NCBI RefSeq assembly: GCF_027257975.1
Contig: NZ_JANZKX010000001.1
Location: forward strand, 868,001 to 932,000
Length of the DNA stretch: 64,000 nucleotides
Source of the DNA: Pelomonas sp. BJYL3
Lineage (GTDB): Bacteria; Pseudomonadota; Gammaproteobacteria; Burkholderiales; Burkholderiaceae_C
Reading direction: 5' to 3'
Shown here: one piece after another, positions 1 through 64,000 of the stretch
How the letters are laid out: every line of letters starts with the position of its first letter
Numbering within the stretch: position 1 is the first letter of the stretch
Position numbers and translations under genes: made by a program
Notes under the pieces: model-generated
Database searches by the model: none
The model's input: the letters and a program-made list of their open reading frames with translations, nothing else
What the model was told of the DNA's origin: nothing

Positions 1-3000
1 GGGCCTACAGCGCGCTGTCCGACGTGCTGGCCTGCAGCGAGCTGCCGCGCCAGCAGGCCCTGTTCGACGCCATCTACGTCTTCGAGAACTACCCTGGCCA
101 GGCCGCCTTCCGCGACATGGTGGCGGCCCAGGGCCTGGCGGTGGACGATGTGCGCGCCGTCGAGGAGACCAGCTACGGCCTGGCCCTGATCGTGCTGCCG
201 GGCGAGTCCCTGCAGTTCACGCTCAGCCATGACCAGGCGCTCTTCAGCCGCGAGGCCGTCGCCAGCCTGGGGCAGCAGTTCCAGGGCCTGCTGGGCCGCC
301 TGGTGGCCCAGCCGCAGGCCGCGCTGGGCAGCATCGGCCTGTTGCCGGCGCCCTCGCCCGCCGCTCCGCCCGCCGCCGTGCCGGACACGGCCACGCTGCT
401 GGACCGGCTGGAGGCGCGCACCCGTCAACAGCCGCAAGACCTGGCCCTGCTGGCCCAGGGCCTGCGCTGCACCCATGGGCAACTGCTGGAGGCCTGCCAT
501 CAGGGCCTGGCCGCCTGGCAGGCCCAGGGCCTGCAGCCGGGCGACCGCGTCCTGCTGTGGCCCGACGAGCAGGCCCCCGTGCACAGCCTGGCCATGCTGC
601 TGTCCGGCCTGGGCGCCGGCCTGGACTGCCTGTGGCCGGCCGATGAGACAGTGGCCTGGCCGCCCCAGCTGACGCAAGACCTGACCCCACGTCTGGCCGT
701 CTGCGCGGGCGCGGCCCTGCCCGCCGCCGCGTGGGCCGCCTGCCCGCTGCGCCCCTGGACGGCCCTGCTGGCCGAGGGCCAGGCCCGTCCCGCTCCGGTG
801 CCGCCGGCGGCCGCCGCAGCCGGCGCCTGCAGCCTGCTGGACGCGCCCGCCGGGCCCGCATCGCCGGACCTGCGCCTGCTCCGCTACAGCCAGGCACAGC
901 TCGTCCAGGCCCTGGCTCCTGATGCCTCTGGCGCTCCGGCACTGGCCGCCACGCGCTGGCTCAGCGGGAGCGCCCTGTGGTCCGCCCTGCTCACCCTGCT
1001 GCAGGGCGGCACGCTGCACACGCTGGCCGCGTCCGAGCTTGACGCCCTCCTGCGGGGCCAGTCCACCGGGCCGCAGCCCTTCGACACCCTGCTGCTGAGC
1101 CCGCGCGAGGCCCGCCGGCTCGACCTGCTGCCCGAGCTGCCCGCCCTGCCGGCACCTCTGGCGCTCGCCCGCTGGACCGTAGACGCCGCCGCCCTCAGCC
1201 CGGTCGGCCAGCAACGCCTGCAGCGCCTCGCCCCCGGGGCACAGGTGCAGCGGCACTGGCATCTGCCCGCCCATTCCCTGCCCCATGCCCGCGCGCTGGG
1301 GGCCGCCCCCCACCTCGCCCTGGAGGCAGCGCCGGGCACCGTTCTGCAGCTACGGGACCTGCATCAGCAGGCGGCCGGGCCCTTCGCCCGGGGCCTGCTG
1401 CAGGTGGCCGGCACCAGCGTGCCCAGCCTGCTGCGCACGCAAGGCCAGAGCCCCGGCGCCATCGCCTGGCTGGCCGGTCAGCAGCCCCGGCTGCTGAGCG
1501 GCCTGCCCGCCTGGCTGGGTCCGCAAGGCCTGGCCCTGGAGACGCAGGCCCTGCTCGCCTCGCCCACGCGCGAGCCCCTGCCCGGCAGCGCGGCGCTCGA
1601 ACAGGCCCTGGCAGGCACGGCGGGTGTCCGCGAGCTGGCCTTGCTCGAAGGCGTGGACGACGCCGGGCGCTGGGCCTGCTGGCTGTTCGTCGTGCCCGAA
1701 GAGGGCCTGGCGGTGCCGGAGGCTCCGCTGCTGGCGGCAGCGGCCGCCCTGGGGCTGGGCCAGCCCCTGCTGCGCCCGCTGCCGGCCCTGCCGCGGCGGG
1801 AGGGCGCGATCGATCGCGCCGCCCTGCTGCAGCTCACGCAGGCGCCCGCCGAGGCGCAGGACCACGTCGCCCCGCGGGACGCGCTGGAGCAGCAGCTGCA
1901 TGATCTGTGGGCCGCCCTGCTCAAGAGGCCGCAGATCAGCGTGCATGCCAACTATTTCGACCTCGGCGGCCAGTCCCTGCTGGCCTCGGTCCTGCTGTTC
2001 CAGATCGAGGAAAAGCTGGGCGCACGCTTGGGGATGGAGCAGTTGATGGCGGGGCCCACCATCGCCGAGATGGCCGAGCGCCTGCGCAGCGGCGAGACGG
2101 CGCCCGAGCCGGCGCCCCTGGACCTGCCCGGCGAAGCCGTGCTGGAGGCCGCCATCCGCCCCGCCGCCCCCGCCCGCGACGGCGAGGCCCGCGAGATCCT
2201 GCTTACCGGTGCCACCGGCTTCCTGGGCGCCCACCTGCTGGCCGAGCTGCTGGCCAGCACCGAGGCGCGCGTGCACTGCCTGGTGCGAGCGCGAGACGCC
2301 CAGAGCGGCCACCAGCGGCTGGTCGAGGCCCTGCAGGCGCATGGCCTGTGGGACGAGCGCCACGCCGCGCGCATCGTGGCCCTGCCCGGCGACCTCGGCG
2401 CGCCGCAGCTGGGCCTGACGCCTGCGCTGCACGCGCAGATGGCCGAGCAGCTCGACGCCATCTATCACAACGGCGCGCTGGTGAATTTCGTCTACCCCTA
2501 CGCCATGCTCAAGCCGGCCAATGTGGACGCCACGGCCGACATCCTGCGCCTGGCCTGCGAGCACCACGCGAAGCCCGTGCACTACATCTCCACGGTGGGC
2601 GTGCTCAACCGCCGGGCCGAGGTGATCGGCGAAGACCTGGACGTCCCCTTCCACGAGCTGCTGCAAGGCGGCTACGAGCAGAGCAAGTGGGTGGCCGAGC
2701 AGCTGGTGGCCGAGGCCGGGCGCCGCGGCCTGCCGGTGTGCATCTACCGGCCCTCACGCATCGTGGGGCATTCCGTCACCGGCCGCATGAACACGGATGA
2801 CCTCTTCAGCCGCCTCATCAAGGGCATCGCCGTCTTCGGCAAGGCGCCGCAGGACGTGGGTTTCGACAACATCCTGCCCGTGGACCTGGCCGCGCGGCTG
2901 ATCGTGGAGGCCTCCCGGCATCCCGCCGCACCGGGCCATGCCGTGCATGTGCTGAACCCGGACTGGAACTCGCTGGACGAGGTGGTGGACCTCATCGAGG

Positions 3001-3329
3001 CCCGCGGCTTTGCGCTGGAGCGCCTGCCTTACGAGGACTGGCTGGCCCGGCTCAGCGCGCATGTGCGCCAGGACAGCAGCCATCCCCTGGCCATGCTGAT
3101 TCCCGTGCTGCACAAGCTCAATCCGGTGGCTGACCCGAGCGTGGGGGCCCGGCTGCCCATTGCCCTGGACCACCTGAAGGCCTGGGCGCCCCGGGCCCTC
3201 GCGCAAGGCCTGCGCCCGGCCGCCGAATGGCTGGACCGTTACTTCGAGCACTTCCAGCGCAGCGGCTTTCTTCCCTCCGCCGGCGGCGTGAAGCCGGCTA
3301 TTCAATCGGTTACTCAACAAGGAGGGTGA
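1..3329 (+). CDS. NRPS terminal module (partial): C-end, degenerate A-like domain, PCP, thioester reductase
   Basis: The reading frame is open from base 3, so the 5' part lies outside the window. The first ~110 residues are the end of a condensation domain (AIYVFENYP). A region of about 450 residues follows that keeps traces of adenylation motifs A1/A2 (LQPGDRVLLWP) but has no recognisable TGTTG-type A3 loop or YGPTE-type A5. Its A10-like motif reads LPRREGAIDRAAL, where the catalytic lysine (normally NGKVDR) is missing. A carrier domain has an intact phosphopantetheine serine in LGGQSLL (base ~1974). The last ~380 residues are a Lys2-type NAD(P)H reductase with GATGFLGAHLL (base ~2205), STVGV and the catalytic pair YEQSK. 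The module probably releases its product reductively as an aldehyde or alcohol. An adenylation domain acting in trans, or an unloaded carrier, is implied. Confidence 0.85.
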   Translation, partial: AYSALSDVLACSELPRQQALFDAIYVFENYPGQAAFRDMVAAQGLAVDDVRAVEETSYGLALIVLPGESLQFTLSHDQALFSREAVASLGQQFQGLLGRLVAQPQAALGSIGLLPAPSPAAPPAAVPDTATLLDRLEARTRQQPQDLALLAQGLRCTHGQLLEACHQGLAAWQAQGLQPGDRVLLWPDEQAPVHSLAMLLSGLGAGLDCLWPADETVAWPPQLTQDLTPRLAVCAGAALPAAAWAACPLRPWTALLAEGQARPAPVPPAAAAAGACSLLDAPAGPASPDLRLLRYSQAQLVQALAPDASGAPALAATRWLSGSALWSALLTLLQGGTLHTLAASELDALLRGQSTGPQPFDTLLLSPREARRLDLLPELPALPAPLALARWTVDAAALSPVGQQRLQRLAPGAQVQRHWHLPAHSLPHARALGAAPHLALEAAPGTVLQLRDLHQQAAGPFARGLLQVAGTSVPSLLRTQGQSPGAIAWLAGQQPRLLSGLPAWLGPQGLALETQALLASPTREPLPGSAALEQALAGTAGVRELALLEGVDDAGRWACWLFVVPEEGLAVPEAPLLAAAAALGLGQPLLRPLPALPRREGAIDRAALLQLTQAPAEAQDHVAPRDALEQQLHDLWAALLKRPQISVHANYFDLGGQSLLASVLLFQIEEKLGARLGMEQLMAGPTIAEMAERLRSGETAPEPAPLDLPGEAVLEAAIRPAAPARDGEAREILLTGATGFLGAHLLAELLASTEARVHCLVRARDAQSGHQRLVEALQAHGLWDERHAARIVALPGDLGAPQLGLTPALHAQMAEQLDAIYHNGALVNFVYPYAMLKPANVDATADILRLACEHHAKPVHYISTVGVLNRRAEVIGEDLDVPFHELLQGGYEQSKWVAEQLVAEAGRRGLPVCIYRPSRIVGHSVTGRMNTDDLFSRLIKGIAVFGKAPQDVGFDNILPVDLAARLIVEASRHPAAPGHAVHVLNPDWNSLDEVVDLIEARGFALERLPYEDWLARLSAHVRQDSSHPLAMLIPVLHKLNPVADPSVGARLPIALDHLKAWAPRALAQGLRPAAEWLDRYFEHFQRSGFLPSAGGVKPAIQSVTQQGG
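674..688 (-). repeat. REP-like repeat inside NRPS
   Basis: GCAAGACCTGACCCC is an exact copy of the window-wide GGGGTCAGGTCTTG repeat on the minus strand. It lies inside the degenerate adenylation-like region and is read as Q-D-L-T-P. Confidence 0.7.
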
Positions 3330-3687
3330 AATTTACCCAAACTGCGGGGGAAATTAGCATTGAGGCCCGTTTACAAACAGTGTCAGTCCTTACAGGTCTG
3401 AGCGTGTGTTCATGGGATATTTTCTCGCCGGAACGTCGCTTATCCTGTTCAACACTGAGGCTGCCATTGTTGCCATCAATGGTCAGCACAATTCGAGGCG
3501 ATGGGCGCAGGTTTCTATCGCCAAAGAGAGAACCGCATAGTTTTCTCTATATTTCGCCGAGACCCACTCCGCCATCCATGGGGCCCGGGTCATCGTGTTG
3601 ACACAGGAAAGCCTTCTGATCACAGCCGTGATGCAGCCCTGCCGCTGCCGGGCTGAGATAGGGAGTTATTTGTTCTAAGAGATTGGT
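3330..3687. other. Intergenic region between NRPS and LuxR gene
   Basis: This stretch of about 360 bases is visibly more AT-rich than its flanks and has no convincing gene. I looked for a CTGN10CAG-type lux box upstream of the LuxR gene and saw no clean one. GTTTACAAAC near 3369 is a short imperfect palindrome. It probably holds the promoter of the regulator gene. Confidence 0.5.
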
Positions 3688-4449
3688 ATGTCTAATATTC
3701 ACGCCACGACCGGAGAACTGGAAACCCTCTCGAAAATCATCAACGAAATCCGCCCTTCGGCAGATTTCATTGATCAGCTGGACCAATTCACCCAGCGCCT
3801 CAACGAGGTGATTCCATTCAAGCGCTGTCTGCTGCTCCACGAGCGCGAGGGCAAGTCCCTTTCCAGGGGTTTTGCTTATTACAACGGAGGACGGGACGAG
3901 GGGTTTGTCGGGCAATCCAAGCTGAGCAGTGCCATCGGTATCGAGGCCTACAGCGCGCGCTTTGCCAAATTCAACCAGATCGACCACGCCTTCCAGTGGG
4001 CCAGCCGGGATCACCTGGACCTGGGCGTGCCCGAGGGCTCCAATGAGCTGCTGAGCCGCATGCAGGGCCGCTCGGGCCTGGCCGCCAGCGTGCGCTCGGC
4101 CATTTCGGGCACGGATGACGTCCACACCTTCTGGCAGTTCGAATGCGACGAGGTCGGCGTGCAGCACCCGCTGCTGCTGAGCTTTGTGGCCTTCTACCTG
4201 CATTCCACGTTCACCCTGCACGCGGTGGACCACCAGGTGAAGGACGACTTCTTCGGCATCAACCTGACCAACAAGGAACGGGACGTCCTGCGTTGGGTGG
4301 TGGAGGGCAAGACCTCCTGGGAAATCGGTCGCATCCTCTACACCTCGGAGCGAACCGTGAAATTTCACCTGAAAAACGTTTACGCGAAACTCAATGTCTC
4401 GAATCGGGCCCAGGCCGTGGCCGTGGTCAACCGGCTGAGGCTCATTTGA
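3688..4449 (+). CDS. LuxR-family transcriptional regulator (solo)
   Basis: The protein has 253 residues. Residues ~188-245 form a typical GerE/LuxR helix-turn-helix (LTNKERDVLRWVVEGKTSWE, then TVKFHLKNVYAKL). The N-terminal ~170 residues have the length and placement of an autoinducer-binding domain, but I do not see the conserved WYxxY-type AHL pocket motif, so the ligand is open. No luxI-type synthase lies in the window. The gene follows the NRPS by about 360 bases on the same strand and is a plausible local regulator of it. The ATG at 3688 is preceded by only a weak ribosome-binding site (aagaga). Confidence 0.85.
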   Translation: MSNIHATTGELETLSKIINEIRPSADFIDQLDQFTQRLNEVIPFKRCLLLHEREGKSLSRGFAYYNGGRDEGFVGQSKLSSAIGIEAYSARFAKFNQIDHAFQWASRDHLDLGVPEGSNELLSRMQGRSGLAASVRSAISGTDDVHTFWQFECDEVGVQHPLLLSFVAFYLHSTFTLHAVDHQVKDDFFGINLTNKERDVLRWVVEGKTSWEIGRILYTSERTVKFHLKNVYAKLNVSNRAQAVAVVNRLRLI

Positions 4450-4480
4450 TTCAAGGGCGCATGCGCTACGCTGCGCCCCC

Positions 4481-5035
4481 ATGAGCAAGTCTTACGTCGA
4501 TGCCAATTACCGCTTCATCGCGGCCTACCAGGAAGTCAATGCCCGCGTGACGCAGCGCCAGCAGGTGCTGGCGCTGTACGTCAGCCTCGTCGTGAGTCTG
4601 CTGGCCGCCCTGGTCGCGCTGCGGCCCGCGCCGGGACAGACCGCGGCCCCCGTCGAGTGGCTGATCCTGGGCTTTCCCGTGGCCTCCCTGTGCCTGGCCT
4701 TCCTCAACGCCAAGGCCGAGCGCGCCATCACCAATCTGCGCCAGTTCCTGGCCCAGATGGAGCAGCTGGACGAGGCCCATCGGCGCCTGCCCAGCTACAA
4801 CACCGACCCCCACTGGTCCGCCGGGGCCAACCGCGCGCGCCGCTTCCACGACTACACCGCCGCCGTGCTCGCCACCTTCGGCAATGGCGCGGGCCTGGGC
4901 GCCGCGCTGGACATCTACGGCCAACGCCTGCAGGGCCAGGCCTGGTCCGTCGCCCTGGCGGTGGGCCTGGCCGCCCTGTCCCTGCTGGTGCTGGTGCTGA
5001 CGCCCCGGTGGAGCTACCGGCCCGGCGCGGCCTGA
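4481..5035 (+). CDS. Small integral membrane protein of unknown function
   Basis: The protein has 184 residues and matches no family I can name. Hydrophobic stretches near residues 28-48 and 58-78 and at the C-terminus (~153-178) suggest three or four membrane helices. A soluble, charged segment of about 45 residues lies between the second and third. It begins 31 bases after the LuxR stop on the same strand and could be cotranscribed with it. The cytoplasmic N-terminus is rich in Tyr, Arg and Gln. Confidence 0.65.
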   Translation: MSKSYVDANYRFIAAYQEVNARVTQRQQVLALYVSLVVSLLAALVALRPAPGQTAAPVEWLILGFPVASLCLAFLNAKAERAITNLRQFLAQMEQLDEAHRRLPSYNTDPHWSAGANRARRFHDYTAAVLATFGNGAGLGAALDIYGQRLQGQAWSVALAVGLAALSLLVLVLTPRWSYRPGAA

Positions 5036-5167
5036 GCCAGCTGGCCCGCGGCTCGCCTTGGGCCGCATCGCATTGCAGCGGTGCCTTCACATGCTTTGCG
5101 TTTTTTCTTGGAGGACAGGGCCGGCCCGCCTCGCAAAAATGAAAAGCGCATAACGAGAAGGCACTCC

Positions 5168-6115
5168 ATGAATTTCCAGCAACTCCGATCCGTCCGCGAA
5201 GCCCAGCGCCGTGGCTTCAATCTCACCGAGGTGGCCGCCGCGCTGCACACCTCCCAGCCGGGCGTCAGCCGCCAGATCCGGGAGCTGGAGGACGAGCTGG
5301 GCATCGAAATCTTCATGCGCGCCGGCAAGCGCCTCACGGGCCTCACCGACCCGGGCCGCAATGTGCTGCCCATCGTCGAGCGCCTGCTGCAGGAGGCCGA
5401 GAACCTGCGCCGCGCCGGGGACGACTTCGCCCGCGCCGGCCGCGGCGTACTGCGCATCGCCGCCACACACAGCCAGGCGCGCTACGCCCTGCCCCCGGTG
5501 GTGCGCGACTTCCGCCTCAGCCATCCCGAGGTGGAGCTGACCCTGCAGCAGGGCTCGCCGCAGCAGGTCGCCCGGCTGCTGCTGGACGGCGAGGCCGACA
5601 TCGGCATCGCCACCGAGGCCCTGGCCCAGTACGAGGAGCTGGTCGCCCTGCCCTGCTACCGCTGGACCCACACCGTGGTCACGCCGCTCAACCATCCGCT
5701 GGCCGAGGCCCAGCGCCGCGGCGAGACGCTCACGCTGCAGCGCCTGGCCGACTACCCCATCGTGACCTACGAGACCGGCTACACCGGCCGCTCCCACATC
5801 GACCAGGCCTTCAAGGCCGCGGGCCTGGCCCCGCACGTGGTGCTGGCCGCCATGGACGCAGACGTGATCAAGACCTACGTGGAGCTGGGCCTGGGTGTGG
5901 GCATCGTCGCGGCCATCGCCTATGACGACGAGCGCGACCGCCACCTGGCCGCCCACGACGCCCGCCATCTCTTCGCCGACAACATGACCCGCCTGGCCCT
6001 GCGGCGCGACGCCTACCTGCGCGACTACGCCTACGCCTTCATCGAGACCTTCGCGCCGCCCTGGACCCGCGAGGCCGTGCAGGGTGTCCGTGAGGGTCAG
6101 GTCTTGCCCGCCTGA
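5168..6115 (+). CDS. CysB/SsuR-type LysR-family regulator
   Basis: The protein has 315 residues. The ATG at 5168 is chosen over an upstream in-frame start because it has a GAGAAGG ribosome-binding site and gives the family N-terminus MNFQQLRSVREA. The winged helix-turn-helix spans ~1-60 (TSQPGVSRQIRELEDELGIE), followed by a LysR substrate domain. The N-terminus is that of the CysB subfamily, which controls sulfate assimilation and, in Burkholderia, sulfonate use (SsuR). The next genes, a TOBE molbindin and an RBBP9-like hydrolase, are to my knowledge often found with ssu loci in Burkholderiales, but no ssu transporter or monooxygenase is present here. The C-terminus carries a REP-like repeat (read as G-Q-V-L-P). 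Confidence 0.85.
   Translation: MNFQQLRSVREAQRRGFNLTEVAAALHTSQPGVSRQIRELEDELGIEIFMRAGKRLTGLTDPGRNVLPIVERLLQEAENLRRAGDDFARAGRGVLRIAATHSQARYALPPVVRDFRLSHPEVELTLQQGSPQQVARLLLDGEADIGIATEALAQYEELVALPCYRWTHTVVTPLNHPLAEAQRRGETLTLQRLADYPIVTYETGYTGRSHIDQAFKAAGLAPHVVLAAMDADVIKTYVELGLGVGIVAAIAYDDERDRHLAAHDARHLFADNMTRLALRRDAYLRDYAYAFIETFAPPWTREAVQGVREGQVLPA
6094..6107 (+). repeat. REP-like repeat at the 3' end of the CysB-type gene
   Basis: GGGTCAGGTCTTGC is an exact core copy lying within the last codons of the regulator, just before its stop. Confidence 0.7.
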
Positions 6116-6277
6116 GCGGCCGCTGCCTTCGGCGCGTCACGCATGAGCTGCTGCGCTTTGCTTCCTTCCGCCCTTGCGCGGTGCTGCCTAAGCTGGAGCC
6201 CATGTCCTGCCGTGATTCCCGGGCCCATCGCCCCACGGCAGCCGCTCACCGCCCATCATCGCCACACAGGAGCTTCC

Positions 6278-6496
6278 ATGAGCATCACCGCCATCAATGT
6301 GCGCAACCAGTTCCGCGGCACCGTCAAGGAAATCATCGAGGGGCCGGTCGTGTCCGAGGTGGATGTGCTGACGCCCGGCGGACTGATCGTCACCTCCGTC
6401 ATCACCACGCGCTCGATCAAGGACCTCGACCTGGCTGTGGGCCGGGAAGTGGTGGCCCTGGTCAAGTCGACCGAGGTCTCGATCGCCACGCTCTGA
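6278..6496 (+). CDS. TOBE-domain molbindin-like protein
   Basis: This 72-residue protein is a single TOBE (Mop) domain: ISARNQF-like start (ITAINVRNQFRG), a central GPVVSEV turn and the end REVVALVKSTEVSI. Such stand-alone domains bind molybdate or other oxyanions, or have unknown roles in sulfur-starvation loci. The ATG at 6278 has the ribosome-binding site CAGGAG and gives a domain of normal length; longer in-frame starts would add an unrelated tail. It sits between the CysB-type regulator and the hydrolase gene. Confidence 0.85.
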   Translation: MSITAINVRNQFRGTVKEIIEGPVVSEVDVLTPGGLIVTSVITTRSIKDLDLAVGREVVALVKSTEVSIATL

Positions 6497-6506
6497 GGAG
6501 ACCGCC

Positions 6507-7106
6507 ATGGCCTACCGCGCCCCCCGCCTGCTCATCATTCCCGGCCTGCACGACAGCGGCCCCGCCCACTGGCAGACCTGGCTGCAGCAGCAGTACCGGG
6601 ACTCGCGCCGCGTCGTGCAGCGCGACTTCAGCCACCCCGACCTGCCGCGCTGGGCCGAGCGCATCCAGCGCACGCTGGAGAGCGCCTCGCGCGAGCAGGC
6701 CGGCGGTGAGTGGATCGCCGTGGCCCACAGCTTCGGCTGCCTGGCCCTGGCCCGCCACCTGGCCGACCATGCCGACACGCCCATCCGCCAGGTGCTCTTC
6801 GTGGCCCCGGCCGAGCCAGACAAGTTCGGCCTGGCCGAGGCCCTGCCCCACCACCGCCTGGCCGTGCCCAGCAGCCTCGTCGCCAGCCAGAACGACCCGT
6901 GGATGAGCGCCGCCAGCGCGCTGCGCTGGGCCAGCCGCTGGGGCGCCAGCTACAGCAACCTGGGCGCGGTGGGACACATCAACACCGAGTCCGGCTTCGG
7001 CCCCTTCCCGCTCGCCCGGCGCTGGGTGGAGGCGGCACGGGCCCGTGCCGCCCGCGAGCAACGGCCGGCGCATGCGGCGATCCAGGAGTGGCGCTTCGCC
7101 GTCTGA
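6507..7106 (+). CDS. RBBP9/YdeN-family alpha/beta hydrolase
   Basis: The protein has 199 residues. GLHDSGPAHW near residue 12 is the family signature. The nucleophile elbow is AHSFG (GxSxG variant). The acid and base are visible in SQNDPW and GHIN, so the catalytic triad looks complete. The family consists of small serine hydrolases without a firm natural substrate. The start follows the molbindin stop by ten bases and has a GAGGAG ribosome-binding site, so the two genes are probably one transcript. The gene converges with the ABC ATPase gene. Confidence 0.85.
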   Translation: MAYRAPRLLIIPGLHDSGPAHWQTWLQQQYRDSRRVVQRDFSHPDLPRWAERIQRTLESASREQAGGEWIAVAHSFGCLALARHLADHADTPIRQVLFVAPAEPDKFGLAEALPHHRLAVPSSLVASQNDPWMSAASALRWASRWGASYSNLGAVGHINTESGFGPFPLARRWVEAARARAAREQRPAHAAIQEWRFAV

Positions 7107-7143
7107 GCGCCCGGACGAAGCACGCAGGGCGAAGCGCGCCGGC

Positions 7144-8208
7144 CTAGGCCGCGTAGGCCCAGCAGGCCTCGGCGGGCAGGTCCACCCAGTAGTCGCGGCC
7201 GGCCTCGCGAGGCTGCTGGCCGAAGGCGCGCAGACGCAGCCCGCTGCTCTCGAGCAGATACTCCCAGCGGTCGCCCAGGTACATGGACGTGATCATGCGG
7301 GCCTGCATGCGGTTGGGCCCCGGTTCGTCGGCCACGCCCACGCGCTCCAGGCGGATGACCACCTGCGCCTTGTCGCCCACCCGCAGCGGGCTGCGGCTGC
7401 GGGCCAGCAGCGAGCCGGCCGGCCCCTGCAGGCGGACCTCGTCGGCACCGACCTGGTCCACGGTGGCCTCGAACCGGTTGTTGCTGCCCATGAACTCGGC
7501 CGTGTAGAGGGTCTGCGGCGCGCCGTAGAGCTCCTGCGGCGTGCCCTCCTGCTCGATGCGGCCATTGCGCAGCAGCAGGATGCGGTCGCTCATGGCCATG
7601 GCCTCGGTCTGGTCGTGGGTCACGCACAGGGCGGAAAGGTTGAGCCGCACGATCAGCGCGCGCAGCCAGGCCCGGGCCTCCTCGCGCAGCTTGGCATCGA
7701 GGTTGGACAGCGGCTCGTCCAGCAGGATCACCGGCGGGTTGTAGACCAGGGCCCGCGCGATGGCCACGCGCTGCTGCTGGCCTCCGGAGAGCTGGAAAGG
7801 GTAGCGCTCGCCCAGGTGGCCCAGGCCGAGGTTGTCCAGTGCGGCCTGCACGCGCTCCTTCACCTCGGCCGCGGGCACCTTGCGCAGCACCAGTCCGTAG
7901 CCCACGTTCTGCGCCACGGTGCGGTGCGGCCACAGGGCGTAGGACTGGAAGACCAGCCCCAGCGAGCGGCGCTCGGCCGGCTGGTCGATGCCGCGGGCGG
8001 CGTCGTAGAGCGCCTCGCCGTCCAGCAGGATGTTGCCCTGGGAGGGGTGCTCCAGGCCCGCCACGGCGCGCAGCAGCGTGGTCTTGCCGCTGCCCGAGGC
8101 GCCCAGCAGCGAGACCACCTCGCCGGCCTTGAGCTTGAAGGAGACGCCCTGCAGCACCGGCACGGTGCCGTAGCCCAGGTGGATGTCATTGACGACGAGC
8201 TTAGTCAT
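7144..8208 (-). CDS. ABC importer ATP-binding protein (Fe3+/spermidine/phosphonate type)
   Basis: The protein has 354 residues. The nucleotide-binding domain shows Walker A GASGSGKTT, signature LSGGQQQRVAIARAL, Walker B VILLDEPLSNLD and the switch histidine in VTHDQTEAM. A C-terminal TOBE-like domain fills ~270-350, as in the FbpC/PotA/AfuC group. It is the last gene of the minus-strand array and overlaps the permease gene by eight bases. The substrate cannot be read from the ATPase. Confidence 0.9.
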   Translation of the reverse strand: MTKLVVNDIHLGYGTVPVLQGVSFKLKAGEVVSLLGASGSGKTTLLRAVAGLEHPSQGNILLDGEALYDAARGIDQPAERRSLGLVFQSYALWPHRTVAQNVGYGLVLRKVPAAEVKERVQAALDNLGLGHLGERYPFQLSGGQQQRVAIARALVYNPPVILLDEPLSNLDAKLREEARAWLRALIVRLNLSALCVTHDQTEAMAMSDRILLLRNGRIEQEGTPQELYGAPQTLYTAEFMGSNNRFEATVDQVGADEVRLQGPAGSLLARSRSPLRVGDKAQVVIRLERVGVADEPGPNRMQARMITSMYLGDRWEYLLESSGLRLRAFGQQPREAGRDYWVDLPAEACWAYAA

Positions 8209-9952
8209 GGAGCTTCACCCCGAAACGCAGTGCCACGGCCAGACCCAGGCTGACCATGACGATGTTGATGACAGACAGCGCGGCGACCAGGTCCGTGGCG
8301 CCCGAGGCCCACATGGACACCAGCAGCGCGCCGATGACCTCGGTGCCCGGCGAGAGCAGGTAGACGCCGGTCGAGTACTCGCGCTCGAAGATCAGGAAGA
8401 CCAGCAGCCAGCTGGACAGCAGGCCAAAGCGCACCAGGGGCAGGGTCACGTGCCGGCTCACCTGCGAAGCCGTGGCACCCACGGTGCGGGCCGCTTCCTC
8501 GAGATCGGGACCGACCTGCAGCAACGCGCTCTGCACCACGCGCTGCCCGTAGGCCAGCCAGATCACGGTGTAGGCGATCCAGATGGCGAACATGGAGTTG
8601 CGCCATTCCTTGAGGCCCGGCACGAAGAGGAAGACCCACAGAAAGGCCAGGCCCGCCAGCAGGCCCGGCACGGCGCGCGGCACCAGCACCAGGTAGTCCA
8701 TCAGCTTGGTGGCCAGGTCATTGCGGCGGTGGCCGGCAAAGGAGATGGCCGTGTAGCAGGCCACCGCCAGCGCGCCGCCGATCACGCCCATCCCCAGGGT
8801 GTTGAGGATGGCGCGCACCAGGTTGTCCTGCTCGAAGACATCCACGTAATGCTGCAGCGTGAAGGCCTCGACCAGCGAGATGCCCTCGCCCCACTGCGAC
8901 ACCAATGAGCGCAGCACCACGCCCGACACCGGCACGAGGACCGTGAGGAACAGCCACAGCGCGACGATGCCGATCGCCAGCCAGCGCCAGCCGCCCAGGC
9001 GCAGCGGCACCTGGCGGCCGCCCTTGCCCTTGATGGACACGTACTTGCTGGCGCTGCGCAGCAGGCGGCGCTGCAGCAGCACCAGGGGGAAGGTGACGAG
9101 CACGATCAGCACCGCGACCACGGCCATCAGGTGGTAGGACGGCGAGCCCAGCTTGCTGGCCAGCTTGTACATATAGGTCGTCAGCACCAGGTAGCCATTG
9201 GGATCGCCCAGCACCAGGGGCAGGCCGAAGACCTCGAAGCCCAGGAAGAAGACCAGCACCCCCGCAAAGAGGATGGAGGGCATGACCATGGGCAGGCTCA
9301 CATCGCGAGCCACCCGCAGCGGCGAGGCGCCGGCCACGCGGGCGGCCTCCTCCACGTCGCTGCCCAGGTTGCGCAGCGCGGCCGAGGCGTAGAGGTAGAC
9401 GTGCGGCACATGGGTGAGCCCCGCGATGACCGCGATGCCGCCGATGGAGTACACGTCCCACCACTCCGGCCCGAAGGCCTGGCGCCACCACAGCGTGTAG
9501 ATGCCGCTGGGGCCGGCGGCCACCACATAGCCCAGGGCCAGCACCACGGCCGAGACGAAGATGGGCGTCAGCAGCAGCGGCTCGATCCAGCGCCGGCCCG
9601 GCAGGTCGGTGCGCACCATCAGAAAGGCCAGCAGCGCGCCCAGGGGCACCGCGATGCCCACCATGCCGCCGGCGATCAGCAGCGAGTTGCGCAGCGCGTA
9701 CCAGAAGTCCGGGTCGTCGAAGACGAAGCGGTAGGCGTCCAGCGAGACCTCATGGCGGGGCATGAAGAAGGGCGCGGACAGCAGGCTCTGGTACGCGATC
9801 ATGGCAAGCGGCAGCAGCACCACCAGCACGGTGATGCTGATCACCAGGGCGCGGAGGATCGCCGGGCCGCCCGGGAGTCCCGGGCGTCCTGCGAGTCCTG
9901 GCCATCGGGCCCGCTGGCGCGGCAAGGGTTGTGTCATGGGCATCACGGTCAC
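8201..9952 (-). CDS. ABC importer permease, two fused membrane domains (FbpB-type)
   Basis: The protein has 583 residues, about twice a single permease, and contains two BPD_transp_1 units. Each carries an EAA loop: EEAARVAGASPLRVARDVSL in the first half and EEAARTVGATASQVSRHVTL in the second. About twelve membrane helices are expected, so one chain can form the whole channel. Such fusions are typical of ferric iron, phosphonate and related importers. The order SBP-permease-ATPase and the tight spacing indicate one operon. Confidence 0.9.
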   Translation of the reverse strand: MTVMPMTQPLPRQRARWPGLAGRPGLPGGPAILRALVISITVLVVLLPLAMIAYQSLLSAPFFMPRHEVSLDAYRFVFDDPDFWYALRNSLLIAGGMVGIAVPLGALLAFLMVRTDLPGRRWIEPLLLTPIFVSAVVLALGYVVAAGPSGIYTLWWRQAFGPEWWDVYSIGGIAVIAGLTHVPHVYLYASAALRNLGSDVEEAARVAGASPLRVARDVSLPMVMPSILFAGVLVFFLGFEVFGLPLVLGDPNGYLVLTTYMYKLASKLGSPSYHLMAVVAVLIVLVTFPLVLLQRRLLRSASKYVSIKGKGGRQVPLRLGGWRWLAIGIVALWLFLTVLVPVSGVVLRSLVSQWGEGISLVEAFTLQHYVDVFEQDNLVRAILNTLGMGVIGGALAVACYTAISFAGHRRNDLATKLMDYLVLVPRAVPGLLAGLAFLWVFLFVPGLKEWRNSMFAIWIAYTVIWLAYGQRVVQSALLQVGPDLEEAARTVGATASQVSRHVTLPLVRFGLLSSWLLVFLIFEREYSTGVYLLSPGTEVIGALLVSMWASGATDLVAALSVINIVMVSLGLAVALRFGVKLHD

Positions 9953-9957
9953 TCCCG

Positions 9958-9971
9958 GGGGTCAGGTCTTC
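9958..9971 (+). repeat. REP-like repeat between SBP and permease genes
   Basis: GGGGTCAGGTCTTC differs from the consensus only in the last base. It fills the short gap between the SBP and permease genes and overlaps the first base of the SBP stop codon. Confidence 0.65.
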
Positions 9972-11064
9972 ACTTGCGCGCGACGTAGGAGCGCCAGGTC
10001 TTGATGAACTCGAGGCGCTTGCCCTGCTCCAGGTAGGTCAGCAGGCTCTGGTCGATGCCGATGGGGCGCAGGCTCAGGCCCATCTCCTTCTGCAGGGTCT
10101 GGGCCGTCATCTCGCCTTCCACGTCGGAGCGGATCGAGTACAGCTCGGAGGCCGTGGACAGCGTGGTCTGGCCGCGCCGCGAGAGCAGGTAGTCCATCCA
10201 CAGCCTGGCCGCGTTGGGGTTCTTAGCGCCCTTGGCGATGAAGGCCACGCGGCTCATCACCAGGGTGTGGTCCTTCAGCAGCACGTAGCCGATGTTGCTG
10301 TCCTTCTTGGCCCGGGCGTGGGCGTAGGAGGTGATCATGTTGTAGCCCAGCAGCTGCTCGCCCGAGGAGATGCGCTCCATCATCGTGCTGCTGGAGGACT
10401 GCAGCTTCACACCCGCGCCGGCCATGGCCTTGACCACGTCCCAGGTCAGGGCCGCGTTCACGTGCACGTCCGCCGTCAGGTAGAGGAAGCCCACGCCGGC
10501 CTTCTCGATGTCGTAGGTCGTGACCTTGCCCTGGAAGCGCGGATCGGCCAGCAGCTTGACGAGGTCGGCATGGGTCTTGGGCAGGTCGGCCGCGGGCAGC
10601 AGGCGCTTGTTGTAGACCAGGCCCAGGGGCTCGAAGGTCGTGCCGTAGGCCGTCTTCTGGTAGACGGCCCAGGCCGGCAGCGCGCGGCTCTCGATGGACT
10701 CATACGGCTGCGCATAGCCGTCGGCCACCAGCTTGACGGCCTGGTCCATGGCGGAGTTCCAGACCACGTCGGCGCTGGTGGTGCCGGCCGCCGTCTCGCT
10801 GATGAAGCGGTTGAACAGCTCCACGCTGTTCATGTCCATGTACTCGACCTTGACACCGGGGTAGAGGCTCTCGAACTCCTTGACCAGGGGCTTGCCGGCG
10901 GCGGCGTCGGTGGGCGTGTAGATCGTGACCTTGCCCTCCTTCTTTGCCGCGTCGATGACAGCCTGGTAGCTCGCCGGGTAGCCGGCAGGCACCTGGGCCA
11001 GTGCAGCGCAGGACAGGGCCGTGGCGGCCAGTGCCAGGCAGGTGCGTCGGGTGATGTTGTTCAT
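9970..11064 (-). CDS. ABC importer periplasmic substrate-binding protein (FbpA/AfuA-like)
   Basis: The protein has 364 residues with an N-terminal signal sequence ending near ALAQVPAGYP. The mature start (YQAVIDAAKKEGKVTIYTPT) and ADVVWNSAMDQ are typical of the FbpA/AfuA/PhnS-like class of type II binding proteins. Members bind ferric iron, phosphonates or small organic ligands. I do not see a clear paired-tyrosine iron motif, so iron is not assured. It lies 25 bases downstream of the porin gene and upstream of its permease and ATPase. Linkage to tctC-tctDE suggests an organic acid or its metal complex as ligand. Confidence 0.85.
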   Translation of the reverse strand: MNNITRRTCLALAATALSCAALAQVPAGYPASYQAVIDAAKKEGKVTIYTPTDAAAGKPLVKEFESLYPGVKVEYMDMNSVELFNRFISETAAGTTSADVVWNSAMDQAVKLVADGYAQPYESIESRALPAWAVYQKTAYGTTFEPLGLVYNKRLLPAADLPKTHADLVKLLADPRFQGKVTTYDIEKAGVGFLYLTADVHVNAALTWDVVKAMAGAGVKLQSSSSTMMERISSGEQLLGYNMITSYAHARAKKDSNIGYVLLKDHTLVMSRVAFIAKGAKNPNAARLWMDYLLSRRGQTTLSTASELYSIRSDVEGEMTAQTLQKEMGLSLRPIGIDQSLLTYLEQGKRLEFIKTWRSYVARK

Positions 11065-11088
11065 GAATGACTCCTCGCAGGGCGGGCT

Positions 11089-12132
11089 TCAGAAGCGGTG
11101 CTGGATGCCCAGGCCGAAGCTGGACTGGGTGTCGTCGAAGGCGGGGTCGTCGCGCGAGACGCTCACCACGCCGCTCTTGGCGCCGGCGCTGGCGGCCACG
11201 GCATAGAGCCAGGTGCGCTTGGACAGCGCGTACTTGGCGCGCAGGGCCAGCAGGTGCGGGTTCTCCGGCGTGGCGGGGCCGCTCTTGATGGACTGGAAGT
11301 AGTAGACCGGCGTGAGGTCCAGCTGCGGGGTGACGGCCCAGGTGACGCCGACCCAGCCGAGCGTGCTCTTCTGCTCGACACCGGTGGTGGGCGTCTTCTT
11401 GTACTGGCGCAGGCCCACGAAATACTTCACCGGCTTCATGTCGTAGCTCAGGGCCAGGTGGGTCGTCTGCTCCTTGCTGGTGGCGCCGGTCTGGTGGTCG
11501 CGCTGGTCCAGCACCAGCACGGCGCCCAGGCCATCGGCCTCGTAGACGGCGCCGAGGGCGGCATAGCGGCCGGTGGAGGCCCCCTCGCCCGCGGCCACCG
11601 TGGCACCCAGCTTCACGGGCCCGAACTTGCCTTCGTACTTGATGAGGTTGGGCGCGCCGGTGATCATGCCGTCCTTGCGCGTGCCGGCGGCGCCGGCCGA
11701 GGTAGCCCAGGAATAGAAGGGCGCATAGCCCATGGGGTCGAAGGGCAGCAGGAAGTCGTAGGCCGTCGTGTAGGACCGGCCGGCGACCACGCGGCCAAAG
11801 GCGCCCTGCAGACCCACATTGGCCTGGCGACCCCAGAAGTTGGAGCCCGCGGCGCCGGTGTCCATGCCGACCTCAGCCTCCAGGTTGAACACGGCGCTCA
11901 GGCCGCCACCCAGGTCCTCGCTGCCGCGCAGGCCCCAGCGCGAGGTGTTCATACCGCCCGAGGTCACCGAGGTCCGGCTGCCGCCCGTGGCCGACATGTG
12001 GTTGCGGTGCTCGACGATCACGTCGGCGATGCCGTAGATGCTCACCGAGCTCTGGGCCACGGCGCCCAGCGGCGCCACCAGGCACAGGGCGGCGAGGCCG
12101 CAGGCGGTCAGGGGATGGAAGCTCTTGTTCAT
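11089..12132 (-). CDS. Burkholderia-type general porin
   Basis: The protein has 347 residues, with a signal peptide ending near VAQSSVSIYGIADVIVEHRN and a C-terminal phenylalanine (GLGIQHRF) as in outer-membrane trimeric porins. Alternating beta-strand patterns run throughout (SRWGLRGSEDLGGGLSAVFN). It lies between tctC and the ABC importer, so it probably provides outer-membrane entry for the same solute, as OpdH does beside tctCBA in Pseudomonas. Confidence 0.9.
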   Translation of the reverse strand: MNKSFHPLTACGLAALCLVAPLGAVAQSSVSIYGIADVIVEHRNHMSATGGSRTSVTSGGMNTSRWGLRGSEDLGGGLSAVFNLEAEVGMDTGAAGSNFWGRQANVGLQGAFGRVVAGRSYTTAYDFLLPFDPMGYAPFYSWATSAGAAGTRKDGMITGAPNLIKYEGKFGPVKLGATVAAGEGASTGRYAALGAVYEADGLGAVLVLDQRDHQTGATSKEQTTHLALSYDMKPVKYFVGLRQYKKTPTTGVEQKSTLGWVGVTWAVTPQLDLTPVYYFQSIKSGPATPENPHLLALRAKYALSKRTWLYAVAASAGAKSGVVSVSRDDPAFDDTQSSFGLGIQHRF

Positions 12133-12190
12133 GGATGTCTCCGTTGGTCTTGGGGTCAGGAAAAGGCAGTCGGGACGGCTGGACAGGGCG

Positions 12191-12222
12191 CGGTCAGGCC
12201 TTTGCAGGCAACACCTGACCCC
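12191..12222. repeat. Inverted pair of degenerate REP-like repeats
   Basis: CGGTCAGGCCTTTGC (12191-12205) faces GCAACACCTGACCCC (12208-12222) in the gap between tctC and the porin gene. Further GGGGTCAGG fragments lie near 12156 and 12265. The pair could fold into a hairpin in the transcript. Confidence 0.5.
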
Positions 12223-12278
12223 GGCCTGTCCCTCACGACAGGCCCGCGTTGTGCAGGCAGGAAGGGGTCAGGCGCCCG

Positions 12279-13295
12279 TCATCGGCGCAGGCCGAAGCGG
12301 TCGGCGATGTCGGCGAAGCGCCGGGTCTGGTCGTCGAGGTAGGCCTGCAGGGCGGGCCCGGTCAGGGCCAGGGGGAACAGGCCATGCTCGGCCCGCAGCT
12401 TCTCGAAGGCCGCACTGGCCATCAGCTGCTCGAAGCGCTGGCTCCAGGCCTGGAAGGCGACATCCGGGACCTTGGGCCCCATGTAGAAGCCGCGCACGCT
12501 GGGCCAGACGATGTCCACGCCCTGCTCCCGGGCCGTGGGGACCTGGGCCAGCAGGCCCGGCAGGCGCTTCTCGGACATCACGGCCAGCACCCGGAAAGGC
12601 CCTTTGGGCGGCAGCTTGTCCGCGACCTCGGAGGCATCGCCCGCATAGACCTGCACATGCCCGGCCTTCAGCGCCGCCGTGGCCTCGCCGCCGCCCTCGA
12701 AGGCCACGAAGCGCATGGCCTTGTGATCCACGCCGGCCGCCGCAGCCACCAGGGCCGACTTGACCCAGTCCTGGCTGCCGATGGTGCCGCCAGCCGCGAA
12801 GGTGACCCGGGCCGGGTTGTCCTTCAGCGCCGCCAGCAGCTCCGGCAGGGTCTTCCACGGGGACTGGCTGCTCACCAGCACGATGCCGTAGTCCGCCCCG
12901 ACGGCGGCCAGCCAGCGCACATCGCGCAGGCTGTGCCGGCCGAAGCGGCCATGGACCAGGTTGAGCAGGGAGCCGCTGGAGAAGGCGACCAGGGTCTGCT
13001 CCTCGGCGGGGCGTCGGGCGGTGATGGTGTCGAAGGCGATGGCCCCGACGCCGCCGGGCATGTAGCTGATGTGCAGCGGCGCCAGTCCCAGGCCAGCCTG
13101 GCCGAAGGCCGCACGGGCCAGCTTGCAGGTCAGGTCGAAGCCGCCGCCGGGCTTGGCGGGGGCGATGCACTCGGGTGCCGTCGTCGGCGTCGGCGTCGGC
13201 GTCTGCGTTGGCGTCTGCGTCTGGGCCCGGGCCCCTGGCGCAAGCACCAGGGTCGCCAGGACCAGCGCAGCCATCCATGGGAAGGCTTTGAGCAT
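12279..13295 (-). CDS. tctC: Tripartite tricarboxylate transporter receptor TctC (Bug family)
   Basis: The protein has 338 residues. The ATG at 13295 gives a normal signal peptide (MLKAFPWMAALVLATLVLAP), followed by a low-complexity Thr/Gln/Pro stretch. The mature N-terminus ECIAPAKPGGGFDLTCKL, the YMPGGVGAIAF loop and VRGFYMGPKVPD are signatures I associate with TctC, which binds citrate-like acids. The membrane partners TctA and TctB are absent from the window. In Bordetella a related receptor (BctC) also signals to its sensor kinase, so this copy may serve mainly as the sensor for TctDE beside the ABC importer. Confidence 0.8.
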   Translation of the reverse strand: MLKAFPWMAALVLATLVLAPGARAQTQTPTQTPTPTPTTAPECIAPAKPGGGFDLTCKLARAAFGQAGLGLAPLHISYMPGGVGAIAFDTITARRPAEEQTLVAFSSGSLLNLVHGRFGRHSLRDVRWLAAVGADYGIVLVSSQSPWKTLPELLAALKDNPARVTFAAGGTIGSQDWVKSALVAAAAGVDHKAMRFVAFEGGGEATAALKAGHVQVYAGDASEVADKLPPKGPFRVLAVMSEKRLPGLLAQVPTAREQGVDIVWPSVRGFYMGPKVPDVAFQAWSQRFEQLMASAAFEKLRAEHGLFPLALTGPALQAYLDDQTRRFADIADRFGLRR

Positions 13296-13404
13296 GTCGT
13301 CTCCATGCGGTGATCTGTGCCGTCCCCCGGGAGCCGGGGCCATGGGGAACGGTCTGCCACCTGCTATGGCTGCACTCTACGAAGTCGCGCCTTTCAGTCG
13401 CCTT

Positions 13405-14844
13405 TCAGTGGCCGACAGCCTGCAACGGCAGCCGCAGAGACACCGCGGTGCCCCGCTCGCCGCCGTCCGGCGAGAGCTGGGCCGCGCAGATCTCCAGCCG
13501 GCCGTGATGCCGCTGCATGACGGCCCGGACGATGGCCAGGCCCAGGCCCGAGCCCGGCTGCTCCACATTGCTGCCGCGGAAGAAACGCTCGCCGGCCCGG
13601 GGCCGTTCGGCGGCGGGAATGCCGGGGCCGTCGTCGACCACGCGGATGCAGGCGCCCTCGGCGTCGGCGAACACCTGCACCGTCACCTGGCCCCCGGGCT
13701 GCACGTAGCGCAGGCTGTTGTCCAGCAGGTTCAGCAGGGCCTCGCGCAGCTGGCCCGCATGGCCCAGCACCGTGAGGGGCGCGGGCGCGGGCTCCAGGCC
13801 CAGGTCGACCCCCGCGGCCCGCGCGGCGGGCCAGCTCTCGCGCGCGCAGCGCTCGGCCAGGGCGTTCAGCTCCAGCGGCTCCATCTGCACCTCGGCCGTG
13901 TCGGCGCGGGCCAGGGCCAGCATCTGGTTGGTACGCCGCACCGTGTCCTCGATCTGCGACTTGAGCGCCGCCAGCGCCTCGGAGACCCGCGCCGGGTTCT
14001 GTTCGCGCAGGGCATAGCCCACCAGGGTGGACAGCGTGGCCAGCGGCGTGCGCAGCTGGTGCGAGGCGTCGTCCACGAAACGGCGCCGGCCCTCGATCAG
14101 CTCGCGCTGGCGCTGCAGGTGGTGGTTGATGGCGGCGACCAGGGGCGCGGCGTCGGCGGGCACCTGGGTCTCGTCGACGGGGGAGAGATCGTCCTCGGAA
14201 CGCGCCTCCACCTCGCGCCGCAGCCGCTCCAGCGGCTGCAGGGCCCAGCCGATGACCAGGGCCAGCGTGGCCATCACCACCACGATGGTCAGCGCATCCC
14301 GGGCGATGGCCTGGAAGAGCAGGCCGCGCGAGAACTCGTTGCGCGAGTTGGTGGACTCGGCCACCTGGATCACCAGCCGGCGCCCCGGGCGTTCCGGGTC
14401 CAGCTCGCGGGACAGCGCCCCCACGCGCACCGGCTCGCCGAAGTACTCCGCATCGATGAACTGCGGCACGCCCAGGGCCAGACCCTGGGCCGGCAGGGGC
14501 AGGCCCGCATTGCCGATCTCGACCAGGCCGTCGTCCGTGCTGACCCGGAAGAAGACCTGGCCGCTGGCCGTCAGCTCGAAGAACTCCAGCAGGCGGTAGG
14601 GCAGTTCGACGGACAGGCCGGTGTCCGTGGACACATTGCTGTCGATGGCCTTGATGGCGCCCAGCAGCGAGCGGTCATAGGCCGCGTTGGCCGCCTGCAG
14701 ACCCGTCTTCCAGGTCAGGGCGGACTCGATGCTGACCATGACCAGCATGATGGGCAGCGCAAGGGTCAGCAGCGTCCGACGCACGCTGAACCGGTGCCAG
14801 GCCGTTGGCAGGTGCGGCAGCGTCAGCGGCCAGCGCACGCTCAT
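13405..14844 (-). CDS. tctE: Sensor histidine kinase, TctE-like
   Basis: The protein has 479 residues. One membrane helix at ~23-45, a periplasmic sensor of about 150 residues (two-component sensor kinase N-terminal type), a second helix near 190-212, then a dimerisation helix with the phospho-accepting histidine in DDASHQLRTPL. The ATPase has NLLDNSLRY, DDGPGIP and GSGLGLAIV. It overlaps the response-regulator gene by four bases, so the two are translationally coupled. By family it senses tricarboxylates, directly or through TctC. Confidence 0.85.
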   Translation of the reverse strand: MSVRWPLTLPHLPTAWHRFSVRRTLLTLALPIMLVMVSIESALTWKTGLQAANAAYDRSLLGAIKAIDSNVSTDTGLSVELPYRLLEFFELTASGQVFFRVSTDDGLVEIGNAGLPLPAQGLALGVPQFIDAEYFGEPVRVGALSRELDPERPGRRLVIQVAESTNSRNEFSRGLLFQAIARDALTIVVVMATLALVIGWALQPLERLRREVEARSEDDLSPVDETQVPADAAPLVAAINHHLQRQRELIEGRRRFVDDASHQLRTPLATLSTLVGYALREQNPARVSEALAALKSQIEDTVRRTNQMLALARADTAEVQMEPLELNALAERCARESWPAARAAGVDLGLEPAPAPLTVLGHAGQLREALLNLLDNSLRYVQPGGQVTVQVFADAEGACIRVVDDGPGIPAAERPRAGERFFRGSNVEQPGSGLGLAIVRAVMQRHHGRLEICAAQLSPDGGERGTAVSLRLPLQAVGH

Positions 14845-15506
14845 GCAGGCTCCAGGACATAGCCCAGACCGCGCAGCGTGGTGATGCGCACCTTGCCCGA
14901 CTCCAGGCGCCGGCGCAGCCGGTGCACGAGCACCTCGACCGCCTCGGGCCGCACGTCCTGCTCGTCCGAGAACAGGCGCTCCAGGATCTCCTGCTTGGAG
15001 AGCGGCTCGCCGCTGTGCTGGATGAGGGTGCGCAGGACCGCATGCTCGCGCGGAGACAGGGCCAGGGCCTCGCCGTCCAGCGTGAACTGCTTGCTCGCGG
15101 CGTCATAGCTCAGCGGCCCGCAGCTGAAGCGCGGCTGCTCGCGCCCGCGCGAACGGCGGATCAGGGCCACGAGCCGGGCCTCCAGCTCCTCGATCTCGAA
15201 GGGCTTGGCGAGGAAGTCGTCCGCGCCCTCGTGCAGGGTGCTCACGCGCTCGGCGAGCGAATCGCGCGCCGTCAGCACCAGCACGGGCACCCGCGAGTCG
15301 GCCTTGCGCAGCTGACTCAGGACCTCATGACCGCCCAGGCCCGGCAGGCCCAGGTCCAGGATGAGGGCGTCGTAGCGCGTGGCGTGCAGCTGGCCGGCCA
15401 CCAGGCGGCCGTCGTCGACCCAGTCCACGACGAAGTCGCTCTGCCGCAGGGCGCGGACCAGCCAGTCGGCAAGGGCACGTTCGTCTTCGGCAAGGAGCAG
15501 GCGCAT
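14841..15506 (-). CDS. tctD: OmpR-type response regulator, TctD-like
   Basis: The protein has 221 residues. The start at 15506 gives the normal receiver N-terminus MRLLLAEDERALADWL; longer in-frame starts add an unrelated arginine/proline tail. The receiver has acidic residues in AEDE, the phospho-acceptor aspartate in ALILDLGLPG, Thr in LTARD and Lys in AKPFEI. The C-terminal half is a winged helix (SPREHAVLRTLI, VEVLVHRLRRRLE, LRGLGYVLE). It probably activates the tctC-porin-ABC genes in response to TctE. Confidence 0.85.
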   Translation of the reverse strand: MRLLLAEDERALADWLVRALRQSDFVVDWVDDGRLVAGQLHATRYDALILDLGLPGLGGHEVLSQLRKADSRVPVLVLTARDSLAERVSTLHEGADDFLAKPFEIEELEARLVALIRRSRGREQPRFSCGPLSYDAASKQFTLDGEALALSPREHAVLRTLIQHSGEPLSKQEILERLFSDEQDVRPEAVEVLVHRLRRRLESGKVRITTLRGLGYVLEPA

Positions 15507-15558
15507 GGCGGCAATGCTAGCCCAGGCGTGGAGCCGGCCCAAGCCAGGGGCCGCATCT

Positions 15559-16749
<1,191 letters not shown>

Positions 16750-17070
16750 GATTCTTCTTCTGTGATGGGATGGCAGAACGCTCACCTTACGTGCGAAGAC
16801 CGCGCAGGCCAACGTCCAAATGTGTTGCCCCATATGCGCAGACTGCCTGTCCCTCGCCGACCCAAAAAAATGCCGGCGCGAGGCCGGCATCTCAAAGGAA
16901 GCTCGGGGCGCCACCGGTCATGCAAACCCGTTGGCCGAGGCCTCCTACCCCATGAAGATCGGACTTCGCTGGTCCAGGAGCAAGGTCTGCATGATGGAAG
17001 CGATGGGGCCGCGAGGGAAGGAAGCAGGCCGAGCATGCATATGCCGCCGGCGCAGGAGGGCCCGCCGCAC
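16750..17070. other. Intergenic region downstream of ccmI
   Basis: Besides the terminator at 16864-16890, this stretch of about 320 bases holds the start region of the sigma54-activator gene. I see no gene in it. Its middle part is on the expected transcript between ccmI and the terminator. Confidence 0.4.
16864..16890 (-). terminator. Rho-independent terminator of the ccm operon
   Basis: On the minus strand an 8-bp perfect stem (ATGCCGGC / GCCGGCAT) with a five-base loop is followed by seven T. It lies about 180 bases past the ccmI stop and separates the ccm operon from the sigma54-activator gene. Confidence 0.85.
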
Positions 17071-17661
17071 TCAGGGCCGCGGCGCGCCGGCCTTCTCGAT
17101 GCTGGCCTGGATGTCGCGATGCAGCGCCGTGCCCGGCAGCACCTGGTCCAGCACGCGCTGCCACAGCCGGCGCGCCTCCTGCGGGCGGCCGGCCTCCAGT
17201 GCGATGCCGCCGGCCAGGGCCAGGGCCTGCAGATGGTTCGGGTCGGCCTGCAGCGCGCGCTGCACCAGCCCGGCGGACTCGCCCCGCAGCTGCCGCTGGC
17301 CCTGCTGCAGCGCCAGCACCAGGGCCAGCTCGCACAGGGCGTCGGCATCGGCGGGCTGCTGGCGCAGCAGCTGGCGGTAGGCCTGGACGGCGGCCTCGTG
17401 GCGCTCCAGGGTCTCATAGGCGCGGGCGAGGCGGCGCCAGCCTTGCACATCGGCCGGCTCTGCGGCCAGGCGGTCGGCCAGGCGCTGGACCATGGCCTCG
17501 ATGTCGGGGGCCGCTGGCGGCGCGGCCGCCGATGGCGCGGCTGCGGGCGCCTGCCAGAGCAGGCCGCCCTGCCCCGTCTGCCGATGGCTCAGGGTGGCGA
17601 GGGTCGCGGCCAGCAGCAAGGCCGCGGGCAGGCGCCAGGCCGGCGGTCCGAGGGCGCTCAT
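17071..17661 (-). CDS. ccmI: Cytochrome c biogenesis TPR protein CcmI/CycH (short form)
   Basis: The protein has 196 residues. An N-terminal membrane helix (~9-24) precedes TPR repeats (VQGWRRLARAYETLERHEAA, then a unit starting near VQAYRQLLRQQP). CcmI delivers apocytochrome c to the heme-ligating CcmFH complex. The start at 17661 overlaps the ccmH stop (ATGA). It corresponds to the C-terminal TPR part of long CcmI proteins, since the longer N-terminal two-helix part is absent. Confidence 0.8.
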   Translation of the reverse strand: MSALGPPAWRLPAALLLAATLATLSHRQTGQGGLLWQAPAAAPSAAAPPAAPDIEAMVQRLADRLAAEPADVQGWRRLARAYETLERHEAAVQAYRQLLRQQPADADALCELALVLALQQGQRQLRGESAGLVQRALQADPNHLQALALAGGIALEAGRPQEARRLWQRVLDQVLPGTALHRDIQASIEKAGAPRP

Positions 17662-18086
17662 GGGAGCTGGTCCTCGGTCACGTCCGCCCGCGCATTCACT
17701 GGCGAGCGCAGCTGCCGGCCCAGCAGCAGCAGGCCCAGCAGCAGCAGCAGGGCCGGCCCGAACCACAGCAGGCCGGTGCGGGCCTGCAGGCGCGGGCGGT
17801 ACAGCACGGCCTCGCCGTAGCGCTGCACCATGAAGTCCAGCACGGCTTCGTCGCTGGCGCCGGCCTGCAGCTGCTCGCGCAGGACCTGCTTGAGGTCCGT
17901 GGCCAGCTCGGCGGGGGAATCGGCCAGGCTCTGGTTCTGGCACACCACGCAGCGCAGCTGGGCAGCCAGGGCCTGGAAGCGTTGCTCGAAGGGCTCGCCC
18001 TGCTGCGCGGCGGCACCGGCGCCCAGTGCCAGGCTCAGCAGCAAGACCTGACCCCATCGCCGGACCACCTCGTGTCGTCTCGTCAT
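17658..18086 (-). CDS. ccmH: Cytochrome c maturation protein CcmH
   Basis: The protein has 142 residues. After a signal sequence it has the redox motif LRCVVCQNQSLADS that reduces apocytochrome c thiols, and one C-terminal membrane helix (~107-124). This is the short CcmH/NrfF form, with the TPR part encoded separately by ccmI. The signal-peptide codons contain a REP-like repeat. Confidence 0.95.
   Translation of the reverse strand: MTRRHEVVRRWGQVLLLSLALGAGAAAQQGEPFEQRFQALAAQLRCVVCQNQSLADSPAELATDLKQVLREQLQAGASDEAVLDFMVQRYGEAVLYRPRLQARTGLLWFGPALLLLLGLLLLGRQLRSPVNARADVTEDQLP
18041..18055 (-). repeat. REP-like repeat inside the ccmH signal-peptide codons
   Basis: GCAAGACCTGACCCC on the plus strand is an exact copy in minus orientation. 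It is read as G-Q-V-L-L in the CcmH signal sequence. Confidence 0.7.
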
Positions 18087-18089
18087 GAC

Positions 18090-18644
18090 TCACTCCTCTC
18101 TCAGCCGCTGCAGCAGCGGCAACCACTCCCGCGCCAGCAGCTCGGCCGTCAGCGGCCCGGCATGCCTGGCGCGCACGCGGCCTGTCTTGTCGATCACGAA
18201 GGACTCCGGCACGCCGTAGACGCCCCAGTCGAGCCCGGTGCGCCCCTTCGCATCCAGCAGCACCTGGGCGAAGGGATTGCCCTGGTCCTGCAGCCAGGCG
18301 GCGCCGGCCGAGTCCTTGTAGTTCAGCCCCACCAGCGGCCAGCCCTCGCGCTGCAGACGCAGCAGCTGGCCGTGCTCCTGCCGGCAGGGATCGCACCAGG
18401 AGGCCCAGACATTGAGCACCCAGACCCGGCCCGCCAGCGCCTGGGCGTCGAAGCGCCGGGCCGGATCGTCCAGGCGGGGCAGGTCCAGCGCTGGCGCAGG
18501 CCGGCCGATCAGGGGCGATGGCAGGGGCGCGTCCGCGGCGCGGGGCTGGCGCAGGCCCAGGGCCAGCAGGGTGATCAGCGCCACCAGGGCCAGCAGCGGC
18601 ACCCAGAGGCGGCGCGGCGGGGGAGATTCGGGCAACGCATTCAT
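18090..18644 (-). CDS. ccmG: Thiol:disulfide oxidoreductase CcmG/DsbE
   Basis: The protein has 184 residues, with a membrane anchor near 13-31 and a thioredoxin fold. The active site is WASWCDPCRQE and the cis-proline loop is GVYGVPESF. CcmG passes reductant from CcmA-H partners to CcmH and apocytochrome. It overlaps the ccmF stop by four bases and ends three bases before the ccmH start. Confidence 0.95.
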   Translation of the reverse strand: MNALPESPPPRRLWVPLLALVALITLLALGLRQPRAADAPLPSPLIGRPAPALDLPRLDDPARRFDAQALAGRVWVLNVWASWCDPCRQEHGQLLRLQREGWPLVGLNYKDSAGAAWLQDQGNPFAQVLLDAKGRTGLDWGVYGVPESFVIDKTGRVRARHAGPLTAELLAREWLPLLQRLREE

Positions 18645-20638
18645 TCGCAGGCTCCGATCGGCCGGGACCAGCGAGCGGGGTCAGGTCTTGCCGTCTCCAC
18701 GACCTCACGGCGCTGCCGGCGTGGCGCACCGGCCCACAGCGCGCCCAGGCCCATCAGCGCGGCGCCCAGCCACAGGGCCGTCATGCCGGGCTTGACCTGC
18801 AGGCGCAGGCCCCAGGCGCCCTGCGGCTGGGCCTCGGCGAGCGAGAGGTAGAGGTCGCGCCACAGGCCCCGCTCGATGGCGGCCTCAGTCATGGGCATGG
18901 ACTGCACCGGATAGAAGCGCTTCTCAGGCCGCAGCTGCGCAATCCGCCGGCCCTCGGACCACACCTCGAAGCGCGCCTGCGCCGCGATGTAGTTGGGCCC
19001 CTCCACGCGCTGCAGGTCCAGGAAGCGGAACTCCAGCCCCGCGAGGGTGGCGCTCTCGCCGGGCCGCAGGGCCAGGTCCCGGCTCTGCTCCAGGCTCTTC
19101 ACCGCACCAACGCCCAGCACGAAGACCGCCAGGCCGACGTGCGCCAGCCACTGGCCCCACAAGGCGCGCGGCGTGCGCTGCCAGCGGGCGGGCCAGGGGC
19201 GATCCGCCTGCGTCTGCCAGTGGGCCCAGGCCTGCGCGCCGGTGGCCAGCAGCAGCCACAGCGCCAGGGCCAGGCTCAGGCTGGCCAGCAGCGAGTAGCG
19301 CAGGGCCAGGCCCAGCAAGGCACCGCCCAGCAGCGCGCCCAGCAGCAGGCCGCGCACCCGCCGCCACAGGGCCCGCCCCTCGAAGTGGCCCCAGGGCACG
19401 AAGGGCGCCAGGCCGGCCAGGGCCAGCAGCGGCAGGGCCAGCGGCACGAAGACGGCCTCGAAGTAAGGCGCGCCCACGCTGATGCGCTCGCCGAGCATCA
19501 CGTCCAGCGCCAGCGGATACAGCGTGCCCAGCAGCACCGTGGCCGCGCTGGCGCACAGGAAGACGTTGTTGAGCAGCAGCAGGCTCTCGCGCGAGGCCGG
19601 CGCCACGGGATCGCCGCGGCCCAGGGCCGGCGCGCGCCAGGCGTAGAGCAGCAGAGGGACGCCCACGGCCAGGCCCAGCAGGAGCAGCAGCACGCTGCCG
19701 CGCATCGGGTCGCTGGCGAAGGCGTGGACCGAGCTCAGCACGCCGGAGCGCACGAGGAAGGTGCCCAGCAGCGAGAGCGCGAAGCCCAGCAGCGCCAGCA
19801 GCAGGGTCCAGTGCCGGAAGCGGTCCCGCTTGAGGGCCACGGCCAGCGAGTGCACCAGGGCCGCGCCGATCAGCCAGGGCATGAAGCTGGCGTTCTCCAC
19901 CGCATCCCAGAACCACCAGCCGCCCCAGCCCAGCTCGTAGTAGGCCCAGAAGCTGCCCAGCAGGATGCCGGCGCTCAGGCAGGCCCAGGCGCGCAGGGCC
20001 CAGGGCCGCAGACGCTGGGCCTCCGCACGGCCGAAACGGCCCTGCCACAGCGCGGCCACCGCCTGCGCGAAGGCCACGGCAAAGCCCACATAGCCCATGT
20101 ACAGCAGCGGCGGATGGAAGACCAGGCCCGGGTCCTGCAGCAGCGGGTTCAGGTCCCGGCCGTCGGCGGGCGCGGGCCAGTGACGCTCGAAGGGGTTGGA
20201 GCTGAAGAGCAGAAAGGCCAGGAAGCCCGTGGCGATGGCGCCCAGCACGGCCAGGGCCCGGGCCTCGAAGGCACGGGCCTCGCCCTGCGCCCCCTCATGC
20301 CGCCCCGACCACAGCAAGGCCGCCTGCCACAGGCCCAGCATCCACACCCACAGCAGCAGGGAGCCCTCGTGGCCGCCCCAGCTGCCCGCCAGGCGGTAGG
20401 CCAGAGGCAGGCGGGTGTTGGCATGCGCGGCCACGTAGCGCAGGGAGAAGTCGTTCTGCGCAAAGGCCCACAGCAGGGCAGCAAACGCCGCCGTGAGCGC
20501 CGCCACCTGTGCGCCGGCCAGCGTGCGCACCGGCAGCCAGGGCGCGGACGCCCGGCCGCGGCCCAGCACCGACAAGGTCTGCGCCAGGGCCAGCCACAGC
20601 GCGGCATGCAGGGCCCAGTGGCCCCATTCGATGATCAT
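18641..20638 (-). CDS. ccmF: Heme lyase CcmF
   Basis: The protein has 665 residues with about fifteen predicted membrane helices. It has the heme-handling WWD motif of the family ([18 protein letters not shown]). Together with CcmH and CcmI it attaches heme to the CXXCH motif. It is placed normally, overlapping ccmE by four bases. Its last ~15 codons contain a REP-like repeat at 18677-18691, so the extreme C-terminus may differ from relatives. Confidence 0.95.
18677..18691 (+). repeat. REP-like repeat in the 3' end of ccmF
   Basis: GGGGTCAGGTCTTGC is an exact copy in the last codons of ccmF. It is read there as A-R-P-D-P, in a different frame from the copies read as G-Q-V-L. Confidence 0.7.
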
Positions 20639-21078
20639 GGCCGTCCTTCCTTCTCCGCCTGACCTGCCTGGATGGCCCGCGCGGCCTCGGGCGGCATGTA
20701 GTTCTCGTCGTGCTTGGCCAGCACCTCGTCGGCGATGAAGAGGCCTGCAGGGTCCAGCCGGCCCTGGGCGACCACGCCCTTGCCCTCCTTGAAGAGGTCG
20801 GGCAGCAGGCCGCGGTAGTGCACCGCCACGCGCCGGACCTGGTCCGTCACGACGAAGCGCGTGTCCAGGCCGCCGGCCGAGCGCTGCAGGCTGCCGGCCT
20901 CCACCAGGCCACCCAGGCGGAAGGCCCGGCCCTGCGGCACCTCCCCCGCCTGCACCTGGCTGGGGCTGAAGAAGAAGACCAGGTTCTGGCGGAAGGCCGA
21001 GAGCACCAGCGCGCCCGCCCCGCCCAACAGCAGCACGATCAGGGCCAGCGCCAGGCCGCGCTTTTGGCGGGGGCTCAT
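20635..21078 (-). CDS. ccmE: Heme chaperone CcmE
   Basis: The protein has 147 residues. An N-terminal anchor helix (~8-28) leads into an OB-fold. The covalent heme-binding histidine is in [12 protein letters not shown]. CcmE receives heme from CcmC and passes it to CcmF. The start at 21078 overlaps the ccmD stop (ATGA). Confidence 0.95.
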
Positions 21079-21248
21079 GGCCGGTCTCCCGGCCAGCGCC
21101 GGCGTTGCGCCCGCTGCAAGGCCAGCTCCAGCAGCAGCACCGCCAGCGTCAGGCCGAAGGAAGTCCACACGAAGCGGCCCTGGCCGCCCATGGCGAGGAA
21201 GTCCTGCCAGTCGCGCCAGAAGGGGGTCACGAGGAGGTGCCAGCTCAT
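21075..21248 (-). CDS. ccmD: Heme exporter small subunit CcmD
   Basis: This 57-residue protein has one membrane helix (~28-43) followed by a basic tail (LQRAQRRRW), as in CcmD. It helps release holo-CcmE from CcmABC. The assignment rests on size, topology and its position between ccmC and ccmE, with ATGA overlaps at both ends. Confidence 0.85.
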
Positions 21249-22021
21249 GGCGCAGCCCCCGGCAGCCCGCCCAGGCGCCGCAGCAGCAGGCCCTGGAAGC
21301 GGCCCAGCACCACACCCGCCACCTGCGCCCACAGCGCGGCCGTGCACAGCAGCAGGCCCAGCAGCATCAGGCCGGCCATGCTGGGCGCGGCGTCCAGCTT
21401 GATGGAGGCGCCCTGGTGCAGGGTGTTCCACCAGCGGACCGAGAAGTAGATGACCGGCACGTTCAAGGCCCCCACGAGGGCCAGCAGCGCCACGGCGCGG
21501 TCCGCCCGGCGCTCGTCCTCGATGGCCGACTGCAGCGCCAGCACGCCGAGGTAGAGGAACAGCAGCAGCAGTTCGGAGGTGAGCCGCGCGTCCCACACCC
21601 ACCAGCTGCCCCAGGTCGGCTGGCCCCACAGCGCGCCGGTCAGCAGGGCCAGGGCCGTGAGCAGCGCGCCGCTGGGCGCCAGCGCGCGGACCATCACGAA
21701 GGACACGCGGGTGTTCAGCACCCAGCCCAGCGCGGCCCAGAAGGCCATGGCGAGGTACAGCACCATGGACAGCCAGGCCGCGGGCACATGGACGAAGATG
21801 ATGCGGTACGCCTCGCCCTGCTGGTGGTCCGTGGGCGCGACGCCGAGACCGATCCACAGCCCCAGCAACCATAGCAGGGCAGCGGCCCACAGCAGCGGCG
21901 CACGCAGGCGCCCGGCGAGTTGGAAGGCCTGGCGGGGCGAGGCATAGCGGCGCCAGCCGCCGGGCGTGGGGCTCGCAGGCGCGCGTGCCGGCGCGGTGCG
22001 GAGGATCGAAGTCATGGTCAT
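21245..22021 (-). CDS. ccmC: Heme exporter membrane protein CcmC
   Basis: The protein has 258 residues with six predicted membrane helices. The tryptophan-rich [20 protein letters not shown] motif and conserved histidines ([18 protein letters not shown]) are those of the WWD heme-handling family. It ligates heme to CcmE. The ATG at 22021 (MTMTSIL) lies next to the ccmB stop; an alternative start at 22015 is six bases later. Confidence 0.95.
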
Positions 22022-22022
22022 G

Positions 22023-22691
22023 TCATTCCAGGGCCAGGCCCAGGGCCGCGCTGGCGGTCCAGGGCGCCAGGGCCAGGGCCAGCAGGCTGAGGCCGGCCAG
22101 CAGTTGCAGATGGGCTTGGGCCGGCAGGCCGGCCTGCACGGCGGAGACGGCGCCGGCCCCGAAGACCAGGGCAGGCGCATAGAAGGGCAGGCTCAGCAGC
22201 GCCACCAGCACCGCTCCACCGCGCGTGCCCAGGCTCAGCGCCGCGAACACCGCGCCCAGCAGGCTCAGGCCCGGCGTTCCCAGCAGCAGGCTCCACAGCA
22301 GGCTGTGCAGGGCTTCGGTCGGCAGGCCGTACTGCAGGGCCAGCAGCGGGGCCAGCAGCAGCAAGGGCAGGCCGCTGAGCAGCCAGTGGGCCGCGCACTT
22401 GACCCCCACCAGCAGCCAGCGCGGCTGGGGCGCGAGCCAGAGCTGCTCCAGGCTGCCGTCGGCATGGTCGGCCGCGAAGAGCCGCGGCAGGCCCAGCAGC
22501 GTGGCCAGCAGCGCAGCGATCCAGATCAGGCCCGGCGCCAGACGCTGCAGCAGCTGCGGCTCGGCACCCACGCCCAGAGGCACGAGGGCGGTCACTGCCG
22601 CGAAGAAGGCCAGTGCGCCCAGCACATCGGCCGGGTGGCGCCAGGCCAGCAGCAGCTCGCGCCTCAGCAGGGTCAGGGTCCAGGCCGTCAT
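22023..22691 (-). CDS. ccmB: Heme exporter membrane subunit CcmB
   Basis: The protein has 222 residues with six predicted membrane helices and pairs with the CcmA ATPase. The start at 22691 (MTAWTLTLLRRELLLAWRHP) is typical for CcmB. The family motif FAADHADGSLEQLWLAPQP is present. It starts about 20 bases after the ccmA stop. Confidence 0.95.
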   Translation of the reverse strand: MTAWTLTLLRRELLLAWRHPADVLGALAFFAAVTALVPLGVGAEPQLLQRLAPGLIWIAALLATLLGLPRLFAADHADGSLEQLWLAPQPRWLLVGVKCAAHWLLSGLPLLLLAPLLALQYGLPTEALHSLLWSLLLGTPGLSLLGAVFAALSLGTRGGAVLVALLSLPFYAPALVFGAGAVSAVQAGLPAQAHLQLLAGLSLLALALAPWTASAALGLALE

Positions 22692-22711
22692 CGTGGATTC
22701 AACTCGCGGGC

Positions 22712-23386
22712 TCAGTGCCAGTGGTCCCAGGCCGACGCGGCCGCTGCGGGCCGGCTCTGTTCCAGCGGCGCCAGCGCCAGCGTGGCGTGATGCGACAGGG
22801 GCAGGTCCACCGCCTGGTGCGTGGTGTAGGCCAGCAGGGCGCCCTCCTCCACCAGCTGGCCCAGGCGCTGGGCCAGGCCCTGGCCGGCTTCGGCATCGAG
22901 GGCATCGAAGGGTTCGTCCAGCAGCAGCACCTGGGGTCGGGCGGGCAGGAAGAGCCGCGCCAGGCTCACGCGCTTGCGCTGGCCCTGCGAGAGCTGGCGC
23001 ACCGGCAGGTGCAGGCCTTCGCGCAGGCCCGTCGCACGCAGGGCCCGCACCACGTGCTCGGCGCACACGGCGGCGCCGGCCACGCGGGCGGCCAGCAGCA
23101 GGTTCTCGGCGGCGCTGAGATCGTCCTTGAGGCCGCTCTGGTGGCCGCAATAGACCAGACCGCGCTGCCAGCGCTCGCGCTGGGCCTGCAGCGGCTGCTC
23201 CTGCCACAGCAGCTCGCCCGCCACCGGCTCGCCCAGGCCCGCCAGCAGTCGCAGCAGGCTGGACTTGCCCACGCCGTTGGCGCCCCGCACATGCAGGGCC
23301 TCGCCTGGCGCGAGGCTGAAGCTGAGGTTCTCGAAGAGCAGGCGATCGCCGCGGGCGGCGGCCAGGTGCAGGGCGCGTAGCGTCAT
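22712..23386 (-). CDS. ccmA: Heme exporter ATP-binding protein CcmA
   Basis: The protein has 224 residues: Walker A GANGVGKSS, signature LSQGQRKRVSLARL, Walker B VLLLDEPFDALD and switch histidine in YTTHQ. The CcmAB ATPase is needed to release holo-CcmE. It is the first gene of the nine-gene ccm operon; the promoter should lie in the ~180 bases before 23570, where the opposite-strand gene starts. Confidence 0.95.
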   Translation of the reverse strand: MTLRALHLAAARGDRLLFENLSFSLAPGEALHVRGANGVGKSSLLRLLAGLGEPVAGELLWQEQPLQAQRERWQRGLVYCGHQSGLKDDLSAAENLLLAARVAGAAVCAEHVVRALRATGLREGLHLPVRQLSQGQRKRVSLARLFLPARPQVLLLDEPFDALDAEAGQGLAQRLGQLVEEGALLAYTTHQAVDLPLSHHATLALAPLEQSRPAAAASAWDHWH

Positions 23387-23569
23387 GGCAAGGGCCTCGG
23401 AAGTGGAAGGACCCCGGGGCCACGGCGCCTCGTGGGCGGCCGCAGCGAACCGGGACCTTCACTCTAGGAGGCCGGGCCCGCGGGCCCAAGCGATGCAATT
23501 GCAGATGGATATGCAGCCAGCGCTCAACACTTAAAATCTGCCCCCGCTTGCTCAAGAGGCCTGCCATTC

Positions 23570-24055
23570 ATGACTGACAAATCCTTGCTGCAGCAGCAGG
23601 TGCTGGAACGGCTCGCCGACGACCTGCTGCAAGCCGAGCAGGCAGCACGCGTGGCCCATGAAACGGCGACGCATGAAGAGAACATCGCCGAGAACAAGTA
23701 CGACACCCTGGGCCTCGAGGCCGCCTACCTGGCCACCGGCCAGGCGCGCCGCGCCGAAGCCATCCGCCAGGCGATGAGCCATTGGCGCCAGTTCCGCCCG
23801 CGCCCCTACGACCCGAGCCAGGGCATCCAGCTCGGCGCGCTGGTCTGCCTGTCCGACGCCGAGGGCGAGCAGCAACTGCTCTTTCTCGGCCCGGACGGCG
23901 GCAGCATGAAGCTGCCAATCGGCGATCAGCTCGTGCAGGTCATCAGCAGCGAAGCCCCCCTGTGCAGGGCCATGCTGGGGAAGTGCGAGGGGGATGAGGT
24001 GACGCTGAGGGTGGCTTCCCTCCCGCAGCAGTGGGAGGTGATGTGGGCCCGGTAG
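23570..24055 (+). CDS. GreA/GreB C-terminal-domain protein
   Basis: The protein has 161 residues. The N-terminal ~70 are helical and charged, and the C-terminal part (FLGPDGGSMKL, VISSEAPLCRAMLGKCEGDE) matches the GreA/GreB FKBP-like domain that docks on RNA polymerase. It may act as a transcription factor of the Gre type or as an anti-Gre factor. The N-terminal half is not a clear match to the Gre coiled coil. It is divergent from ccmA. Confidence 0.75.
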   Translation: MTDKSLLQQQVLERLADDLLQAEQAARVAHETATHEENIAENKYDTLGLEAAYLATGQARRAEAIRQAMSHWRQFRPRPYDPSQGIQLGALVCLSDAEGEQQLLFLGPDGGSMKLPIGDQLVQVISSEAPLCRAMLGKCEGDEVTLRVASLPQQWEVMWAR

Positions 24056-24158
24056 GGCGAGAGGGAGCGCAAGGCTCGTGGTGTTGCCGCCGGGTGAGAG
24101 GCTGCGCTGCAGCGGGTGCGGTCCTTCGATTTGCCGAACTCGGCGCCTAGAAGCGGGC

Positions 24159-24269
24159 GTTCAACGTTTGAGTTCAGCGGCTTGCGACAGAGTGGCGAAG
24201 CCGGTCAAGAATGAAATGAAGGCCGGCGTAGGCACGCCGGCGCAAGTCCGGTTGAACGAGGGGCTAGGC
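24159..24269 (-). repeat. attC-like recombination site downstream of an orphan gene
   Basis: On the minus strand, directly after the stop of the gene at 24271-24792, the boxes come in attC order: R''-like GCCTAGC, five bases, L'' GTTCAACCGGACTTGCG, a central region, L' CGCAAGCCGCTGAAC, six bases TCAAAC, and R' GTTGAAC (a GTTRRRY match). The L boxes pair with two unpaired bases on one side, as the extrahelical bases of attC do. R'' has one mismatch to RYYYAAC. The length of 111 bases is within the attC range. No integrase is in the window. Confidence 0.6.
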
Positions 24270-24270
24270 G

Positions 24271-24792
24271 TCAATGTCCTTGCCACTCTTGCCAACGACT
24301 CCCTGTCGGATGTGACGCAATGCCTCTGCCAAGGGCCACATCGTTCCAGCGCTCAACTGGTTCGGCATGCTCTTCGCCATGCTTCAGGGCTTCTGGCTTG
24401 CCGATGAGATAGATACCTTGCTCCGGGCCCCGACCGAAGAGTTGAGTGAAGCTGTAGTGCTGCTTCATTCCAGGAACCCATACTGTGACCGTAAGTACGT
24501 CCGTGCCAGTTCCATCTGATTGTCGAGAGATCCCTTCCCTTCCAAAGGCCCACCAGACTTTTGATCGCTTTGCCTCAGCGAGGCTTGCCCAGCCCTTTGC
24601 AACGGCTTCTTCCTGAGTTTCTGACTCAAAGTCCAGTACCTGCCGGCCTGTTGCGTCAGTGATAACTGCAAACGGGCAGATGAGTTCTCCTTCGCGGTTC
24701 GCATCAGCAATGGCTGCGCAGTGCATGAGCACGAAGCCAGCATACTCAATGGCATCGTCGGGGAGAGAAGAGCGGAACAGCGAACCGAGCAT
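24271..24792 (-). CDS. Orphan hypothetical protein in an attC-like cassette
   Basis: The protein has 173 residues and I do not recognise the family. It is acidic, soluble and without a signal peptide. It includes CPFAVITDATGRQVLDFES and QLFGRGPEQGIYLIGKPEAL, which look like a compact mixed alpha/beta fold. It is less GC-rich than the ccm genes. An attC-like palindrome starts at its stop, and a GTTAGGC core (24805-24811, minus) lies 12 bases before its start, as expected for an integron-type cassette. The immunity-protein-like size fits cassette or orphan defence genes, but no function can be claimed. Confidence 0.6.
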   Translation of the reverse strand: MLGSLFRSSLPDDAIEYAGFVLMHCAAIADANREGELICPFAVITDATGRQVLDFESETQEEAVAKGWASLAEAKRSKVWWAFGREGISRQSDGTGTDVLTVTVWVPGMKQHYSFTQLFGRGPEQGIYLIGKPEALKHGEEHAEPVERWNDVALGRGIASHPTGSRWQEWQGH

Positions 24793-24804
24793 GGTGTGTG
24801 TGAT

Positions 24805-24811
24805 GCCTAAC
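24805..24811 (-). other. GTTRRRY core upstream of the orphan gene
   Basis: GCCTAAC on the plus strand, GTTAGGC on the minus strand, is a perfect match to the R' core at which integron recombination occurs. It sits just upstream of the orphan start, the normal cassette position. No complete attC is visible behind it, so it may be a remnant. Confidence 0.4.
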
Positions 24812-24908
24812 GACCAATTTCAGGGGTGCCAGCTTGGCATGGCCGAATCGTGCAGTGATGGAGTCGCCCCCACAAAGACGAGGGTCACGCAAGGACGAGC
24901 GCAAGGAC

Positions 24909-24930
24909 GAGGATCAGGCCTTGAGTTTTA
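24909..24930 (+). repeat. REP-like repeat, right-end type
   Basis: GAGGATCAGGCCTTGAGTTT and two further bases form a variant of GGGGTCAGGTCTTGAGTCTA. It lies upstream of the orphan gene at 24271-24792, as similar copies do for the two next orphan genes. Confidence 0.55.
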
Positions 24931-24977
24931 CAGGGCTAGGTAGGGCCCAAGGCCCCACCCCCAAGCCCCGCCGCCAG

Positions 24978-25011
24978 CCCTGAGTAAAAACGCCCAATGT
25001 CCGCTGCACTT
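24978..25011 (+). pseudogene. 5' fragment of a second copy of the 97-residue membrane-protein gene
   Basis: Thirty-four bases match 26944-26977 with about three differences. They include the leader and the first codons (M-S-A-A-L, ATG at 24997) of the gene at 26963. The match ends where a REP-like sequence begins, and the frame then stops. The matching 3' fragment is at 26030-26080. Confidence 0.7.
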
Positions 25012-25031
25012 AATACTTGATGCCTGACCCC
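25011..25031 (-). repeat. REP-like repeat, left-end type
   Basis: TAATACTTGATGCCTGACCC plus one C lies exactly where the homology to the 97-residue gene ends. It is inverted relative to the copy at 26010-26029. Confidence 0.65.
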
Positions 25032-25175
25032 GCCCCTGCGCCCCTGCTTGACCCCGCCCCTGCTGATTCCGCTAAAGAATCAGCAGTTGAGCAGGTGTTG
25101 ACGACGCCTGCGGTTGCCGACTCGACAGCCCGTTGAAGCCTCGGGCCAACAAGCCCATACGTTAGCGTGGGGCTG

Positions 25176-25255
25176 GTCTTGCCTGCCCTCTGATCCTGAG
25201 GCCCCTTGTTGAACGGATCGAAGTGGTGGGGATTCAGAACTTAATGCCTGACCCC
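25176..25255. repeat. 80-base repeat (BIME-like), copy 1
   Basis: This copy matches 26114-26193 at roughly 82% over the same length. It runs from a right-end-like GTCTTGCC to a left-end ACTTAATGCCTGACCCC, so it is probably a REP pair with a conserved spacer (CTGAGGCCCCTTGTTGA). Confidence 0.7.
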
Positions 25256-25400
25256 GATCCGCGCGTGCCCCCGATCCGCGCGATCCGCGATCCGCTCCGG
25301 ATCAGCGCGCCCTGGCAGCCTCGGCTCCATCGGGGCCTTCAAGCGCACGACAGGAAATTCAAGGCGGGACGCGTCCTGCCTTTCTTCCACATGATGGCGA

Positions 25401-25991
25401 TCAACTGGTGGCTGGCCTTGCATCGACCTGCACAAGCCTGAGTTGTTGGACGATTTCTTCCAAGGACTGGCTGTACAGATGACCGTCTTCAAGCTCCAGA
25501 GAGTCCTCTGGCCTTTCCTCCCGGGGCATCTCAAACCTCCGCCAATTGACGACCCCCTCCCCGACTGGTTCGATGCCGTAGGGCAGGCCGGTTTGGCGGT
25601 TGCTGAACAGCCGCACTCCGCCACAGGGGAAGACCCCTGACTCAACGAGCTCGTAGAGATACTGACCCGACAGAAAAAGCGTGCCGCCGTTGGTCGCGAG
25701 AAGGAAGTGCATGCCTTCATCCTCCATCTCTTCGACTTCAACGACGTCAGACACCCGGTAATCCGCCGTCTTCAGGTGCCCGCTCCACAACGCACTTTGC
25801 ATCGGCTCCTGTCGCACAGCCAGGGACGACTTTGGCCACAGGTGCAGAAGGAGCGCTGGCAGCAGGATGTAGGCCGAACCGAAGGACACAAGGCCGAGCA
25901 GCATCGGGTCCTTGACGATGTTGCTCGAGTAGCCAGCGATCGGGATGAGCAGGAACGTACAGATACCTGCGATGAAGATGAGACGCAGCAT
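25401..25991 (-). CDS. Orphan hypothetical membrane protein
   Basis: The protein has 196 residues of unknown family. Two N-terminal membrane helices (~2-19 and ~30-52) are followed by an acidic cytoplasmic domain of about 140 residues with a beta-rich core (HFLLATNGGTLFLSGQYLYE). GC content is lower than in the surrounding genome. The gene is alone in a REP-bounded segment, in the same orientation as the two neighbouring orphans. Two helices plus a small soluble domain would fit an immunity or stress protein, but nothing in the sequence decides this. Confidence 0.6.
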   Translation of the reverse strand: MLRLIFIAGICTFLLIPIAGYSSNIVKDPMLLGLVSFGSAYILLPALLLHLWPKSSLAVRQEPMQSALWSGHLKTADYRVSDVVEVEEMEDEGMHFLLATNGGTLFLSGQYLYELVESGVFPCGGVRLFSNRQTGLPYGIEPVGEGVVNWRRFEMPREERPEDSLELEDGHLYSQSLEEIVQQLRLVQVDARPATS

Positions 25992-26009
25992 GAGAGACCG
26001 TGTGGGCCT

Positions 26010-26029
26010 GGGGCCAGGCCTTGAGTCTA
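26010..26029 (+). repeat. REP-like repeat, right-end type
   Basis: GGGGCCAGGCCTTGAGTCTA ends exactly where the 3' fragment of the disrupted gene copy begins. Confidence 0.65.
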
Positions 26030-26080
26030 CTGACCTTCGGACTGGCCCGGACGCTCGGCATGGACTTGAGCCTCCCGTGA
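26030..26080 (+). pseudogene. 3' fragment of a second copy of the 97-residue membrane-protein gene
   Basis: Seventeen codons including the stop encode L-T-F-G-L-A-R-T-L-G-M-D-L-S-L-P, matching the C-terminus of the gene at 26963-27256 with a single Ser/Thr change. Nucleotide similarity of about 89% continues past the stop to ~26094. Confidence 0.75.
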
Positions 26081-26113
26081 AGGCCGGGGAACTCGCAGGG
26101 GCACCAGGGTCAA

Positions 26114-26193
26114 GTCTTGCCTGCCCTCCGACCCTGAGGCCCCTTGTTGAGCGGATCGAGATGTTGGGGACTTGAATCTTGATGCCTGACCTC
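26114..26193. repeat. 80-base repeat (BIME-like), copy 2
   Basis: This is the partner of 25176-25255 and ends in GATGCCTGACCTC. It lies downstream of the orphan gene at 26232-26771. Confidence 0.7.
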
Positions 26194-26231
26194 GCCTGCG
26201 GCTCCCGTAGCCGGTCGGCCTGAACGAGGGC

Positions 26232-26771
26232 TCAGGACGCATTGAGCACCCTTTGAGTTTGCTGGGAAGCTTGGGGCATCGTTGAGCTTCGTAGCTCGCG
26301 CTGAAGTGCTGTGCGTGCTTCGTGGGTCAGCGGTGACGATGGCGACAGCAGACGCTCTTGGCTCTCCATCGAGGCAAACCAGACAGCGCCTTCCTCCAGC
26401 ACGCACCGAAGGATCTCTTCCGCACAAGCGTCCAAGCTCGCTGGATCTGCGCCGAACGAGAAGTCGTAGCGCCTGAGACTGTGATCGTTGGAGTCCCGCA
26501 TCTCGTCCGACGACGGCCCATTCAAGTGCGCTCCGGGAAAGTCGTCGGTCCGCACTCGGACACCAAATTGGACCCTGAAGGAAGCTTCGAACGAGAACTT
26601 GTGGAGATGAACGAACTCGATCACCAGCGGCTTTGGCCGCGTGTAGAAGCTCGTCCTGGTGCGCTCGAATCCGAGGGGCTTCAACTTGTTGGCAAGAAGC
26701 CGTGCGACCTTTTGTGCATTGCGTGACTCCAGCTTCTTCTCGGGCGAACCCGGCGCGGCGTAGGGTGGCAT
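26232..26771 (-). CDS. Orphan DUF4304-like hypothetical protein
   Basis: The protein has 179 residues, is soluble and has no signal peptide. The layout LANKLKPLGFERTRTSFYTR followed by VIEFVHLHKFSFEASFRVQF resembles DUF4304-type proteins (LKPLGFkrkgrtFyR), which are often found near toxin-immunity loci; I hold this loosely. It lies between a REP pair (26114-26193) and the REP hairpin at 26867-26914. GCTCAAC (26789-26795) 18 bases before the start is a GTTRRRY match on the minus strand, as for the orphan at 24271, but no full attC is clear. Confidence 0.6.
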   Translation of the reverse strand: MPPYAAPGSPEKKLESRNAQKVARLLANKLKPLGFERTRTSFYTRPKPLVIEFVHLHKFSFEASFRVQFGVRVRTDDFPGAHLNGPSSDEMRDSNDHSLRRYDFSFGADPASLDACAEEILRCVLEEGAVWFASMESQERLLSPSSPLTHEARTALQRELRSSTMPQASQQTQRVLNAS

Positions 26772-26866
26772 GTGGTGTCGGCTATGTGGCTCAACGAATG
26801 AAAGGGACTGCCCAGTACCGAACCAGCCACGTCGCCCTGAAGCGAGAACGGGCTCAAAAAGGGACG

Positions 26867-26914
26867 GGGGTCAGGTCTTGAGTCTAAAGGGATTGGACCT
26901 CAAGCCCTGACCCA
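26867..26914. repeat. REP pair with hairpin potential
   Basis: GGGGTCAGGTCTTGAGTCTA (26867-26886) faces CAAGCCCTGACCCA (26901-26914). The two halves are inverted and close, a BIME-like arrangement able to form a long stem with few mismatches. Confidence 0.7.
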
Positions 26915-26962
26915 GTCCTACGGTGACCCTGCCCCACCGCACCCCCTGAGTCAAAACGCCCA

Positions 26963-27256
26963 ATGTCCGCCGCGCTTGTTTTCAATCAAGATGGACGGCG
27001 TCGTGCAACAGCCAGGAATGCTCAGGTGGATTGGGTTCTCGTCGTCTTCGTTCTATTCAAGGGCCTGGTCTTCGTCACCGGCATGGTGTTCGCCATCAAG
27101 TGGCATTACGACCGCGAGAAGATGACGGTGGACCGGCACGCGCTGCTCGGCATGGGCGCCAAGGTCCTCGCGGTGTTCGTCCTGTTGCTTCTCGTCTTGC
27201 TGACCCTGACCTTCGGGCTGGCCAGGTCGCTCGGCATGGACTTGAGCCTCCCTTGA
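26963..27256 (+). CDS. Small two-helix membrane protein, intact copy
   Basis: The protein has 97 residues. Helices near 23-45 and 64-88 flank a short basic loop (KWHYDREKMTVDRHALLGMG). The family is unknown. The importance of this gene is as reference: its first and last parts recur at 24978-25011 and 26030-26080 around a REP-bounded segment. The ATG has no strong ribosome-binding site, and expression is uncertain. Confidence 0.5.
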   Translation: MSAALVFNQDGRRRATARNAQVDWVLVVFVLFKGLVFVTGMVFAIKWHYDREKMTVDRHALLGMGAKVLAVFVLLLLVLLTLTFGLARSLGMDLSLP

Positions 27257-27341
27257 AGGCCGTGGCACTCATGCGCATGCAGCGGGCGACGGGCGGCTGT
27301 GCCCATGCCGGACGGCCCACCCGGCCCATCGCCCCCAATGC

Positions 27342-27364
27342 AAAAGGCCCGGCAAGCCGGGCCT
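27342..27364 (-). terminator. Rho-independent terminator after the cytochrome c' gene
   Basis: A perfect 9-bp stem, AGGCCCGGC / GCCGGGCCT with a two-base loop, is followed on the minus strand by TTTTG. It lies 18 bases past the cytochrome c' stop. Confidence 0.8.
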
Positions 27365-27382
27365 CTTCTCAGGCAGCGCGCC

Positions 27383-27859
27383 TCACTCCTTGTTCTTGAA
27401 GTCGTCGTGGCAGGCCTTGCAGGTCTTGCCCAGCTTGCCGAACTGCTCCTTGGTCTTGGCCTGATCGCCCAGGAGGGCGACCTGGGCCAGCTCGTTGGCC
27501 TCCTTGCTGAAGGCGCTGGCGTACTCGCCGACCTTGGAGCCTGGCTTGAAGAGCTCGGGCTTGACGGTGGTGTCGTGCCAGCCCTTGCCGGTCTCGGTGC
27601 CGGGCGCGAAGAGCGCGCCCAGGCCGCTGTTGGCCAGCGCGGCGATGGTGTTGGCGGCCTTGATGACCTCCTCCTTGTTGTAGGTGCCCTCGACATTGGC
27701 CTTGATGCGGCCGTTGTTCCAGGCGATGACCTGATACGCCGACTGGCGCCATTTGATCAGCTGCTCGGGCTTGGGGCCCTGCTGGGCCTGGGCGCCGCTG
27801 CTCACGGCCAGGCTGGCGATGGTCAGGGCAAGTGCGGCGAGGATTGAGTTGCGTTTCAT
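27383..27859 (-). CDS. Cytochrome c' (c-type, C-terminal heme)
   Basis: The protein has 158 residues. The start at 27859 (MKRNSIL) gives a proper signal peptide ending at AQAQQGPK. The single heme site TCKACHDDFKNK is near the C-terminus, as in four-helix cytochrome c'. The family binds NO/CO or carries electrons in the periplasm. It is last in a minus-strand run of periplasmic redox genes. Confidence 0.9.
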   Translation of the reverse strand: MKRNSILAALALTIASLAVSSGAQAQQGPKPEQLIKWRQSAYQVIAWNNGRIKANVEGTYNKEEVIKAANTIAALANSGLGALFAPGTETGKGWHDTTVKPELFKPGSKVGEYASAFSKEANELAQVALLGDQAKTKEQFGKLGKTCKACHDDFKNKE

Positions 27860-27894
27860 GAAGCGCTTTCTTGGGTGGAATGGAGGAAGGGATG

Positions 27895-28902
27895 TCATTT
27901 GGCGCGGCTGGCCACGCCCGGCGTCAGCACGGCCAGCTGCCAGGCGGCGCCGCGGCCGACGACGTAGAGCTGGCGCTTGTCCGGCCCGGCAAAGGCCAGG
28001 TTCTGCGGCGCGCGCGGCAGCGTGATCGTGCCCAGGGCCTCGCCCTTGGGATTGAAGACCTGCACACCCACGCTGCTGGCCACGTAGAGCCGGCCCTCGG
28101 CGTCGACGGCCAGGCCGTCGGCCCCGCTGCTGGTGCTGCCGTTCTCCAGGGTACGGAAGCCGGCCAGGCGGGCGAAGTTGCGGCGCGGGCCCAGGCGGCC
28201 GTCCGCGGCGATGTCATAGGCCAGCACCCATTCGCCGGCGGTGTCGGCCACGTAGAGCGTGCGCTCGTCGGGGCTCAGCTGGATGCCGTTGGGGCGGGTG
28301 ATGTCCGCGGCCAGGCGCTCCAGCACGCCGCCGGCGCGGATGCGGTAGACCGCCGGCTTCGCGTAGTCCACGGCCGCAGCAGCGCCCTGGCGCTGGCCGG
28401 GGGCGGAGCCGGAGTCCGTGAAGTACACGTTGCCGCGGCTGTCCAGCACGAGGTCGTTGGGGCGGTCGAAGGGCTTGCCCTCCCAGCTGTCGGCCAGCGT
28501 GCGCGCCCTGTCGGCGGGGTAGACGACGCCCACGCGCGCCTGGCTCACCTGCACGGCGAAGAGCTCGCCGTCGCGGCTCCAGCCGAGGCCGTTGGCGCCA
28601 TTGCTCTGGGTGAGGAAGGGCTGGGTGCTGCCGTCCGGCAGGATCTGCGTGATGCGCTCGGCCTGCGTCTCGGTGAAGACGAAGCGCCCATCCGGCAGGC
28701 CCAGCGGTCCTTCGGTGCCCTTGAAGCCGTCCTTGAGGTAGCGCACCGGCGTGCCGGCGGCCACCACGCCGGCGATGGCGGGCGTCTGGGTGGGCGTGTC
28801 GGCGGGAGGCTGGGCCGGGGTCTGCGCTGCGGCGGCACCGCCCAGCGTCAGGGCCACCGCGGCGATCAGGCTGCGGTCCATCCAGGGAATCAGGTGAGAC
28901 AT
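27895..28902 (-). CDS. Secreted SMP-30/gluconolactonase-like beta-propeller
   Basis: The protein has 335 residues with a signal peptide (start 28902, MSHLIPWMDRSL). The blades carry EGPLGLPDGRFVFTE, FDRPNDLVLDSRGNVYFTDS and RPNGIQLSPDERTLYVADT, the metal-binding pattern of SMP-30/gluconolactonases (E, N, N-D). These are periplasmic lactonases of varied substrate. Its place amid cytochromes and DUF1501/DUF1549 genes suggests a role in oxidising a sugar or other lactone-forming substrate. Confidence 0.85.
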   Translation of the reverse strand: MSHLIPWMDRSLIAAVALTLGGAAAAQTPAQPPADTPTQTPAIAGVVAAGTPVRYLKDGFKGTEGPLGLPDGRFVFTETQAERITQILPDGSTQPFLTQSNGANGLGWSRDGELFAVQVSQARVGVVYPADRARTLADSWEGKPFDRPNDLVLDSRGNVYFTDSGSAPGQRQGAAAAVDYAKPAVYRIRAGGVLERLAADITRPNGIQLSPDERTLYVADTAGEWVLAYDIAADGRLGPRRNFARLAGFRTLENGSTSSGADGLAVDAEGRLYVASSVGVQVFNPKGEALGTITLPRAPQNLAFAGPDKRQLYVVGRGAAWQLAVLTPGVASRAK

Positions 28903-28925
28903 GTCGGGTCCTTGACGAGTGAAGG

Positions 28926-29645
28926 TCAGCGGGGCGCGCTGGCGGCGCCCTGCCTGGAAAAGTAGGAGGCGAGCTGCTCGATCTCCGCCTCGCGCAGCGC
29001 GCTGGCGATGCCGGCCATGCCGCTGTCGACCGCCTCGCGCCGCTGGCGCTGCTGGAAGTCCCGCAGCTGCTTGGCCAGGTAGCGGGACTCCTGGCCGGCC
29101 AGGCGCGGCGCCGGGCTTCCGGTAAGGCCCTCGCCCACCGCGCCATGGCAGCTGCTGCAGGCGGCGATGCCGCGGGCGGGATCGCCGTGAAGGGTCAGGT
29201 CTTGCGCGCTCCGATGTGCCGCGGGATCCAGGGCGCCCTCTCCCTGCATGACCGGCAGCTGGGCGAAGTAGGCGGCGATGTCGCGCAGGTCCTCGGGGTC
29301 GACGGCCCGCGCCGTGATCAGCATGCTGTCGTTCTTGCGCAGGCCGGCCTTGAAGTGGCGGACCTGCTGCTCGATGTAGTCCGCCTTCTGGCCGGCCAGG
29401 CGGGCGAAGATGGCTTCCGGCCCGTGGCCCACGCCCAGGCCCTGCTCGCCATGGCATTCGAAGCAGCGCTCGGCCTCGGCCTTGTCGCGGCCCAGGCGGG
29501 CATCGCCTGCGGGCGGCGCCTGCAGGCCGGGCTTGGCAACGGGCCTGGCAACGGGCTTGGGCGCGGCCTTGGCCGCGTGCAGCTCCGGCGCCATGAGGCT
29601 CAGGCTCAGCCAGGCTCCGGGCAGCAGCCAGCGCCAGGCGCTCAC
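28926..29645 (-). CDS. Diheme cytochrome c4/c553-like protein
   Basis: The protein has 239 residues with a signal peptide and a proline/lysine-rich linker. Two class I heme domains have ERCFECHGEQG and AACSSCHGAVG, each followed by a repeated RLAGQ...YI/YL pattern and distal ligand region. This is the build of cytochrome c4, a soluble electron carrier to terminal oxidases. The stop overlaps nothing; the start overlaps the peroxiredoxin stop by four bases. A REP-like copy lies in the linker between the hemes. Confidence 0.85.
   Translation of the reverse strand: MSAWRWLLPGAWLSLSLMAPELHAAKAAPKPVARPVAKPGLQAPPAGDARLGRDKAEAERCFECHGEQGLGVGHGPEAIFARLAGQKADYIEQQVRHFKAGLRKNDSMLITARAVDPEDLRDIAAYFAQLPVMQGEGALDPAAHRSAQDLTLHGDPARGIAACSSCHGAVGEGLTGSPAPRLAGQESRYLAKQLRDFQQRQRREAVDSGMAGIASALREAEIEQLASYFSRQGAASAPR
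29192..29205 (+). repeat. REP-like repeat inside the diheme cytochrome gene
   Basis: GGGTCAGGTCTTGC is an exact core copy, read on the minus strand as A-Q-D-L-T in the inter-domain linker. Confidence 0.7.
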
Positions 29646-30232
29646 CGCTTGGCCGCCAGCTGCTGCACCGCCAGCAGGGCCTGCTCCACGTTCTCGATGG
29701 GGCTCAGGCCGCCCACGGTGGCGGCAATGCGGCCGTCCTTGCCGACGATGAAGGTGGTGCGCTCGGCCAGGCCGTGGTCGATGTCCTGCCCGCGGCTGTC
29801 CTTGCGGCCCGTGGGGGCCTCGCGCACGTTCAGCGCGAAGGCCTTGGCGATGCGACCGTCGGCGTCACTCGCCACGCTGAGCTTGCCGGCGCAGTAGTCG
29901 GGGTCGGCGCTGAATTCGCGCAGGCGGCCGATGCTGTCCAGGGACACCCCCACGACACTCGCGCCGGCGGCCTTGAAGGCGTCGAGCTGCGTGGCGAAGC
30001 TGTGCGCCTGGATGTTGCAGCCGTTCGTGTAGGCGGACGGGTAGAAGTAGACGACCACCGGGCCGGCCTGGCGGGCTGCCTTGAGCTGGAAGGTGTAGCC
30101 CTTGCCGGCCAGGGCGGCCTCGGCCTCGAAGTCCGGGGCGGCATCGCCCGGCTGCAGCGCGGCATGGGCCAGGCCACCGGCCAGCAGCAGGCTCGCGAAG
30201 AGGCCATGGGAGAAAGTGGCAGCGAATCGCAT
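29642..30232 (-). CDS. Secreted peroxiredoxin (AhpC/TSA family, Bcp-like)
   Basis: The protein has 196 residues with a signal peptide ending at LAHAALQPG. The peroxidatic cysteine is in FYPSAYTNGCNIQ (PxxxTxxC pattern). A second cysteine appears at DPDYCAG. Export to the periplasm is unusual for Bcp-type enzymes and would place it with the cytochromes encoded alongside. It may detoxify peroxide made by the locus. Confidence 0.85.
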   Translation of the reverse strand: MRFAATFSHGLFASLLLAGGLAHAALQPGDAAPDFEAEAALAGKGYTFQLKAARQAGPVVVYFYPSAYTNGCNIQAHSFATQLDAFKAAGASVVGVSLDSIGRLREFSADPDYCAGKLSVASDADGRIAKAFALNVREAPTGRKDSRGQDIDHGLAERTTFIVGKDGRIAATVGGLSPIENVEQALLAVQQLAAKR

Positions 30233-30235
30233 GGG

Positions 30236-30643
30236 TCAGGATTTCTTGTAGAAGGTGTGGCAGGAACGGCAGGCGCGGGAGATGCCGGTCGCCGCATCGG
30301 TCGCCGCCTCGAAGTCGCCGCGGCCGACGTGCTGGACGATGGCGGCGCTGAGGTCCTTGCTCTTCTTCGCGAGGTCCACGGCATCCTGCGCGTCCGGCTT
30401 GGCGGCGAAATGGCCCTCGACCTGGATGAAGAGCTGGTGCAGCTCGCTCGCGTCGCTGCGGCTGCCCTTGGCGTCGCGCAGGGCGATGTTGGAGGCCAGG
30501 CTCTTGTTGAGGTCCTCGATGGTCTGCATCAGGTCCATGTCCAGCTCGGCCTCGGCGGAGCCGGCGATGCCAGGGCTGATCAGGGCCGCTGCCGTGAGCA
30601 GGCCGGCCAGGGATGCGCGGAAGAAGGGAAAGACTCGGGTCAT
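30236..30643 (-). CDS. Cytochrome c556/c'-like monoheme protein
   Basis: The protein has 135 residues. The start at 30643 (MTRVFPFFRASLAG) gives a signal peptide ending near IAGSAEA. The rest is helical with one C-terminal heme site, RACRSCHTFYKK, as in class II cytochromes c. It overlaps nothing and starts the periplasmic redox group after the DUF1501 gene. Confidence 0.8.
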   Translation of the reverse strand: MTRVFPFFRASLAGLLTAAALISPGIAGSAEAELDMDLMQTIEDLNKSLASNIALRDAKGSRSDASELHQLFIQVEGHFAAKPDAQDAVDLAKKSKDLSAAIVQHVGRGDFEAATDAATGISRACRSCHTFYKKS

Positions 30644-30674
30644 CGTGTACTCGGGGAACCAGGACCGGGGCCAG

Positions 30675-30689
30675 GCAAGACCTGACCCC
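30675..30689 (-). repeat. REP-like repeat between DUF1501 and cytochrome genes
   Basis: GCAAGACCTGACCCC is an exact copy in the 78-base gap. Confidence 0.7.
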
Positions 30690-30721
30690 GGATGCATCGA
30701 TCAGCGTTCAGCTTGCGGCGC

Positions 30722-32191
30722 TCAGGCCAGCAGCTCCTTGATCACCTTGCCGTAGACCACCGTCGGGCGCTCGGAGCGGCCGTTGTTGAGGAAGGTGGTC
30801 TTGAGGTGATCCAGGCCGAAGAGCTGCAGCACGGTGGCGTGGAGGTCGTAGGTGTCCACGGCCAGGTCCTTGTCGGCCACTTGCAGGCCGATGTCGTCCG
30901 TGGCGCCGTGGGTGTAGCCCGCCTTGATGCCGCCGCCGGCCAGCCACTGGGTGTAGCCCCAGGGGTTGTGGTCGCGGCCGGAGCCGCTCTCGCCCCAGGG
31001 CGTGCGGCTGAACTCGGAGGTCCACACGACCAGCGTGGTGTCCAGCAGGCCGCGCTCCTTCAGGTCCGTCAGCAGGCCGGCGATGGGCTTGTCGACCATG
31101 CGGGCCATCAGGCCGTGGTTGTCGTCCAGCTCGTTGTGGGCGTCCCAGCTGCGGCGGTCGTTGTCGGCCACGCCTTCCGGATGGCCGGACACCACCTGCA
31201 CGAAGCGCACGCCGCGCTCCACCAGACGGCGGGCGCGCAGCAGCACGCGGCCGTAGCTCTCGCTGGTCTTGTCGTCCAGGCCGTAGAGCTTCTTGGTGGC
31301 GTCCGTCTCCTTGTCCAGGCTCACGGCGTCGGGCGCGGCGGCCTGCATGCGCTCGGCCAGCTCGTAGGCCTTGAGGCGGGCGCGAAGCTCGGTGTCGTGC
31401 GGGCGCTTGTCGGCGCCCAGCTGGTTGAGGTGCTTCAGCAGGTCCAGCTGCGTGCGCTGCTGGCCGGCGGTGCGCAGGTCCGGGCGGTCCAGGTAGAGGA
31501 TGGGCGAGTCGCCGGGCCGGAAGGCCGTGCCCTGGTAGACGGCAGGCAGGAAGCCGCTGTTCCAGTTCTGCGCGCCGGCCTGGGGCTCGCGATCGCCGTT
31601 GTAGAGCACCACATAGGGCGGCAGGTCCGGGTTGGCCGAACCGAGGGCGTAGCTGATCCACGCGCCCAGCGAGGGCCGGCCCGGGTTCAGGTCGCCGGTG
31701 TTGAGCTTGAGGATGGAGATGTCGTGCGTGGCGCCCACCGTCACGCTGGACTTGATGAAGGCCATCTTGTCCGCATGCTGGGCGAGGTTGGGCAGCAGGT
31801 TGGAGAACCAGGCGCCGCTCTCGCCGTACTGCTTCCACGTGCGGTTCTTGGAGACCCACAGCTTGCCCACGCCGCCCTGGGTGCTGGTCTTGATGCCCTT
31901 CAGGAAGCTGGCGGGCACGGCCTGGCCCGAGAGGCGCTGCAGCTCGGGCTTGTAGTCGTAGAGGTCCAGCGTGGAGGGCGCGCCGTTCTGGTGGAGCCAG
32001 ATCACGGACTTGATCTTGGCCGGGAAGTGCGGCGCCTTGGGCGCCAGCGGATCGACGAGGTCCGAGGCCAGGGCCACGCCCTGGAAGCCCGGGATCAGGC
32101 TGGCCAGCGCGGCGATGGACAGGCCCTGCCCGCTGCGCAGCAGGAAGTCGCGGCGGTGGTGGTCGTGGTGGTCATGATGGCGATGGCTCAT
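30722..32191 (-). CDS. DUF1501 Tat-exported protein
   Basis: The protein has 489 residues. A histidine-rich N-terminus (SHRHHDHHDHH) precedes a twin-arginine signal, RRDFLLRSGQGLSIAALAS. The body has an alkaline-phosphatase/sulfatase-like fold with WLHQNGAPSTLDLYDYKP and VWTSEFSRTPWGE. DUF1501 proteins are abundant in Planctomycetes and nearly always sit beside a DUF1549/DUF1553 gene, as here (next upstream gene). Their biochemical role is not established. The metal-rich histidine leader is unusual. Confidence 0.85.
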   Translation of the reverse strand: MSHRHHDHHDHHRRDFLLRSGQGLSIAALASLIPGFQGVALASDLVDPLAPKAPHFPAKIKSVIWLHQNGAPSTLDLYDYKPELQRLSGQAVPASFLKGIKTSTQGGVGKLWVSKNRTWKQYGESGAWFSNLLPNLAQHADKMAFIKSSVTVGATHDISILKLNTGDLNPGRPSLGAWISYALGSANPDLPPYVVLYNGDREPQAGAQNWNSGFLPAVYQGTAFRPGDSPILYLDRPDLRTAGQQRTQLDLLKHLNQLGADKRPHDTELRARLKAYELAERMQAAAPDAVSLDKETDATKKLYGLDDKTSESYGRVLLRARRLVERGVRFVQVVSGHPEGVADNDRRSWDAHNELDDNHGLMARMVDKPIAGLLTDLKERGLLDTTLVVWTSEFSRTPWGESGSGRDHNPWGYTQWLAGGGIKAGYTHGATDDIGLQVADKDLAVDTYDLHATVLQLFGLDHLKTTFLNNGRSERPTVVYGKVIKELLA

Positions 32192-32225
32192 GGTGATTCC
32201 TTTGTTGTAGCCGGGTGCGGGCAGG

Positions 32226-34562
32226 TCAGAAGCGGTAGGAGAAGTCGTTGGAGTTGGCGACGGTGTGGACCAGGTCCACGAAGGCCGCGGCGCGCAGCGG
32301 GTTGACGTTGGCGTCCTTCTTCAGGCCGGTGGGCACGGCCACGGCGAACTTGCCGCCCTCCAGGGACTTCTGCGCGATCACCTTCTCCTGCTGGTCCAGG
32401 AAGCCCTGCAGGGCCTTGCGCTCCTGGGCCGAGGGCTTGCGGGCGAAGAGGGTCTCGTAGAGGCGGTCCAGCTGCGCGGTCTCGGTCTTGCCGGCCTCGT
32501 TGATGAGGCGGCCGGCCAGGGCCTGGGACCAGGCGAAGGTGATGTCGCTGTTGAAGAGCGTCAGCGCCTGCAGCGGGGTCGTGGTGACGTCACGCTTGTG
32601 GTGCGGCTGGGCCGGGTTGGCCGGGTCGAAGTTGACGGTCAGCGGATAGGGCACGCTGCGGCGCACGAAGGTGTAGATGCTGCGGCGGCGGGTCTCCTCC
32701 TCGTTGCGCGGCGCCTGCCAGAGCTGGCCCGCATTGAGCTGCTGCGGCACGGGCGGGAACACGGCGGGGCCGCCCACCTTGTCCACCAGCTGGCCCGAGG
32801 CGTAGAGCAGGGAATCGCGGATCACCTCGGCCTCCAGGCGCTTGCGCGGGAAGGCGGCCAGCAGCTTGTTCTCCGGGTCGGCCTTGACCAGCTCCTCGCG
32901 CTCGTCCGAGGCCTGGCGGTAGGTGCTGGAGAGCAGGATGTCGCGGTGCAGCTGCTTGACGCTCCAGCCCTTCTTCACGAAGTCCTGGGCCAGCCAGTCC
33001 AGCAGCTCCGGATGCGTGGGCTTGGCGCCGGCGCGTCCGAAGTCCTGGACCGTGCTGATGATCCCCTTGTCGAAGTACTGGCTCCAGACGCGGTTCACAT
33101 AGACACGGGCCGTCAGCGGATTGCTGTCGCTGGAGAGCCATTGCGCCAGGGCGCTGCGCCGGCCGCTGGACTTCTCCAGGGCCACGACCTTGGGCTGCTC
33201 GCCGCCGCCCAGCCACAGCGCGGGCACGCCGGGCTGCACCTCGTCCAGCAGCTTCTCGTGCTGGCCGCCGAAACGCACGAAGGTGGGCGGCGCGTCCTTG
33301 CCCAGCTCCAGCGCGCTGGTGTAGTTGTTCACCACACCGCTGCCCTGGGGCTTGAGCTTGTCCAGCTTGTTCAGCTCGGCGGTGAGCTTCTGGTACTCCT
33401 TGTAGAGCTCGACCAGCTCCTGGCTGTGCGCGGGGAAGGTGTCGTCCTCGGCGGCCAGCTTGAGGTAGGCCTGCGCGGCCTGCTGGTCGGTGGTGACGAA
33501 CTTGTGGCGCCAGTTGACCCAGCGGTCCAGCGCGCTCCATTCCTTCTCGGGCTTGAAGAGGGCGTCGCGCGTGTCGGTGAGGTAGCGCTCCTTCTGGTAC
33601 TTGATGCCGGCGGCCATCACCTTGGCGAGGATGGCGCGCTGCTTGTCGCGGATCTCCTTGCTCGCGGCCTGGTAGGCGGCCTGGGCCTTCTCGAAGGCCG
33701 GGTCGACGGGCTCCTTCTCCTTCACCGCCGCGCGCTCGTCGAAGGCGGTGTTGGCGAAGAAGGCCTGCAGCTGGAAGTACTCCTTCTGGCTGACTTTGTC
33801 CGCCTTGTGGTTGTGGCAGCGGGCGCAACCGATGGTGCTGGCCAGGAAGACCTCGCCCACCAGATCGGTCATGTCGGTCTCGATCTGGTACTTGCGCTGC
33901 ACCATGTCGCGCGAGTTGGCGTTGTCCGGGTAGCCGGCCAGCAGGCCCGTCGCGATGCGCGCCTCCTGGCTGTCAGGGAAAAGTTCGTCGCCCGCGATCT
34001 GTTCCTGGATGAAGCGGTTGAAGGGCTTGTCGCTGTTGAAGGCCTGGATCACGTAGTCGCGGTAGCGGTACATGTTCGCCCGCGTCAGGTCGTTCTGGAA
34101 GCCGGAGCTGTCGGCGTAGCGGGCCAGGTCCAGCCAGCGGCGCGCCTGGCGCTCGCCGAACTTGGGCGAGGCCAGCAGGCGGTCCACCAGCTTCTCGTGG
34201 GCATTGGGCGACTTGTCGTTGACGAAGGCCTGCACCTCCTCCGGCGTGGGCAGCAGGCCCCAGGCGTCCAGCGTGGCGCGGCGGATGTAAGCGCCGCGGT
34301 CGGCATCCTTGCTGGGCTTGAGGCCGGCGCTCTCCAGCCGGGCCAGCACGAAGGCATCGATGGGGCTGCGCGCCCAGGCCCGGGTCTTGACGGCAGGCAC
34401 GGCGGGGGCCTGCACCGGCTGGTAGGGGGACCAGGCCCTGGTTGGCTTGGCGGCGGCCTTTTCGGCAGGCTTCTCGGCAGCCTTCTCGGCGGGCGCATCG
34501 GCAGCGCCCGCGGCCACGACGGCGGCTCCGAGGGCCAGTGCCAGCAGCGGTTTCTTGAACAT
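32226..34562 (-). CDS. DUF1549/DUF1553 protein with c-heme-like motif
   Basis: The protein has 778 residues with a signal sequence and an Ala/Lys/Glu/Pro-rich linker of ~40 residues. DUF1549 begins at IDAFVLARLESAGLKPS and includes FGERQARRWLDLARYADS; DUF1553 follows (SRRSALAQWLSSDSNPLTAR, VNRVWSQYFDKGI). A heme-type motif, GCARCHNHK, lies near residue 245. Planctomycete relatives often carry an N-terminal cytochrome domain, which this one lacks. It probably forms a pair with the DUF1501 protein in the periplasm. Confidence 0.85.
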   Translation of the reverse strand: MFKKPLLALALGAAVVAAGAADAPAEKAAEKPAEKAAAKPTRAWSPYQPVQAPAVPAVKTRAWARSPIDAFVLARLESAGLKPSKDADRGAYIRRATLDAWGLLPTPEEVQAFVNDKSPNAHEKLVDRLLASPKFGERQARRWLDLARYADSSGFQNDLTRANMYRYRDYVIQAFNSDKPFNRFIQEQIAGDELFPDSQEARIATGLLAGYPDNANSRDMVQRKYQIETDMTDLVGEVFLASTIGCARCHNHKADKVSQKEYFQLQAFFANTAFDERAAVKEKEPVDPAFEKAQAAYQAASKEIRDKQRAILAKVMAAGIKYQKERYLTDTRDALFKPEKEWSALDRWVNWRHKFVTTDQQAAQAYLKLAAEDDTFPAHSQELVELYKEYQKLTAELNKLDKLKPQGSGVVNNYTSALELGKDAPPTFVRFGGQHEKLLDEVQPGVPALWLGGGEQPKVVALEKSSGRRSALAQWLSSDSNPLTARVYVNRVWSQYFDKGIISTVQDFGRAGAKPTHPELLDWLAQDFVKKGWSVKQLHRDILLSSTYRQASDEREELVKADPENKLLAAFPRKRLEAEVIRDSLLYASGQLVDKVGGPAVFPPVPQQLNAGQLWQAPRNEEETRRRSIYTFVRRSVPYPLTVNFDPANPAQPHHKRDVTTTPLQALTLFNSDITFAWSQALAGRLINEAGKTETAQLDRLYETLFARKPSAQERKALQGFLDQQEKVIAQKSLEGGKFAVAVPTGLKKDANVNPLRAAAFVDLVHTVANSNDFSYRF

Positions 34563-34919
34563 GGTGCAACTCCTGTGAGGACACGAAGACGGCGATGAAT
34601 TCCGGGGCCCGCGAGGCCCCTGCTGTTGCGCCAGCAGGCCTCGGGGCGGTCCAGCAGGAATTGCAAGCGCTGTGCCAGGCCGGGCGCCCCGCGGCCTGGC
34701 GGGCGTGATGGCGCGCCCAAGTGCCTGTCACCCTTCGGATTTCAGGGCCTGCACATGCACATGCGCTGGCTGCATGTGGGCGTGCGGCACGGGCTTGCGG
34801 CGGCCGGCGAGGCCGCTGCGTGAAATGCAGCAGGGCGTCTTGCGTGCTTTGCAGCAGCCCGCTGACGAAAAAGGGGCCTGCCCCATGCGCGGCAGGCCCC
34901 TGGCAGGCGATGCGCTCCC
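34563..34919. other. Intergenic region upstream of the DUF1549 gene
   Basis: It holds the minus-strand promoter region of the DUF1549 gene and, at its right end, the terminator of the MBL-fold gene. Alternating purine/pyrimidine stretches rich in GCACATGC occur near 34750. I see no gene. Confidence 0.4.
34867..34901 (-). terminator. Rho-independent terminator of the MBL-fold gene
   Basis: Stem AGGGGCCTGCC / GGCAGGCCCCT with an eight-base loop is followed on the minus strand by TTTTTCG, 19 bases past the stop. Confidence 0.85.
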
Positions 34920-36401
34920 TCAGCGCTGCGCCACCGACTTCTCCCCCGTGACCGTGCGCAGCTCCGCCACCGTGACCGTGCGCGGCCCGTGCAGCGGCGC
35001 GATCTGCTCGACCTGCAGGCCCAGGCGCTCGATGTTCTGCAGCAGGTTCACGGTGTAGGGGTTGGGCGCGCCCGTGGGCGGCGTGGCCGTGGGGCCGGGG
35101 TTGTAGGCATCGGCCTGGATGGCGATCTTCTCGGCGGGCAGGTAGATCAGCGCGAAGGCGTCGTTGTGGCCGTTGCCGGCCAGCTCGTGCAGCTCGATGC
35201 GGCGCTGGCCGTCACTGATCACGTGGCGGCCCTGGAACGTCTCGAACTGCGCCCGGCGGCCGGAGCGGGACAGGGCGTCCGGATTGAGCGTGTGTGGCTG
35301 CGCCCAGGCCTGCTCGAAGAAGGGCTTGTTGGCCGCGACCGTCACCACCGTGGCGCCGGCATCGACCAGGGTGCGCAGGCCGCCGGCGTGGTCGAAGTGG
35401 GCATGGGTGTTGATCACGTAGCGGACCGGCTTGGCGGGCAGGCGCTCGCGGATGGCGGCCAGCAGGGCCAGGGAGCGCTCCTCGCTCTGCGGCGCCTCGA
35501 CCAGCACCAGGTGGTCGCGCTGCTCGACGAGCACGCTGTGGTGCGTGCCCCCCGTCAGGTAGTGCACGCCGCTGGCCAGGGCCTTCCATTCGACCTTGGG
35601 CGCGGGCGACTGCGTCTGGCGGGCCTCCGCCGGGGCCTCGATGCCACCCGCACGCCCGGGCCGCACCTGGCTCACCTGCAGATCCAGCACCGGGTGCCCG
35701 CCCTGCAGGCGCAGCACGCGTGCGGGGAAGCGCAGGCCGCCGAAGTCGCGGTACTGCTCGAAGCGCGTCTCCAGCGGGGTGTCGCCCAGCACAGGGCTGT
35801 CGACGAGGGTACGCACGCGCTCGAGATCGCCCTGCGCATTGATCCAGCCCTCGTAGGGCACGCCCGTCTTGGTCTTGAAGCTGACGCGCGTGAGGGCGCC
35901 GTCACGGCTGATGCTGGCGCCGGCTTCGCGCGCGGCGCGCACAAAGCCCTGGGGCGTGGACCACAGCTCGGCCTGGCGCTCGGCCACCGCGGCGGGCTGG
36001 GCGCTCACGGCGCCGGGCTGGCCGTTGGCCGCCACCGCGCGGTTCCAGGCCCAGGCGCCCAGCACGGCCTGGTCCACCTGCTGGTCCACGGGCGTGGGCC
36101 GGGCGCGGCCGGGCTCGACGATCTGCCGGCGGGTCTGCTGCACTTGCGCGGCCTGGGCGGGGAAGTCCAGCTCGGCGTGGTAGCGCAGCAGCTCGAAGGC
36201 CGGCCAGGCCTGGCCCGGCGCGGGCGCCTGGCCGAACTGGTACCAGCGGCCCTGGGCGTCGATGCTCAGCCGGGTCGCGGCCTCACCGCCCAGCGAGCGC
36301 TCGACGGCGGCCAGGTCCAGGGGCGGCGTGCTGGCACAGCCGGCCAGGGCCAGGGTCGCGGCCAGGGCCAGCGGAGCGAAGGGGTGAAGGGAAGCGCGCA
36401 T
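34920..36401 (-). CDS. MBL-fold metallo-hydrolase lipoprotein
   Basis: The protein has 493 residues. The start at 36401 (MRASLHPF) gives a lipoprotein signal with lipobox LAGC. The first ~270 residues are a beta-rich domain of unknown function. The metallo-beta-lactamase fold follows, with the zinc motif NTHAHFDHAGG. Other metal ligands are expected in GNGHNDAF and QADAYNPG. The family covers lactonases, thioesterases and sulfatases, and the substrate is unknown. The gene is divergent from sbp. Confidence 0.8.
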   Translation of the reverse strand: MRASLHPFAPLALAATLALAGCASTPPLDLAAVERSLGGEAATRLSIDAQGRWYQFGQAPAPGQAWPAFELLRYHAELDFPAQAAQVQQTRRQIVEPGRARPTPVDQQVDQAVLGAWAWNRAVAANGQPGAVSAQPAAVAERQAELWSTPQGFVRAAREAGASISRDGALTRVSFKTKTGVPYEGWINAQGDLERVRTLVDSPVLGDTPLETRFEQYRDFGGLRFPARVLRLQGGHPVLDLQVSQVRPGRAGGIEAPAEARQTQSPAPKVEWKALASGVHYLTGGTHHSVLVEQRDHLVLVEAPQSEERSLALLAAIRERLPAKPVRYVINTHAHFDHAGGLRTLVDAGATVVTVAANKPFFEQAWAQPHTLNPDALSRSGRRAQFETFQGRHVISDGQRRIELHELAGNGHNDAFALIYLPAEKIAIQADAYNPGPTATPPTGAPNPYTVNLLQNIERLGLQVEQIAPLHGPRTVTVAELRTVTGEKSVAQR

Positions 36402-36497
36402 GCAATGTCCTTGATGAAGAGCGGCGGATGGGCGCAGTGACGCAAGTTGCATACCTGCCGCTGCGGGCCGCCCCGCGCCGTACTCGTCGCCTTTGCA

Positions 36498-36512
36498 GCA
36501 AGGCCTGACCCC
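36498..36512 (-). repeat. REP-like repeat upstream of sbp
   Basis: GCAAGGCCTGACCCC differs from the consensus by one base. It lies in the ~330-base gap between the MBL gene and sbp, which otherwise holds their divergent promoters. Confidence 0.6.
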
Positions 36513-36729
36513 GGCCTGCGTCATTTCCAGCACCCCGGCGCCGGCCTGCTGGCTTGCGTGCAGCCCCGATGCCATCGGGCCCGCCGCTGCATATGCATCT
36601 GCAATTTGCTTTGTTCCTGCACTGCGCCCGGGCCACCAGACTGCGAGGCCTGGCAGCAACAAGCCGCAGACGAAGCGCCGACTGCCAACTCACACGATCC
36701 GCAGCCCCCGACATCACCCAGAGACCACC

Positions 36730-37740
36730 ATGACGACCCTGCTCCAAAAGACCCTCCTCGCCGCCGCCCTGGCCGCCAGCAGCGCCGTGGCCTTCGCCAA
36801 GGACATCACCCTGCTCAACGTTTCCTACGACCCGACGCGTGAGCTCTACCAGGAGTACAACGCCGCCTTCGCCAAGTACTGGAAGGCCAGGACGGGGGAC
36901 ACCGTCAGCGTCAAGGCCTCGCACGGTGGCTCGGGCAAGCAGGCGCGCTCGGTGATCGATGGCCTGGAGGCCGACGTCGTGACCCTGGCCCTGGCCTATG
37001 ACATCGACGCCATCGCCAACGAAGGCGGCAAGCTGGTCAATCCCGACTGGCAGGGCAAGTTCAAGCACAACAGCACGCCCTACTCCTCCACCATCATCTT
37101 CCTGGTGCGCAAGGGCAATCCCAAGGGCATCAAGAGCTTTGCCGACCTGGCCAAGCCCGGCGTGGGCGTGATCACCGCCAATCCCAAGACCTCGGGCGGC
37201 GCGCGCTGGGCCTATCTGGCCGCCTATGGCGATGCGCTGCTGCAGCCTGGCGGCAATGACGCCAAGGCCAAGGACTACATCGGCAAGGTCTTCGCCAACG
37301 TGCCGGTGCTGGACTCCGGCGCCCGCGGCGCCACGGTGACCTTTGCCGAGCGCGGCATCGGCGACGTGCTGCTGTCCTGGGAGAACGAGGCCGGCCTGGT
37401 GCTGAAGGAATTCGGCCCCGAGAAGTTCGAGGTGGTCTACCCGCCCAGCAGCATCCTGGCCGAGCCCCCGGTGGCCGTGGTCGACAAGGTCGTGGACAAG
37501 CGCGGCACCCGCGAGGTCGCCCAGGCCTACCTGGACTACCTCTACTCCGACGAGGGCCAGGACATCGCCGGCAAGAACTTCTACCGCCCCAGCAGCCCCA
37601 AGGCGGCCGCCAAGTACGCCAAGCAGTTCCCGGCCCTCAAGCTCTTCACCATCAACGACGTCTTCGGCGGCTGGACCAAGGCGCAGAAGACCCACTTCGC
37701 CGATGGTGGCGTGTTCGACCAGGTCTACACCAAGAAGTAA
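36730..37740 (+). CDS. sbp: Sulfate-binding periplasmic protein Sbp
   Basis: The protein has 336 residues. The start at 36730 ([20 protein letters not shown]) gives a signal peptide ending AFAKDIT. The mature N-terminus [20 protein letters not shown], the loop [13 protein letters not shown] and [12 protein letters not shown] are typical of Sbp/CysP proteins, which bind sulfate or thiosulfate. The CysTWA channel genes are absent here, so the partner must lie elsewhere. The next gene is exbB, 23 bases on. Confidence 0.9.
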
Positions 37741-37763
37741 GCAAGACAGCAAGCGAGGCCCCC

Positions 37764-38570
37764 ATGCGTTCCAAGCACTTCTCCCTCCGATCCAGCCGCG
37801 CCCTGCTCGTGGCCACGGGCCTGCTGGCCCTGGCCTGGGCTGCACAGGCCCAGGACCCCGCAGCGGCGGCCAGCGCCGTGAAGGCGGCCACCAGTGCCGC
37901 CACCGCTGCGGCCCCCGGCGAAGACCCCTACAGCGTCGGCGCGCTGTGGGCCCAGAGCAGCGGCGTGCAGCGCACGGTGCTGGCCCTGCTGGCCGTCATG
38001 AGCGTGGGCAGCTGGTTCATCCTGATCACCAAGACCATCGAGCAGCTGCGCATAGTCCGCCAGGGCAAGGCGGCGCAGGAGCAGTTCTGGGGCAGCAACA
38101 CCGTGCGCGAAGGCGCCGAGGTGCTGGCCCAGGACAGCCCCTTCCGCTTCATCGCCGAGGCCGGGCTGGACGCCACCGCCAAGCACCAGCGCCTGGCCCG
38201 CCACATCGGCCTCAACGAGTGGGTGAGCCTGGCCATCGAGCGTGCCGTGGAGAAGGTGCAGGGCTCGCAGCAGAAGGGCCTGGCCTTTCTGGCTGCCGTC
38301 AGCTCGACCGCGCCCTTCGTGGGCCTCTTCGGCACGGTCTGGGGCATCTACCACGCGCTGACGGCCATCGGCGCCGCCGGCCAGGCCTCCATCGACAAGG
38401 TGGCCGGCCCGGTGGGCGAGGCGCTCATCATGACCGCCATCGGCCTGGCCGTGGCCGTGCCCGCCCTGCTGGGCTACAACTGGCTGGCCCGCCGCAACAA
38501 GGCCACGCTGGACAGCGTGCAGCACTTCGGCGACGAGCTGCACACGGCCCTGCTGGCCCAGTCCGCCTGA
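37764..38570 (+). CDS. exbB: TonB-system biopolymer transport protein ExbB
   Basis: The protein has 268 residues, with a signal-like N-terminus, then three membrane helices. The MotA/ExbB motif VSSTAPFVGLFGTVWGIYHA and the helix GEALIMTAIGLAVAVPALLG are present. ExbB and ExbD form the proton-driven motor for TonB. The Ala-rich periplasmic leader (VKAATSAATAA) is common in this group. Confidence 0.95.
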   Translation: MRSKHFSLRSSRALLVATGLLALAWAAQAQDPAAAASAVKAATSAATAAAPGEDPYSVGALWAQSSGVQRTVLALLAVMSVGSWFILITKTIEQLRIVRQGKAAQEQFWGSNTVREGAEVLAQDSPFRFIAEAGLDATAKHQRLARHIGLNEWVSLAIERAVEKVQGSQQKGLAFLAAVSSTAPFVGLFGTVWGIYHALTAIGAAGQASIDKVAGPVGEALIMTAIGLAVAVPALLGYNWLARRNKATLDSVQHFGDELHTALLAQSA

Positions 38571-38586
38571 GCCCGGGAGCCCTGCC

Positions 38587-39012
38587 ATGGCCCGCAAGAA
38601 GTCACGCCGCCTCGAAGACGACGAGATCGTCTCCGCCATCAACACCACGCCGCTCGTGGACGTGATGCTGGTGCTGCTCATCATCTTCCTGATCACCATC
38701 CCGGTCGTGAACTTCTCGGTGCCGGTGAGCCTGCCCAAGGAGCGCAACGAGGTGCGCGAGAGCCGGCCCGAGAACATCGTGATCAGCGTCGACGCCCAGG
38801 GCGAGACCTACTGGTTCGACGCCCATTTGAGCGGCAGCGAGGCCCTGGTGGAGCGGCTCAAGGCGGTGGCGCAGCAGTCGCCCCAGCCCGAGGTGCACAT
38901 CCGCGGCGACCTCGATGCCAACTACGACTCCGTGGGCCGCATCGTCTACGCCTGCCAGCGCGCCGGCATCGCCAAGGTGGGCTTCATCACCGAACCGCCG
39001 TCGCGCAGCTGA
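38587..39012 (+). CDS. exbD: ExbD-type protein, first copy
   Basis: The protein has 141 residues. One membrane helix (NTTPLVDVMLVLLIIFLITI) carries the conserved proton-path aspartate. The periplasmic part includes VHIRGDLDANY. It starts 16 bases after exbB. Confidence 0.9.
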   Translation: MARKKSRRLEDDEIVSAINTTPLVDVMLVLLIIFLITIPVVNFSVPVSLPKERNEVRESRPENIVISVDAQGETYWFDAHLSGSEALVERLKAVAQQSPQPEVHIRGDLDANYDSVGRIVYACQRAGIAKVGFITEPPSRS

Positions 39013-39057
39013 AGCCGCGGCCCCAGCCATCCACTCATCCACGCACAAGGAGTTGCC

Positions 39058-39495
39058 ATGGGCATGAACATCCCGAGCGCCAAGCGGCGCGGCGAGCCCG
39101 ACATCATCATCGACATCAACACCACGCCCCTGATCGACGTGATGCTGGTGCTGCTGGTGATGCTGATCATCACCATCCCCATCCAGCTGCATGCAGTGAA
39201 CCTGAACCTGCCCCTGGGCCAGCCGCCGGTGAGCCTGGTGAAGCCCGAGGTGCTGAAGATCGACGTGGACGCGCACAACGTGATCTACCTGAACGGCACG
39301 CCCGTGGCCGGCGGCAAGCCCGAGCTGCTGAGCCGCCTGCACGAGGCCGCGGCGCAGCCGGTGCAGCCCGAAGTCCATCTGCGTGCAGACCGGCAGGCCA
39401 AGTACAACACCTTCGCCGAGGTGATGGTGGCGGTGAACCAGGTCGGCCTGTCCAAGGTCGGCGTGGTGGGCAGCGAGCAGTTCATCACCCAGTGA
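39058..39495 (+). CDS. exbD: ExbD-type protein, second copy
   Basis: The protein has 145 residues, with helix NTTPLIDVMLVLLVMLIITI and the same aspartate. Two ExbD paralogues after one ExbB are known from Xanthomonas-type TonB operons. Here they are about half identical by eye. The second ends 12 bases before tonB. Confidence 0.9.
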   Translation: MGMNIPSAKRRGEPDIIIDINTTPLIDVMLVLLVMLIITIPIQLHAVNLNLPLGQPPVSLVKPEVLKIDVDAHNVIYLNGTPVAGGKPELLSRLHEAAAQPVQPEVHLRADRQAKYNTFAEVMVAVNQVGLSKVGVVGSEQFITQ

Positions 39496-39507
39496 GGAGT
39501 CCTTCCC

Positions 39508-40194
39508 ATGAGCGCCATCCTGCCGCCCGGCGGCTTCCATCCCCTGCGTGAATCCACCCCGCGACTGCAGACGCCCGGCGGCAAGCCCGGCACCGGCCTG
39601 GCCATCGTCGTGGGCCTGCATGTGCTGCTGGGCTATGCCATTGCCAGCGGACTGGCCCGCGAGGTGATCGACGTGGTCAAGAAGCCGCTGGAGGCGGCCG
39701 TGATCGTCGAGCTGCCACCGCCGCCGCCGCCCCGGGTCGAGAAGATCAAGGAGATCGTCAAGAGCGAGGTCCCGCCGCCGCCCGCCTTTGTGCCGCCCCC
39801 CGAGGTCGCCGTGCCGCCCTCGCCCGCGCCGGTGATCACGCAGACGCAGGCGGAGCCGCCCCGGGCGCCGGTGGAGATCGCGCCGCCGGCCCCGCCCGCC
39901 CCGCCGCCGGTGGTGGCCAAGCCGGAGCCGGTCAAGCAGGACATCACCCTGGCCTGCCCCGGCTACCAGGCCACCATCGCCCAGGCGCTGGAGGATGCCT
40001 TCGACCGCGTGGGCATCACCGGGACGGTCCGCACCCTGATCAAGCTGCGCGGCAGCCAGATCGTGGAGGTGGTCCCGCAGTCCGGCCCGCAGGCCTATTT
40101 CAAGTACCTGGCGCCGGCCATCAAGCGCATCAAGTGCGCCTCGCAGGGCGCTGACGAGGTGCATGTGGTGCTGGACGTGAACTTCGCCAAGTAA
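39508..40194 (+). CDS. tonB: Energy transducer TonB
   Basis: The protein has 228 residues. One N-terminal membrane helix (~34-52), then a proline-rich spanning region (ELPPPPPPRVEKIKE, PPPAFVPPPEVAVPPSPAPV). The C-terminal ~75 residues form a TonB-like domain, with an unusual cysteine pair (LACPGYQ, KCASQG). The order sbp-exbB-exbD-exbD-tonB with short gaps is one operon, ended by a strong terminator. Confidence 0.9.
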   Translation: MSAILPPGGFHPLRESTPRLQTPGGKPGTGLAIVVGLHVLLGYAIASGLAREVIDVVKKPLEAAVIVELPPPPPPRVEKIKEIVKSEVPPPPAFVPPPEVAVPPSPAPVITQTQAEPPRAPVEIAPPAPPAPPPVVAKPEPVKQDITLACPGYQATIAQALEDAFDRVGITGTVRTLIKLRGSQIVEVVPQSGPQAYFKYLAPAIKRIKCASQGADEVHVVLDVNFAK

Positions 40195-40207
40195 GCCCCT
40201 CCTCCCG

Positions 40208-40248
40208 ACACCCCCGCCGGACTGCGTGCCGCGGGGGTGTTTTGTTTT
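40208..40248 (+). terminator. Rho-independent terminator after tonB
   Basis: Perfect 10-bp stem ACACCCCCGC / GCGGGGGTGT with a 13-base loop is followed by TTTGTTTT, 14 bases past the tonB stop. Confidence 0.9.
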
Positions 40249-40261
40249 CCAAACCCCTCAG

Positions 40262-40288
40262 GCAAGACCTGACGCAAGACCTGACCCC
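40262..40288 (-). repeat. Tandem REP-like repeats upstream of the sulfatase gene
   Basis: GCAAGACCTGAC (40262-40273) is followed directly by GCAAGACCTGACCCC (40274-40288). They lie 13 bases before the sulfatase ATG, a zone that should contain its ribosome-binding site. The second copy runs into CCGGAG. Confidence 0.7.
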
Positions 40289-40300
40289 GGAGATCCATCC

Positions 40301-41728
40301 ATGTCTCGACACCGTCCCCCGCCCTCTCAAGGCCCCTCTCAACGCCGCCGCCTGTTGCAGGGCCTCGGCGGCCTGGCCCTGGGCTCGGCCCTGCCAAGCG
40401 CCAGCGAGGCTCAAGCTGAGGCACCGCCCAACATCGTCTTCATCCTGGCCGACGACATGGGCTACGCCGACCTGGGCGTCTACGGCCAGCGCGACTTCGC
40501 CACGCCCCACCTGGACCGCCTGGCCAGCCAGGGCATCCGCTTCACCCAGGGCTACGCCAACTCGGCCGTGTGCTCGGCCACGCGCTTCGGCCTGATCACC
40601 GGCCGCTACCAGTACCGCCTGCGCGGCGGCCTGGAGGAACCCATCGGCGGGGTCGGCGAGCAGCTGGGCCTGCCGCCCGAGCACCCCACCCTGCCCTCGC
40701 TGCTCAAGCGCCAGGGCTACCGCACGGCCCTGATCGGCAAATGGCACCTGGGCTCGCTGCCCAAGTTCGGGCCCCTGAAGAGCGGCTACGACGAGTTCTT
40801 CGGCAATGTGGGCGGCGCGGTGGACTACTTCACCCACAAGGCCGGCGTGGGCGCGGACCTGCCGCCGGGGCTCTACGAAGGTGAGACGCCGGTCGAGGCC
40901 GTGGGCTACTACACCGACCTCATCGCCGAGAAGGCGCAGGGCTTCCTGAAGCGGCAGAGCGCGCGGCAGCCCTTCTTCCTCTCCCTGCACTTCACGGCGC
41001 CGCACTGGCCCTGGGAAGGCCCGGGGGACGAGGCCGTCTCGCGCAAGCTCAAGAACCTCAGCCACACGGACGGCGGCAGCCTGCAGAAGTACGGCGAGAT
41101 CGTCGGCGCACTGGACGCCGCGGTGGGCCGCGTGCTGGAGACGCTGGAGCAGCAGGGCCTGGCCCGCAACACCCTCGTCGTCTTCACCAGCGACAACGGC
41201 GGCGAGCGCTTTAGCAACACCTGGCCCTTCTCCGGCCAGAAGTCCGAGCTGCTGGAAGGCGGCATCCGCGTGCCCACCCTGCTGCGCTGGCCCGCGCGCG
41301 TGAAGCCTGGCCAGGTGAGCGAGCAGGTGCTGATCAGCATGGACTGGCTGCCTACCCTGCTGTCCGCCGCGGGCACGGCGCCCGATGCGGCCTATCCCAG
41401 CGACGGCCGCAACCTGCTGCCGCAGGTCCTGGGCCAGGCCGCCCCCGTCGAGCGCACACTGTTCTGGCGCTACAAGGCCGGCGGCCAGCGCGCGCTGCGC
41501 AGCGGGGACTGGAAGTACCTGCGCATCCGCGGCAACGAGTTCCTCTTCCGCCTGGACCAGGACGCCCGCGAGCGTGCCAACCTCGCCCAGCGCGAGCCGG
41601 CGCGCCTGGCGGCCCTGCGCCAGGCCTGGGAAGCCTGGGACGCGCAGATGCTGCCCATCACGCCCGAGGTGCGCACCTACCAGGTGACGGGCAAGGTGCA
41701 GGCGGACCGCCACGGCGTCGTCGACTGA
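40301..41728 (+). CDS. Tat-exported arylsulfatase-type sulfatase
   Basis: The protein has 475 residues. The start at 40301 gives a Tat-like signal (SQRRRLLQGLGGLALGS). The N-terminal metal motif is VFILADDMGYADLG. The formylglycine motif reads CSATR, with alanine in place of the usual proline but still fitting C-x-[PA]-x-R. TALIGKWHLG and TSDNGG complete the sulfatase pattern. It probably hydrolyses a sulfate ester in the periplasm. It follows the tonB operon and converges with a TonB-dependent receptor gene. Confidence 0.9.
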   Translation: MSRHRPPPSQGPSQRRRLLQGLGGLALGSALPSASEAQAEAPPNIVFILADDMGYADLGVYGQRDFATPHLDRLASQGIRFTQGYANSAVCSATRFGLITGRYQYRLRGGLEEPIGGVGEQLGLPPEHPTLPSLLKRQGYRTALIGKWHLGSLPKFGPLKSGYDEFFGNVGGAVDYFTHKAGVGADLPPGLYEGETPVEAVGYYTDLIAEKAQGFLKRQSARQPFFLSLHFTAPHWPWEGPGDEAVSRKLKNLSHTDGGSLQKYGEIVGALDAAVGRVLETLEQQGLARNTLVVFTSDNGGERFSNTWPFSGQKSELLEGGIRVPTLLRWPARVKPGQVSEQVLISMDWLPTLLSAAGTAPDAAYPSDGRNLLPQVLGQAAPVERTLFWRYKAGGQRALRSGDWKYLRIRGNEFLFRLDQDARERANLAQREPARLAALRQAWEAWDAQMLPITPEVRTYQVTGKVQADRHGVVD

Positions 41729-41756
41729 TCACGCCACGGCGGGCCCAGAAAGAACA

Positions 41757-41786
41757 AGGGAGCGGTCCCCACCGCTCCCTTTTTTG
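41757..41786 (+). terminator. Rho-independent terminator after the sulfatase gene
   Basis: Perfect 10-bp stem AGGGAGCGGT / ACCGCTCCCT with loop CCCC is followed by TTTTT, about 30 bases past the stop. Confidence 0.9.
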
Positions 41787-41888
41787 TTGGCCCTGCAGAT
41801 CGGCCGCACCTCCTTGTCGTGTTTCAGTCCTCCGGTCCAAGCGCCGCGAAGCCCGGCCCCCAGGCCGGAGCAGCCGCGGCGCCCCTCC

Positions 41889-44567
41889 TCACACCTTGCC
41901 CGTGAAGACCAGGCTCACCGTGCGCGGGATGGCCGGCGCATAGCTGTTCCAGGTCTTGGACAACGGTGTCTTGTCGTTGAAGAGGTTCTTCACGACCAGG
42001 CTCACATCGAAGCTCTTGTCGCGGCGGCCCAGGCCGATGGCGTAGTCCGCCACCCAGGCCTTCGGGATCACCGAGTAGCTGGACAGCGCGTTGTCCGAGT
42101 AGAAGCTGCTCGTGAAGGCCACGTTGGCGCTGGTGTGGAACTCCTTGTCGCCCCAGACCGGGCGGCGGTAGTCCGCGCCGATGTTGAAGCTCAGCTTGGG
42201 CGCGCCGGCCAGGGGCTGGCCGCTGAGGTCGCGGTAGGGCGAGGCGCCCGCGTAGCCGTTCTCCACCGGCTGTGCGGCATTGGGGAAGCTGCGGTACTTG
42301 GCCAGGTTGTAGGCGCCGGCCACGCGGATCTGCGTGAAGGGCAGGCCCGCGTAGACCGCGTCCACCTCGATGCCGCTGACCCGCACCTTGGGCACATTGC
42401 CGGTGGCGCTGGTGTAGGCGAACTGGCCGTTGTTGTTCAGCGCCGTCGTGTACTCATCGACGATGCGCACCGACTGCTGGTAGTTCCTGATGTTGCTGAC
42501 GAAGACGTCGGCATTGACGATCAGCGTGCGCTTCAGCCAGGCGGACTTCAGGCCCAGCTCGAAGCTGTCGGTCTTCTCGGGCTCGACCTTGAAGGACACG
42601 CCGTTGACCACCTGCGAGATGCCTGCCTTCTCGCCATGCTGCCAGCTGAGATAGCCCGTGGCATCGGCGTTGAACTTGTAGCTGGGGCTGATGACCAGCG
42701 CCGGCTGCGTGGCCTTGTAAGGCTCGGCCTCGACCGGGTTGAAGATCACGCCCACCTGTGAGGCGCGGATGGCCTTGGCATAGGCGACCTGCTGCTTCTG
42801 GGCGGCGCTGAGACTCGCATAGGCCGCACCCGGCGTGGCCGTGACAGCCTTGCCGAAGTAGAGCTGGGCCACGCGGTCCGCGGTGCCCAGCTGGGTCGCC
42901 GTGTTCGTGGCATCCAGCTCACCCTTGGCGCTGTTGAGGAAGCCGCCCAGCGCGATGCCGTTGACGGCCGCCGGGTTCAGGTCGGTGCCCGAGCCATTGG
43001 ACTTGATCAGCGAGAAGGCCGTGTTGCGCCGGCTCTCCTGCGTGATGCGCAGGCCCGTGGTCACCGTGAGCTCAGGGCTCAGGTGCCAGTTGCCCTGGCC
43101 GAAGACGGCCGTGCTGGTGTTGCGGATGTACTGCTGGCCGGCCGGCGAGTTGAAGGCCATGTTGAGGTTGGCCAGCGAGTCCGCCAGCAGCTGGCGGCCC
43201 GAGGTGTCGGCGTCCAGGGCCTTGTACTGCGCATCGTTGGCATACCAGGCACCGGCGTCCGTGCCCCAGATCTTCTGGTACTCGGCGTCGTTCTTCACCT
43301 TGATCAGGTAGAGACCGGCCTGGTAGTCCAGCAGGCCGCCCAGCGGCGAGCTGACGCGCAGCTCCTGGCTCCACTGCTTGTAGTCGTTCCAGAAGCCGCC
43401 GGAGTTGCGGTGGATGTCGAAGGGCGTGCCCTCGTCGTTGACGGCGTTGAAGTGGTAGTCCTTGTACGCGCTGATGGAGGTGAGCTGGTGGCCGCTCTCC
43501 AGGCGGTAGTTCAGGTCCACCGTGGCGCCATGGCTGCCCGTGACCAGCGGGCGGGCGGCGTCGTTGTTGACCAGATTGCCGGTCTTGCCGCCGTAGTAGA
43601 AGTCGTCCTGCGTGAAGCCGGTGTTCTGCGTGAACCAGCGACGGCCGAGCTTGGTGCCGCTGTCGGTCTGCAGATTGGTGGCCGTGCCATTGCTGTAGGT
43701 CCGCGGCGTGGGCGTGTTGATGGTGCGGCCATTGGTGGCCTCGGCCGCGCGGGGCTGGGCGTCCAGTGCCAGGCGCGCGCTGAAGTCGCTGCTGGGCTTG
43801 AACAGGAACTGCACGCGGCCGGAGACGCGGTCGGTGTTGGTGTAGGTGTTGTCGCGGTTGAAGGCGTTGACGAGATCGCCCTTCTGGCGATTGACCGAGA
43901 CCACGCCGCGCCAGGCCAGCACCTCGTCCACCACGGGCCCGCCCGCGGCCACCCAGCCGGCCACGCCGTCGCGCTGGCTGAAGCTGACGTTGTAGTCCGC
44001 GGTGGGCGTGAAGCTGGGGCGGCGCGTGGTGATGTTGATCACGCCCAGGCTGGTGTTCTTGCCCAGCAGCGTGCCCTGGGGGCCGCGGGCGACCTCGACG
44101 GTGTCCACGTCAATGAAGTCGAAGCTGGAGCTCAGTGCGTTGTAGGCGTAGTTGACGCCATCGACGATCAGCCCGACCGACGGATCCTGCGCCTCCGTCT
44201 GCCCCACCTTGCCCACGCCACGGATGGAGATGCTGCTGGTGCGCTGGTTGCCCAGGTTCCAGGCGACGTTGGCGGCGCGCTTGGTGATGCTGTTGATGTC
44301 CGTCGCATTGAGGCGCTCCAGCTCATTGCCCTGGACCACGGAGACGGACAGCGGCACGTCCTGCAGCTTCTCGATGCGGTTGCGGCTGCGCACCGTCACG
44401 CCTTCGAGCTGGCGTTGCTCGACGGCGGGGGCCTCGGCGTTGGCTGCCGTCGCCGGAGCCTGCTGGGCCAGCGCCGGCAGGGCCACGAGGCTCAACAGCA
44501 GGGCAAGGGGCGTCGGTGCGAAGGGAGCGGAGCGGGAAGCCGCGTATCGTTGTTGTCGTGCTTTCAT
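41889..44567 (-). CDS. TonB-dependent outer-membrane receptor 1
   Basis: The protein has 892 residues. The start at 44567 (MKARQQRYAASRSAPF) gives a signal peptide ending at ALAQQAPA. EQRQLEGVTVRSRNR is the TonB-box region. The plug follows (DVPLSVSVVQGNELERLNAT, SIRGVGKVGQTEAQDPSVGL) and then a 22-strand barrel that ends in TVSLVFTGKV. Ligand is unknown. It is convergent with the sulfatase gene, so the pair may import and desulfate the same compound class. Confidence 0.9.
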   Translation of the reverse strand: MKARQQRYAASRSAPFAPTPLALLLSLVALPALAQQAPATAANAEAPAVEQRQLEGVTVRSRNRIEKLQDVPLSVSVVQGNELERLNATDINSITKRAANVAWNLGNQRTSSISIRGVGKVGQTEAQDPSVGLIVDGVNYAYNALSSSFDFIDVDTVEVARGPQGTLLGKNTSLGVINITTRRPSFTPTADYNVSFSQRDGVAGWVAAGGPVVDEVLAWRGVVSVNRQKGDLVNAFNRDNTYTNTDRVSGRVQFLFKPSSDFSARLALDAQPRAAEATNGRTINTPTPRTYSNGTATNLQTDSGTKLGRRWFTQNTGFTQDDFYYGGKTGNLVNNDAARPLVTGSHGATVDLNYRLESGHQLTSISAYKDYHFNAVNDEGTPFDIHRNSGGFWNDYKQWSQELRVSSPLGGLLDYQAGLYLIKVKNDAEYQKIWGTDAGAWYANDAQYKALDADTSGRQLLADSLANLNMAFNSPAGQQYIRNTSTAVFGQGNWHLSPELTVTTGLRITQESRRNTAFSLIKSNGSGTDLNPAAVNGIALGGFLNSAKGELDATNTATQLGTADRVAQLYFGKAVTATPGAAYASLSAAQKQQVAYAKAIRASQVGVIFNPVEAEPYKATQPALVISPSYKFNADATGYLSWQHGEKAGISQVVNGVSFKVEPEKTDSFELGLKSAWLKRTLIVNADVFVSNIRNYQQSVRIVDEYTTALNNNGQFAYTSATGNVPKVRVSGIEVDAVYAGLPFTQIRVAGAYNLAKYRSFPNAAQPVENGYAGASPYRDLSGQPLAGAPKLSFNIGADYRRPVWGDKEFHTSANVAFTSSFYSDNALSSYSVIPKAWVADYAIGLGRRDKSFDVSLVVKNLFNDKTPLSKTWNSYAPAIPRTVSLVFTGKV

Positions 44568-44760
44568 TTCTGGATTTCCTGCGTACGGATGGACAGTGAC
44601 GCCCTCTCGTCGCAAGCGCTGTACCCGGATGGAAAGCCGAGCAAGCTCATGCCCGCAGCGCAGAAGCCGGCCTCGCCAGGGCGATCGCTGCGGGGGAGCG
44701 GTGTCCGTGCCGCCCCGCAACGAGCACCGCACCGGGCGGCCCCGGCAGAGTGCGCGCTGC

Positions 44761-44786
44761 AAATGCAGCCGGCCGGTGCTGCATTT
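44761..44786. promoter_or_regulatory. Possible operator: 9-bp inverted repeat
   Basis: AAATGCAGC and GCTGCATTT are perfectly inverted, with eight bases (CGGCCGGT) between. It is about 190 bases upstream of the receptor start. It could be a binding site or a transcript hairpin; no regulator can be named. Confidence 0.35.
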
Positions 44787-44857
44787 CAAGCACCCGGATC
44801 CACCCTGCTGGATTGGCAGCACCCTCGCCGCGGGCCAGGACGTCTCGCGTGCTTCGC

Positions 44858-44872
44858 GGGGTCAGGTCTTGC
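44858..44872 (+). repeat. REP-like repeat between receptor 1 and rhodanese genes
   Basis: GGGGTCAGGTCTTGC is an exact copy. Confidence 0.7.
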
Positions 44873-45027
44873 CAGCGATGGGAGCTCGCGCCCATCCATG
44901 CAGCGAAGGGAAGGCGGGCATCCGGCCTCACATCTGCGGGACGCATGAGCTTCCTCGCCCGGCACATGGCGCGTGGCATGGGCCCTGCTTGCGGGCCTGG
45001 CGTTCACATCACAGAAAGGTCACGACC

Positions 45028-45561
45028 ATGCAACACGCCCCCCATCGCTCCCCCGCGCCCGCACGCCGCCGGCATGCCCCTGCAGCCGCGCTGCTGGCGG
45101 GCCTGTGGCTGGGCCTGCCCCTGGCCGGTCATGCGCAAGGCAGCGCCCCTGCGCCTGCCGCGGCGGCCTCCGCGCCCGCGTGGAAGTACCAGACCCAGCG
45201 CCTCAGCCGCGCCCAGGTGGACGCCCTGCTGGCGCGCCCCGAGCAGCTGCTGGTGCTGGACATCCGCCGCCCGGACGAGCTGATCAAGTACGGCTCCTTC
45301 CCCGCCTTCCTGAACATCCAGCACAAGGACCTGGAGAAGCAGCTGGCCTACCTGCCGCGCGACCGCGTCATCCTGACCGTCTCCAACCACGCCCAGCGCG
45401 CCGGGGCTGCCGGCGACCTGCTGACGTCCAAGGGCTTCAAGGTGGCCGGCGCCACGGGCTCCGAGGACTACGAGCAGGAAGGCGGGCAGCAGGTGCAGCA
45501 CATCCAGGCGCCGCCACCGCGGGCGGCCGGGACCACGGGCGCGCAGCCGGCGCAGCCCTGA
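45028..45561 (+). CDS. Secreted rhodanese-like protein lacking the catalytic cysteine
   Basis: The protein has 177 residues with an arginine-rich N-terminus and a signal peptide ending at GHAQGSAP. The rhodanese fold is recognisable (QLLVLDIRRPDELIKYG). The active-site loop reads ILTVSNHAQRAG where sulfurtransferases have a cysteine. It is therefore probably a non-enzymatic binding domain. A cytochrome b561 gene begins 11 bases after its stop. Confidence 0.75.
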   Translation: MQHAPHRSPAPARRRHAPAAALLAGLWLGLPLAGHAQGSAPAPAAAASAPAWKYQTQRLSRAQVDALLARPEQLLVLDIRRPDELIKYGSFPAFLNIQHKDLEKQLAYLPRDRVILTVSNHAQRAGAAGDLLTSKGFKVAGATGSEDYEQEGGQQVQHIQAPPPRAAGTTGAQPAQP

Positions 45562-45571
45562 GGGAGGCGGC

Positions 45572-46369
45572 ATGAGCACGGTACTCGGCCCCCCTGGATC
45601 CGTGGCGACGCAGGCGCCTCCCGCGCAGGCCGCCACCGCAACACCCGAGCGCCTGCCGGCCGCTCAGGCCCCGCCGACCGTCTGGGACCTGCCCCTGCGC
45701 CTCTTCCACCTGGCCCTGTTGCTGAGCGTCGGCACCGCGCTGGCCACGGCCTGGATCGGCGGCAACGCCATGGTGTGGCATGGCCGCGCCGGCGCCGTCG
45801 TGGCGGGGCTGCTGGGCTTCCGCCTGGCCTGGGGCGTCCTCGGCTCGCCGACCTCGCGCTTCCGGCAGTTCCTGCCCTCGCCGCGTTCGCTGCGGGACTA
45901 TCTGCAGGGGCGCTGGCAGGGCGTGGGGCACAACCCGCTGGGCGCGATGGCCGTCTTCGCCATCCTCGCCGTGCTCGGGGGTCAGGTCTTGACTGGGCTG
46001 TTCAGCAATGACGAGATCGCGTTCACGGGGCCGTATGCGGAGGCGGTGTCGGAGGCGCTGTCACTGAAGCTCACCGCCTGGCACCACCGCCTGGCCTGGG
46101 CGGTCTACGGGCTGCTGGCGCTGCACCTGCTGGCGATCGCGGTGCACGAGGGCCTGCGCCGGCACCGGCTGATCCGGCCCATGTTCCGGCTGCGTCCGTT
46201 CCGGGGCCGCCTCGACGCGGCCTCCCCCGGCGTGGCCCGCAAGACCGGCGAGGCCACCCACCGCCTGGCCCGGGTGCTGCCTCTGGTGCTGGCCCTGGCC
46301 CTGGGCACGGCCGCCGGCCTGTACAGCTGGGAGCGCCCGCCGCCGGCCTCCACCGGCGTGGCCGAGTGA
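45572..46369 (+). CDS. Cytochrome b561-type membrane protein
   Basis: The protein has 265 residues, with an Ala/Pro-rich N-terminus. The b561/hydrogenase-type cytochrome b pattern is visible: VWDLPLRLFHLALLLSV, WHGRAGAVVAGLLGFRLAWG and TAWHHRLAWAVYGLLALHLL, with histidines positioned as heme ligands. It probably passes electrons between quinones and a periplasmic partner. A ribosome-binding site GGGAGG precedes the start. A REP-like copy lies within the coding region (G-Q-V-L-T). Confidence 0.85.
   Translation: MSTVLGPPGSVATQAPPAQAATATPERLPAAQAPPTVWDLPLRLFHLALLLSVGTALATAWIGGNAMVWHGRAGAVVAGLLGFRLAWGVLGSPTSRFRQFLPSPRSLRDYLQGRWQGVGHNPLGAMAVFAILAVLGGQVLTGLFSNDEIAFTGPYAEAVSEALSLKLTAWHHRLAWAVYGLLALHLLAIAVHEGLRRHRLIRPMFRLRPFRGRLDAASPGVARKTGEATHRLARVLPLVLALALGTAAGLYSWERPPPASTGVAE
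45978..45992 (+). repeat. REP-like repeat inside the cytochrome b561 gene
   Basis: GGGGTCAGGTCTTGA is an exact copy within a membrane helix region of the protein. Confidence 0.7.
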
Positions 46370-46388
46370 GGCGCGGCAGCGGCCTGCC

Positions 46389-49109
46389 TCACCAGAAGCG
46401 GTACTTCGCCGCCAGCTGGAAGAAGCGCCCCAGCTGGTTGTGATAGGCCGGGTTGAAGCCCTGGAGGTAGGCGATGCGGTCGGCGTCGAAGGGCGCGGCC
46501 CGGTCCTCCAGGTTGCGCACCGACAGGCTCAGCTCCAGGTCCTTGAAGCCGCGGTAGGACACATAGGCATCGGCGGTCGTCCAGGCGCTGATGCGGCAGT
46601 AGTCCGGGCGCGGCGTGCCCTGCGAGGCATAGCTGCAGTTCACGGTGGCGTCCGCGACCTGCGCATAGGCCCCCGTGTAGTTCCAGTTGAGGTTCAGCTG
46701 CCAGGGGCCGCGGCTCCAGCCCAGGCCGAAGCGCATGCGCTCCTTGGGCATCAGGTAGAAGCCCGCGTTGTCCCGCAGCTCGGCGCCCGGCGCCTGGGCC
46801 TGCTCGTAGCTGGACAGGCGGTTGTAGGTCCCGCTGAAGGTGATGCGACCGCTGTCGGCGGGCAGGTCCCACTGGATGCGGCCCTCCACGTCCAGGCCCC
46901 GCACGCGGGTCTCGGCAAGGTTGGTGGCCGTCAGGAAGATCTTGTCGATCTGACCCGAGGCCGCGCCGCGGACGACCTTGTCGGCGAACTCGGCCTCGTG
47001 TTCCAGCAGGTAGTCGGTGCTCATGGACGTAACCTCCCCCTTGCGCCGGATGTCGAAGGCATCGATGGCCAGGCTGCTGTTGCGCGTGGGCTGCAGCACC
47101 AGGCCCAGCGAGTGGCTCTTGGAGGTCTCCGCGCGCAGGTCACCCGAGGTGCCGTAGACACCGACGACGTAGCGGACGCAATCGGGGTTCTCGGCGTCGT
47201 AGCTGGGGCACCGCTTGGGATCACGCACCTTGATGTAGTAGGTCTGCGTGCCCATGTGCTGCTCGGGCAGCGTGGGCGCGCGGAAGCCCTCGGCGTAGGT
47301 CCCGCGCAGCAGCAGCTGGGGCAGCACCTGCCACTTCAGGCCGAGCTTGGGCGTGCTGGAGCGGCCGAAGTCGCTGTTGTCGTCCATGCGCGTGGCCAGG
47401 GACAGCTCCAGGGTCTTCAGCAACGGCGCCACGGCCTCCGCGTAGACCGCACTCACCCGGCGCGAACCGGTCGCGCCCTGCGAGTTGTAGAGGGAGATGG
47501 CCCCGGAGGACAGCAGCGCGTCCGGCACCGCGTCCACCTTCTCGCGGCGGTATTCCGCGCCAACGGACACCCCCAGCTTGCCGCCCGGCAGCGCCCACAG
47601 CTCGCGGCTGGCGCGCAGGTCCAGGGTGTCGGTGCTGCTCGTGCCCTTGTTGACCATCTGCGGATACAGGCGGGCCATCAGCGCCGGATCGTTGGCGGCC
47701 GCATTGCCCAGGATGAAGCTGTTGCGGACCTTGCCCTTGGCGTCCAGCACCTCGCTGGTCAGCACCGCGTCCTGCAGGAAGCCCACCAGGGTCGTGTTCG
47801 TGCGGGCGCGTGACAGCATCAGCGCGGCCTCGACGTCCCAGCCCGCGTACTCGCCGCGGATGCCGGCGGTGTAGCGCTGGTTGAGGGTGTCGCTGGCCAT
47901 GGTCGAGGGCACGTCGTTGAACAGGTAGTGCACGCCCACGTCACCGCTGCTGAGCGGGTTCTGCGGATGGCCCGCCGGCAGGATCAGGTAGTTCACCTGG
48001 GCCCCCGGTGCATTGCCGTACTCGCCCAGCTTGTCCACCAGGTCGTAGGTGTAGTAGCCATAGGCATTGGAGCCGTAGCTGAAGCTGCGGGTGTGGTAGC
48101 GGCTGCGGGTCAGCGAGAGGTCCCCGAAGAGCTCGAAGCCCTTGGGCAGGGCCAGCACGCCGGCGCCGTAGAGGCTGTCGGAGCGCCAGCCGGCCACGAG
48201 GTTCACGGCCTCGGTGTTGTCGTTGAGGCAGCGGCCGTTGAGGCTGGGCTTGCTGCTGACGGCCGGGGTGCAAGGGGTGTCGAGCCCGGTGAGCGGCGCG
48301 ATGAAGTTGGCGCTGCTGTTGTAGGGGCCCGAAGTGGGCGTCAGGCGATAGACGTTGCGGTAGTAGGGCGAGCGCGCGTCGTACAGGTCGAAGCGGGTGA
48401 AGTCGCCGTCGCGGGTGCGTTGGCGGTCCGTGGCGCGGACGGGGTCCTGCTGCCGGTGCGACAGCGTGGCGAAGACGTTGTAGCCGTCCTGGCTCAGCTG
48501 GCCCCGGCCGTAGGTGAAGGCGAAGCTCCTGCTGCCGCCGTCGCCATGGCTGGAGACGCCCGCGTCGACACTGCCCGTCAGGCCTTCGAAGTTCTTGCGC
48601 AGGATGATGTTGACCACGCCGCCGATGGCATCCGCCCCGTAGATGGCGGAGGCGCCGTCCAGCAGCACGTCGATGCGCTCGATGGCGTCGACGGGGATGG
48701 AATTGGTGTCAACGAAGGAGGCGGTGCCGAAGCCAAAGGGCGCCACGCGCCGGCCGTTGATCAGCACCAGGGTCGAGCCCACGCCCAGGCCGCGCAGGGA
48801 GATGCCGGCGGCACCGAAGGTGGTGTCAATGGGCCCGTCACTCGAGATGCCGCCCATATTGCCGGCGGCCACGTTGCGCAGCACGTCGGACACCGTCAGG
48901 GCGCCGGATTTGGCGATGTCTTCACGCGTGAGCGTCTGGATGGCCGAGGCCGTCTCCGCCTCCAGGCGTTTGATGCGGGAGCCTGTCACCTCGACGCGTT
49001 CCAGTTTCTGCGACGCCTCGGGCGGCGCCTCCTGGGCCAGCAGCGGCAAGGCGGCGGTCGCGGCGCAGGCCACGGCGGCGGCTCGGACAATCGGGCGGAT
49101 AGGGGGCAT
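46389..49109 (-). CDS. TonB-dependent outer-membrane receptor 2
   Basis: The protein has 906 residues. The start at 49109 (MPPIRPIVRAAAVACAATA) gives a signal ending at LLAQEAPP; an upstream in-frame extension lacks signal features. Plug: RVEVTGSRIKRLEAE, ISLRGLGVGSTLVLINGRRV and YGADAIGGVVNIILRKNFEG. The barrel ends RFFQLAAKYRFW with C-terminal aromatic. The plug type (VEVTGSRI..., NGRRV) is that of large SusC-like/iron-oligosaccharide receptors in Gammaproteobacteria. It lies downstream of an AraC regulator on the same strand. Confidence 0.9.
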   Translation of the reverse strand: MPPIRPIVRAAAVACAATAALPLLAQEAPPEASQKLERVEVTGSRIKRLEAETASAIQTLTREDIAKSGALTVSDVLRNVAAGNMGGISSDGPIDTTFGAAGISLRGLGVGSTLVLINGRRVAPFGFGTASFVDTNSIPVDAIERIDVLLDGASAIYGADAIGGVVNIILRKNFEGLTGSVDAGVSSHGDGGSRSFAFTYGRGQLSQDGYNVFATLSHRQQDPVRATDRQRTRDGDFTRFDLYDARSPYYRNVYRLTPTSGPYNSSANFIAPLTGLDTPCTPAVSSKPSLNGRCLNDNTEAVNLVAGWRSDSLYGAGVLALPKGFELFGDLSLTRSRYHTRSFSYGSNAYGYYTYDLVDKLGEYGNAPGAQVNYLILPAGHPQNPLSSGDVGVHYLFNDVPSTMASDTLNQRYTAGIRGEYAGWDVEAALMLSRARTNTTLVGFLQDAVLTSEVLDAKGKVRNSFILGNAAANDPALMARLYPQMVNKGTSSTDTLDLRASRELWALPGGKLGVSVGAEYRREKVDAVPDALLSSGAISLYNSQGATGSRRVSAVYAEAVAPLLKTLELSLATRMDDNSDFGRSSTPKLGLKWQVLPQLLLRGTYAEGFRAPTLPEQHMGTQTYYIKVRDPKRCPSYDAENPDCVRYVVGVYGTSGDLRAETSKSHSLGLVLQPTRNSSLAIDAFDIRRKGEVTSMSTDYLLEHEAEFADKVVRGAASGQIDKIFLTATNLAETRVRGLDVEGRIQWDLPADSGRITFSGTYNRLSSYEQAQAPGAELRDNAGFYLMPKERMRFGLGWSRGPWQLNLNWNYTGAYAQVADATVNCSYASQGTPRPDYCRISAWTTADAYVSYRGFKDLELSLSVRNLEDRAAPFDADRIAYLQGFNPAYHNQLGRFFQLAAKYRFW

Positions 49110-49378
49110 GAGGATCTCTCTCGGTGTTGGCATGGGCATCGCCGGGCGGCCTTCTTGTGCCTCGGCGGCGGGGCGCAGCCGCCGGATGGGCGGCTGCGGC
49201 GGCGCCGCCCCGGTCGGGCGGCGGCCAGCGCGCATCGAGACGCGCCCGGGGTGCCGGGCCGTCGCCATCAATGGCGCTCACGGCGCGATTCTTGGAAATC
49301 GGCCGCGGCGCGGCGCCTCAATTCCTGCGCAACTTGCACCGTCCTGCTGCTTCCCAGCAGCTTTGAGGGAAAGTCCCA

Positions 49379-49392
49379 GGGTCAGGTCTTGC
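49379..49392 (+). repeat. REP-like repeat overlapping the AraC stop codon
   Basis: GGGTCAGGTCTTGC is an exact core copy. The AraC-family gene ends inside it. Confidence 0.7.
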
Positions 49393-50299
49393 TTCGATGC
49401 AACTGCCGGTAGCGTGCCGGGGGCATGCCGTAGCGCTGGGCAAAGGCCCGGGAGAAGTGGCTGGGGCTGCTGAAGCCCAGCTCCAGGGCGATGTCCACCA
49501 TGCGGTCCTCACTGCCGGTCAGCGCCTCGCAGGCGCGCTCCAGGCGCAGCTTCATCGCGTACTGGTGGGGCGGAAGGCCGGCGGCCGCATGGAAGGCCCG
49601 CGAGAAGTGCGCCTCGCTCATGCCGCAGTGCCGGGCCATTTCGGTGATGGGGATCTCGCGGGTGACGTTGTCCGCGATGAAGGCCAGCACCCGGCGCAGA
49701 CGCGCGCCGTCCAGCGCGCCCTTGCCGGCCGGCGCCTGGCGCGAGCCGCCATGGCGCTCCAGCAGATAGCACAGCAGGGCCGTCGCCAGGCCGTCGCAGT
49801 ACTGCGCAGCCAGCGCGCCGGCCGAGGCCTTGGCGTCCAGCATCTTCCAGGTGAGGTCCAGCACCTGGCGGTCCGCCGAGAAGGGGGTGTCACACAGGCC
49901 CATGCCTTCGGGCAGACCGGCCGCCTGGCTGAGCCGCTCGACCGTCTGGACCGGCACGAAGAGGTTGACGATGTCGCAGCCACTCAGCTGCCGCCAGCGG
50001 CCCGGCGAGCCCGGCGCGCAGATGCGGAAGCGATTGGCCCCGATCACCCCACCCCAGATGGCCTGGTCCCCCACCCAGATCTGCGACTCCAGCGGCTCCA
50101 GCATCACCGCGATCCGGTAGCTGCCCGGATGCGGGCTGACCGGCTTCACGCCCCCGTCCGCCTGCCGGCGGGACCACCGCGCCAGCGACACCCCCGTCGC
50201 CGGAAACGGCCCCTCGCAGGCATCCAGCGGCCCGGTCACGCCGCTGCGGCGGAACCAGTCCAGGAGGGCGGCGCTGCTGTCGATGGCGGGGGAACTCAT
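49382..50299 (-). CDS. AraC-family transcriptional regulator
   Basis: The protein has 305 residues. An N-terminal ~190-residue sensor domain of unknown ligand precedes two helix-turn-helix units (REIPITEMARHCGMSEAHFS; MVDIALELGFSSPSHFSRAF). It probably controls the receptor gene just downstream. The end of the gene lies within a REP-like repeat, and the C-terminus (QLHRSKT) may be shaped by it. Confidence 0.85.
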   Translation of the reverse strand: MSSPAIDSSAALLDWFRRSGVTGPLDACEGPFPATGVSLARWSRRQADGGVKPVSPHPGSYRIAVMLEPLESQIWVGDQAIWGGVIGANRFRICAPGSPGRWRQLSGCDIVNLFVPVQTVERLSQAAGLPEGMGLCDTPFSADRQVLDLTWKMLDAKASAGALAAQYCDGLATALLCYLLERHGGSRQAPAGKGALDGARLRRVLAFIADNVTREIPITEMARHCGMSEAHFSRAFHAAAGLPPHQYAMKLRLERACEALTGSEDRMVDIALELGFSSPSHFSRAFAQRYGMPPARYRQLHRSKT

Positions 50300-50457
50300 G
50301 ACGGGGCGGGAGCTGGGGAATGGCGAGGGATGCTAACCCAAGCCGGCAGGCGCGGATTCAGCGGGGCAGTTCGGCGGAGCGGGTGACACTGCTGGATGCG
50401 CGCCCCGGGCGGCGCTACGCTCGCACCACCATTCACTGCACAAGGGAGTCAGCGCCT

Positions 50458-51672
50458 ATGGATGAATCGTCCCCCCAGGCGAGCCCGCCAGCCGGGCAGA
50501 CGCCGGAGCTGCGGAGCCTTCGCCTGGCCCAGCAGCTGCTCGAAGCGCATGGGCAGGCGGCGGCCAAGGCCGGCACCTTTCTGGGCCTGCTCATCACCGC
50601 CCTGTACTTCATCAACGCGGGCGCCATCCCCCTGGACAGCCTGTCGAGCCTGGGGGCCCTGGCCGTCGTCGTCGCCCTGATCGCCCTGTTTTTTGCGCTG
50701 GCCTTTCTGGTGCTGTGGGTCATGCCGCTGGCCGTGGCGCTGACATTCCAGGCGGAAGACCCCCACGGCTACCTCAAGCACTGGTTCCATCGGAGTGCCG
50801 AGGGTCAGGTGTTGCCGAAGGCCCGGCAGTGGCGCAGGGTGTTCCTCTTCTCCTTCGTGATGGGAGCCGTTGCCTGGGTGTGGTTTGCCACCAGGGCCCT
50901 GCCTCGACTGTTCATCGGCGAGTGGCTGCGCTGGGGCTCGCTCTCGGTGAGCGCTGCCGCGGCAGGGATCCTGTGCTGGAAGTTCACCACCCATCCCCTG
51001 CCGCAATCGAACGCACAGCCCCCGGCGGGAAGCCGGCTTGGGGCCTTCTTCAATCGGCTGCTCTTCGTCCTCACCTACGCCGGCATGTGCGTAGGCCCAC
51101 TGCTGCTGTTCCTGGCGCTGCTGACGGCGTCGGACCTTCCCCAGCACGCCCCGGCGCCCGCCTTGTGGGGCTTGCTCGCAGCCGGCTTCGTGCTCGCTTC
51201 CCTTGCCAATGGCGTGGGCCTGGGTGCGTTTCAGCAGCTCAGCCGACCCCGCGCCTTCGTCGTGCTCGCCTGGGTGGGCATCCTCACCCTGGCGGGCATC
51301 GCCGTGCCGCTGGGCTCATCGCATCAGCTGCTGAACGGGGTGATGCAGATGTCCACGATCCGGATGGCGAATGTGACCCTCGCCCTGGACGACAAGAACT
51401 GCGCCACCGCGCGGATGCTGGGCGTGCTCACCAGCCCGGCCCCCGCAGCCAGCAGCCCCGCAGACGGCCACTGCCTGCTGGAAAACGTGACCGTCATCTC
51501 ACGCGTGGGCGAGCGGTGGGTGATCGCCTGCGACCGCGACGACTCCGCGACGGACCCGGCCCGCTCGCCCAAGCGCCGGAACTTCCGGATCGAGGCCAAG
51601 GGAGTGGTGGGCGAGGTGGACGCGAGTGAGGCGGTGAGGGAGCGCACGGGGAAGGTGGGGGTGTGCGGGTGA
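50458..51672 (+). CDS. Hypothetical polytopic membrane protein
   Basis: The protein has 404 residues with about eight predicted membrane helices (e.g. TFLGLLITALYFINAG, VVVALIALFFALAFLVL, LFVLTYAGMCVGPLLLFL) and a soluble C-terminal domain of ~95 residues. I do not recognise it. The ATG at 50458 is chosen because it is followed by a soluble, polar N-terminus (MDESSPQASPPAG) and preceded by AAGGGAGT. A variant REP copy lies inside. Confidence 0.6.
   Translation: MDESSPQASPPAGQTPELRSLRLAQQLLEAHGQAAAKAGTFLGLLITALYFINAGAIPLDSLSSLGALAVVVALIALFFALAFLVLWVMPLAVALTFQAEDPHGYLKHWFHRSAEGQVLPKARQWRRVFLFSFVMGAVAWVWFATRALPRLFIGEWLRWGSLSVSAAAAGILCWKFTTHPLPQSNAQPPAGSRLGAFFNRLLFVLTYAGMCVGPLLLFLALLTASDLPQHAPAPALWGLLAAGFVLASLANGVGLGAFQQLSRPRAFVVLAWVGILTLAGIAVPLGSSHQLLNGVMQMSTIRMANVTLALDDKNCATARMLGVLTSPAPAASSPADGHCLLENVTVISRVGERWVIACDRDDSATDPARSPKRRNFRIEAKGVVGEVDASEAVRERTGKVGVCG
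50802..50815 (+). repeat. REP-like repeat variant inside the membrane-protein gene
   Basis: GGGTCAGGTGTTGC has one mismatch to the core and is read as G-Q-V-L-P. Confidence 0.55.
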
Positions 51673-51779
51673 GGCGTCCGGAGCTCGGGGGCGAAGATGG
51701 AACCAGCAAGACACAGGGGGAGCCCTGAATTTCAGGGCGCCTGGCGTGACCCTGTTGCCTGGCGGGCTGCTCGACGCGA

Positions 51780-51793
51780 GGGTCAGGTCTTGC
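51780..51793 (+). repeat. REP-like repeat
   Basis: GGGTCAGGTCTTGC is an exact core copy shortly before the REP pair at 51807. Confidence 0.7.
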
Positions 51794-51806
51794 GTGACGG
51801 ACGCGA

Positions 51807-51843
51807 GGGTCAGGTTTGAACTTAACGTTTAAGGCCTGACCCT
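51807..51843. repeat. REP pair left of the transposase remnant
   Basis: GGGTCAGGTTTGAA faces TTTAAGGCCTGACCC across CTTAACG, making a near-perfect long hairpin typical of REP units in BIMEs. Confidence 0.75.
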
Positions 51844-51848
51844 GGGGA

Positions 51849-52001
51849 TGCTTGGCCGAGTCGGCTACGCGCGAGGAGGCGCTCTGGCTCGCGCATGCAA
51901 AGTCCGTCATGACCATGACCCAGATCGGACGCGAACTAGGACTGACGACGGCGAGGGTGAGCCCGCTGATCAAAAGGCATCAGGGTGGGATGAGGCCTTG
52001 A
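51849..52001 (+). pseudogene. C-terminal remnant of a REP-associated tyrosine transposase (RAYT)
   Basis: Fifty codons encode a fragment with TREEALWLAHAKSVMTMTQ, IGRELGLTTARVSPLIKRHQ and a stop at 51999. A short basic helix-turn-helix of this kind, often ending VSRLI-R, is found at the C-terminus of RAYT proteins of betaproteobacteria. The upstream catalytic part (HUH, Tyr) is gone. REP pairs lie on both sides. The match is from memory, not from a search. Confidence 0.55.
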
Positions 52002-52020
52002 AATCTAAGGCCTGACCCTG
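51992..52020. repeat. REP pair right of the transposase remnant
   Basis: GAGGCCTTGAAATCTAAGGC and CTGACCC form an inverted repeat AGGCCTT / AAGGCCT followed by the CCTGACCC core. It overlaps the last codons of the remnant. Confidence 0.7.
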
Positions 52021-52125
52021 GTGCCTGGTGCCTCAGCGGGCGTGGTGAGGCGCTCTGTCGTTCAGACATCCCGACATCCCGGCGAGAGGCTATAAAGCAG
52101 CGTCTTGTGGCACCGGGAGAGCGGG

Positions 52126-53010
52126 ATGGAGTCTGTGAATCGCCGAGAGGGCCTGGCCTTGCGCCTGGGCGGCCGACTGCGCCGGGGCCTGACGGCCGGC
52201 TCCCTGCTGGTGGCGAGTGCGGCGCCCGTCCTGGCACAGGTCGCTCCTGCAGCGCCCTCCTCCGCCCCCGCGGCTGTGGCAGCGGCTGACGAGTCCCCGC
52301 CGCCCCCGTATCTCCAGCTCGCCCGCGACTTCGTGGCCCACACCAGGCCGGAGAACAACGCGTACTCCAACCGCAATCCCTACACCCGCATGCCGGGCGA
52401 TTTCTTGAGCCGCGAGTATGTGGTGGCCTCGGACTGCAGCCGCTTCGTGGAGGACATGTTCCGGCGCAGCAAGTCCGGCGTGGTCGAGCAGCTGCGCACC
52501 CGGCACGCGAAGATCGGGCACAGCGTCCGCGACTGGCATCCCAGCATCGCTCACGAGGAGGCTTTCGTCCGCATCCGCAAGGTCGGCGACATCAAGCCCG
52601 GTGACGTCGCCGCCTGGCTCTACCTGAACATGGCCGAGCACACCCAGCCCGGCCACATCCTCTTCATCGACTCAACGCCCGTGAAGCTGGCCCGCCCGCG
52701 CAAGCCCGTCGTCGAGGGGCTGGACCAGTACGAGCTGGCCATCATCGACACCTCCCAGGAAGCCAAGAGTCGTGACGACACCCGCTACGTCAGCGACGCC
52801 TCCCTGCGCGACGCCAACGAGGCCAAGGGCAAGGAACGCGGCAGCATGGCCAGCCCGAACCAGAAGGGCGTGGGGCGCGGGCATATCCGGTTCTATGCCG
52901 ATGGCTCGGGGGAAATCAGGGGCGTGGCCTTCAGCTTCGAGCGGGCGAAGTTTCATGGGTTGGGGGAGTGGGATGTGATGGTGGGGAGGCCGAGGGTGGG
53001 GGGTGAGTGA
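52126..53010 (+). CDS. Secreted NlpC/P60-like cysteine hydrolase
   Basis: The protein has 294 residues with a signal peptide (start 52126, MESVNRREG; cleavage near VLAQVAP). A long Ala/Pro linker follows. SDCSRFVEDMFRRS and TQPGHILFIDSTP carry the Cys and His spaced as in NlpC/P60 or CHAP cell-wall amidases, with GDIKPGDVAAWLY between them. It may cut peptidoglycan peptides, but no secretion-system gene is nearby. TATAAAG at about 52091 could be a -10-like element. Confidence 0.65.
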   Translation: MESVNRREGLALRLGGRLRRGLTAGSLLVASAAPVLAQVAPAAPSSAPAAVAAADESPPPPYLQLARDFVAHTRPENNAYSNRNPYTRMPGDFLSREYVVASDCSRFVEDMFRRSKSGVVEQLRTRHAKIGHSVRDWHPSIAHEEAFVRIRKVGDIKPGDVAAWLYLNMAEHTQPGHILFIDSTPVKLARPRKPVVEGLDQYELAIIDTSQEAKSRDDTRYVSDASLRDANEAKGKERGSMASPNQKGVGRGHIRFYADGSGEIRGVAFSFERAKFHGLGEWDVMVGRPRVGGE

Positions 53011-53104
53011 CTGGGGAATCGGGGGATTCGCGGCCGGAAGGGCTGCAAATTTCGTATGCGGGTCAGCAGCATTGATGCAGGCGTTGAGCACCGCCGCCAG
53101 TCAA

Positions 53105-53821
53105 TCAATAGTCCCAGGTCTCGTGCCGCACCGGCAGCCGATTGAGCTGCCTTTTCAAGTGCCGCCAATTCGGCAAATACAGGTCCATCAAAGCCACGAA
53201 GCGCTCGTTATGCGTCGGCTCCAACAAGTGCACCAGTTCATGCACCAGGATGTACTCCAAGCACTCGGGAGGCTTCTTGGCCAGGTCGGTATTGAGCCTG
53301 ACGTAAGCTGAGCCCGGCGTGCAACTGCCCCACTTGGTTTTCATCCGCTGCACGAAGACCCGATTGGCCCTCACCTGCAGCAGCGGTTCCCACTTGGCCA
53401 GCAGCGCAGGCAGCGCGTCCCTGACTTGCTGCCGATACCAGCCGTTAATCACTTCTTCACAACGCTGCGGGTCAGCGCCTGGCCTCACCTGCAGCATTAG
53501 CTTCCGAGGCGTCAGGCCAACGGCCGGCGCGGCGTCAGCGTAGGTGATCTCCAGCAAATGGCGCTTGCCCCAGAGGTAGTGACTCTCCTTGCCCAAGAAT
53601 TCACGAGGGGTCTCCCGCTCCTGAGTCTGGAACTTGCGCTGTTGAGACCGGATCCAGCCGAGCTTCGAGACCAGGAATAGGCGGATCGTATCTAGCGGCA
53701 TGCCCTGCGGTGCAGCGACGCGCACTTTCCCTGCAGGCGGCAACACGCTCAGGTGTACATGCTTGACGGGCTTGCGCGTCACCTCAGCCTGCAGCCCACC
53801 TAGGTCGAGACAGTCCCGCAC
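53105..53821 (-). CDS. YgjP-like M48 metallopeptidase (DUF45)
   Basis: The protein has 238 residues. The zinc motif is HELVHLLEPTHNERF; WGSCTPGSAYVRLN is the family signature. YgjP/DUF45 proteins are often found in type I restriction loci, their function is not known. It starts three bases after the hsdR stop, so it is the last gene of the island operon. Confidence 0.85.
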   Translation of the reverse strand: MRDCLDLGGLQAEVTRKPVKHVHLSVLPPAGKVRVAAPQGMPLDTIRLFLVSKLGWIRSQQRKFQTQERETPREFLGKESHYLWGKRHLLEITYADAAPAVGLTPRKLMLQVRPGADPQRCEEVINGWYRQQVRDALPALLAKWEPLLQVRANRVFVQRMKTKWGSCTPGSAYVRLNTDLAKKPPECLEYILVHELVHLLEPTHNERFVALMDLYLPNWRHLKRQLNRLPVRHETWDY

Positions 53822-53824
53822 GGC

Positions 53825-56800
53825 TCAGTACTCACTCTGGGCAAAGACGATGGGGAACAAGCGGTTCACTTCTTTGACGTCCTGAAGCACTTCGAGCATT
53901 GCTTGCTTGATCATTTGTTCCTTGGCCACTACGCCACGCCATCCGTCCGGCCGCGTTGTCTTTATGGCCGCATCCAACTTCAATGCCACATTCAGCGCAG
54001 CTGTCGTGCCTGCATAGGAGGCCTTGGGTTCTTGTGTAACGCCCGCTAAGACATGGTCCCTGAGGTTGTTGTAGAGGGCCAGTTGTCCGGCCGTCGCCAA
54101 CTGAGGCGGCGTGTCAGCGGTTCTGCCGGCGCTGACCTTCCTAGCCACATCAGCGATGCGAGCCAGGTAGTCCTCGTACTCAATCGCCCTTTGCTTGCGC
54201 AGGCGGATGACCTCGTCCAGCAATGCCGACATCTTGGCGAAGTAGGCGGGGTCGGTCAGTTCCCCTTTCATAATCTTGCTGCGCACATTGTTTTCGATGG
54301 TCTCGGCGATGGCCTCCTGGTTCCCCTTCATGTCGGCCAAGCCTTTGGCGATTGCTTCGGCAATGCCGGTCTTGACAATCAGGTCCAGCAGACCGATGCC
54401 GTCAAAGGGTGAGATCTTGCGCGGCGACTGAGCCTCGATGTAGGAATCGATGAGATGGCGCATGTCCGCCTCGTAGGGCTTCAGATCCAAGGTTTCGCCT
54501 GCCGCCTTGCGGATGATCTCGCGGAGGCTGAGGTAGTGCTTCTGTTGCGCTTTCAGGTGTTCGATCTGCGCCTGCGTATAGCCGGCTGTTTCCAGTTCGT
54601 CCGCGATGTTGGCGTAAGCACGCACCAAGGCGACGACCCCCTTGTAGAGCGCAACCCGGAATGGCTCGCGCAGCTTCAGATCGCTGGCGATCTCGGTGTT
54701 GCCGCAGAAGTACTGGATGTGCTGGAGATCCCCTTTAGGCGGAGCAACAGGCTCGCACAGCATGGCCAGGGCTTCCAATGCGTCATCAAGGCGCTCACGT
54801 CCGGTGGCGATGCGGTTCTTCATCACGACATCCGGCGCAGCGCCTTCGGCGCTGCGGTCAAGCTCGGCCGTGTAGACAGCGATGGCCTTCTCCACGTTCT
54901 TGAACAAATCCTTGTAGTCGACGATGTAGCCGAAATCCTTGTCCTCGCCATCCAGCCGATTCGTGCGGCAGATGGCCTGGAAAAGCCCATGGTCCTGCAT
55001 CTTCTTGTCCAGATACAGGTAGGTGCAGGACGGCGCGTCAAAGCCCGTCAACAGCTTGTCGACCACGATCAGCAGCCTCATCCGTGCAGGTGTCTTGATG
55101 AAACGTTCCTTGACGTCTTGCTCGTAAGTCTCCGCCTTGCTCATCCCGGGTCGGGCCACCACGTCTTTCAGCAACTCGGTGTAGGTCTCGTATATGAACT
55201 GCTTGTCGGTGTCGGTGTTAGCGCCCGTTTCCTCTTTGCTGATGTCCGCGGCGTTGGGGTTGTACGAGGTGACCACGGCGCACCGGCCGGCGAAGCCGGT
55301 GTCGCGACCGTTGAACAGCTCGAAATAGCGGCAGGCCTCATAGATGCTCGAGGCAACCAGGATTGCATTGCCGCGCTCATTCATCAGGCGCGTCTTGGTG
55401 GCGAAGTCCATCATGATGTCCGCCACGATGCGGCCCATGCGCGCCTTGGAGCTGAGCACGCGCTGCAGGGTGCCCCAGTAGGCCTTCAATTCGTTGCGCT
55501 GCCACTCATTGAGCGCGCGCGTCTTGGCTTCGAACCAGCGGTCCACGGGCTCCGTGCCCACCAACTTCTGGTCCACGTCCCGGGCCTCGTAGACCAGATC
55601 AAGGACGACCTTGTCCTCGACCGCTTCCGAAAACTTGTAGGTATGGATGTAGCTGCCAAACACCTCCAGGCTGGTAGCCACATCGGACGTGAGCAGCGGC
55701 GTGCCGGTGAAACCGATGAACACCGCGCTGGGCATCATGGCCTTCATCAGGCGATGCAGCTTACCGCCATGCGTGCGGTGGCATTCATCCACGAAGACGT
55801 AGATCTCACCCTGCGTCGCACTGGGCTGTGCGGCCAGGTCGCGCAAGAAGGCCTCGAAATCATCCACGTCGCGCCGGCCAAACTTGTGGACCAACGAGCA
55901 CAGCAGGCGCGGGTTGGGCTGGGCCAGCTGCGCCATCAGGTCCCGGCCGCTCTGGCTGCGATGGATGGTCTGCCCGGCTTCCTTAAACACCCGTTCGATC
56001 TGCCGGTCCAACTCATCACGATCGGTGATGATGGCGACACGGGCCGCTGGCTTGTTCTCCAGGATCCAGCGGGCTAGCAGCACCATCAGGATGCTCTTGC
56101 CTGCGCCCTGGGTGTGCCAGATGATGCCGCCACGCCTCTCGTTGACATGCTTCTGCGCTTCCTTGATGCCGAAGTACTGGTGCACGCGCGGCAGCTTCTT
56201 GATGCCACCATCAAACAAGACAAAGTCACGGATCAGCTCCAGCAGCCGCACCTTGCTGCACAGCTTGCTGATGTACTTGTCGAGCTTGTAGCCCGTGTTG
56301 TCGGCTTCATCTTCCTTCCAGGTCAGGAAGTACTTTTCCTGCGTTTCGATGGTGCCGTAGCGCAGACCTTCGGAATCGTTGCCTGCCATCACCAGCTGCA
56401 CCGAACTGAAGAACCAGTCGTTGAATTCGGGCCGCTGGTTGGACAGGCACTGGCGAATGCCCTCCCCCAGGCCCACCCGGCTGTTCTTCAGCTCCAGCAC
56501 CCCCACGGCGATGCCGTTGAGATACAGCACGAGGTCCGGCCGCCGCTCATGGCCACCCTTGAGCGTCACCTCCTCGGCGATCGCGAAATCGTTCTGGGTG
56601 GGAGCCCCCCAGTTCACGAGATGCACCGTCTCGTTCACCTGATCGGCGGCCACCTTTACCGAGATGCCGTAGCGCAAGAGCTGGTACACCGCCTTGTTGG
56701 CGGCATAGAGCGAGCGCCCATGCAGCGAGGCTTCCGATCGCAGCTTGTGCAGTGCGGCACTGATGTGGGCCGAGCTGTACCCACTGCGGGCCAGAAAGGC

Positions 56801-56941
56801 CGTCAGCAGCCCTTCTTCAATGCAATGGTTGCCCGCCCGACTGGACCAGTCGCCGAGGAACTCGTAGCCCAGTTGCTGAACAAACAGCTGAATCACGCGC
56901 TCCTGGGTGGCGCGCTCCGGTTTGGTAATGCTCGCGGTCAT
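53825..56941 (-). CDS. hsdR: Type I restriction enzyme R subunit
   Basis: The protein has 1038 residues, start 56941 (MTASITKPERATQERV) with ribosome-binding site GGGAGGG. The N-terminal nuclease domain has RRPDLVLYLNGIAVGVLELK (PD-ExK). The SF2 motor has TQGAGKSILMV (Walker A), VDECHRTHGG (DECH) and TGFDAPSCTYLYLD (motif VI region). Cleavage needs HsdM and HsdS, both encoded upstream on the same strand. GC is lower than in the core genes. Confidence 0.95.
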   Translation of the reverse strand: MTASITKPERATQERVIQLFVQQLGYEFLGDWSSRAGNHCIEEGLLTAFLARSGYSSAHISAALHKLRSEASLHGRSLYAANKAVYQLLRYGISVKVAADQVNETVHLVNWGAPTQNDFAIAEEVTLKGGHERRPDLVLYLNGIAVGVLELKNSRVGLGEGIRQCLSNQRPEFNDWFFSSVQLVMAGNDSEGLRYGTIETQEKYFLTWKEDEADNTGYKLDKYISKLCSKVRLLELIRDFVLFDGGIKKLPRVHQYFGIKEAQKHVNERRGGIIWHTQGAGKSILMVLLARWILENKPAARVAIITDRDELDRQIERVFKEAGQTIHRSQSGRDLMAQLAQPNPRLLCSLVHKFGRRDVDDFEAFLRDLAAQPSATQGEIYVFVDECHRTHGGKLHRLMKAMMPSAVFIGFTGTPLLTSDVATSLEVFGSYIHTYKFSEAVEDKVVLDLVYEARDVDQKLVGTEPVDRWFEAKTRALNEWQRNELKAYWGTLQRVLSSKARMGRIVADIMMDFATKTRLMNERGNAILVASSIYEACRYFELFNGRDTGFAGRCAVVTSYNPNAADISKEETGANTDTDKQFIYETYTELLKDVVARPGMSKAETYEQDVKERFIKTPARMRLLIVVDKLLTGFDAPSCTYLYLDKKMQDHGLFQAICRTNRLDGEDKDFGYIVDYKDLFKNVEKAIAVYTAELDRSAEGAAPDVVMKNRIATGRERLDDALEALAMLCEPVAPPKGDLQHIQYFCGNTEIASDLKLREPFRVALYKGVVALVRAYANIADELETAGYTQAQIEHLKAQQKHYLSLREIIRKAAGETLDLKPYEADMRHLIDSYIEAQSPRKISPFDGIGLLDLIVKTGIAEAIAKGLADMKGNQEAIAETIENNVRSKIMKGELTDPAYFAKMSALLDEVIRLRKQRAIEYEDYLARIADVARKVSAGRTADTPPQLATAGQLALYNNLRDHVLAGVTQEPKASYAGTTAALNVALKLDAAIKTTRPDGWRGVVAKEQMIKQAMLEVLQDVKEVNRLFPIVFAQSEY

Positions 56942-56982
56942 GCAGCCCTCCCTGGGCCTCTTTCGAATGTTGATAAAGGGTT

Positions 56983-57780
56983 CTAGGCGGCCCCCGGGGG
57001 CGCATGGAAGGACTGCCACAGCGTGGTCCCAGTGAACCAGGCCGGCAGCTCCGGGGCGTGAACATGCAACTCCTCGCCATCCACGACCTCTGCCAGCAAC
57101 TCATGGGCCTCACCCGAGTTGTCGAACACATAGGCGCGATCGGCCGCCGAGCAGGCCTCGTCCAGCAGTCCGATGGAGCGTTCATAGCGCTTGCGTACCC
57201 GATCCTCGGGCACGTCATGCCCGCCTTGCGCCACCCGCTGGGCCACGCGCGCCAGGTTGATGGCTGGATCGTCGGTGGCCACGAAGTAAAGGTAGGTCCG
57301 GTAGCCGCGCTGCTGGGCCTCGCGCATGAAGGCGATCTTGTCAGGCGAGGACATCACCGTTTCAAAGGTAAAGGTGCTGCCCTGATCCAGCAGCTCGCGC
57401 CGGATGGCGTCGGCCAGCACCGCGGCCACATAGGAATTGACCTGTGCCGGAGGAAGCTGCAGCTGGTGTTGCTCGCTCACGAGCAAGTCGTTCGCCACGG
57501 CGGCAAGGCCGTGCTGAAGCAAGAGCGGGGAGCCCGCCAGATGGGCGCGCATGTCGTTCTGCAGGGCCTCGCGCCCTGGCTGCAGCCCAAAGTCGTTCAG
57601 ATCCAGCGTGCCGGTGCTCTTCAGCTGCCGCTCGATGTCATCCGCGTTGACGTAAGCGCCGATCCACTCCGGTCGAAGCAGGGCGAGGATGGTGCTCTTG
57701 CCCGAGCCATTGGGGCCGGCAAACACCCGCATCCGGGCCTGGGCGGCTTTGGCCGAGTTCAAGGACGAGGCTGGCGTCAA
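56983..57780 (-). CDS. Zeta-toxin-like P-loop kinase
   Basis: The protein has 265 residues. Walker A is FAGPNGSGKSTIL; NADDIERQL and TFTFETVMSSPDKI are typical of zeta toxin-like kinases, which phosphorylate UDP-sugars or other metabolites. A small gene just upstream could encode its antitoxin. It is placed between hsdS-nuclease and hsdR in one transcript. Confidence 0.8.
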   Translation of the reverse strand: MTPASSLNSAKAAQARMRVFAGPNGSGKSTILALLRPEWIGAYVNADDIERQLKSTGTLDLNDFGLQPGREALQNDMRAHLAGSPLLLQHGLAAVANDLLVSEQHQLQLPPAQVNSYVAAVLADAIRRELLDQGSTFTFETVMSSPDKIAFMREAQQRGYRTYLYFVATDDPAINLARVAQRVAQGGHDVPEDRVRKRYERSIGLLDEACSAADRAYVFDNSGEAHELLAEVVDGEELHVHAPELPAWFTGTTLWQSFHAPPGAA

Positions 57781-57787
57781 GGCGCGC

Positions 57788-58063
57788 TCAGCGCACGGTG
57801 CCCGTCTTGCGTGCCGGGCTTTTGGTCCGCTTGAGGACCGTCCCCGTTGGCGTCGGCGTCGTAGCCGGCAGCCGCTTGATCACCACCACCTGGCCGCTGG
57901 CCTGACGCTCCACCAGCATCCCGCCGGCGGTCTTCATCACCACCCGCCCCGTCTCCGCCAGCGCGCGCTGATGCGCGGCCCGGCCGGCTTGGGCGGCCAG
58001 TTCGGGAATGCGTGCTTCGGCATTCAGCATGGAAGCTTCGCTGAGCGGCGCGGGACGGCGCAT
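57788..58063 (-). CDS. Possible antitoxin for the zeta-like kinase
   Basis: The protein has 91 residues, a helical Ala/Arg-rich half followed by a beta-like half (RVVMKTAGGMLVERQASGQV) and a basic tail. It ends eight bases before the zeta-like gene starts, the usual antitoxin-toxin order. It does not resemble epsilon antitoxin in sequence. A shorter start at MLNAEAR is possible. Confidence 0.5.
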   Translation of the reverse strand: MRRPAPLSEASMLNAEARIPELAAQAGRAAHQRALAETGRVVMKTAGGMLVERQASGQVVVIKRLPATTPTPTGTVLKRTKSPARKTGTVR

Positions 58064-58157
58064 GAGGGGCTCCTTGCAGGCGGTGAGCTGCTATTGTGCA
58101 ACGGAAGCCCCTGCGTCGCACCCGCGGCCCTTGCACCCAGCTGCGCCAGCGCAGACT

Positions 58158-59111
58158 TCAGGCAGTTCTCTGCAACTTGAAGCTCAGTTGATAGCGGTAA
58201 AAGCTGATGGCAGGCACAGCGGCCAGGGCCCAACGCAGCTTCTGGTCGTCGTCCAGCGCAATGATCGCGCCTTCCACGGCCTGATGCGGCTCGGCGATCT
58301 GCTCCTTCACATAGCCCATGTAGCGCAAGATCTGCCCCACCACAACATCCGAGGCACGCCCGCGCTTGAGCTCCACCACCAGCAGGCGCTTGCCGTCACG
58401 GCTGACCGCCAGGATGTCGATGGGGCCGGCGTCGGTGTGGTACTGCTGGCCCACCAGCTCACCGTCTTCCTCGTAGATCTTGAACTGCTGCGCGAGTTCG
58501 GTCTGCGCCCAGTTCTGCACCAGGAAGTCCTCCAGGTGCTTCTCCATCGCGAAGGCCACCGGGTCTTCCACCACCGGATCGGTGGCCACGATGCCGGGCG
58601 ACGCCTGGCCGGGCAGCGCGGCTAGGAACTGGTCGATCTCCTGGTGGTAGTCGCTGATCGTGCTCACCGTGCCGATGGAGCCCGTGGAGTTGCGCAGCGC
58701 CTCGCTCATGGCCGTGCGGGCGATGGTGACGGGCAGCCAGTTCACCGAGCGGCGATGCGGGAGCACCTGGCCCGGGGCGTAGCGGTACTCGCCCTCCACC
58801 AGGCCGACGTGGTAGACGCCCGTGCCATCCGGGCAGAGCACCACGTCACCTGGGCGTATGCCTTTGCTGACCGTCCACAGCGCACCGCAGGCCAGGCCGG
58901 CGGAGATCTTGCTCTTGTGAGGAAAGCGGGCCATCAGCACCGGGATGAACTTGGCGTTGAACTGCCGCATGGCGTCGGGCAGTTGGCCGCTGAGGTCCTG
59001 GTCGATGTCGAAGTCCGCGCCGATGAAGCCACCGGCCCGGCATTCGGCGGCGTGGGCGCTTTGGCGGCCCAGCATCACGCGGTAGTAGTTCCTGGCAGGC
59101 TTGTGGTTCAT
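58158..59111 (-). CDS. NucS-like endonuclease with N-terminal PUA-like domain
   Basis: The protein has 317 residues. The C-terminal ~110 residues show a PD-(D/E)XK core: GPIDILAVSRDGK and LLVVELKRGRASD, followed by VVGQILRYMGYVKEQIA, as in NucS/DUF91. The N-terminal part (IRPGDVVLCPDGTGVYHVGL) resembles PUA/EVE-like modified-base readers. The stop of hsdS and its start overlap by four bases. It may be a second, modification-dependent nuclease of the island. Confidence 0.75.
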   Translation of the reverse strand: MNHKPARNYYRVMLGRQSAHAAECRAGGFIGADFDIDQDLSGQLPDAMRQFNAKFIPVLMARFPHKSKISAGLACGALWTVSKGIRPGDVVLCPDGTGVYHVGLVEGEYRYAPGQVLPHRRSVNWLPVTIARTAMSEALRNSTGSIGTVSTISDYHQEIDQFLAALPGQASPGIVATDPVVEDPVAFAMEKHLEDFLVQNWAQTELAQQFKIYEEDGELVGQQYHTDAGPIDILAVSRDGKRLLVVELKRGRASDVVVGQILRYMGYVKEQIAEPHQAVEGAIIALDDDQKLRWALAAVPAISFYRYQLSFKLQRTA

Positions 59112-60394
59112 GCGGTGGGGGGCACGAGGCGGATGCGGCCGGTCAGCAGGGACTGGGCCATGGCTTGTTTGAGGGAGCGGGCTTTGGTGAGGCGGGCTTC
59201 GACAGCGGCGACTTCAGTGTCCATGTCGGAGAGAGCTTGAGAGATGGCCTGCTGTTCCTGCATCGAGGGTTTTGGAACGGTGATTGATCGGATCAATGTC
59301 AAATTGAGACCTCCTCGACCGCCATCTCCCGCAGACAGCTCACGCAGCTCTTCATATCGCCAGTCAAGGTTGTGATAAAGAAATTCTGTGTCGTAGCTCT
59401 CGCAAGGAAAGATCGCAGCAATCGACTGATTCGTGCACAGCGGGATCAAGTTCATGGCAGCGGTGCCGCGTGTTTTCCCTTGACCAGCGAGGCCGATCAA
59501 CACGCATCTTTCAGGAACCCACTTGGTGCTGGAGTTATTCAGGCCTTCAACTGTGATCCGCCCGTCCACCTCATGAACCCGTTTCAAGTGGAGATCGCCT
59601 GAACTCATCCAAGGGATCGACCCGCCCCAAAACCGATCTTCCCGAGTGCTTGGCGTCCCGCCTGCAGTGCAATCAGTAAAGTCGCCGATCCGGCATTCCT
59701 CCCAGGCATCAGTGAACCCCGGCAACCGCCGCTTGCCGGTGAGCAGTTCCTGCATGGCGCCTTGCTTGATCTGGCGCTTTTTGGTCAGCAGTTGCTCCAG
59801 TGAGTCGATCAGGGCGTCGGCGTCGTTGAGTACCTCTGCGATCGAACGCTCTTCCTCGATGGTTGGTGGGAAGGGTATGGCGACTCGGGAAAGCACGCCT
59901 TGGTTCATCGACGCCATGGTCGTGCCAGTGGAGTTAGAAGCCAACCATTGGCGCACCCTGAAGCTCTGAAATTGAGCTGCGACGTACTCCGGGCAGTGTT
60001 CCCCTGACGGGCGAACGGCGATTCCATCCGAGCCAAGAAACCAGCCAGCCTGGGGCTGCCGAACAAGAGCCGAACGGTCGACGGCTCCCTTCCGGCCAAA
60101 GACAACATCGCCTGCTTTCAGAAGGTACTGCGGCAACCTTCTTTGCACGCTTTCAGGAACGAGCGGCGTGTGCTCAGTCAGGCGAAAGTAGCCCTCGCGA
60201 ATCTCGCCAACCGAAATGACAGGCACGCCATCAACTTCTGAGTATTCGCTTGCCTTCAGCAGCGTACCGAAGGGGCCCGTTTTCACGGTGCAAAACTGCC
60301 CAATGGCTTGCTCTGTCCAGTCAGTAGGCAAGGCACCGACCGCTGCAGCAGCTCGTCCTGAGGCAGGGGCTACATTTGATGAGGTTAGTTCCAT
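59108..60394 (-). CDS. hsdS: Type I restriction enzyme specificity subunit
   Basis: The protein has 428 residues with two target-recognition domains (~25-200 and ~235-400), each ending in a helix (EEERSIAEVLNDADALIDSL; MQEQQAISQALSDMDTEVAA). It determines the DNA site. It overlaps hsdM by about ten bases. GC is lower here than in hsdM, common for exchanged specificity genes. Confidence 0.95.
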   Translation of the reverse strand: MELTSSNVAPASGRAAAAVGALPTDWTEQAIGQFCTVKTGPFGTLLKASEYSEVDGVPVISVGEIREGYFRLTEHTPLVPESVQRRLPQYLLKAGDVVFGRKGAVDRSALVRQPQAGWFLGSDGIAVRPSGEHCPEYVAAQFQSFRVRQWLASNSTGTTMASMNQGVLSRVAIPFPPTIEEERSIAEVLNDADALIDSLEQLLTKKRQIKQGAMQELLTGKRRLPGFTDAWEECRIGDFTDCTAGGTPSTREDRFWGGSIPWMSSGDLHLKRVHEVDGRITVEGLNNSSTKWVPERCVLIGLAGQGKTRGTAAMNLIPLCTNQSIAAIFPCESYDTEFLYHNLDWRYEELRELSAGDGGRGGLNLTLIRSITVPKPSMQEQQAISQALSDMDTEVAAVEARLTKARSLKQAMAQSLLTGRIRLVPPTA

Positions 60395-62820
60395 GCAAAC
60401 CCCATCCTCGCCAAATGCCCCGCCACTCGCGCCTCCAAGTCATCCAGCTTCTGCGTCAGCTCCGGCATCGTGCGCCCATAGCGCTCGGCCAGTTCCTTCA
60501 CCCGCCCCGTCAGCGCCTGACTCACGCGGTCCAGTTCCCCATGCACGGCCGCCTCCAGTGCCGCCAGCCATTTGTGGTCCACCACCAGCGCCTTCACTTC
60601 ATCGGGCGTTAGCGAGGGATAGCGTGCCAGCGCCTTGGCATCCAGCTCCGCCTCCAGGGTCTTGATACGCTTCTTCAGCTCGCTGACCTGCATGGAGAGC
60701 TTCCGCCACTGCTTCAAGATGGCCAGCTCCTCTCCATCTTCTTCCAGCAGTAAATGGGTGAGCTCCCAGATCCGCGACTTCACTTCCTTGTCGTTGATCT
60801 TGTCAAAGCCGCCGAACACGGCGTCGTCGCCGCTGTGCTCTTCTTCCAGCTCGGTCTGCGCGGCCTGCGTGCTCTCCAGCTCGGCAGCCAGCCGGTCCAA
60901 CTCGGCCTGCTCGGCGGCGAAGTAGTGCTTCACCAGCAGGGCCTTGGGCACCAGGTCGCAGGCCCAGCCCTTGTCCACGGTCTTGCCGGGTGAGCCGTCC
61001 TTGTTCTTCCGGGTCTCCAGCACGCGGTAGGGCTCGGCCTTCCAGCCGTCTTCGGCGATCAGGTAGGCGTCGTCCTGCATGGTTTCGGCCCAGTAGTCCA
61101 TCAGGTGCTGGTAGACGGCATAGGGGTCGATCAGGGCCTGCGCCGTGGGCTGATGCTCGTAATGGGCCAGCAAGCCCTCGGCCCCCTTGATCAGGTCCTT
61201 GGGATGGAAGGCGCCCTTCTCCAAGGACTTGAGGCTGCTCACCGCCGCCTCGCGCCAGGCCTCGAAGTGGCGGTTCATGGCCTTTGTGAAGGCCTGAAAC
61301 TCAGGGTGTGCGTGGATGACGCCCTTGATGGCTGGGGGTGTGACTGTCAAGTCCACATAGCCCGGCCGGCGCGGCTTGAACAAGGCCTCGCGCAACTGCG
61401 GGCACACGGCCCAGTAACGACTGAGCGCCTGCACATCGGCTTCGGGGATGCCGCCGTTCAGGTGGGCATCGATGTCCTGCGGGTCTTCGGGCGTGCTGCT
61501 GTCGATGTAGCGCGGCAGGTTGAGGTTGAAGTCGTTCTTCTCGATCTCGTCCAGGCCCACCAGGCGGGCGTAGCGCGGGTCGCTGCCGTCCAGCTGATTG
61601 AAGGTGTCGACGATGCGGTGGATGTCGCGCTCGCGCAGGCGGTTCTTGGGGCCGTCCTTCATGAAGCCCTGCGAGGCGTCGATCATGAAGATGCCCTTGC
61701 GCGCCACCGCGCCCGCCTTGTCGATGACGACGATGCAAGCCGGGATGCCGGTGCCATAGAACAGATTGGCCGGCAGGCCGATGATGGCCTGGATGAGGCC
61801 GCGCCGCACCAGGCTCTTGCGGATCTCGGCCTCGGCATTGCCGCGGAACAGCACGCCGTGCGGCAGGATGCAGGCGGCCCGGCCGGTGCTCTTGAGCGAG
61901 CGAATGATGTGCAGCAGGTAGGCATAGTCGCCCTGCTTGGCCGGTGGCACGCCGAAGCCCTCGAAACGACCGTAGACATCGGCCTCGGGGATCAGGCCGG
62001 TGCTCCAGCGCTTGTCCGAGAAGGGCGGATTGGCCACCACATAGTCGAAGGTCTTGAGCTGGCGCCCCACCAGGAACTTCGGGTCGACCAGGGTGTTGCC
62101 TTGCTCGATCTCTGCCACCGGGTTGTGGTGCAGGATCATGTTCATGCGGGCCAGGCCGCTGGTGACCTCGTCCTTTTCCTGGCCGTAGACGCTCACCTTG
62201 GTGCGCGCCGCCTCGGCCACCTTCAACAGCAGCGAGCCCGAGCCGCAAGTGGGGTCGTACACGGTGGTTTCAGGGCTGGTCTCGGCCTTTGCGATACCTA
62301 GCACCTGGGCTATCACGCGGCTCACCTCCGCCGGCGTGTAGAACTGCCCCTTGCTCTTGCCACTCTCGGTGGCGAAGTGGCGCATCAGGTACTCGTAGGC
62401 GTCGCCCAGGATGTCATCGCCATCGGCACGGTGGCGGCTGAAGTCCAGGTCCTTCGATTCAAAGATGCCGATCAGGTTGCTCAGCTTCTGAACCTTCTCG
62501 TTGCCTTGGCCCAGCAGCGCATCGTCGTTGAAGTCGGCCTTGATGCGCAGGTGGTTGGCGTCTTCCAGCGGGCGGATGATCTTCTTGTTGATCTGATCAC
62601 CGATGTCGCTCCTGCCTTTGAGCGCCACCATGTCGGCGAAGCTGGCGCCGGGCGGGACTTGGATGGGTGTGAAGTGTTCGCCCGCGTATTTGTCGCTGAT
62701 GTACTTGATGAACAGAAGGACCAGCACGTAGTCCTTGTACTGGCTGGCGTCCATGCCGCCGCGCAGTTCATCACAGGAGGCCCAGAGCTTGGCGTAGAGG
62801 TCGGACTTCTTGATGGGCAT
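60385..62820 (-). CDS. hsdM: Type I restriction enzyme methyltransferase subunit
   Basis: The protein has 811 residues, longer than the usual ~500-550. The N-terminal helical domain precedes the N6-adenine methylase with DPTCGSGSLLLKVAE (motif I) and ANPPFSDKRW (motif IV). The extra C-terminal ~250 residues are charged and coiled-coil-rich (ELDRLAAELESTQAAQTELE). It is the first gene of the island operon, 125 bases from a tRNA gene. Confidence 0.95.
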   Translation of the reverse strand: MPIKKSDLYAKLWASCDELRGGMDASQYKDYVLVLLFIKYISDKYAGEHFTPIQVPPGASFADMVALKGRSDIGDQINKKIIRPLEDANHLRIKADFNDDALLGQGNEKVQKLSNLIGIFESKDLDFSRHRADGDDILGDAYEYLMRHFATESGKSKGQFYTPAEVSRVIAQVLGIAKAETSPETTVYDPTCGSGSLLLKVAEAARTKVSVYGQEKDEVTSGLARMNMILHHNPVAEIEQGNTLVDPKFLVGRQLKTFDYVVANPPFSDKRWSTGLIPEADVYGRFEGFGVPPAKQGDYAYLLHIIRSLKSTGRAACILPHGVLFRGNAEAEIRKSLVRRGLIQAIIGLPANLFYGTGIPACIVVIDKAGAVARKGIFMIDASQGFMKDGPKNRLRERDIHRIVDTFNQLDGSDPRYARLVGLDEIEKNDFNLNLPRYIDSSTPEDPQDIDAHLNGGIPEADVQALSRYWAVCPQLREALFKPRRPGYVDLTVTPPAIKGVIHAHPEFQAFTKAMNRHFEAWREAAVSSLKSLEKGAFHPKDLIKGAEGLLAHYEHQPTAQALIDPYAVYQHLMDYWAETMQDDAYLIAEDGWKAEPYRVLETRKNKDGSPGKTVDKGWACDLVPKALLVKHYFAAEQAELDRLAAELESTQAAQTELEEEHSGDDAVFGGFDKINDKEVKSRIWELTHLLLEEDGEELAILKQWRKLSMQVSELKKRIKTLEAELDAKALARYPSLTPDEVKALVVDHKWLAALEAAVHGELDRVSQALTGRVKELAERYGRTMPELTQKLDDLEARVAGHLARMGFAWN

Positions 62821-62945
62821 GGTTTGTCGGGTTCAATACTGCTGAGTGCGCCCGGCGCGTCACCCGCCTTGTGCCTGCTCAGCATGCCGACCGCCCGGTG
62901 CGTGAATCGCCGGCAGCGATTGACCACGCCCCATTTGGCAAGTAC

Positions 62946-63022
62946 TGGTAGGCCGTACAGGACTTGAACCTGTGACCAAAGGATTATGAGTCCTCTGCTC
63001 TAACCAACTGAGCTAACGGCCC
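62946..63022 (-). tRNA. tRNA with CAU anticodon (probably Ile2, lysidine type)
   Basis: The 77-base gene folds as a full cloverleaf with encoded CCA. The anticodon loop is CTCATAA, anticodon CAT. The acceptor stem GGGCCGT pairs with ACGGCCT, giving C4-G69 and C5-G68. These pairs and the anticodon-loop context resemble E. coli tRNA-Ile2, whose C34 becomes lysidine by TilS, more than elongator tRNA-Met (U4-A69). The first pair is G-U. The island lies at its 3' side. Confidence 0.85.
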
Positions 63023-63111
63023 CCGTATTTCCAGCGCCGGGGAGGCGCCGCAAGACAACCCGGCGGGGAGCCGGGAGCGCGGATTGTACGGGGTGGATTT
63101 CGAACGCCCGG

Positions 63112-64000
63112 CTACTTCTGCGACAGGGCGTTGGACACCATGCGCGAGGTGATGTCCACGATCTGGATCATGCGGTCGTAGGCCATGCGGGTGGGGCCGA
63201 TCACGCCGAGGGTGCCGACGACCTGGCCGTCCACCTCGTAAGGGGCGGAGACGATGGAGAGCTCCTCGTAAGGCACGACCTGGCTCTCGCCGCCGATGAA
63301 GATGCGCACGCCCTCGGCGCGGCTGGAACCATCCAGCAGGCGCATCAGCTGGGTCTTCTGCTCGAAGAGGTCGAAGAGGCGGCGCAGGCTGTTCATGTCC
63401 TGGCTGAAATCCTGCACGGTCAGCAGGTTGCGCTCGCCGCTGATGATGACCTGCTCCTCCTGGGCGCTGGCCTCGGTGCCGACCTGCACGGCCGCGTTCA
63501 TCAGGAGGGCGATCTCGCCGCGCAAGGCGTCGACCTCGGTCTTGAGCTTCTCGCGCACCGCCTCCAGGCTGAGGCCGGCGTACTGGGCGTTGAGGCGGTT
63601 GCTGGCCTCGGCCAGCTCACCCTGGTTGTGGTCCTGGGCGGTGAAGATCACGCGGTTCTGCACGTCGCCGTCCGGGGAAACCATGATGACCAGCACGCGG
63701 CGCTCGCCCAGGCGCAGGAACTCGATGTGGTGGAAGACGCTGGGCTTGCGCGGCGCGGTCACCACGCCCACGAAGCTGGACAGATTGGACAGCAGCTGCG
63801 CCGCGCTGGTGATCACGCGCTGGGGCTGGTCGGGTTGCAGGTGGGCGTCCAGGGCGATGGGCTCGGCGCCCAGCAGGCCGGGGTTGGCCGTGAGCATGGT
63901 GTCCACGAACAGGCGGTAGCCGCGCGGCGTGGGAATGCGCCCGGCGCTGGTGTGGGGGCTGGCGATGAGGCCCAGCTCTTCCAGGTCCGCCATCACATTG
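63112..64000 (-). CDS. hrcA: Heat-shock repressor HrcA (partial, 5' end outside)
   Basis: The C-terminal ~295 residues are visible, and the N-terminal winged helix is cut by the window end. [26 protein letters not shown] is the HrcA signature (in two parts). The rest is the GAF-like dimerisation domain. HrcA represses groESL/dnaKJ at CIRCE operators and needs GroEL to act. Confidence 0.95.

Follow-up and report, generated by a model that had tools for sequence, protein, structure and literature searches.

The window, by which we mean the whole stretch of 64,000 nucleotides analysed here, corresponds to C1:868001-932000 in the 5.24-Mb genome (28 contigs) of a Roseateles-like bacterium. Between a GreA-like gene and a cytochrome c' gene it carries three orphan genes on the minus strand, which we refer to as orfA, orfB and orfC, and a small 97-aa gene on the plus strand with a broken second copy, the latter being interleaved with the orphans. 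Every element that a first-pass annotation had described here was found where it had been placed, and the junctions were correct. That annotation contained neither orfA (24271-24792), which is a third orphan and is oriented like the other two, nor the attC sequences nor the 88-nt repeat. The features are as follows, with positions counted in the window.

23570-24055: GreA-like gene, left flank of the orphan cluster
24159-24269, minus strand: complete attC of the orfA cassette, at the 3' end of the gene (covariance model, 33.6 bits)
24165-24810, minus strand: predicted gene cassette of orfA (646 bp), bounded by G^TTAGGC and G^TTGAAC
24271-24792, minus strand: orfA, encoding a 173-aa orphan protein
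24805-24829, minus strand: right half-site resembling that of an attC, with GTTAGGC at its end, 12 nt upstream of the orfA ATG (PSSM score 13.74)
24910-24926, plus strand: degenerate REP
24965-25011, plus strand: start of the broken small-gene copy, with its leader and initial codons (47 nt, 85% against 26931-26977)
25015-25031, minus strand: REP end at the left junction of the orfB block, ACTTGATGCCTGACCCC
25169-25256: first copy of the 88-nt repeat, with a REP-like end at its terminus
25401-25991, minus strand: orfB, encoding a 196-aa orphan, probably a membrane protein
26010-26026, plus strand: REP end at the right junction of the orfB block, GGGGCCAGGCCTTGAGT
26030-26094, plus strand: end of the broken small-gene copy, comprising its 17 final codons with the stop and the adjoining 3' flank (65 nt, 91% against 27206-27270)
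26107-26194: second copy of the 88-nt repeat, abutting the point where the attC of orfC breaks off
26214-26237, minus strand: probable left half of a truncated attC at the stop codon of orfC (PSSM score 10.6)
26232-26771, minus strand: orfC, 179 aa, with a weak similarity to DUF4304 (E 0.009, below the cut-off)
26867-26914: inverted REP pair forming a REPIN-like hairpin (fold of 26860-26920, -17.7 kcal/mol, z -4.6)
26963-27256, plus strand: intact small membrane-protein gene, 97 aa
27383-27898: cytochrome c' gene, right flank of the orphan cluster

Searches with orfA gave no match in Pfam, NCBIfam, PHROGs, PADLOC or PDB, orfC had none in PDB, and plasmid searches with all three orphans were also without a match. 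The two orphans that were searched in the genomes of the family are both rare, orfC being matched in 4 and orfB in 2 of 399 genomes, while the small gene was matched in 68 of 399 (own genome included in each count). No transposase family was found among the window proteins scanned, and with 228 bp lost at the target and no duplication there the locus does not qualify as a classical transposon or IS. The GreA-like protein is present in 10 of 60 genomes, own included, and the regions of 16-17 kb around its gene were compared in seven relatives, the own genome, one partial match and one very weak match being excluded. Save one weak ccmA-like match with 32% identity, none of the 11 other genes of the locus was found in these regions. 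No syntenic relative, and no empty-site or alternative allele, was found among the genomes available, in which no such allele could have shown up.

The small gene is repeated in two fragments, one on each side of the orfB block. The repeat of its leader, earlier taken to begin at 24978 and end at 25011, is real and extends further to the left, and the score of the alignment between 24930-25011 and 26887-26977 was reached by 0 of 500 shuffles. The repeat of its tail likewise runs beyond the 26030-26080 that had been proposed. The middle missing from the broken copy, estimated at about 230 bases, amounts to 228 bp by coordinates (26978-27205), and the 1,018 bp said to separate the fragments are exactly those of 25012-26029. 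We also looked at the spacer between REP and recombination core beside orfA and orfC, and do not claim a duplication there, since its alignment barely exceeds chance, 20 of 500 shuffles aligning equally well or better.

Within the genome, 6 of the 65 nt in the tail distinguish the two copies. When compared with R. subflavus the intact copy shows 7 and the broken copy 6 differences over these 65 nt, the whole intact gene having 30 differences in 294. The two copies are therefore about as diverged as two species, which means that either the duplication dates back roughly to the separation of the species or the broken copy was acquired from a different lineage. DNA around the intact gene is conserved over approximately 26947-27286/27309 in two other loci (L048 and L049) and up to 27261 in a third (L050), and it sits in different neighbourhoods in these loci. 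Within 5 kb, none of six further small-gene loci had a gene in common with the window besides the small gene itself. Among all seven loci, with ORFs chosen by a crude composition rule, we noticed three pairs of similar proteins beyond the small gene (29%, 30% and 45%), none of them involving the window; the 45% pair spans 497 residues and links L097 with L098, where the genes lie at different distances and in different orientation.

A single motif forms both ends of the orfB block, in inverted orientation, as the first-pass annotation had recognized, and the REP-like ends that it reported beside orfC were recovered at 26179-26193 and 26867-26883. This junction motif is the genome's own abundant REP. 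Its core, GGGGTCAGGYMTT, occurs in 271 exact copies genome-wide (0 for the reversed-pattern control), the motif has 17 matches with up to 3 mismatches in the window as compared to 0.12 expected, and 7 of the 24 window matches to its 15-nt form, with up to 2 mismatches, fall within 24910-26914. The copies of the 88-nt repeat are 82% identical to each other, and this element is found near-full-length only twice in the genome, both times at the locus. Furthermore, the genome encodes two RAYT-like genes with a Y1 transposase domain over the cut-off, which scored 79.9 and 51.5 bits against the NCBI model for REP-associated tyrosine transposases (cut-off 80), and a REP lies about 80 bp from the domain match of the second.

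If the small gene and orfB are taken by themselves, these observations come near to an even chance of reflecting an old tandem duplication and ordinary decay, whereby the middle of the second copy was deleted and orfB and the REPs entered through illegitimate recombination with no specific mechanism. Such a history accords with the species-like divergence of the copies, with the loss of 228 bp in place of a clean insertion and with a REP core so frequent in the genome, but it leaves the precise REP ends at both junctions unexplained. It is compatible with the explanation that we prefer below for orfA and orfC.

The first-pass annotation had gone further and proposed that single genes are exchanged here as cassettes by means of REP sequences and not of a classical IS. 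In its explicit form, segments with inverted REP ends would be moved as units by a REP-associated transposase and would replace resident DNA, which agrees with the inverted REP ends that coincide exactly with the left and right junctions of the orfB block, with the similar ends beside orfC, and with the presence of two RAYT-like genes, one of them having an adjoining REP. In a census of 29 own-genome stretches (some overlapping, and mostly chosen for REPs or integron parts and not at random), with up to 1 mismatch allowed, we found only two REP pairs outside this locus in minus-to-plus arrangement 300-2000 bp apart. One of them, in the window, brackets a DsbE-family gene (18090-18644; 149 bits, cut-off 123), its right-hand match being inside the next ORF (18641-20638), where it may be a chance or coding match; the other lies in L047, a second REP-rich orphan locus, and encloses no ORF that passed the filter. 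Inverted REP-like matches around a DsbE-family gene mean that bracketing by REPs alone does not show that a gene moves as a unit, and REP bracketing is not diagnostic. Also against a movement of REP-bounded units, 9 of the 10 REP matches in L047 are in the same orientation, and such a movement does not predict the attC sequence that we describe below for orfA and probably for orfC. As an explanation of the locus we consider it very unlikely; REP-mediated exchange as a general agent is rejected for orfA and is unlikely for orfC. Because REP ends coincide exactly with the broken small-gene junctions around orfB, a role of REPs is possible in that one rearrangement, and they may have taken part in it.

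To the 3' end of orfA is attached a complete attC. Its left box is GCCTAGC and its right box GTTGAAC, and the nested GTTCAAC/GTTGAAC are complementary at 7 of 7 positions. The covariance model used here was built from 26 attC sites of one other genome (G199) only, in which the genes of an array are separated by 78-nt attC sites; in 35 kb of that array it gave 48 matches of at least 88 bits, 26 of these being the model's own sequences. With this model the orfA attC was found at E 3.5e-6 in 190,705 bases, and at E 9.6e-5 when the own genome was scanned. It was also found by a regular expression, and its single-stranded fold had a z of -3.18. Counting against it, the model run with filters off on 3.3 kb returned a shorter span with 16.0 bits and E 0.0047. 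A second pair picked up by the regular expression (6 of 7 positions) inside orfA, at 24351-24447, received no support from the covariance model.

We also slid half-site profiles, made from 13 attC sites with the window excluded, over both strands; a mixed alignment of 13 sites was discarded as the basis of a covariance model, as two of its rows were apparently misaligned. The left end of the orfA attC ranked first in the window with the left profile (22.3, the best of 50 shuffled windows reaching 22.1) and its right end first with the right profile (24.6). Second with the right profile, at 13.7, was the half-site 24805-24829, whose GTTAGGC core (24805-24811) places a G^TTRRRY cassette start directly upstream of orfA. 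Since 15 of 50 shuffled windows contain a score this high at some place, this half-site draws its weight from its position alone. Judged by its sequence, orfA is a complete integron gene cassette.

Parts of integrons are present elsewhere in the same genome. Two IntI proteins score over the cut-off of TIGR02249, at C27:91720-92664 (472 bits) and C1:642538-643449 (359 bits), and five further IntI matches are partial or weak and fall under this cut-off; as the same model gives a below-cut-off signal in 14 of 14 control genomes, only the two hits over the cut-off were counted as IntI. The C27 integrase is followed by five attC matches (L117; one of them at only E 0.084), an IntI fragment in L120 has two attC matches next to it (one at only E 0.091), and another IntI fragment, in L121, has one. 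Near the second IntI (L118 and L119) the only attC match was at E 6.8, and the window had no IntI match at E up to 1. When the model was applied to the window and seven other own-genome stretches it gave 12 matches up to E 10, the site at 24159-24269 being the fifth. The scan of the own genome, which scored 150 of 6,957 candidates and did not have the 46-bit site of L121 among its hits, yielded at least four, namely two in the C27 integron, one at a locus on C12 and the one in the window. On the other side of the comparison, 43 other loci, consisting of 36 with relatives of the small gene and 7 around the GreA-like neighbour gene (334,462 bases, E up to 1), gave a single hit, at E 0.93. No REP-like match was found within 1.5 kb of the attC sites in L117, L120 and L121. 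In L047 the covariance model found no attC, and the best right half-sites there, 15.1 at 16299 and 11.8 at 4527 (7.8-10.6 in three other own stretches), are within the range of shuffled windows. Thus the attC sites and the IntI genes of this genome point to an integron as the likely agent. What had been proposed as uptake of single genes in the manner of cassettes, with no classical IS, fits one of the three orphans at least and probably a second; the part assigned to REPs as the general agent is not supported.

The second of these orphans would be orfC. No complete attC was found at its 3' end, where at most a left half remains; this half-site ranked only eighth in the window, with a chance per position of 4.9e-5, and the covariance model gave it a weak 10.9 bits (E 0.13 in 3.3 kb), which counts against it. 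The core before orfC, GTTGAGC at 26789-26795, scored only 1.6 and is not significant. The best relative of orfC among the 399 family genomes, with 45% identity, is found in G199 between attC sites of the array, and on inspection its stop codon lies within the left attC box, as does that of orfC. There are two weaker relatives (L102 and L103); the cassette setting was seen for the G199 relative. We regard orfC as a probable integron gene cassette. At the ends of orfB there was no significant hit of the covariance model and no GTTRRRY core between the REP and its start codon, so that orfB is not established as a cassette.

The half-sites of orfC and orfA could also be the two parts of a single attC, formerly the link between orfC and orfA, into which the segment of approximately 24830-26194, with the broken small gene, orfB and the REPs, was inserted. 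The order and orientation of 26214-26237 (left half) and 24805-24829 (right half) are indeed as this would require, and by inspection TTCAGG of the left half can pair with CCTGAA of the right half. However, only these 6 bp pair, about 4 of them belonging to the attC consensus, and pairing of the outer boxes is poor. If position is set aside, neither of the half-sites reaches significance, and halves from two different attC sites would give the same order. We consider such an insertion unlikely.

Taking together the observed attC of orfA, the IntI genes and other attC sites of the genome, the count of REPs and the extent to which the copies of the small gene have diverged, we argue, with a probability of about 0.75, that the locus represents a cassette cluster which derives from an integron and has decayed. 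In the order of events that we infer, a cassette array beside the small gene would have taken up orfA and orfC, which are both on the minus strand as expected for cassettes of one array. An IntI of this genome or of its ancestor would have placed at least one cassette, orfA, by site-specific recombination at the GTT core, and orfC most likely arrived likewise through IntI and would later have lost the 3' half of its attC. The old duplicate of the small gene that lies between orfA and orfC would have decayed, while REP and REPIN elements, presumably spread by REP-associated transposases and probably late arrivals, accumulated in what is apparently non-essential DNA. The 88-nt element with REP-like ends would have accumulated there too, one of its copies now abutting the truncated attC, and orfB, lying between two REPs, would have replaced the middle of the broken copy or followed its loss. 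A more elaborate possibility is that the small gene, the REPIN upstream of it and the adjoining recombination core were duplicated as a unit, which would have created two landing sites for different cassettes, orfA and orfC, each in the same place with respect to the gene. The REP hairpins would then be recombination joints between attC remnants, and the integron and REP systems would shuffle genes jointly; we consider this quite improbable.

If the locus is a decayed cassette cluster, it illustrates that stray integron cassettes with partly eroded attC sites can mimic a new REP-based system of gene exchange, and the inverted REP pair around the DsbE-type gene serves as a counter-example to the inference from REP bracketing. 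It also adds a chromosomal integron, scattered cassettes and integrase fragments to a Roseateles-like genome; a full-text literature search combining Roseateles, integron and gene cassettes found no paper.

The repeats of the locus resemble the REPIN/RAYT (TnpA-REP) system of PMC8266576 in that a short repeat is present in hundreds of copies, forms a hairpin as an inverted pair and is accompanied by RAYT-like genes, one of which has a REP beside it. In that paper it is the REPs that are described as spreading, and neither 'passenger' nor 'flanked' occurs in its main text; the GTAG head given there as the most common REP head is lacking in the motif found here. Insertion of cassettes at attG, a non-classical type of site in the genome (Loot et al. 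2024, as cited in PMC12444791), is similar in that a cassette lies outside an integron at a GTT core with IntI encoded elsewhere; it differs in that no empty target site was found here from which a non-att insertion point could be read. CALINs away from an integrase are reported in PMC12444791 from about half of the Xanthomonas genomes studied. By the definition of a CALIN, at least two attC sites with no integrase nearby, the locus falls short with one complete attC and two half-sites, and it differs further in having REPs and the 88-nt repeat where attC sequence is expected and an opposite-strand non-cassette gene interleaved. With a CALIN or a sedentary chromosomal integron it shares single orphans in one orientation, a boxed attC at the 3' end, a GTTRRRY core before the start codon and an integrase elsewhere in the genome.

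In the proposed cassette cluster we noticed a repeat of 88 nt whose ends resemble REPs and which is present at two places in the window, 25169-25256 and 26107-26194.

Both copies lie 3' of an orphan gene, and when the whole genome was searched for it at near full length only these two copies, both at this locus, were found. The small 97-aa membrane-protein gene was found to be kept together with its leader as a block, in the window (26947-27309) as well as at three loci carrying its relatives (L048, L049, and L050). The conserved leader places TGAGTCAAAACG ahead of the start, yet the block is found in differing neighbourhoods; the gene may itself be mobile, or it may be under the control of the conserved leader.

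Elsewhere in the window, the C-terminal portion of a REP-associated transposase survives as a remnant at 51822-51983 (43.6% against the RAYT at C1:1025 kb, E 2e-8), and REPs lie at 51829 and 51987. A second locus in which orphan genes alternate with REPs and with repeats of ~136 nt was noticed in the same genome (L047:2990-6414; C1:455-458 kb). Over L047, nine of the ten REPs point the same way, and the attC model detected no attC. The ~136-nt repeats, two of them 96% alike and a third recognized by eye, look like an IS110-type terminus.

At two further loci of this genome (L120:8549-9642 and L121:7127-8339) an IntI fragment adjoins one or two attC matches, and these are probably broken integron copies. 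The integron on contig C27 (L117) carries two 360-aa ORFs of identical translation (1164-2246 and 5258-6340), which we take to resemble IS110/IS1111-family transposases, and a further ORF, presumably transposase-like, at 3588-4853. The 360-aa pair lies close to attC matches of this integron, as is expected of the attC-targeting insertion sequences of the IS110/IS1111 family.
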